From the IMG/VR virus record IMGVR_UViG_3300025138_000327, positions 1-24,901 of that record: a DNA stretch of 24,901 bases, one strand, 5' to 3'. A program made the position numbers and the translations under genes. This document shows, one piece after another, positions 1-24,901 of the stretch. The number at the start of each line of letters is the position of its first letter. Positions within the stretch are counted from its first letter, which is position 1. The notes below the pieces were generated by a model. The model was given only the letters and a program-made list of their open reading frames with translations, was not told where the DNA came from and did no database searches. Source of the stretch: a virus.

Positions 1-44
1 GTAATAGCTCCAGAGGTGTCTCCTGTTAATACTATGTTAGCCAT
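1..44 (-). CDS. Start of a further tail or virion protein (partial)
   Basis: Only the first 14 or so codons lie in the window; the gene continues past the left edge. They read MANIVLTGDTSGAIT. The start ATG (44-42) overlaps the stop of the upstream gene as TAATG. The opening residues resemble those of the tail protein at 457-963 (MATIINADTSAGLKL), so a related distal tail or receptor-binding protein is the best guess. The rest cannot be judged from here. Confidence 0.55.
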   Translation of the reverse strand, partial: MANIVLTGDTSGAI

Positions 45-274
45 TAGATAGATACTCCTTTTAGTTCTTCAACAGTTGTCATACTATCTACTTGGTTAGT
101 AACATCGCGTAGTCTTTGCTTTTCTGCAACAATAGCAGATGTATCTACACCTTGTTCTTGAGCTTGCATAAACAATAAGTCTTGTGCTTCAAGTAAAGGC
201 TTTCGTTCTTCTCTTAACCTATCCTTTGTAATATCTTTAGCTTTTGCTATATCTATTTTTATTCCCATGTCCAC
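44..274 (-). CDS. Tail assembly chaperone-like small protein (C-terminal half of a family often fused)
   Basis: A 76-residue helical, charged protein. The segment DRLREERKPLLEAQDLLFMQ is the pattern of small phage proteins usually encoded beside tail fibres and annotated as tail assembly or fibre proteins. The longest start is GTG at 274; ATG at 268 (MGIKIDIAKAK) is an alternative. It overlaps the preceding gene (259-447) by 16 bases in the -1 frame. In many phages, from memory, these two sequences form one polypeptide, with FRDAWTW followed directly by a KAKxIxxDxxR segment, so the pair looks like a split gene. Function is inferred from context only. Confidence 0.65.
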   Translation of the reverse strand: MDMGIKIDIAKAKDITKDRLREERKPLLEAQDLLFMQAQEQGVDTSAIVAEKQRLRDVTNQVDSMTTVEELKGVSI

Positions 275-447
275 GCATCCCTAAAAGTTCTATCAGTTGG
301 TATGTCTGCTACATCTACAATGTTATATTCCTTACCTGTTGGTACATCTTTAACTGCAATCTGTTCTACAGTTAATCCGCATTCATCGGTAGGCACTATA
401 ACAGCGACTGTCCCATCATCTTGTGTATATATTATTCTTTTTTCCAT
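259..447 (-). CDS. Small tail-module protein (N-terminal half of the same family)
   Basis: A 62-residue protein with the features RIIYTQDDGTVAVIVPT, ECGLTVEQIAVKDVP and a C-terminal DRTFRDAWTW. This is a recognisable phage small-protein pattern found directly downstream of tail fibre genes, with no biochemical role known to me. It ends one residue after the AWTW motif, where related proteins usually continue into the sequence encoded here by the next gene in the -1 frame. The ATG is preceded by an AGGAATAATT sequence that can act as a ribosome site. It lies ten bases downstream of the 168-residue tail protein and is surely co-transcribed with it. Confidence 0.65.
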   Translation of the reverse strand: MEKRIIYTQDDGTVAVIVPTDECGLTVEQIAVKDVPTGKEYNIVDVADIPTDRTFRDAWTWE

Positions 448-456
448 AATTATTCC

Positions 457-963
457 TTATCTAAATACTGATACATAAGCATAGTCTGTATCTCCTTTTG
501 TACCTGCATAATTTTGATTTTGCGTTCTAAAAGCAGAAGTTGTTTGAGAAAATGCGCCTACATACCCACCATTAAGTAGTGTAAGTGCGCCACTAGCGTT
601 TACTGGCCTGTTTGAGCAAGATACTGCATAATTAGCATCAGCCATTGCGGTTGTAAAATTAATAGTGTAATCTCCAGTACCATTATCCGTAATACTACTT
701 ACATTGCCGCTAGCTCTAATAGCAACTGTACCTGTACCATTAAAGTTAACCCATGCTCTTGCACTGTAACTAGGAGCTGAACCACTTGATGTTGATAAAG
801 AAGCTGGTGATGGTATTGCTGTTAATTGAGAGGCATCCCCTGTAAGTCCTGTAGCATTAACTCCTGCTTTAGTAACACCACCTGATTGAAACTCAATAAG
901 ACCACTGGTATCAGAGGTTAGCTTTAGTCCTGCACTTGTGTCTGCATTAATTATTGTAGCCAT
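457..963 (-). CDS. Tail fibre or receptor-binding accessory protein
   Basis: A 168-residue protein. The N-terminal half is a Thr/Ser/Gly-rich repeat-like region including GLTGDASQLTAIPSP. The C-terminal half holds ARAWVNFNGTGTVAIRASGN, then NGTGDYTINFTTAMADANYAV, a compact beta-rich module that recurs at the ends of tail fibre proteins of marine phages and cyanophages. It probably forms a trimeric distal tip contacting the host surface or attaches to the main fibre. It is encoded one base after the fibre stop (965), so it is translated with the fibre. The module is recognised by pattern; its receptor is unknown. Confidence 0.75.
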   Translation of the reverse strand: MATIINADTSAGLKLTSDTSGLIEFQSGGVTKAGVNATGLTGDASQLTAIPSPASLSTSSGSAPSYSARAWVNFNGTGTVAIRASGNVSSITDNGTGDYTINFTTAMADANYAVSCSNRPVNASGALTLLNGGYVGAFSQTTSAFRTQNQNYAGTKGDTDYAYVSVFR

Positions 964-964
964 A

Positions 965-2722
965 TTATAATATCACCCATCGTTGTCCAGAAGGAACAGT
1001 AACTGTCTTTGTGGCTGCTATAGTTATAGGCCCTACTGACATGCCATTCGATCCTGTAGTTAAAGTATAGTTATCTGTAATATCGTCTGTGTTCTCATAG
1101 ATAGCACCACCTGCTGATGCACCACCCCCAATAGAACCCCATGCTCCTGCGGCATATCCCTCAAACTCACTGAGAGTAGAGTTGTATCTAAACATACCAT
1201 TTGCTGGAGATCCATCTCTTTGTGCAGTTGTTCCATTTGGCACTGTCGCTGATGCTGTTGTTCCTGTCTGAGCTACATAAGCTGTAGCTGCTGTTGTTGC
1301 AACAGTTCCTAATCCAAGGTTACTCCTAGCTGTAGTTGCACTTGCAACATCAGATAAGTTATTAGCAGAAGTAAGTAATCCAGCAGTTGATATGGCTGTT
1401 ACTTGCCAAGCCGATCCATTGTATATTCTTGTTTCATTAGATCCAGTATTAAAGTACCAATCACCTGCGGTAACTGCATCACCATTATTATCTACTGTTG
1501 GGTTAGATGATTGTGCGCCAAGATAAAATGAATCTATACTATCTTTAGTTGCGGCTGCGGCAGCAGCACTTGCGGCAGATGCAGTCGCTGAACTAGCAGA
1601 TGCGGTAGCCGATGTAGCGGAAGCAGTTGCAGAAGTTGCAGCGGCAGAGGCTGATGTACTTGCCTCACTTGCTTTAGTCGTAGCAGTTGATGCTGATGTA
1701 CTTGCTTCACTTGCTTTCGTTGTTGCAGTTGATGCTGAAGAGGTAGCTGATGATGCTGAACTGGTCGCACTGGTTGCTGATGAAGCGGCTGATGTTGCGC
1801 TAGAGGCAGCGGCAGTTGCAGAAGTGCTTGCTTCTGATGCTTTAGTTGTTGCTGTACTTGCAGAGCTTGTTGCTGAAGTAGCAGAGGATGCTGCGCCAGT
1901 TGCCGATGTAGCCGCTTCTCCAGCTTTTGTGGTGGCAGTTGTAGCAGAAGTTCCAGCACTGGTAGCACTCGTAGCCGCAGCCGTAGCACTTGATGCCGCA
2001 GCAGTTGCGCTAGCCGCAGCAGCAGTTGCACTTGCTCCAGCCGTAGCTGCATCTACAATTAAATCCCATTTAGCTGCATCAGTATTCGTTGTTAATGGTT
2101 GTGAACCACTCGATGTATGAGCAGTGTTAGCCATGAATATATTGCTAGTTGATGTATCTTTTACTAAGTCACGCTTGTTGTATGTTGTACTTGCTGCCCA
2201 ATCACCACGATAGTCACCAATCAATTCACCAATAACAGGATTACCTGTAGAATCAAATGCTAGTGTTTTGTTAGCTCGTGTTGTATTGTCAGGCAACTCC
2301 ATGTTGACTGTAGTAGGATCTGTGTTTGGCGCACGAAGTGATCGATTAGATTGTTCTAAGTTTTGTTGGGTAAAGATAGTAAGACTGTCTAGCTCATCAT
2401 TCAGTGATGCAGCAAAGAGTGGGCCACCTGTCGTAAAGTCAGTAGTCCTTTGTATGGTTCTATCACCAACAATAGTTATTCGATCACTAGCACCTGGTGT
2501 ACTCGGAACTCTTGCACTACCACCTACAACAATAGTTACACTACCTGTACCATCAGCACTAATAGCTACTGTATAATCAGTAGTTAGTGTTAGTTCTGTA
2601 TCATTAAAGTATACGGCTAGATCAGTATTTACTAATATGTTAAACGCATAAGCATACGGGCCAGTGCCTGCTGAACCAGTATAGACGATACGCCTTGTTG
2701 TTGCTGAAATGTCAATTGCCAT
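965..2722 (-). CDS. T7-like tail fibre protein
   Basis: A 585-residue fibre. Residues 1-150 match the T7 gp17 N-terminal domain that docks the fibre on the tail: RRIVYTGSAGTGPYAYAF, NILVNTDLAVYFNDTELTL, a DRITIVGD strand and an ASLNDELDSLTIFTQQNLEQ helix. Residues near 225-395 are an almost pure Ala/Ser/Thr repeat that should form a long coiled or fibrous shaft. The C-terminal part carries a DNNGDAVTAGDWYFNTGSNE module, RSNLGLGTVAT, and a terminal beta segment ending VPSGQRWVIL, a common natural end of phage fibres, so the gene is not truncated. GAGGA stands 8 bases before the ATG. It follows the gp16-like genes, as in T7. Confidence 0.9.
   Translation of the reverse strand: MAIDISATTRRIVYTGSAGTGPYAYAFNILVNTDLAVYFNDTELTLTTDYTVAISADGTGSVTIVVGGSARVPSTPGASDRITIVGDRTIQRTTDFTTGGPLFAASLNDELDSLTIFTQQNLEQSNRSLRAPNTDPTTVNMELPDNTTRANKTLAFDSTGNPVIGELIGDYRGDWAASTTYNKRDLVKDTSTSNIFMANTAHTSSGSQPLTTNTDAAKWDLIVDAATAGASATAAAASATAAASSATAAATSATSAGTSATTATTKAGEAATSATGAASSATSATSSASTATTKASEASTSATAAASSATSAASSATSATSSASSATSSASTATTKASEASTSASTATTKASEASTSASAAATSATASATSATASASSATASAASAAAAAATKDSIDSFYLGAQSSNPTVDNNGDAVTAGDWYFNTGSNETRIYNGSAWQVTAISTAGLLTSANNLSDVASATTARSNLGLGTVATTAATAYVAQTGTTASATVPNGTTAQRDGSPANGMFRYNSTLSEFEGYAAGAWGSIGGGASAGGAIYENTDDITDNYTLTTGSNGMSVGPITIAATKTVTVPSGQRWVIL
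1545..2050 (-). repeat. Imperfect Ala/Ser/Thr-coding tandem repeats in the fibre shaft
   Basis: About 500 bases of degenerate repeats within the fibre gene. At protein level the unit STATTKASEASTSA recurs at least three times, with the variant TTKAGEAATSA, between stretches of SATAAASSATSA type. The DNA is a monotonous mix of GCT, GCA, TCA and ACT codons, which is why long but meaningless reading frames appear in the other frames. Such tracts can change length by slippage or recombination, altering fibre length. Confidence 0.8.
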
Positions 2723-2794
2723 AATTTATAATCCTCTGCCTTATTTTACCTATAATATTTATTAAATTCTACTAAATGATATCTCTTATATTAT

Positions 2795-5413
2795 TTATCT
2801 TACTAACTTGGAAGGAGGCGTTAATAAGTATTCTTGATCATATTCTCTTTTCATTCTCTTTTCTACTCTTCTTAATACCCCAGGACTCATATACTCCATC
2901 ATCTGATGTCCGATTAAATAATCAAACGCTGCCTTAGCATAAAATATATTTAGAAATGGTATATTTCCTAAAGTAGTTCTGTATCCAATTCTTTTAGCAG
3001 CATCAACATTTCCTGAGCTTAGTTCAGTTATAACTTGAAGATAGTCGAATGCACTTAAAGGTACAGGCCCTAATAAAGCCCCCGCTTTTTCTAAGCCAGA
3101 TCTAGTCTGCTGAAATAATACATCAGCATAAATACCTAACCCTCCGCCTTGTACAAAAGCTGCAAGAAATGTTTTAAAAAATTGCTCTGGATTATTTACA
3201 AGGTCTAAAGTTCTAGGTTCTCTTCCTTTTAAAATATCTTTAGCAGTCATAGCCACATAACCCATTATTGTTGAAGCTGCTATTAAACTTGCCATTCCCT
3301 CAAGTCCTCTAGCCGTTTGTCCTGCATGGATAAAAGATTTTTCTCTACCTAAAGTCTTCATAATAATAGATACTGGAAATGCTTTAAACTGTGCTATAAA
3401 TCTTATAGCCTCTCCCATGAATGTACCAGCTATAGAGCTTCTTGTTAGCTCTGCTTTTACTCTAGCATCAGGCTCAATAACAGCGTAAGTTGCTCTATCT
3501 AATAACATACCTGATACAGAAGTTCTAAAACTATCCTTAATGTTTCTTAATTCCCTTGCGCTTGGGTTATCTAATCCAGATATTAGTTTAGCTTCTATAT
3601 CTGAAATATTATCTAAAGTTGAAAGATCAAGAAACTCTGTTCCATCATCAGCTTTTTTCATAGCTGTTCTTCTAATAATATTCCATGTTGTAGAGTTAAT
3701 ATCATACTGCTTAAATAAAGTTCTTAATCCAGGATCTAACTTATCAAATGTTAAGTTTTTGTTTTGAGCAATGTTATTAGCCATCCCTAATACAGCACTC
3801 TCTTTTAGATTGTTTGTCCACCAAGAAAGTAAGTTGTATTTAAAGAATGTTCTTTGAGCGTTAGTCCATTTTCTTGGCATATTGTCACCAACTTGAAACC
3901 TACCTGCGGTATCGTAAGTGCTATTGTCAAACATTACACCTATTACTTTAGCAATATTTTTTTTTTCTTTTGTATTCTTACGCCTAAGTAATGATCCAGT
4001 TGCTTCAGCCATTGAGCCAAAAAATGACCTACCTTGATACCTCATCTCTCCAGCATACTGAGCAATATCTGCCACCGCTGCTATTGTTGCCCCACCTAGC
4101 TTTGCCATACTAGCAATAGAACGAAGAATAGCACTGTATTTTGCAGCAGTATAACTGCCTGTTTCGTATACTCGACCAGTCACTACATCTAAAAATTTTT
4201 GTAATGAATCTTCACTTATTCTTCCAGGATCTCCTAAATCCGTAGCTATACGATTACCAACGGCTTTAACTATTTTTTTATAAGTATCTTCAGGTTTTGT
4301 TCCTAATGTATCCATAATGCCTATATTACGACCAGCACTTGTAAGGCCTGCGTAATAAGATTCAGAAAGACTTCCCATACCAAATTTACTATTGTAATCA
4401 AACCAAGAGTCAGAGTTTTTAAAATGCAATACTCTTTTCATTTGTGATGATTTACTCATGTCTTTTGATGACTTAGCATTAAATGCAAAATCTGCACCAT
4501 CTGATTTTAAGTTTTGATTTTTCACCAAAGAACTATATGCATACACCATAAATTGATCAATGTCATTTACATTGGCAAAAGTTTTTTCCTCATCTAGCAA
4601 AGGCATTACATACTTTTTCCAAGCATTAAAATTTCTGTTGTAGTTTTTATTCCAAGGCATTGCGCCTTCTAATTTCTCATCATATGTTGTTTCTGTATCT
4701 TTTAATATGTCAGCTGCGTTTCTTACTCTATGTGGATCATGTGATTGTCTAACTATATATCCCCAAATTTTGCCAATGTTAGCACCTCGATCATTAAGAT
4801 TTAATCTCATTGATTCAGAGTTTTCATGCATAAGCGTGCCAACTTTAACAATCTTTTTGTTTTTTTCTGTTAATACAACTTTAGCTTTAGGTTTGTTTAA
4901 TTCTGCTTCAGGCTGCTCTCCTAATTCTTGTAACACTTTAGCAATTCTTTTTTGTACGCCATCATCAGCAGTGTGAAAAAATTCTGATACACCATTCTTT
5001 TCCAAAAGAAGTTGAAATCCATTAATAGCATTATTAACTGCTGAGTGTTGTTGCACTGCTACAGATGCTCTTGCTCCTATTTTTTGCCTATTAGACCCTA
5101 CCAATATAGCTATTAATCCTTCTTGTGGATTTTCTGGAAACTCTCTTAAAACATAATCAACTAATTTTCTTCCTTTGATTTCATTTTCAATAGCGTTTCT
5201 TTTATTAATCTTTCTTTGTAACAGAATCTGTGCTTGAGCTTCTTGAGCCACTTCATCTACTTCAATGTCATCCATTTTTTGAAGTTTTAATTCTGCCTTA
5301 GCTTTTTGTATTGTGTCCATTATTTCTATGTGATCTGCAAACTCAACAGAGGAGTTAGACAGCATAGTATTAAGTCTGACTAGACACTTATCTTTTTGAT
5401 TTTTTGTTGCCAT
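2795..5413 (-). CDS. Internal virion protein, C-terminal portion of a gp16-like core protein
   Basis: An 872-residue protein. The C-terminal third has the signature of podovirus gp16-type ejection proteins: a RVKAELTRSSIAGTFMGEAI segment, then RFIAQFKAFPVSIIMKTLGRE, then a hydrophobic GMASLIAASTIMGYVAMTA stretch and KDILKGREP. The middle has IAAVADIAQYAGEMRYQGRS. No lytic transglycosylase motif is evident. Its length plus that of the preceding protein (438 aa) is 1310 residues, close to T7 gp16 (1318). It begins in the same frame as the preceding gene, one Leu codon after that gene's TAA. Only a weak GGGAAA lies upstream of the ATG, so translational coupling or readthrough may express it. Probable role: DNA-ejection conduit through the cell envelope. 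Confidence 0.75.
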   Translation of the reverse strand: MATKNQKDKCLVRLNTMLSNSSVEFADHIEIMDTIQKAKAELKLQKMDDIEVDEVAQEAQAQILLQRKINKRNAIENEIKGRKLVDYVLREFPENPQEGLIAILVGSNRQKIGARASVAVQQHSAVNNAINGFQLLLEKNGVSEFFHTADDGVQKRIAKVLQELGEQPEAELNKPKAKVVLTEKNKKIVKVGTLMHENSESMRLNLNDRGANIGKIWGYIVRQSHDPHRVRNAADILKDTETTYDEKLEGAMPWNKNYNRNFNAWKKYVMPLLDEEKTFANVNDIDQFMVYAYSSLVKNQNLKSDGADFAFNAKSSKDMSKSSQMKRVLHFKNSDSWFDYNSKFGMGSLSESYYAGLTSAGRNIGIMDTLGTKPEDTYKKIVKAVGNRIATDLGDPGRISEDSLQKFLDVVTGRVYETGSYTAAKYSAILRSIASMAKLGGATIAAVADIAQYAGEMRYQGRSFFGSMAEATGSLLRRKNTKEKKNIAKVIGVMFDNSTYDTAGRFQVGDNMPRKWTNAQRTFFKYNLLSWWTNNLKESAVLGMANNIAQNKNLTFDKLDPGLRTLFKQYDINSTTWNIIRRTAMKKADDGTEFLDLSTLDNISDIEAKLISGLDNPSARELRNIKDSFRTSVSGMLLDRATYAVIEPDARVKAELTRSSIAGTFMGEAIRFIAQFKAFPVSIIMKTLGREKSFIHAGQTARGLEGMASLIAASTIMGYVAMTAKDILKGREPRTLDLVNNPEQFFKTFLAAFVQGGGLGIYADVLFQQTRSGLEKAGALLGPVPLSAFDYLQVITELSSGNVDAAKRIGYRTTLGNIPFLNIFYAKAAFDYLIGHQMMEYMSPGVLRRVEKRMKREYDQEYLLTPPSKLVR

Positions 5414-5416
5414 TAA

Positions 5417-6733
5417 TTATTTCCCATTCATACAGTTAATTGCATCTACAATTGCTTCTTTCATTTCTTTAGGTTTTGTGTTTATTTCATCTAATTGTTT
5501 TGTAAGAAAATCTATTTCTTCTGCATCTCCATCAAATTCCTTATCTCGACCTTCCTGTCTCAATGTATCTAACCTTCCTTGAAATTCAATTAGCTCATCA
5601 TCAATTGATAAATCTTTTTTAGGTTCTATTGTAGGTTTAGGATCTGGAACATTAGGATTTGTAGGGGGATTTTTATTATCAGATACTTCTTTAAGAACAG
5701 GATCTGCATTTACAATTGGCGTTACATCAACTGGCTTATCTTGTAAAATATCATTAAGCGATTTCTTTAGCAATGCATCTTGTGTCTTAGGACTGGTTTC
5801 TTGCAGCCCATTAAAAAGACGCTTTTTTTCTAAAATTAAATTGTATGTTTCAGGATCTTCTGTTTTTAGCTTATCCATTGGTGTAGGCTTTTTGCCTGCT
5901 TTTAGTTCTGTAGGAGTAGACTCTTTAAAATATTCTGCGTATAAATTAATATCAGGATCACCTAATTCATCTTTCATCCCAAGTTCTTTTCTACCTTTAA
6001 TTATTTTACGCTTTTGTGTAGAAGTTGTTGCTATATCTCTTACCTTTCCAGCCCCAACATGAAGACCTCCACCCATAATAGAGCCAAAAGAAATGTTCAT
6101 AAAACTATCTACCAATCCATATTCGGCTTGTAATTGATTAGCAGAAGCCATAACAATAGGTTCTACTAAAGCTGCACCTACCGCACCTTCAGTTAATCCT
6201 TTTTTTAACCTTGTTTTTGACATTGCACTAAAATATTTACTGTCTTTTGCACGAGACAATTGTTTTAAATACCTCATTTGCCCATAAACAGGAACAAAAG
6301 ATGCAGCTAAATTAACAGGATCAAAAATACTTACCCCTAATCCCACGCCAAAACTAGCAGCTCCTTGAAGAAAGCCTCCTTCACCTCTATTGATAATATC
6401 TAATCTTTCTAGCTCTTTTTCTTTTTCTCTAACCATAATATCAACAACAGATTGATACTCGTCTTCTTCAAAAAATAAACCTAAATTAGAATATTCTTTG
6501 TTTAAATCGTCTCTTCCAATTCTTTCAACTTCAGCTTCCTTATCTTGTCTTCTAGCTGCATTTAATTCAGATAAATCAACTAATGATTGAAGTGGATTTC
6601 TTGCCCAATTATCTGAAGCAACTGCTCCCATAACTTCGCCAAAAGTAGATTGATATAAGTCATACCCTCTACGCTGACCTCTGTTAGATCTATTTTCTTC
6701 TGCATCTAATCCATAGAAATTCATGTTACCCAT
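5417..6733 (-). CDS. Internal virion protein, N-terminal portion of a gp16-like core protein
   Basis: A 438-residue protein. Residues about 120-240 carry the conserved podovirus core-protein block: GGFLQGAASFGVGLGVSIFD, PVNLAASFVPVYGQMRYLK, GAVGAALVEPIVMASANQ and SFGSIMGGGLHVGAGKV. These are glycine-rich amphipathic or membrane-inserting helices. A later block, KPVDVTPIVNADP, is also typical. A Pro/Lys/Asp-rich linker (about 345-400) follows and the protein ends INCMNGK. Its ATG overlaps the stop of the gp15-like gene as TAATG. The stop is a lone in-frame TAA before the 872-residue gene. Known relatives are annotated as internal virion or ejection proteins; enzymatic activity is not visible here. 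Confidence 0.75.
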   Translation of the reverse strand: MGNMNFYGLDAEENRSNRGQRRGYDLYQSTFGEVMGAVASDNWARNPLQSLVDLSELNAARRQDKEAEVERIGRDDLNKEYSNLGLFFEEDEYQSVVDIMVREKEKELERLDIINRGEGGFLQGAASFGVGLGVSIFDPVNLAASFVPVYGQMRYLKQLSRAKDSKYFSAMSKTRLKKGLTEGAVGAALVEPIVMASANQLQAEYGLVDSFMNISFGSIMGGGLHVGAGKVRDIATTSTQKRKIIKGRKELGMKDELGDPDINLYAEYFKESTPTELKAGKKPTPMDKLKTEDPETYNLILEKKRLFNGLQETSPKTQDALLKKSLNDILQDKPVDVTPIVNADPVLKEVSDNKNPPTNPNVPDPKPTIEPKKDLSIDDELIEFQGRLDTLRQEGRDKEFDGDAEEIDFLTKQLDEINTKPKEMKEAIVDAINCMNGK

Positions 6734-9138
6734 TAGTTACCTTGTTGTCCCTTTTTCAGTATTTTATCTCTTCTTTTTTGAATTGTGTTTTTTGTTATCT
6801 CTATAGGCATGCCACCACTATTAGGTAATGTATAACTAGTATCATCAAATTGTAAAAATAATTTTTCGCCTTTATAATTTTGTATAGGTGTAAATCCAGC
6901 TATAGGTAACTCAATACCAAACACTAAACCTTTACCATCTAATGAATTTTGCCACATTCCAAATCTTTCTAAATTTTGATAAAACTTAGTTCTTTCTTGT
7001 TCAGAAGCTACTTCATCAAAGTCACTGCCAAAGGGAACTGGGTCAAAAGACAATAAATAATTTTCTTGTATTGAATAAGCTTTGTCTTGAATAATATCTT
7101 GTAAAACTGGATTATTGTTATATCTAGCAGGAATGTAATAACCATCTTTAGTAACATTGTAACCTTCATTTATTAAGTCTGTTACTTTAGTAACAGCTGC
7201 ATCATAATCATTTCCATTTCGTTGCATTTCACTAACTACCAAATAAGACAAATCTTCTGTCATTGAATTTAAATAAGATACTACACTTGTGTTATCAAAC
7301 CCACTTTGGCTTTTAACGCTATCTGTAAAAGTTAATATTTCTGCTGCAACATCTTGCCTAATTTTTTTAATACTCATATCTTCATTATTATCAACTAAAG
7401 CTTGCTCTAGTTCTTTTTTCTTGCCTGGAGTTTCTAAACTTACAAATTGCTCAGTAACAGTAGCATCGTTAAAATAAGATGCCATTTGAGCAGATGAAGG
7501 TAATCCAGCTTCACTTAGCTGTAACATTGCTGCTTGACTATCATCACCAAAAACATCATCTAATACCCTTAGCATAGCTATCTTTTGCTCTCCATTACCC
7601 TTCATATATTGATTTAAAAAACCAGAGACTTCTTCGTTTGTTAAGATAAAATTAGAATACATAGATTTAGACATGCCATACAATGGCCCTTGTGTATCCA
7701 TTGTTTTTCTTCTTCTTTCTATTTGTTCTGATGCATTTTCAGAAAATAAATCTATAGGCTCAAAATCCCCAACTCTTTGAGTTACTATTGCCGTAGGATC
7801 TATTTTTAACCCATCTTGAATATTTTTTACATATCCATTAAGTAAAGCCATATCTGCTAATTCTTCTGGACTTTCTGAAGTTTTTGTGTTGATTCTGTCT
7901 ATTAAGTTTTGATTGTTTTCAGCAACTAAATCTGTGTATGGTCTCTTATTATAAGTAGTTAAATTTGCTGAAAATCTTTGCAATGCTTGAAAATCAACAA
8001 AATCTTGTGATTCAGGATCTTGATTGATTAACATTGAAATTTCGTTTAATGTTTCAATAGGAACAGGTTGAAATGTATTAATGTAAGAATCACCTCTTTT
8101 TAATAATTTTTTTACTTTTGTAGTATTTGCTGCTAAACCTGAATTTGCAATTGCTAACTCATCTCTAAGTAAAGATTTAAAAGACTTTTGTTCTTCAATA
8201 TTCATATCGTGATAATATTTTGCTAAATTTTGCTTATCTGCTGTCAGTACATTTCCTGAGTAAGCTTTATTAAAATCTATCTTTGTATTATCATATTTCT
8301 CTAAATCATTAATAGCTTCGTTAATATTAAATCCTGTATATATTTCTGAAGCATCTTTAGCAACATGAAGGGTATGTTGTTCGTCTAATGCCTTTTTAAA
8401 AATTTGTGAATATTTTTCTTGCTCTCTAGTCATACTTAAAGAAGTATCAATCGTTGTTTTTAATACTGTATCTTTATACTTTTGTATTATTTTAGGATCA
8501 GAATCTGGATAAATACTTAAAAACTTACTAAAATTATCTATCCCTTGTTTCATTGTTACAGATGCGTTTGCGACAGCTTTTTCTTCTTCTTTATTTTTAA
8601 ATATTTTTATGCCATTTTGTAAAGCTACATGAGCATTAGCAGTTGCATTAGACCCAAAAGATTGAGCCATTACTGGATCTATGTTTGCAAAAAATTCTAT
8701 TTGAGCTTGAATAGGCTCTTTTAGTTTAGCAAGCATTTCTTCTGAGTTTGTTAACTCGCCTTTTCTTACTTGCTCTAAAACATTAATATTATGTTGTGCT
8801 AGCTCAATATTTAATTCACCAGCAACTTGTTGACCTATTACTTTAGTTATAGCTTCATTGTAAGCAGTACCGCCTTTTAAGTAACTTTCTACTGGATTGC
8901 CACCAGTATCCATAGCTTGATCTAATTGTTCAGCAGTAATTGGGTTTCTTATTGCATCTTCAACAGCTTTATCTGTAGCGTACTCAACTGCTTTTGCTTG
9001 AAACTCTGTTTTTGCAGTATCTAAAAATTTATTAATACGCTCACTTGTAATATTTTCTTGTGTAATAACAACATCCGTTATTCCAGCAATACCTTCGTAT
9101 GTTGGAGTCATTCTTTCATATTTAGGTAGTTGAGCCAT
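6733..9138 (-). CDS. Internal virion protein, gp15-like
   Basis: An 801-residue, mostly helical, hydrophilic protein in the place of T7 gene 15 (747 aa), between the gp14-like and gp16-like genes. The N-terminal part has YERMTPTYEGIAGITDV, then long charged helices with AVEYATDKAVEDAIRNPIT and GELNIELAQHNINVLEQVRK. No catalytic motif or membrane segment is visible. By analogy with T7 it would build the inner core and be ejected into the host periplasm with the gp16-like proteins. The assignment rests on gene order, size and composition more than on residue motifs. Start and stop both overlap the neighbours as TAATG. Confidence 0.75.
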   Translation of the reverse strand: MAQLPKYERMTPTYEGIAGITDVVITQENITSERINKFLDTAKTEFQAKAVEYATDKAVEDAIRNPITAEQLDQAMDTGGNPVESYLKGGTAYNEAITKVIGQQVAGELNIELAQHNINVLEQVRKGELTNSEEMLAKLKEPIQAQIEFFANIDPVMAQSFGSNATANAHVALQNGIKIFKNKEEEKAVANASVTMKQGIDNFSKFLSIYPDSDPKIIQKYKDTVLKTTIDTSLSMTREQEKYSQIFKKALDEQHTLHVAKDASEIYTGFNINEAINDLEKYDNTKIDFNKAYSGNVLTADKQNLAKYYHDMNIEEQKSFKSLLRDELAIANSGLAANTTKVKKLLKRGDSYINTFQPVPIETLNEISMLINQDPESQDFVDFQALQRFSANLTTYNKRPYTDLVAENNQNLIDRINTKTSESPEELADMALLNGYVKNIQDGLKIDPTAIVTQRVGDFEPIDLFSENASEQIERRRKTMDTQGPLYGMSKSMYSNFILTNEEVSGFLNQYMKGNGEQKIAMLRVLDDVFGDDSQAAMLQLSEAGLPSSAQMASYFNDATVTEQFVSLETPGKKKELEQALVDNNEDMSIKKIRQDVAAEILTFTDSVKSQSGFDNTSVVSYLNSMTEDLSYLVVSEMQRNGNDYDAAVTKVTDLINEGYNVTKDGYYIPARYNNNPVLQDIIQDKAYSIQENYLLSFDPVPFGSDFDEVASEQERTKFYQNLERFGMWQNSLDGKGLVFGIELPIAGFTPIQNYKGEKLFLQFDDTSYTLPNSGGMPIEITKNTIQKRRDKILKKGQQGN

Positions 9139-9773
9139 TATACTGTTACCCCTGGTACTCTTGATTCTTCAAATAGCTTTGCTGCGCTTCCAATATATCC
9201 TAAAGCCTCTACCTTTGATCCAAATGCAGCTGAGTCACCCGCAGCTCTCAACAATGATGATTCAGCATCAGCAAAGTTATCATTATTTAGTTGGTTAAAT
9301 TCTGCCATCTGTAAATCACTTATATATTCTTTTTCGTTTTCTTTCATAATTAATTTAACTGAGCCATCTAAACCATTGACTCCACCTGCATATCCAGCCG
9401 CAAGAGCAGAGGCATTAACAGCCATCAATCTTCTTGCTTTTTCATTAGCATCATTAATATAATTAAGTTTGTTTATTTCATTTTTAGCTTGTATTTGTTG
9501 AGCTTGTAAATCGTATTGACTTTGCATTAGATTGCCTTGAGATAAAGCACCTATTCCTTGCAATACAGAAGTTCCTGTTGAAAGCATTTGAAACGGAGTC
9601 ATAGATGATAATGCACTTGAAAAACCAGCAAGTAATCCACCACCACCAGCAGGCATAAAATTAGCTGTCATTGTTTTTCCAAGTCCAGGGCTAATTCCTG
9701 ATGTACCTCCTGTTGCATACATTGCTGCAGCGCCTATTGCTAAAGGTACTGCTACTTTAACTGCTCCGCTCAT
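9138..9773 (-). CDS. Internal virion protein, gp14-like
   Basis: A 211-residue protein similar in size and layout to T7 gp14 (196 aa). The N-terminal 75 residues are Gly/Ala-rich and hydrophobic (VPLAIGAAAMYATGG, then GGGGLLAGFSSALSSM), suited to membrane insertion. A helical segment follows with MQSQYDLQAQQIQAKNEINK, the typical coil of this family, and a small-residue helix AVNASALAAGYAGGVNG. In T7 gp14 forms the outer-membrane pore of the ejection channel. It lies three bases after the tail tubular protein B gene. Confidence is good on context plus composition. Confidence 0.8.
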   Translation of the reverse strand: MSGAVKVAVPLAIGAAAMYATGGTSGISPGLGKTMTANFMPAGGGGLLAGFSSALSSMTPFQMLSTGTSVLQGIGALSQGNLMQSQYDLQAQQIQAKNEINKLNYINDANEKARRLMAVNASALAAGYAGGVNGLDGSVKLIMKENEKEYISDLQMAEFNQLNNDNFADAESSLLRAAGDSAAFGSKVEALGYIGSAAKLFEESRVPGVTV

Positions 9774-9776
9774 ATT

Positions 9777-11735
9777 TTATGTTCCTTGATAAACCGATAT
9801 TTTATATTCTAAACCCAATAAAGTAAGCTTTAATGGCGCACTCTGTGTTACAGTAATTTGTCCACTATTGCTATACCCAAGTATACCATGTAGGACTTTA
9901 GTGCCTGTAAACTCTGCTACTGCTGTATCTAATGCTCCAGATCCTAAACTTCTTATTGGAACTAAATTATTATTAATTACTATGTTCTGTGTTTCAAACA
10001 ATAAAGCATTGACTTCTACTATGCGTTTTTTAAACCCAATTCTTGTACCTGATTGCATCTTAGTTTCTAATGGCATAGTTTTTATCTCTACACTAATAGG
10101 TAATCCACACTCTGAACTTGCAGTTGGTGGATTAGTAAAGGTAATTGTACCTCCTGATGGCACTGTTTGATTTAACTCTACATATCCATCTGAAATACAA
10201 TTAACTGTTTGTCCACCTAAATGAGCCATATTAGCAGTTGCAGATGTTGTCCCTATCACACCACAATCAGTTAAAGAATTATCATCAAATACTTCTACAT
10301 AATATTTATCTGAGCCACTATCTGTTCTTTTAACAACTGTATATATGTCTGTAATGTCTACACCTACATCTATAAACGATCCTGTTGTTGTAAACTCAGA
10401 TGCTGCTATAACATTTTGTGATTGCAATAATGAGTAAGCAGTTATACTTCCATCAGCAGAATTAGTAAATAATAATAAATCGTTTTCATCAGTAGCTACT
10501 GCACGCCTAATATCCATGTTAGTAGGTGTTTTTAATAAATGACCGCTTAACAATGATATTTTAGATGTTTGGTAAGATAATGTAGTATCTGAATAATTAA
10601 TAGTAGATAATGCTTTACCTTGTCTTTGTATAAATAATATACCTGATTCTAATTGTTTTACTCGTATACCTTCTTTTGAGCCATTACGAGAAGTAGTAGA
10701 TAAGAAAAAGTTAGATGGTGTTATAGCTGATATATTGTCTTGGATAACAGCAAACTCACCACCAGTAGTAAAGATTTGTAAATCCCTACCAGAGATAATA
10801 TCCGTAATAGCATTAAAAGTATTGGTGTCCAAGGTAGCTTCCACTGCATCATCATCTAGTCCTTCTACTGCTTCAAAATCAAAAAATAATGCTACTTTCG
10901 ATCCCCATATTGTTGATGGCCTTGACTTACTACCACCAAAATATAATCGTCCTTGATGAAAGGTAACTGTTCTTGGGTATCCTTTTGTTGCTGACCATAC
11001 ATCTTCATAACCTGTTTCTAGTTCCCAATCAGCATTAGCTATAACAGATGTATCAAAGAATGGAAACTCTGTTACAACATTAACTACTTTGTTAGTTGTT
11101 ACTTCTACAATTCTTGCACGACCTTGTGGAGTAACATTAATATATTGCCCAACATGAGCAGCTGTAAATATAGCATTTTGTGCAGTTAAAGTTACTTTTC
11201 CTGAAACATCACTAGGAGTTAAAGTTCCAGCAGAGCTAGTATTAAATATAACAATAGTAAATGCGTATTTAGGAATAGAATCAAATGATATAGTGCTAAC
11301 AGTCCAATCAGTATCTGATGCGCCACGAACTATTTTTCTAGGTGCTAAATCTGGATGAACAATAATTAATGTATCAGCAGATTGTGTCCAACACATCTTA
11401 TCTAAAAAAGCGCTAGTAATTCCTGTACTAGATTCTGTATGTACTAATGCTGTGTTTTTATATACAAACATAGTGTTGTTTGTAAAACACAACATATAAC
11501 TATCATTTACAGAAAACTCAAACGCTACTAATCGAACGCCACTTGCTGGGCTTCCTATAAGTTCATTTATAAATTTAGTTCCAGGTCTACGAGTAACGCC
11601 ACCTTGTGGCTGACATATAACATTCTTTGCTGTTTCTAATGCATTGCTATAAGATTCTATATCTATTCTAGCTCTGACAAGAGGATCTAACTCTCCAGAA
11701 GTAAAGTTAGTTTGCATGCTAACAAAACGAGCCAC
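9777..11735 (-). CDS. Tail tubular protein B (gp12-like nozzle)
   Basis: A 652-residue beta-rich protein. The start is the hallmark of this family: FVSMQTNFTSGELDPLVRAR, then SNALETAKNVICQPQGGVTR and RPGTKFINEL. Further blocks are GYPRTVTFHQGRLYFGGS, a PSTIWGSK segment, and DTNTFNAITDIISGRDLQIF. T7 gp12 (794 aa) forms the nozzle of the short tail below the gp11 ring. The start codon is GTG, fused to the previous stop as TAGTG. The short length compared with T7 is common in environmental podoviruses. Confidence 0.92.
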   Translation of the reverse strand: MARFVSMQTNFTSGELDPLVRARIDIESYSNALETAKNVICQPQGGVTRRPGTKFINELIGSPASGVRLVAFEFSVNDSYMLCFTNNTMFVYKNTALVHTESSTGITSAFLDKMCWTQSADTLIIVHPDLAPRKIVRGASDTDWTVSTISFDSIPKYAFTIVIFNTSSAGTLTPSDVSGKVTLTAQNAIFTAAHVGQYINVTPQGRARIVEVTTNKVVNVVTEFPFFDTSVIANADWELETGYEDVWSATKGYPRTVTFHQGRLYFGGSKSRPSTIWGSKVALFFDFEAVEGLDDDAVEATLDTNTFNAITDIISGRDLQIFTTGGEFAVIQDNISAITPSNFFLSTTSRNGSKEGIRVKQLESGILFIQRQGKALSTINYSDTTLSYQTSKISLLSGHLLKTPTNMDIRRAVATDENDLLLFTNSADGSITAYSLLQSQNVIAASEFTTTGSFIDVGVDITDIYTVVKRTDSGSDKYYVEVFDDNSLTDCGVIGTTSATANMAHLGGQTVNCISDGYVELNQTVPSGGTITFTNPPTASSECGLPISVEIKTMPLETKMQSGTRIGFKKRIVEVNALLFETQNIVINNNLVPIRSLGSGALDTAVAEFTGTKVLHGILGYSNSGQITVTQSAPLKLTLLGLEYKISVYQGT

Positions 11736-12349
11736 TAGTACCTCACATCAATGAGTGTAAAGTCTTGTATTCCGTTTGTTGGTTGACCTTGCCCATCTAT
11801 GTTCATAGCTTGGCGCATGTAACCACCACGACCATTTTCTGATGGAGTGCCTTGTGCTACTGCTCTCCAATAATCAGTCTTTTCTAATTGGTCTGTAATA
11901 GGCATTGCTAAGTGCCATGCTAGTTGATACTTCATGTTTTGCACAAAGTAATGTGGCATTTCATATTCTTCTACTGCATATTGATAATCAACATACACTG
12001 CTTCATAGTTAGATAATAACTTACCACCAACTAATCTATATTCTCTTTGTGGCACTGATCCCTGTGTACTACTGATGAACACCTTTCTTGGTGTACCTAT
12101 CATATCAGAAGGTAGTGCATATTCGTATTTGTATTCAGTTGTAGGTGTCGTAATTAATCTAGCTAACTGAACTTTCTTAAATGAAAAAGACCAAGGATAA
12201 CTTGCTAGTGTCTTAATCTTAATATCTTTATATAAACTGTCGCATATGTTAGCCTCGTCCGTACCTTCAGTAAACGATGATATAGGACTTGCTCCAAGCA
12301 TTAATAATGCATCAGAACAAATTGATAATGAGGTGTCTCCAGATGCCAT
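11735..12349 (-). CDS. Tail tubular protein A (gp11-like adaptor)
   Basis: A 204-residue protein close in size to T7 gp11 (196 aa). The N-terminus has SLSICSDALLMLGASPISSF, then EANICDSLYKDIKIKTLASY and PWSFSFKKVQLARL, the usual pattern of gatekeeper or adaptor proteins that join the portal to the tail nozzle. A later segment, KYEYALPSDMIGTPRKVFI, also fits. It directly precedes the nozzle gene and overlaps it by one base. Upstream lies a 68-base spacer with a GC-rich hairpin and a GGAGAATATAA ribosome site. Confidence 0.92.
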   Translation of the reverse strand: MASGDTSLSICSDALLMLGASPISSFTEGTDEANICDSLYKDIKIKTLASYPWSFSFKKVQLARLITTPTTEYKYEYALPSDMIGTPRKVFISSTQGSVPQREYRLVGGKLLSNYEAVYVDYQYAVEEYEMPHYFVQNMKYQLAWHLAMPITDQLEKTDYWRAVAQGTPSENGRGGYMRQAMNIDGQGQPTNGIQDFTLIDVRY

Positions 12350-12373
12350 TTATATTCTCCAATTGTGCAAATA

Positions 12374-12395
12374 GGTGAGAGCCGAAACTCCCACC
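12374..12395 (-). terminator. GC-rich hairpin between capsid and tail genes
   Basis: On the minus strand GGTGGGAG pairs with CTCTCACC (8 pairs, one G-U) around a TTTCGG loop. The following TATTTG is not a strong U-run, so it may be a leaky terminator or a processing or stability element. It stands right after the capsid genes, the place T7 uses for terminator Tphi. Confidence 0.55.
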
Positions 12396-12417
12396 CCTTG
12401 CATTAATACTATTACAA

Positions 12418-12690
12418 CTAAGCTACAGAAATATCTGTACCTGCTGAAACATCTACAACGCCTGCTGCACTGTTGCTTAACACAACGTGTACACTAGCAC
12501 TGACAGTAGAATCAGTTTTGTAATAAAAAATGAAATCACCAACTTTTAATAAAGATGATGCATCATTAAAATAACCAGATCCTGCAACTGTTGCTTTAGA
12601 ATCTGTTCCTGAGTACGTCCACATTTGTGGAGAAGTACCCGCTTTAGCTTGTGCGCCTGCTGGCGAAAGCTTGTCTATGTTATAAGCCAT
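12418..12690 (-). CDS. Small capsid-associated protein, putative decoration or head fibre
   Basis: A 90-residue beta-rich protein. The pattern PQMWTYSGTDSKATVAGSGY followed by FNDASSLLKVGDFIFYY is a recurring module in small proteins encoded just downstream of phage major capsid genes, where a sheet with a WxY and a YF-x-LxVGDxI strand pair is typical. The N-terminus NIDKLSPAGAQAKAGT is a flexible arm. The ribosome site is strong (AAGGAG, 8 bases before ATG). It lies 17 bases after the capsid gene and before the terminator-like hairpin, so it should be made at high level with the capsid protein. Role inferred; no structure is claimed. Confidence 0.65.
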   Translation of the reverse strand: MAYNIDKLSPAGAQAKAGTSPQMWTYSGTDSKATVAGSGYFNDASSLLKVGDFIFYYKTDSTVSASVHVVLSNSAAGVVDVSAGTDISVA

Positions 12691-12707
12691 GTAACTTTCT
12701 CCTTAAA

Positions 12708-13535
12708 TTAAGATTCTAATGCTTCTACTTCAACAATACCTTCGCTATCAATAGCGACAGAGCATGCTGAAAGCATTGCATTAACTAAAAACGATGTCTT
12801 TTCAGCAACGTAATTAATTTCGGTTTTAGGGCCAATGCCTTCTCCATAACCAATAGCATCTTTATGGAACGCAAGACACTTACGATGGCTAGAAGCATTG
12901 ATAGAAAGGCCACCTTCAGCACGATCACCAACTGTATGGAATTTGAACCCAAGAAATGTATCAAGCTCACCAGATACTAAAGCACGAACTGTATTAAAGT
13001 CGGCAGAAGTAACTGCTGTTTCTGATAGAAGATTAGCCAGGTTATTAGCATGGATAATCATGTGTCTATCTTCAGGTGGTACATTGTTTGTGTCTAATGT
13101 TTTTTTAGCGCTACGAAGTTTTGCAACTGTAAGGTTTGCAGATCCATGTCCTACTGTAGATCCTTTACCTGCTAAAAGAGCATCAAGAATAAGTTGATCT
13201 TGTCTACGACCAATAGCGTTCGCTACTACTTGAACTAGCTCTGATCTTTCTTCAAAATTAACTTTTTGTTGCATAAAAATATCTGAATACTCAGCAGCGT
13301 TCCAATCTTGCATTGTTGCTGTAACTTGCGAAAAGTCAGTATTTAATGGTACAACGTCTGTTTGTGGTACACGAAGTGTAGCCACGCCTTTCCCAACTTT
13401 CGGGAATTTTACTAAATTGCCTTCAACGCCTCGTCTTTGTCTTGTTGCACCTACTAGAGCAGCTTTGCCCTGGTAAGCCTGTTTAACTTCGGCATCAAAG
13501 AGCGTCACATATGCTGGGGATAATCCGATAGACAT
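12708..13535 (-). CDS. Major capsid protein
   Basis: A 275-residue protein with features of a short HK97-fold podovirus capsid protein: N-terminal YVTLFDAEVKQAYQGKAAL, a VKFPKVGKGVATLRVP strand, DWNAAEYSDIFMQQKVNFEE, and an AIGRRQDQLILDALLAG helix. Later come VPPEDRHMIIHANNLANLL, FLGFKFHTVGDRAEGG and a C-terminal strand ACSVAIDSEGIVEVEALES. It follows the scaffold gene after a 187-base spacer and has an excellent ribosome site (AAGGAGAATATAT before ATG), fitting the most abundant virion protein. No delta domain or protease is evident. Confidence 0.9.
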   Translation of the reverse strand: MSIGLSPAYVTLFDAEVKQAYQGKAALVGATRQRRGVEGNLVKFPKVGKGVATLRVPQTDVVPLNTDFSQVTATMQDWNAAEYSDIFMQQKVNFEERSELVQVVANAIGRRQDQLILDALLAGKGSTVGHGSANLTVAKLRSAKKTLDTNNVPPEDRHMIIHANNLANLLSETAVTSADFNTVRALVSGELDTFLGFKFHTVGDRAEGGLSINASSHRKCLAFHKDAIGYGEGIGPKTEINYVAEKTSFLVNAMLSACSVAIDSEGIVEVEALES

Positions 13536-13722
13536 ATATATTCTCCTTAGAAATTAATAAATAAAAAAATTAATCGCTTTGGTATGCCAGAAAACTGGGC
13601 CTGTGCTTGCTAATTACGATAGCCATACGACAAGGTTACTTGCGTTTGAGGGTTGTATTACGATTGAATACAATAAGCCTTAACTGTAAAGTAGCATACA
13701 ATCAAGGCTATTGCAATAGATT
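13536..13722. other. Spacer upstream of the capsid gene
   Basis: A 187-base stretch without a gene in an otherwise packed array. It holds an inverted repeat (TTGTATT at 13653-13659 with AATACAA at 13667-13673), a small CCAG-TTTT-CTGG hairpin near 13589-13600, and an A/T run leading to the capsid ribosome site. I see no clean sigma-70 pair: TTGCAA, then 17 bases, then TACTTT on the minus strand is weak. A capsid promoter or an mRNA-processing site is likely here but not proven. Confidence 0.4.
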
Positions 13723-14556
13723 TTACTTAAAGTTTTGCGAAAATGCTTTTTCTACTTTAGCTCTATATACAGGATCGCTTTGATATTTCTCATCTCCGAC
13801 CATAGCATACAATTCTTCTTTCGATGGCGCACCATCTACTGGGGCAGTTTCTACAGGAATACGTCCTTCATAAGAACCTCTAACCTTTTCTAAAGCCGCT
13901 AGTCCTTTTGCTGTACCACCCATAACTTTGAACTCTTCAAAATCATCATTACCCCAAACACCTTTCTGAACTAATCCAGATGCCCACTTAACCATGCCAT
14001 TAATTCTAGCATCAGCGTTAGGGCCAAGTTGTTTTCTTTCTTGTTCTAAATTAACTTGATATTCTTCTGCTGAATTTTGATTCATACCTACGACTTCAGT
14101 AACTAATGAATCTAATGCAGCTTGACTAATTTGATTTTCTTTTGCCCATCCAACAACATGCTGTCTGACAGGATCATCTTCAGGCGTTCCGCCAAAAGAA
14201 CCTAAATCATACTTGCCATCCTTTGGTGCTTTGTGTGTTCCTTGGGATATTTGCTTTCTTAAATCCATCCAAGATTTAGCTATACCTTCTAAATCAGGTT
14301 CTGCTCCATCTTCTTTCCAAAAGTTTTCAGGCCACCATTCTGGTCTTTCTAATGGCTCATCATCTTTAGTTTCAAATTCTTCTTTTGCTTTTACTTCCGC
14401 TGGATCACGATGATCTATTTCTGCTTCTTTTGGTTTATCGCTGACTTCCTCTTCTGGTGTTGCATCGTCGAGTAGGCCAGTTGTTTCTTCAGTTGCTTCT
14501 GTAGTTACTTCTTCCGAAGTTTCCTCAGTCGTACTAGGCTCGATTGCTTCTTCCAT
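13723..14556 (-). CDS. Capsid assembly scaffold protein
   Basis: A 277-residue acidic protein between the Bbp19-like gene and the capsid gene, as T7 gene 9 stands before gene 10. Residues 1-65 are almost only Glu, Thr, Asp, Pro and Lys, a disordered arm typical of podovirus scaffolds. A conserved-looking patch follows: PEWWPENFWKEDGAEPDLEG, then IAKSWMDLRKQISQG and KAPKDGKYDLG. The C-terminus is helical and charged, ending VYRAKVEKAFSQNFK, as expected for a capsid-binding tail. The pattern WPxxFW...IAKSxxxLRK is common to this scaffold family. Confidence 0.88.
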   Translation of the reverse strand: MEEAIEPSTTEETSEEVTTEATEETTGLLDDATPEEEVSDKPKEAEIDHRDPAEVKAKEEFETKDDEPLERPEWWPENFWKEDGAEPDLEGIAKSWMDLRKQISQGTHKAPKDGKYDLGSFGGTPEDDPVRQHVVGWAKENQISQAALDSLVTEVVGMNQNSAEEYQVNLEQERKQLGPNADARINGMVKWASGLVQKGVWGNDDFEEFKVMGGTAKGLAALEKVRGSYEGRIPVETAPVDGAPSKEELYAMVGDEKYQSDPVYRAKVEKAFSQNFK

Positions 14557-14819
14557 TATAATTTCCTTGCTCTAATTATCCTTGCTTCTATATCTCTAAT
14601 TATTGAATTTTGCCCTTCTCGATAAAATGCGTAACTAGAGTCGCTACCTGGCAAGGCTACAGGTTGCTCTAAGATAGTCTTGCGTAACCAAGCTATCATT
14701 TCTATTCCATCTTCATCACCAAATACTCTTAAACATAATCGATCTGTATCATCTCTTTGTTGCTTAACATCTCTAGCATCAAGAGGTAATGCTTGTTCTA
14801 AGTCTTCCCATCCAGCCAT
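14556..14819 (-). CDS. Bbp19-like protein
   Basis: An 87-residue protein. The segment RLCLRVFGDEDGIEMIAWLR followed by YREGQNSIIRDIEARIIRA matches the pattern of small Bbp19-type phage proteins (F-x-G-x-x-G, then F-x-x-GQ-x-x-x-R-x-I). These lie near the portal or scaffold in podoviruses; their exact function is unknown to me. It is three bases downstream of the portal gene and its stop overlaps the scaffold ATG as TAATG. Confidence 0.7.
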   Translation of the reverse strand: MAGWEDLEQALPLDARDVKQQRDDTDRLCLRVFGDEDGIEMIAWLRKTILEQPVALPGSDSSYAFYREGQNSIIRDIEARIIRARKL

Positions 14820-14822
14820 TAT

Positions 14823-16415
14823 TTATCCTTGTTGTTGTGTTGCTGCTTCTACCACTTGTGCAGTTGCTTCAGGATTTTCTGCTGCCATTTGCATCATTTG
14901 TTGTTGTTGAGCTTGTTGTTGCATTTGTTGTTTCATCATCATACGCTCTTGGGGTGTAGGTCTAAGTTTTTGCGGTACACCTAGCTTCTCAGCAATGTAA
15001 TCCATCATTTCATCTACCTTAATATTTACTGCGCCTTCAGGCCCAGCACCTTGTGCAATCTGTGCATACTGTAATACTTGTTGCACTTCTTCCATATTTT
15101 GTGCCATTGCTAATGGAGCAACGGGTGATACTTTTATTTCTAATCCATTTACTTTTAATGGTAAAGTAATTAATCCTTTTTCATCCATAACTTGTAACAT
15201 ACGTTTTACTACTGGAATCATTGTTTCGTTAATTAAACGACCAAATGCAGAACCTAAGTTCTGTGATAATTCTTTCATACGCTCTACGACTTCTGTTGCT
15301 GATCGTGCTGACATATTGTCGGGTGGTAAAGATTCATCTAATAATGTACGTTTAATATTAGTTCTTAAATCATCCATTACAATTTGTGACACGTTAAAAT
15401 CACCAGCTCTAGGTAATGGTTTTAAAGACTCACCTTGTGGGCCACCATTTCTAGCAACAGGAATAATAGCACCAGGCATAATCCTAACTGTATTTGGATT
15501 CAATACACCATCATCAGCCGCAGTATATACGCCACTAATAGATAATGAGGCATTCTTTAATACTAGCTCTAATGTTTTATTAAGTGTTTTAATATCAGGC
15601 ATTGCAGTAATAAGTGGCCCTCGTCCGTAAGTCTCTCCAGCAATCTTTGCATAACGAGAAACTATCCAAGGCGTATTGTCCATTCTTCTGTACACTAATT
15701 CTGTTTTACTTCTTTTTTCAATTACATGGTAACAATAATCACCACGCTCAGGATCAAATATAGTGGCTTCAATTAATTCAATTTCTTCTGTTGGCTTTTG
15801 ATCAATTAAATTTTTCATCTCTGCTGTAAGTTCTGCATCAGGCCATTGTCTTTGTATAGACTCTACTTTTAATCTCATACGTCTATATACGTTGTCTACC
15901 TGACCATTAGCACCTTCGTCAAATGCAACTAAAAACTGTGGAACAGAAATAAAGTTAATAGGATGTGTGTCATCTCCTGGTTGCACTAACATAACTGCTG
16001 TACCTACGCATAAGTCTAGTAAAAATTCTCCAATAGCAATGTCAAAGTTAGATTGTTTTAATGTATCAAATAACTTATCGCCATAGGCATCCAGTGCAGC
16101 TTGTGCATCAGCTTTTCTATCTTGTGGTATATCTGAACCTGGCTCTAGTCGACACCACTTTCTTTGTGGAGGAAATATACCTGATTGCATTCTATTAGCA
16201 AATCGTTGTGTAGAGTTTATTGCAGTTGAATCAAACACACGATTCATTTTCTTTTGACCTTGTACGCCACCATCATAATACCCGTCATATAGGTTTCTTT
16301 GTGGTAATGCAAACTCGTAAGCTTCATCATAAAGACTTCTAAAATCTTCTTTTTTAGTTAGTGCTTTATCATGCCTAGCTAATACTTGCTTTGCATCTAA
16401 TCTCATCATTGCCAT
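14823..16415 (-). CDS. Portal protein (head-to-tail connector)
   Basis: A 530-residue connector of the T7 gp8 type (T7: 536 aa). Typical blocks: residues 15-45 KKEDFRSLYDEAYEFALPQR; then VFDSTAINSTQRFANRMQSG followed by IFPPQRKW; EFLLDLCVGTAVMLVQPGD; later PWIVSRYAKIAGETYGRGP and MPDIKTLNKTLELVLKNASL; and SARSATEVVERMKELSQNLG. The last 45 residues are Met/Gln-rich (near 483-505) and end in a low-complexity tail. It forms the dodecameric ring through which DNA enters and leaves. The ATG has an alternative two codons later (MAMM). Confidence 0.95.
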   Translation of the reverse strand: MAMMRLDAKQVLARHDKALTKKEDFRSLYDEAYEFALPQRNLYDGYYDGGVQGQKKMNRVFDSTAINSTQRFANRMQSGIFPPQRKWCRLEPGSDIPQDRKADAQAALDAYGDKLFDTLKQSNFDIAIGEFLLDLCVGTAVMLVQPGDDTHPINFISVPQFLVAFDEGANGQVDNVYRRMRLKVESIQRQWPDAELTAEMKNLIDQKPTEEIELIEATIFDPERGDYCYHVIEKRSKTELVYRRMDNTPWIVSRYAKIAGETYGRGPLITAMPDIKTLNKTLELVLKNASLSISGVYTAADDGVLNPNTVRIMPGAIIPVARNGGPQGESLKPLPRAGDFNVSQIVMDDLRTNIKRTLLDESLPPDNMSARSATEVVERMKELSQNLGSAFGRLINETMIPVVKRMLQVMDEKGLITLPLKVNGLEIKVSPVAPLAMAQNMEEVQQVLQYAQIAQGAGPEGAVNIKVDEMMDYIAEKLGVPQKLRPTPQERMMMKQQMQQQAQQQQMMQMAAENPEATAQVVEAATQQQG

Positions 16416-16417
16416 AG

Positions 16418-16690
16418 TTATGCCTTTTTATTTTTAGCTGCAAAATTACGAGCGGCTTCTTTACTGCCAAAACCCCACTTCTTTAATGCAAGTTTTAATC
16501 TTGTTGGTTTTCCGTTCTTATCTTTTAGTGGCCCATCCATACCGCCAAAACGAGCAGCAAAAGACACGCGCCTGCCATCAGTCCCAGCCCCTTGGGGGCG
16601 TTTAAGATTTGAACCTTCAGTTCTTTTAAAATGTTCACGACCTGCTTCATTTAATCCTCCCTTTGGATTTTGGTATTTCTTAGCTACCAC
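16418..16690 (-). CDS. DUF6321-type small basic protein
   Basis: A 90-residue, Lys/Arg-rich protein. The signatures KGGLNEAGREHFKRTEGSNL, RRVSFAARFGGMDGP and KPTRLKLALKKWGFGSKEAA match DUF6321 proteins, which are frequent in marine podoviruses near the portal. Function is unknown; the charge suggests nucleic-acid binding or packaging in the virion. The start is GTG fused to the upstream stop as TAGTG. It lies two bases before the portal gene. Confidence 0.75.
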   Translation of the reverse strand: MVAKKYQNPKGGLNEAGREHFKRTEGSNLKRPQGAGTDGRRVSFAARFGGMDGPLKDKNGKPTRLKLALKKWGFGSKEAARNFAAKNKKA

Positions 16691-16842
16691 TATGCACCTA
16701 CTTTCTTAACAGCTTTATTGTGTGCTTGTTTTAGTGTTTTTCCATTTTTCATATCTTTCTTCATCATAGCTATATGTTTAGCACTATGATGTTTTGCATG
16801 TTTTTTTAATGTTGCTTTTGCTTTTTTAGTAATATCATTCAT
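16690..16842 (-). CDS. Small basic protein, 50 residues
   Basis: A short frame that begins MNDITKKAKATLKKHAKHHS and continues with a KHIAMMKKDMKNGKTLKQAH helix. About a third of the residues are Lys or His. The ATG overlaps the upstream stop (TAATG) and the stop overlaps the next GTG start (TAGTG), strong evidence that it is a real translated gene in the array. Family not recognised. A DNA-condensing or virion accessory role is possible, by charge only. Confidence 0.65.
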   Translation of the reverse strand: MNDITKKAKATLKKHAKHHSAKHIAMMKKDMKNGKTLKQAHNKAVKKVGA

Positions 16843-16982
16843 TATGCTGTTTTCTTTTTTTTCTTAGGAAACCCAGCTACCATATTTTTATATGATTTGT
16901 CTGATATAGTAGATTTAGATTTAGGACGACTAATTCCTTTTTTCTTTCTTGCATTCATATTTGCGTATAAACCTTTAGGCAT
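16842..16982 (-). CDS. Small basic protein, 46 residues (MPKGLY type)
   Basis: It starts MPKGLYANMNARKKKGISRP and ends in a poly-Lys tail (PKKKKKTA). An opening MPKGLYANI/M plus an Arg/Lys run is a pattern I have met in small proteins of marine podoviruses near the portal. Both ends overlap neighbours as TAATG, and GGAG lies 8 bases upstream of the ATG (GGAGAAAAAATAATG). Function unknown. Confidence 0.68.
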   Translation of the reverse strand: MPKGLYANMNARKKKGISRPKSKSTISDKSYKNMVAGFPKKKKKTA

Positions 16983-17314
16983 TATTTTTTCTCCTTGTTT
17001 TTCTTGGCTTTTCTAGCTTGATTAAAAAATTTATCATAAAGTTTTTTTTCAGAAGCAGTTGTGCCACTTGCTCTATCTAACATTCTAGTTAATGATCCAG
17101 ATAATCCTCTTAATCCAGCTTCCGTTGCTCTTGCTTTTGTTTTCGCCACAGGTGATCTTAATGTTTTATTTTCTTTTTCATCAGTAATAGCTTCTTTATT
17201 AATTTTATCTGTCATTTTTAATGCTTTTTCTTTTTGCTTTAAAGACATTTGCACCCATTCTTCTATGCTTATTTTGCCATTGTTATTCTTGTCGCCTGGT
17301 ATTTTTTTTCCCAT
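16982..17314 (-). CDS. Small basic protein with an N-terminal EF-hand-type loop
   Basis: A 110-residue protein. Residues 8-19 read DKNNNGKISIEE, matching the canonical calcium loop: Asp at 1, Asn at 3 and 5, Gly at 6, Ile at 8, Glu at 12. The flanks (MGKKIPG before, WVQMSLKQKEKALKM after) give only the exiting helix, so this is a half EF-hand or dockerin-like single loop. The rest is Lys-rich and helical, ending in KKNKEKK. No family is recognised. It stands in the small-protein cluster between terminase and portal, so a structural or packaging role is plausible. Confidence 0.65.
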   Translation of the reverse strand: MGKKIPGDKNNNGKISIEEWVQMSLKQKEKALKMTDKINKEAITDEKENKTLRSPVAKTKARATEAGLRGLSGSLTRMLDRASGTTASEKKLYDKFFNQARKAKKNKEKK

Positions 17315-17317
17315 TGT

Positions 17318-17872
17318 TTATCCTAATTTTGTTTTTCCAATACCAAGACCTAAGCTGCCAAGTGCTGGTAACCCTGTTGCTAATCCTTCATCTTTCCTTG
17401 TTGATCTTCCCATCAAACCACTACTACCTCTTGCCGTACGCTTACCTTCTTTGTCTTGTGCAGTAGCTCTTTTTGAAAGTCTTGTTCTTTCTTTTGCTTG
17501 AGATTCAATTGCTTTTAATTCACCAATACCTAACTCTCTTTGTTCTTGATATTCAACTTGTCTAGTTTGTATAGGGCTAAATATACTTGTCCTATAAGCA
17601 CGAGGGCCACCACCAAACACAGCACCCGCATTTGCACCCGTACCATCTGCATAAAATGTCTTATTAGAACCCATTACACCTCCTGTTTGAGCAAGGTATT
17701 GTGTTTTGGTTTTAGTTTCTGTAATGCCTTCTTTGATTTGTCGATCAAGTTGTTTGTTCCACCAATCTTCTGACTTAAACTGATTTCCAGCAAGCTTTCG
17801 TAGCTCTTCTTGTAATTCTTTTTGTGGAGCAATTAACCCTTTAGATAGTGCCATTCCAAAATCTAATGCCAT
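17318..17872 (-). CDS. Unknown protein, 184 residues
   Basis: The N-terminal 60 residues are helical and charged (KELQEELRKLAGNQFKSEDW, then WNKQLDRQIKEGI). A Gly/Ala-rich middle follows (GTGANAGAVFGGGPRAYRTS), then a Gln/Glu/Arg-rich helix and a Gly/Leu-rich end (GLPALGSLGLGIGKTKLG). No catalytic motif or membrane helix is visible. It lies three bases upstream of the EF-hand gene and four bases after an 81-residue gene. A minor virion or head-assembly protein is a guess from context. Confidence 0.6.
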   Translation of the reverse strand: MALDFGMALSKGLIAPQKELQEELRKLAGNQFKSEDWWNKQLDRQIKEGITETKTKTQYLAQTGGVMGSNKTFYADGTGANAGAVFGGGPRAYRTSIFSPIQTRQVEYQEQRELGIGELKAIESQAKERTRLSKRATAQDKEGKRTARGSSGLMGRSTRKDEGLATGLPALGSLGLGIGKTKLG

Positions 17873-17876
17873 CGCT

Positions 17877-18122
17877 CTAACCTAAAGTCTTTTTATATTC
17901 TTCATCATCTATTCCTGTTTCTGGCGTTAATCTATCTGCCATCAACATACGATTACCTCCACGAGTTAATGCTCGTTTTTTAGCAGACATCGTTTCTCCT
18001 CTTTCTCTTCTTTCTTCTTCTGCCGCTTTCGTTGCTTTTGCAGTTTGTTCCCTAGACATTCTTAAAGACTCTTCTGCTGCTGATGTATCTGGCTTTGGTG
18101 CGCCACCCATAAGACTTCCCAT
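17877..18122 (-). CDS. Small virion-type protein, 81 residues
   Basis: It starts MGSLMGGAPKPDTSAAEESL, then has a highly charged helix (KAAEEERRERGETMSAKKRA). A Gly-rich, Pro-containing start followed by a Glu/Arg helix is typical of small podovirus proteins encoded between terminase and portal, of unknown role. The ATG overlaps the stop of the GNAT-like gene as TAATG. No family is assigned. Confidence 0.6.
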   Translation of the reverse strand: MGSLMGGAPKPDTSAAEESLRMSREQTAKATKAAEEERRERGETMSAKKRALTRGGNRMLMADRLTPETGIDDEEYKKTLG

Positions 18123-18580
18123 TACTTTCTCCTCATAATAAATGTATCATCTTTGTCAGCACTATATTGTTTCATCAAACCTTCTGATTCAAACTTTAAA
18201 TATTTTGCCCAAGACAAAGCTCGCTTATCGTTAGAGTTTACTGTTATTTGTAGGCGATGTAAACTAAATGATATCTCACAGGTATCAAAAAATGATATAG
18301 CACTTTTAGTCATAGCTATTGGATATCGTCTAGCTTTCTCTGAAAATATAGACCACGCTTCAGCAACACCATGCCACATGACAAAGCACCCAAACACAGC
18401 AACAGGAGTATCGCCAACGAATGCAGTAATGCTAGGGCCACATTGAGACTGTATGTCCAAATGATGGATTCTATCTTTAAGCGTAATTGATTTAGGCGAT
18501 TCATATTTTATGTCCCACTCAAAATTTTTAGTATGATCAATATGAAATGGTAAAAAGTAAGCACCTTTTACTTCTGGCAT
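18122..18580 (-). CDS. GNAT-like protein of the T7 gp13 type
   Basis: A 152-residue protein. The C-terminal part has an acetyltransferase-like fold pattern: a helix, then HRLQITVNSNDKRALSWAKY followed by LKFESEGLMKQYSADKDD and a last strand TFIMRR. The middle strand TPVAVFGCFVMWHGVAEAWS also fits. T7 gp13 (138 aa) and its relatives share this layout and are small virion-assembly proteins; true acetyl transfer is not shown. I chose the first ATG (18580); the frame is open further to a TTG at 18634, overlapping the terminase end. It lies directly after the large terminase, not between tail and core genes as in T7. Confidence 0.65.
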   Translation of the reverse strand: MPEVKGAYFLPFHIDHTKNFEWDIKYESPKSITLKDRIHHLDIQSQCGPSITAFVGDTPVAVFGCFVMWHGVAEAWSIFSEKARRYPIAMTKSAISFFDTCEISFSLHRLQITVNSNDKRALSWAKYLKFESEGLMKQYSADKDDTFIMRRK

Positions 18581-18602
18581 CTTTTTTAATATTTCTACTG
18601 TC

Positions 18603-20156
18603 TTACTTAAATACGTCAAAATCTGCTGTCGCAATAGTCTGCACTATCATGGTATTAGCCGCTAAACTATTCTTAGTCATTCGCTTATGCTCGCCCCCAC
18701 CCAACATTAAATAACCAAAAGCATCACCAATGTGTGAGTGTTCGTTTTTATTCGGACTATCTTTAAACCTTTCATGCCCTGCACCGACAGCAATACGTTT
18801 AAAGTGATAGCCACCTGCTAATGACTTTCTTATCATTTTACATGATTTATCAACAATCAAACCAGGTTTACCATTAATTAATCTTTGCATCGGAGCAGCC
18901 GCTCCCTCTCGTCTAACTTTAAAGTTGTTAGATGCAGTAGGTTGCGCTCGCAATCCTAGCGTTCTTAAATAATCAAATGCCGTTACTTCATAGATTGCAT
19001 CTCGCTGCATACCAGCAGGATCGCCCCATATTAATACTTGAGCTTTAGGATACTTAGCATTAAGTTCAGCTAACAACTGCGTACCAAATCTTTCTAGTCC
19101 CATATCTTCTGTTACTATCTCATGCAAGATAACCCATCGACCATTATTTAATCTTTGCCCAATCGCTGCGGCAGGAGTTAAACCAAAGTCAAGTCCAATA
19201 TGAATGGGTAGTTGTTGGTCATACTCTACTTCACCACTCATCATCTGATCATTGTACTCAGGCCACACAGGTCTACCTTCTTGTACATAAGTATATTTAC
19301 CTTCAGCATAACAACGTATCCAGTCTAAGTTTTTACCTCCTAGCATCTGCATATAATAACCACTAGGTAAGTTACTTACATTTTCTGCTTTTCTATTAAG
19401 TGTCCACCATCTTCCGCCTGAGAAGATGTGATCGTTTGCATCTGGATTGTCTGGTAAATCTTCAGGCTGGACTTCGACCACACCGCCTGGTTGTTTAAAA
19501 AACTGCCAAGCAAACTTTCCTGACAACTTATCTTTTTCTGACAGTCTGTACCACCAGTGGTCGTCATCCATTGGGTTAGTGTCCATCCAGACTCCATGCC
19601 ATGTAGGGCCACCATCACGCTTAGTAGGATAGCGACCCACCCGATGAGTAAGCCCGTCAATAACTGCTTTAGGAAGTTCTCTAGCTTCATTAACCCATGC
19701 CCCCGTTAGTTCAAGTGATAAAAGTTTTCTGACATCCTTTGGTTGATCGAGTGCTAGAAATATAACTTCACAGTCTATTCCACATGCATCGCCACGTTTA
19801 GGTAATCTAATGTGATGTGTAATTGGTGGTGTATATAACATTGGCCCAAAAGTATTTTCAGGAAATAACTCTTGCCATGTTTTAATTGTTGTTGTTTTTA
19901 ATTCAGGATATGAGTTACGCACAATCACAAACCTTGTGTAACGAACATTGTCATGGGGTGATGGTTTTTGCCTAACAGCACGCATCATAATTTCAGCAGC
20001 ACAAGCGTAAGACTTACCACTACCTACTGGCCCCATTAAACCTCTAACAAAGGCATTGCTTTGTAAAAAGTCATAAGTTGTTCTAGCACTACTAAAGTCT
20101 AGGTCAATACCTGGGCCTGATAATGTTTTGTTACTACGAACTTTTTTATTGCTCAT
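18603..20156 (-). CDS. terL: Terminase large subunit
   Basis: A 517-residue DNA-packaging motor. Walker A is GPVGSGKS at 42-49. A Walker B-like strand with the catalytic acid is GAWVNEARE near 152-160 (Glu157). A coupling motif follows, VWMDTNP near 189-195. The nuclease domain shows the RNase H-type acids: GLDFG (Asp323), IWGDPAG (Asp379) and HIGDAFGY (Asp478). ATPase and nuclease both look intact. It pumps DNA through the portal and cuts concatemers. It overlaps the preceding 53-residue gene by 11 bases. Unlike T7, where the large terminase gene lies near the genome end, it stands before the portal gene. Confidence 0.96.
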   Translation of the reverse strand: MSNKKVRSNKTLSGPGIDLDFSSARTTYDFLQSNAFVRGLMGPVGSGKSYACAAEIMMRAVRQKPSPHDNVRYTRFVIVRNSYPELKTTTIKTWQELFPENTFGPMLYTPPITHHIRLPKRGDACGIDCEVIFLALDQPKDVRKLLSLELTGAWVNEARELPKAVIDGLTHRVGRYPTKRDGGPTWHGVWMDTNPMDDDHWWYRLSEKDKLSGKFAWQFFKQPGGVVEVQPEDLPDNPDANDHIFSGGRWWTLNRKAENVSNLPSGYYMQMLGGKNLDWIRCYAEGKYTYVQEGRPVWPEYNDQMMSGEVEYDQQLPIHIGLDFGLTPAAAIGQRLNNGRWVILHEIVTEDMGLERFGTQLLAELNAKYPKAQVLIWGDPAGMQRDAIYEVTAFDYLRTLGLRAQPTASNNFKVRREGAAAPMQRLINGKPGLIVDKSCKMIRKSLAGGYHFKRIAVGAGHERFKDSPNKNEHSHIGDAFGYLMLGGGEHKRMTKNSLAANTMIVQTIATADFDVFK

Positions 20157-20307
20157 CGTCTATATCTTTGAACCTCATTGTTAGCATACGTTTAAGTTCT
20201 TTATTTTCTGTATATAAAGTATCAATAACTTCCATAACCCTTGAGTTATTTTGGTTAGCCATCTCAAACTCCTTACGCAGTTGATCAATCTGTAGCTTGA
20301 TGTCCAT
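20146..20307 (-). CDS. Small helical protein before terminase, 53 residues
   Basis: It starts MDIKLQIDQLRKEFEMANQN and continues with a VMEVIDTLYTENKELKRMLT helix; the heptad-like spacing of Leu, Val and Met suggests a short coiled coil. The start overlaps the end of the DUF3310 gene by 23 bases and its stop overlaps the terminase start, so it fills what would otherwise be a gap. Family not recognised. A terminase accessory role is possible. Confidence 0.6.
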   Translation of the reverse strand: MDIKLQIDQLRKEFEMANQNNSRVMEVIDTLYTENKELKRMLTMRFKDIDDEQ

Positions 20308-20515
20308 GCTCTTTTCTCCATTGCTTCCAAAGTTGTAAAGTGTGTATTGCCTTATCTATATCTTCATCACCATTACCTTTTAGGTCTACCCTTGCGACAT
20401 ACTTAATAATTGTATGTTGCATAGGATTGAGTTGATTAGCCATTGAGAACTGCATTGGCTGGATTTTCATTTGCGTGTAGTGATTACCACCCACTTGGGT
20501 GTCTTTAGGATTCAT
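20285..20515 (-). CDS. DUF3310 protein
   Basis: A 76-residue protein with the full DUF3310 signature: DTQVGGNHYTQMKIQPMQF, then MQHTIIKYVARVDLKGNGDE, then DIDKAIHTLQLWKQW. These are common phage nucleotide-metabolism-associated proteins of unknown biochemical role. The reading frame is open back to 20620, but the family begins at the VGGNHY region. ATG at 20515 has GGGGAG six bases upstream, while ATG at 20521 directly abuts it, so 20515 is preferred. Confidence 0.88.
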   Translation of the reverse strand: MNPKDTQVGGNHYTQMKIQPMQFSMANQLNPMQHTIIKYVARVDLKGNGDEDIDKAIHTLQLWKQWRKEHGHQATD

Positions 20516-20666
20516 CTTCATCTCCCCAATAAACAATAACCATTGTTCCGCATTTATGACATGATAGATTAGAGCTAATGCCTTCATTGCCATCATCATC
20601 TTCGACATCATGATCGCCACCCCATATCATTTCAGTTCCACATTTAGGACAAATCATCATCTTCAT
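20505..20666 (-). CDS. Zinc-ribbon miniprotein (MICPKC type)
   Basis: A 53-residue protein with MMICPKCGTEMIWGGDHDVE, an acidic stretch, and SNLSCHKCGTMVIVYWG. The two CxxC pairs, CPKC and CHKC, should bind one zinc. MICPKC-x-x-x-MIWGGDHD is a recurrent small protein of environmental phages, of unknown function. GGAGAG precedes the first ATG; a second start two codons later is possible. It overlaps the zinc-ribbon gene upstream and DUF3310 downstream. Confidence 0.78.
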   Translation of the reverse strand: MKMMICPKCGTEMIWGGDHDVEDDDGNEGISSNLSCHKCGTMVIVYWGDEDES

Positions 20667-20799
20667 CTCTCCAAGATACATTAATTGTTATATCGCATTT
20701 ATCACAGACATAAGACCACTCAGAAAATTTTGTAGGACTAAATCTATAAACACGATCTACTCTTGTTTCTTTATTGCATTTAGGACAGTTAATCTTCAT
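20644..20799 (-). CDS. Second zinc-ribbon miniprotein
   Basis: A 51-residue protein starting MKINCPKCNKETRVDRVYRF with a second knuckle YVCDKCDITINVSW, so CPKC and CDKC 28 residues apart form one probable zinc site. An acidic tail (RDEDDDLS) follows. The ATG lies inside the last codons of the small terminase gene and the stop lies inside the next zinc-ribbon gene. Function unknown; DNA or protein binding is likely from the fold. Confidence 0.72.
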   Translation of the reverse strand: MKINCPKCNKETRVDRVYRFSPTKFSEWSYVCDKCDITINVSWRDEDDDLS

Positions 20800-21205
20800 T
20801 GTCTAATACCTCTGGTGCTTTAATATTAATACCAATCACACTTGGTTTATCGGATTCTTCTGGATTATCTAATAAGCCACTTGCTTTTGCAAGTAATCGT
20901 AATACTTGTACCTTGTCCCAAAACTCTACAGCAACCATACCATCCTTATCTATCTTAATAGATTTTATTGCTTGCAATGCATGTTCAGGAATATCTTTAC
21001 TTGCTTTAACTTGGACATTACCTCTATCATCCCATTCCATGACATCGGTTATTTTAGTGTTTGCCATACAAAGAAGGCTGTACGCAACAGCCTCTCTGTT
21101 TGCAGCAAGTGTCGTGCTTTTCTCCAGATTTCTCTGAAGTGAGCGAACACCGCCATACCCAGATAAACTAGGTATAGGTTTGTTTTTGTTTTTAGTCTCA
21201 GCCAT
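20789..21205 (-). CDS. Putative terminase small subunit
   Basis: A 138-residue protein. Features: SLQRNLEKSTTLAANREAVA, then YSLLCMANTKITDVMEWDDR (a helix followed by the D-x-x-E/DWD turn seen in small terminases), then PEHALQAIKSIKIDKDGMVA and VEFWDKVQVLRLLAKASGLL. The last pattern, a strand then a D-K-x-x-x-L-x-x-L-A-K-x-x-G-L-L helix, is typical of phage small terminase (Terminase_2-like) proteins that recognise the packaging site. It lies about 0.6 kb upstream of terL in the same array. Assigned on pattern and context; no direct recognition site is seen. Confidence 0.7.
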   Translation of the reverse strand: MAETKNKNKPIPSLSGYGGVRSLQRNLEKSTTLAANREAVAYSLLCMANTKITDVMEWDDRGNVQVKASKDIPEHALQAIKSIKIDKDGMVAVEFWDKVQVLRLLAKASGLLDNPEESDKPSVIGINIKAPEVLDNED

Positions 21206-21486
21206 TAAAAGGGTAAGTCGTCTTCTATTTCTGAGAAACTTTCAGGCGCACTAGCTGGGGCTTTATTTTGTACTGGTGTGGGGCTACCTGCGTTCTGAAC
21301 AGGATTACCAATCTTAACCCCCATCCAAGTTTTGCCACCCTTTTCGTTATTCCATAAATCGATGTAGTGTTCACTTCCATCAGGTAATAATATTTTCCCT
21401 CTATGATCTGCATGCCAATCTTCTGTCTTGCGGTCGTTCGGCCAAACTGATCCTTGTCCTGGTTTAACTTCATAATCCTGAGCCAT
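21205..21486 (-). CDS. Small protein with SSB-like acidic C-terminal tip
   Basis: A 93-residue protein. A beta-rich core (EDWHADHRGKILLPDGSEHY, then IDLWNNEKGGKTWMGVKIG) is followed by a Pro/Ala/Gln linker and the end SEIEDDLPF. This architecture of a small core, a disordered linker and a DDLPF tip copies the layout of bacterial SSB, whose tip is DDDIPF. The core is shorter than an OB fold of SSB and I do not identify it with certainty. The neighbour is RusA, so a replication or recombination role is likely. Its ATG overlaps the end of the resolvase gene by 17 bases. Confidence 0.65.
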   Translation of the reverse strand: MAQDYEVKPGQGSVWPNDRKTEDWHADHRGKILLPDGSEHYIDLWNNEKGGKTWMGVKIGNPVQNAGSPTPVQNKAPASAPESFSEIEDDLPF

Positions 21487-21853
21487 GTTCTTCTCCTATA
21501 TAATCATATAAATGTACGATAGCTTTACCGCCATCGATGTGTTCCCCTCTAGCAATCTCGATATATTCAATCTGACTATCATCATCATACATGCCAGCTT
21601 TCATTAATGCATCTAAAATAGCTTTCAGGGTGTTATCTAAATCAAACTTTCGTTTAGATCTAGGATGAATCATTACGCTTATAGCAACTTGCTTGTCGCC
21701 AAATGTTCGCGGTTTTTTATTTTTGACAATAAACGATACCTCTTCGGTAAACATTACCCCAGCTGGACTAATATATCTTCTATGTCCATTCGCTTTCCAA
21801 TAACTATTAACACTGGGTGGGTAAGGTAACTCTAGTCGTACAGTCTTATTCAT
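21470..21853 (-). CDS. rusA: RusA-type Holliday-junction resolvase
   Basis: A 127-residue protein (E. coli RusA: 120). PYPPSVNSYWKANGHRRYIS is the family N-terminus. The catalytic region is SKRKFDLDNTLKAILDAL with Asp71 and Asp73, and the third acid lies in GMYDDDSQI (Asp90-92), in line with Asp70, Asp72 and Asp91 of E. coli RusA. It cuts four-way junctions, which helps resolve branched replication DNA before packaging. Its ATG overlaps the stop of the ribbon-helix-helix gene (TTATGA). Confidence 0.93.
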   Translation of the reverse strand: MNKTVRLELPYPPSVNSYWKANGHRRYISPAGVMFTEEVSFIVKNKKPRTFGDKQVAISVMIHPRSKRKFDLDNTLKAILDALMKAGMYDDDSQIEYIEIARGEHIDGGKAIVHLYDYIGEEHGSGL

Positions 21854-22011
21854 AACTTGTTTAATCTGCTATTAATGTCTTTGCCAAGATAGGACTTGAT
21901 TGCTTCATTAATAATCCCAGCTTTAGTCTTTTCTTGTTCTATTGCTGCTTTAGCTAGCAGATCAACACTGGTTGGTGTTAGTCTAACTAGAAATGGTTTC
22001 AAATCACTCAC
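21850..22011 (-). CDS. Ribbon-helix-helix (Arc/CopG-type) protein
   Basis: A 53-residue protein, GTG start. After a short N-terminus comes the strand LKPFLVRLTP, then helix A (SVDLLAKAAIEQEK), a turn, and helix B (KAGIINEAIKSYL). This strand-helix-turn-helix plan is that of Arc/CopG/MetJ DNA-binding dimers. The ribosome site AAGGAG lies 7 bases before the GTG. It could repress the leftward promoter or the origin region, as copy-control RHH proteins do; this is inference from fold and position. Confidence 0.75.
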   Translation of the reverse strand: MSDLKPFLVRLTPTSVDLLAKAAIEQEKTKAGIINEAIKSYLGKDINSRLNKL

Positions 22012-22012
22012 G

Positions 22013-22234
22013 CTAATCTCCTTTATATTTATTAATAATCTTTTTACTCTTGGGTTGCTTCTTCTTCTGCTTTAACTCTTTTGCTTGCTTATCGTACTTC
22101 AACGCTTGTGCTAGGGAGTGGACAGAGACTTCCCGACCACCATTAAAAAACCCCTTAGTCATTTTCCAATACCCATCTGCTCTCGTCCACTTATACTCTA
22201 AGTTGTTACCATTGTTAAACTCATCGCATATCAT
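22013..22234 (-). CDS. Unknown small protein with Lys-rich tail
   Basis: A 73-residue protein. It has a YKWTRADGYWKMTKGFFNGG segment, then VSVHSLAQALKYDKQAKELK and a basic end (KQKKKQPKSKKIINKYKGD). No family is recognised. There is no clear ribosome site before the ATG at 22234; coupling to the upstream gene, 14 bases away, is possible. The downstream ribbon-helix-helix ribosome site lies inside its last codons. Confidence 0.6.
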   Translation of the reverse strand: MICDEFNNGNNLEYKWTRADGYWKMTKGFFNGGREVSVHSLAQALKYDKQAKELKQKKKQPKSKKIINKYKGD

Positions 22235-22247
22235 ATGGTAGAACTGT

Positions 22248-22532
22248 TTAAGTTTCAGTACAATTCCTTTTTACTTTACAGACATCATGCGAATCATAAT
22301 ATCTAACACTTCCATTCTTCATGTCTCTATTAATAATCTGTGTATCTTTTGGTAGAGCAATATATTCTTTTGGCAAACATCTATATTCCATTTCAACTTC
22401 ATATGGATCTGGATAATGTAAGTCAACATAGATAGCCGCCTCTTGGCACGAGCGAAAGTTTCCGACATACTCCCATTCAGAAAATGGCTCAGGCATTAAA
22501 TTAATCACCATGACAAATGCAAATTCAATCAT
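22248..22532 (-). CDS. Unknown small protein, four cysteines, hydrophobic N-terminus
   Basis: A 94-residue protein. It begins MIEFAFVMVINLMPEPFSEW, a short hydrophobic start that could be a weak signal peptide. Then come WEYVGNFRSCQEAAIYVDLH and a MEYRCLPKEYIALPKD segment, with two more Cys near the C-terminus (VCKVKRNC). The pattern GNFxSCxxA...CLxxxYI.LPK recurs in small marine phage proteins of unknown function. Four Cys after a hydrophobic start would fit an exported, disulfide-bonded protein. The ribosome site is strong (GAGGAG, 6 bases before ATG). Confidence 0.65.
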   Translation of the reverse strand: MIEFAFVMVINLMPEPFSEWEYVGNFRSCQEAAIYVDLHYPDPYEVEMEYRCLPKEYIALPKDTQIINRDMKNGSVRYYDSHDVCKVKRNCTET

Positions 22533-22534
22533 AA

Positions 22535-22957
22535 CTACTCCTCAAAGTTGTTAATCTTATTTACTTTGACTATATGCTTGATATCTTCGTTATCTAACAT
22601 ATAACCTTTAACATCATCCCACTTGATCGAGTCATCAAAGATAATCCTTCTCAAGTTCCCTCGAATGCCTGGATAGGCAGATTTCTTTCTACTCTCTACA
22701 TACCCTAGCTCTTCTAACTTCTTTAGTTGGTTAAAGACATTCTGATAGCTTGTTTGTAACTTACTCGCCATTGTCCTCAAGCCAACAATACTAAATCCTT
22801 GTTTGTTACAGTAGGCTGCTAATATACCCAGTGTTCTTATATTGGCGGCAGATACTTTCTTATCTATAATTGCTTTGAACGGCAACACAACAAAGTGTCT
22901 ATGATCCTTATTCCTTAACTTCTTTATCTCTATAGATTCAGGTATCTTATATTCCAT
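22535..22957 (-). CDS. Winged-helix DNA-binding protein (regulator or replication protein)
   Basis: First gene of the leftward array. The core has VVLPFKAIIDKKVSAANIRT and LGILAAYCNKQGF, a recognition helix-turn-helix (GLRTMASKLQTSYQNVFNQL), then KKLEELGYVESRKK and a wing region. This is the layout of MarR-like or replication-initiator winged helices in phages. The frame is open to an ATG at 22975, but the promoter -10 box lies on those codons. The predicted start of transcription coincides with the second ATG (22957), so I take this as the start: 140 residues and a leaderless mRNA. Next to a DnaA-box cluster, it may act on the origin. Confidence 0.75.
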   Translation of the reverse strand: MEYKIPESIEIKKLRNKDHRHFVVLPFKAIIDKKVSAANIRTLGILAAYCNKQGFSIVGLRTMASKLQTSYQNVFNQLKKLEELGYVESRKKSAYPGIRGNLRRIIFDDSIKWDDVKGYMLDNEDIKHIVKVNKINNFEE

Positions 22958-22963
22958 ACAATA

Positions 22964-22991
22964 AGTATATCTCATAGATATTCGTGGTCAA
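22964..22991 (-). promoter_or_regulatory. Sigma-70-like promoter of the leftward array
   Basis: On the minus strand TTGACC (22991-22986), 16 bases, then TATACT (22969-22964). Six bases further is the A of ATG at 22957, so transcription should start at or next to the start codon. Both boxes are 5/6 matches to consensus. Confidence 0.65.
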
Positions 22992-23004
22992 GTAAATAAA
23001 CCAA

Positions 23005-23032
23005 TTGACTTATCTGCTCAATACTGTAAATT
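23005..23032 (+). promoter_or_regulatory. Sigma-70-like promoter, rightward, divergent
   Basis: TTGACT (23005-23010), 16 bases, then TAAATT (23027-23032). The predicted start is near 23038-23040, two to four bases before the GGGG that opens the folded segment at 23042. Its -35 box is 13 bases from that of the leftward promoter, so the two may compete or share an operator. Confidence 0.5.
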
Positions 23033-23038
23033 AATAAA

Positions 23039-23252
23039 TACGGGGCCATTACCCAGCCCTCCCATCGGTAGATAGTGACCAAGGGAATAAACGAGTTTAG
23101 CCGCAGAGATTACCTCGCCAGACAAAACATTAGTCATAAGGAGTACAGGAATCGTGGAAGCGGAGGTTAATAACCTTTACTAGATAAACGAGAGCTATCC
23201 CTCCTTTTTAAGGGAGTGACCCCATATCGAAAATACTCTTTTTCTATACGGG
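23039..23252 (+). ncRNA. Candidate structured untranslated RNA next to the origin
   Basis: A segment of about 210 bases, clearly GC-richer (around half in its first 60 bases) than its surroundings. A long-range closing stem pairs 23042-23054 with 23212-23223: GGGG/CCCC, then CATT with AGTG, then CCC/GGG, one mismatch, one bulge. Inside are a hairpin 23060-23086 (TCCC/GGGA and GGT/ACC) and a long arm 23109-23118 with 23160-23171 (ATTACCTCGC against GCGGAGGTTAAT, two bulges). A further hairpin at 23221-23252 shares three bases with the closing stem, so the two exclude each other. The promoter at 23005 would start the RNA exactly at the first stem. No known RNA family is recognised; it could also act as single-stranded DNA at the origin. 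Confidence 0.4.
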
Positions 23253-23295
23253 TTAGGTCTTCTGTCGCTTTTAACTATCAAGGTAGAGTCAATAG

Positions 23296-23360
23296 CGTAA
23301 CGATAATATGTTGTCATATTAGTCTTTATAAAGACATGTCTTAAAACATATCGTAACGAT
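23296..23360. repeat. Nested palindromes flanked by CGTAACGAT repeats
   Basis: Two copies of CGTAACGAT (23296-23304 and 23352-23360) flank a compound palindrome. GTCTTTATAAAGAC (23322-23335) and AAGACATGTCTT (23331-23342) are perfect and overlap. An outer imperfect inverted repeat pairs ATATGTT (23306-23312) with AACATAT (23345-23351). This is the layout of a binding site for a dimeric protein or of an origin hairpin. Confidence 0.6.
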
Positions 23361-23437
23361 CAGTCAGTCAACAATTCCTTATAAACAGCTTTTTGAGATT
23401 ATCAGCAAAAATTTGTGTATGACACCCTATATATGTA

Positions 23438-23521
23438 GTGGGGGTACGGGGGGGGCAAAGGTCAAGTTATCCACAGGGTTATCCACAGAAATAGGGCAAG
23501 TTATCCACATGTTCTTCCACA
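23438..23521 (+). other. DnaA-box cluster, putative replication origin
   Basis: Three perfect DnaA boxes TTATCCACA in the same direction at 23467-23475, 23479-23487 and 23501-23509, and a fourth near-match (TCTTCCACA, 7/9) at 23513-23521. Start-to-start spacings are 12, 22 and 12 bases. A G-run (GGGGGTACGGGGGGGG, 23440-23455) stands just upstream. An AT-rich stretch follows, as expected for an unwinding element. It lies where gene direction switches. Three exact 9-mers so close together are very unlikely by chance. Confidence 0.75.
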
Positions 23522-23745
23522 GTTAATTATTGCGACCTGGTCGAATGCTAGACAAATGGTATACATACTTTTTGAACTAGCTTATATCAATCATCATTTA
23601 ATATGATATGTAAACTGTATCAATGACAATCAATTGACAACGCCATGATTAAATAAAGTATTGCATTTTAAAAAGATATCAATTAAACTACATTCAAGCC
23701 GACCGAATAGGGCGGTATTTATAAACTTTAAAAGGTACATAAACA
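23522..23745 (+). other. AT-rich region and leader of the rightward genes
   Basis: About 220 AT-rich bases without a gene. TATCAAT occurs three times (23585, 23618, 23677). TTGACA at 23634-23639 is a perfect -35 box but no good -10 box follows at the right distance. A hairpin (CCGACC/GGGCGG, 23699-23715) precedes the first gene, and AAAGGTAC gives its ribosome site. The stretch is suited to be the origin's unwinding element and the promoter region of the rightward genes. Confidence 0.45.
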
Positions 23746-23925
23746 ATGAATTTATACACACTTAAAAACAAAACTACTAACACAATAATTGGCGAGTTTG
23801 GAAACTATGACAAGTGCACAAAAGAATTATGGAGATTAGTAGAGTTACAAGGTAACAACGATACATATGCTATTAAAGTAGATGGTAACAGATATGAATT
23901 AATCATTAACCAAGGGGTTAAATAA
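23746..23925 (+). CDS. Unknown small protein, 59 residues
   Basis: First rightward gene. It starts MNLYTLKNKTTNTIIGEFGN, then YDKCTKELWRLVELQ and ends with two strands (DTYAIKVDGNRYELIINQGV). The plan of a strand pair, a helix and a strand pair suggests a small alpha/beta fold. No family is recognised. AAAGG lies 11 bases before the ATG. Its stop overlaps the next start as TAATG, so the two genes are translated together. The rightward strand and distance from the virion genes suggest an early or accessory function. Confidence 0.65.
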   Translation: MNLYTLKNKTTNTIIGEFGNYDKCTKELWRLVELQGNNDTYAIKVDGNRYELIINQGVK

Positions 23926-24131
23926 TGATTAATTTAAAAGAATATAACGAACGCGAATTATCATTAATCGTATTTAATACAGAATTACTTTATAACTTAA
24001 TTGATAATCAACCCGCGTTGATAACTAAACTACAATCAAGATATAAATATAGTAAAAAACAGTTATCAATATTATTAAAAGATATCGAAGATTATAAGCT
24101 AGAATTTAACCGCTATAAATTCGCAATATAA
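23925..24131 (+). CDS. Unknown small helical protein, 68 residues
   Basis: The protein starts MINLKEYNERELSLIVFNTE and is nearly all helix-forming residues, with KLQSRYKYSKKQLSILLKDI in the middle and EFNRYKFAI at the end. Charged (many Lys and Glu) and rich in Leu, Ile and Asn. No motif or family is recognised. Its ATG overlaps the stop of the preceding gene (TAATG), which fixes the start. It is followed by a 91-base spacer with a hairpin. Confidence 0.65.
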   Translation: MINLKEYNERELSLIVFNTELLYNLIDNQPALITKLQSRYKYSKKQLSILLKDIEDYKLEFNRYKFAI

Positions 24132-24143
24132 GTATTAATCTTG

Positions 24144-24168
24144 TAAGGTCTGATTTTTTCGGGCCTTA
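24144..24168 (+). terminator. Hairpin between the small rightward genes and the GP88 gene
   Basis: TAAGGTCTG pairs with CGGGCCTTA (9 pairs, two of them G-U) around an ATTTTTT loop. The T-run lies in the loop instead of after the stem, so this is not a standard intrinsic terminator. It may be a leaky terminator or protect the mRNA end. Confidence 0.35.
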
Positions 24169-24222
24169 TGAGATTGTTATTTATTAACAATCATTTTAAA
24201 AACCATTAAAGGTATAAATATC

Positions 24223-24901
24223 ATGAAACTTTTAAGCATTGATACGAACGCGAAGACCTCCAAAAATACCAAATACGGCTATTTGACGGGTATTCAATAT
24301 TTAAGCCCATATAATACAAGCGGGGTTAATCTTTGCCCCATGGCCAAAAAGGCGGGCTGTATAAAATCTTGTCTATATTATTCGGGGCGCGGGAAATTTC
24401 AAAATGTACAGCAAGCAAGATTGAACCGAACCAAATTATATTTAACTAATCAGGCCGAATATTTTAACCAATTAATAACTGAAATACGCGCATTAATCAA
24501 AAAAGCAGCTAAAAAAGAATTGCGCCCGCTTATACGATTAAATGGCACTTCGGATATTAGATGGGAAAATATCGGTTTTACTTTCGAAGATAATTATTAT
24601 CGTAATATCTTTGAATTTTTCCCCGAAGTTAAATTCATGGATTACACCAAAATACCGAATAGGGTAGATAGTAAAAACGGGTTAAATAATTTTCCTAGTA
24701 ATTACGATTTAACATTTTCTTATTCGGGTGCGCCTGAATTTCAAAAATACAATAAAAGGGCCATTGAAAAGGGCTTAAGAATTGCGGTTGTCTTTGATAA
24801 GGTTGAGACAATCCCGCTTCAATTTCATGGGCGCAAGGTACTAGGCGGGGATGATAACGACTTAACATTCACAAAGCCTAAAGACTCAATACTTGCATTA
24901 T
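24223..24901 (+). CDS. GP88-family protein (3' end outside the window)
   Basis: At least 226 codons, open at the right edge. It starts MKLLSIDTNAKTSKNTKYGY, then LTGIQYLSPYNTSGVNLCP. A cysteine cluster C38-x7-C46-x3-C50 (CPMAKKAGCIKSC) is followed by LYYSGRG. Later blocks: RLNGTSDIRWENI, VKFMDYTKIPNRV, NYDLTFSYSGAP, LRIAVVFDK and VLGGDDNDLTF. These in this order are the pattern of the phage and plasmid Gene product 88 family, whose biochemical function is unknown to me. The Cys cluster could hold a metal or iron-sulfur centre; that is speculation. AAAGG lies 12 bases before the ATG. Codons such as GCG, GGG and CCC are more frequent than in the leftward array. Confidence 0.8.
   Translation, partial: MKLLSIDTNAKTSKNTKYGYLTGIQYLSPYNTSGVNLCPMAKKAGCIKSCLYYSGRGKFQNVQQARLNRTKLYLTNQAEYFNQLITEIRALIKKAAKKELRPLIRLNGTSDIRWENIGFTFEDNYYRNIFEFFPEVKFMDYTKIPNRVDSKNGLNNFPSNYDLTFSYSGAPEFQKYNKRAIEKGLRIAVVFDKVETIPLQFHGRKVLGGDDNDLTFTKPKDSILAL

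Follow-up and report, generated by a model that had tools for sequence, protein, structure and literature searches.

Comparison of a viral intergenic stretch with its homologues indicates that the plus strand very probably carries an RNA gene that is conserved and pseudoknotted. The stretch belongs to a 24,901-base virus sequence (IMG/VR record IMGVR_UViG_3300025138_000327), the whole of which was analysed and is termed here the window. As predicted from patterns of paired substitution, the RNA adopts a compact double-pseudoknot fold, which consists of the hairpins P1, P2, P5 and P6, a domain closed by P3a, two copies of the motif AUAAAC and two loop pairings (termed PK1 and PK2). As judged from Rfam 15 and open-access literature, the RNA class is previously undescribed, phage RNAs of this broad kind having precedents in GOLLD and ROOL; sequence matches indicate that it is widespread among MEP301-type aquatic phages and occurs in some others. 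Regarding its role, roughly even chances are given here to a stand-alone RNA that would bind a protein in trans early in infection.

The structural genes of the window (terminase, head-tail adaptor, capsid and tail proteins) are podovirus-like and lie on the minus strand. The closest cultured relative is Methylophilales phage MEP301 (87% identity for the large terminase and 77% for the capsid protein), which infects the marine OM43 clade and is reported to lack an RNA polymerase of its own (PMC8024684). In the window the RNA occupies a gap that has a leftward winged-helix gene on one side and rightward genes on the other. An initial annotation, made from the window alone, had described this stretch as a GC-richer island that no protein gene explains; both points hold, the GC content being 0.40 at 23001-23500 versus 0.34 and 0.28 in the flanking stretches, and ORFs of at least 50 aa being absent from 22976-23745. 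The neighbours of the RNA are genes for an O-like initiator, an SSB-like protein and RusA, the first of which is represented in the window by the following gene:

22535..22975, minus strand: replication-initiator-like winged-helix protein, 146 aa

PHROG matches to this protein are weak, and they are stronger for its homologue MEP301 gp55 (37% identical), whose matches, at about 1e-7, include O-like and further initiation families. The RNA gene belongs to the replication module, where it adjoins the O-like initiator.

A BLASTN search against phage records yielded one intergenic match of interest, in MEP301, the alignment running from window position 23039 on. Homologous loci were gathered via the initiator and RusA genes, which gave dozens of RNA homologues; these contain many indels, and local matches among them repeatedly start at or very close to 23039. 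The 5' core, searched as a pattern, is present in 111 IMG/VR viral contigs, and the RNA also occurs in cultured OM43 phage MEP301. On the RusA side, 52 of 78 loci contain it and most of the others are too short on that side; two apparent absences (L019 and L051) have an extra upstream gene and come from contigs that stop short of the RNA site. Among the relatives, no contig was found that clearly spans the site yet lacks the RNA, and the loci searched have a single copy each. The related cultured phages Hodr and SI2 gave no match at a significant score. With two exact patterns, no true copy turned up in 84,980 species genomes of bacteria and archaea, a search that diverged copies would escape; the lone match (to the second pattern, the first giving none), in a Bacteroidales MAG, was unsupported by the covariance model and was set aside as chance. 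Given its presence in a cultured OM43 phage and in 111 or more viral contigs, with no clear RNA-less relative, the RNA probably matters to these phages. OM43 methylotrophs are abundant, and MEP301 together with its OM43 host provides a system in which the role of the RNA can be tested.

Homologue limits and covariation define the following predicted features, in which 23261 marks the end of conservation:

23040..23261, plus strand: structured RNA, beginning just ahead of P1 and running through the conserved GGGUUAGGUCUU
23043-23046 / 23056-23059, plus strand: hairpin P1 (GGGC / GCCC)
23051..23054, plus strand: PK1 5' strand, ACCC in the P1 loop, pairing with GGGU 23250-23253
23060-23063 / 23083-23086 and 23067-23069 / 23078-23080, plus strand: hairpin P2 (UCCC / GGGA and GGU / ACC)
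23071..23076, plus strand: PK2 5' strand, GAUAGU in the P2 loop
23087..23092, plus strand: motif AUAAAC, copy 1, invariant in alignment A3
23092..23183, plus strand: domain closed by P3a (C23092-G23183, G23095-C23180, U23096-A23179), the P3a pairs covarying
23101-23104 / 23160-23163, plus strand: P3, within the P3a domain (CCGC / GCGG)
23165-23175, plus strand: P4, within the P3a domain
23183..23193, plus strand: motif GAUAAACGAGA, copy 2, with GAUAAAC and AGA invariant in alignment A3
23194..23199, plus strand: PK2 3' strand, GCUAUC, identified by covariation
23201..23216, plus strand: hairpin P5, variable in sequence and conserved in pairing
23220..23252, plus strand: hairpin P6, into which the tail folds and whose base overlaps the PK1 strand
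23250..23253, plus strand: PK1 3' strand, GGGU, identified by covariation, with an alternative pairing in P6

Across relatives the RNA is about 160-240 bases long, and the groups of relatives differ widely in its middle part, so that the pairs they conserve are informative. P1 is 99.3% paired, with compensatory changes at two pairs, and P2 is 100% paired, five of its seven pairs having changed on both sides. The loops of these hairpins pair over long spans, that of P1 with a partner 199 bases away and that of P2 with a strand 123 bases away, which follows the second AUAAAC motif. Among 77 sequences PK1 occurs as ACCC/GGGU (71), ACCU/AGGU (5) and GCCC/GGGC (1), the last version being found in an independent phage (L127) and in L250. 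PK2 is the more variable of the two: all 16 distinct combinations of loop and partner in these 77 sequences (for example GAUAGC/GCUAUC, GAGCAU/AUGCUC, GCUUGC/GCAAGC, GUCUGC/GCAGAC and GGUAU/AUACC) are completely paired. P3 likewise occurs in several versions (CCGC/GCGG, CUGC/GCAG, CGAC/GUCG, CGUG/CACG, UGUC/GACA and AGCU/AGCU), which were chosen by a best-match search without a control. A P5 helix of at least 4 bp can be formed in 48 of 49 distinct sequences, as compared with a shuffled mean of 13.7 and a maximum of 26 in 500 shuffles. In L250, A-U takes the place of a P1 pair that does not vary in the alignment, and in another member of the family (L249, at about 133-242) the internal loop of P2 carries a hairpin-forming insertion of about 50 nt.

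Taken over 38 full sequences, 98.7% of the cells of P1, P2 and both pseudoknots are paired, and 88 cells are changed on both sides versus 15.8 after shuffling. For 35 distinct cores, which include new groups and the P3a pairs, 92.9% of cells are paired over 26 pairs, and 122 cells are changed on both sides versus 27.4, none of 500 shuffles being as good; these shuffles ignore relatedness, which is retained in a slid control where shifting the partner by one base lowers pairing to 46% or less. The strand is assigned from wobble pairs: since there are 25 G-U cells versus 2 A-C cells, it is the plus strand that corresponds to the RNA. This unusually clean covariation of the pseudoknots leaves the architecture ready for bench work. 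Moreover, 37 positions are invariant in a core of about 95, and this, together with the nested pseudoknots, resembles the constraint on a ribozyme; a self-cleaving or otherwise catalytic RNA is nevertheless very improbable, given the absence of any Rfam ribozyme match and of any cleavage site that could be named as a candidate.

The initial annotation had proposed a structured RNA that begins at the same base, and compensatory changes in homologues, its own test, are indeed present in P1, P2, P3a, PK1 and PK2; that is, comparison supports the RNA by way of helices other than those it had drawn. Its 11-pair closing stem (23042-23054/23212-23223) can be drawn and is present in the minimum-energy fold. 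This stem is confined to the clade of the window, most members of which keep it intact, and has no compensatory changes; over 38 sequences it was rejected on account of uncompensated breaks in L010, L015 and L018 and of its absence outside that clade. It also overlaps bases of the P1 and PK1 strands. The expected excess of folding stability over shuffled sequence did not appear, z-scores being 0.15 for 23039-23252, 0.57 for 23030-23260 and -1.09 for 23042-23225 (that is, from +0.6 to -1.1), with similar values, near zero, on the minus strand. These scores are not decisive, because pseudoknots lie outside the folding model; had the energy test been used alone, the case would have failed.

Two exclusive folds had also been suggested, the closing stem competing with the next hairpin. 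That particular switch falls with the closing stem, which comparison does not support; what stands is a different overlap, in which the GGGU of PK1 can instead pair within P6. More generally, PK1 and PK2 could compete with P6 and with a 3' helix (termed P7, in which the PK2 strand pairs with the 3' tail), the state of the RNA setting downstream transcription or translation. The overlap of GGGU with P6 fits such a two-state switch, as does the use of the PK2 strand by P7, one pair of which covaries. Helices of P6 that end on GGG are moderately more frequent than in shuffles, but all three G are used in only some of the sequences; apart from its single covarying pair, P7 has paired cells barely above those of shuffles; and there is no constant downstream gene for a switch to control. 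A switch of this kind is accordingly rated as quite improbable.

When the window and nine relatives were searched against Rfam 15 (4227 families), none matched at the gathering score, in keeping with the suggestion that the RNA is new. Permissive Rfam searches with three members (the window and two outliers) gave chance-level matches or none; a minus-strand match to snR77 was far under threshold and was dismissed as chance. Within the literature covered (open-access PMC), the MEP301 paper does not contain the terms intergenic or non-coding (PMC8024684). The nearest precedents, ROOL and GOLLD, are structured RNAs of phages and prophages, of unknown function, that were discovered by comparative sequence analysis, measure about 660 to more than 800 nt, form multimeric cages, occur near tRNA genes and are represented by Rfam profiles (PMC12286853). 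The present RNA is likewise phage-encoded, structured and found comparatively; in contrast to them it is about 160-240 nt long, lies in the replication module and matches no Rfam profile. Among phage RNAs tied to replication, which it also resembles, the lambda OOP promoter matters for replication control and PreS acts on host dnaN; these RNAs are short (about 88 nt for PreS) and act by antisense or Hfq-dependent means (PMC12197685), whereas the present RNA has a conserved pseudoknotted fold. Another system for comparison is phage phi29. Its packaging RNA, likewise structured and encoded by the phage, is similar in size and also shows loop pairing; the phages considered here, in contrast, carry a conventional large terminase, and the covariation of their RNA would fit loop pairing within one molecule or between two copies alike.

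Upstream of the RNA there is a match to a bacterial promoter, which stops just short of 23040:

23005..23032, plus strand: sigma-70-type promoter, by sequence match, with -35 TTGACT at 23005-23010, -10 TAAATT at 23027-23032 and a spacer of 16

The predicted transcript start would thus lie one or a few bases before P1; in MEP301 the plus-strand start would be near record position 33432. Among 59 distinct upstream regions from relatives, most have promoter-like hexamers at the equivalent position, and the mean promoter score of the 59 is 8.83, as compared with 7.48 in shuffles that preserve base composition only (maximum of 200 shuffles, 7.88). The match is poor in L143 and L162, in L168 and in the group of L195, L208 and L225. 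A rightward promoter at the start of the RNA, as had been annotated, is therefore borne out in its placement across most relatives. Its description as divergent applies to the window clade, where the initiator gene lies to the left; in MEP301 and in a freshwater-like group (a convenience label for L145, L148, L153, L164, L176, L193, L217 and others) the initiator gene sits on the downstream side, convergent with the RNA. Five loci (L145, L153, L164, L202 and L217) have an inverted repeat between -35 and -10, the arms of which change together (GCAC..GTGC, GCAG..CTGC) and which is perhaps an operator.

At the 3' side, terminator-like hairpins followed by T-runs (about -8 to -19 kcal/mol) occur in several relatives about 50-110 bases past the conserved part; in the window, a terminator was sought within 330 nt downstream of the RNA and none was found. 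What lies beyond varies. The RNA of the window clade faces rightward genes. An ORF with a DUF1289 domain comes next in many marine relatives and in MEP301, and in 25 of 66 relatives overall. The freshwater-like group has no conserved rightward ORF after the RNA, and in L143 and L162, which belong to a more distant phage type, the RNA precedes a rightward operon, presumably of recombination genes (named from reading the ORFs). The DUF1289 protein of MEP301 (33681-33881, plus strand; L002 4251-4451) is unannotated, with a Pfam E-value of 1e-9, the record having gp54 on the opposite strand. Given these differing arrangements and the many relatives without a rightward gene directly behind it, the RNA is not the leader of one gene. 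A general role as leader of DUF1289 was rejected on the count of 25 in 66. A cis-regulatory leader or riboswitch would be expected to keep a constant position before a controlled gene, which neither that count nor the convergent gene in the freshwater-like group supports.

A stand-alone RNA would account for these arrangements as follows. Host RNA polymerase would make the RNA early, and the RNA would act by itself rather than as a leader, its two conserved AUAAAC motifs perhaps forming a platform for a protein bound in trans. Because the RNA gene sits in the replication module, the likeliest partners would be replication or transcription proteins, of the phage or of the host. The terminator-like hairpins with T-runs, which close the RNA unit in several relatives, support this reading. 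Against it, the RNA points toward a rightward operon in the window, in MEP301 and in the groups looked at, an orientation that also fits a cis-acting element. A bolder proposal, tentative and on the whole doubtful, is a new class of phage RNA that acts without a phage protein: as infection begins, its two-state double-pseudoknot fold would re-program a central machine of the host, either RNA polymerase or the replication initiation complex.

The main rival to trans action, given that the predicted +1 is where the RNA begins and that the RNA is directed at the rightward early operon, is action in cis in the manner of the put elements of phage HK022, whereby the start of an early transcript alters elongation so that host polymerase reads through terminators. 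The put RNA is about 70 nt long, forms two hairpins and lies at the very 5' end of an early transcript that the host polymerase synthesizes. The present RNA resembles it as a folded RNA that would lie behind a promoter, and terminator-like hairpins downstream in several relatives, as well as the reported lack of a phage polymerase in MEP301, would suit read-through. Yet it is three times longer than put, contains two long-range pseudoknots and is present in a single copy per locus. Moreover, in MEP301 and the freshwater-like group the convergent initiator gene stands between the RNA and the rightward genes; therefore read-through would first yield antisense RNA. Such a mechanism is considered unlikely, though less so than the switch; should the RNA turn out to work by antitermination, it would represent a novel form within that kind.

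The locus had been placed at an origin of replication, and part of that placement fits: an O-like initiator is adjacent, and some members have DnaA boxes nearby. Two downstream features are relevant here:

23398-23465: second conserved DNA element, AAAAACTAGCAAAAATTTGAGTG...ACCC...G or C run...AAAGGT
23467, 23479 and 23501 (23467..23509), plus strand: three perfect DnaA boxes TTATCCACA, in the same orientation, the sole perfect copies in the window

A transcript that opens or primes an origin, as does RNA II of plasmid ColE1, would agree with the adjacent initiator and with the G-run and DnaA boxes that lie, in the window clade, about 400-680 nt past the RNA start. Plasmid origin RNAs are folded as well, and the present RNA resembles RNA II in being directed toward an origin region. 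RNA II becomes a primer through a persistent hybrid at a fixed site. No such fixed homopolymer or hybrid site exists downstream of the present RNA, the run being G in some relatives and C, that is, on the other strand, in other close ones, a change ill-suited to a polar RNA-DNA hybrid. Furthermore, two or more DnaA boxes occur in just 12 of 66 relatives, and in several relatives terminator-like hairpins intervene between the RNA and the run. Because of the switch from G to C and the rarity of DnaA boxes the case for an origin primer is weakened, and such a role is regarded as improbable, falling between put-like action and the two-state switch.

Of 66 relatives, 56 have the second DNA element after the RNA, and the element persists where the overlapping DUF1289 ORF has been lost; it may be an origin or a packaging site. 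Its homopolymer run differs between G and C among close relatives at the same place, the flanks not being inverted, as is seen in L004 and L012 and in L052 and L026 at about 400-550 nt from the RNA start. In L028 the AAAACTGGGAAAAATTTGAGT element is tandemly duplicated downstream of the RNA.
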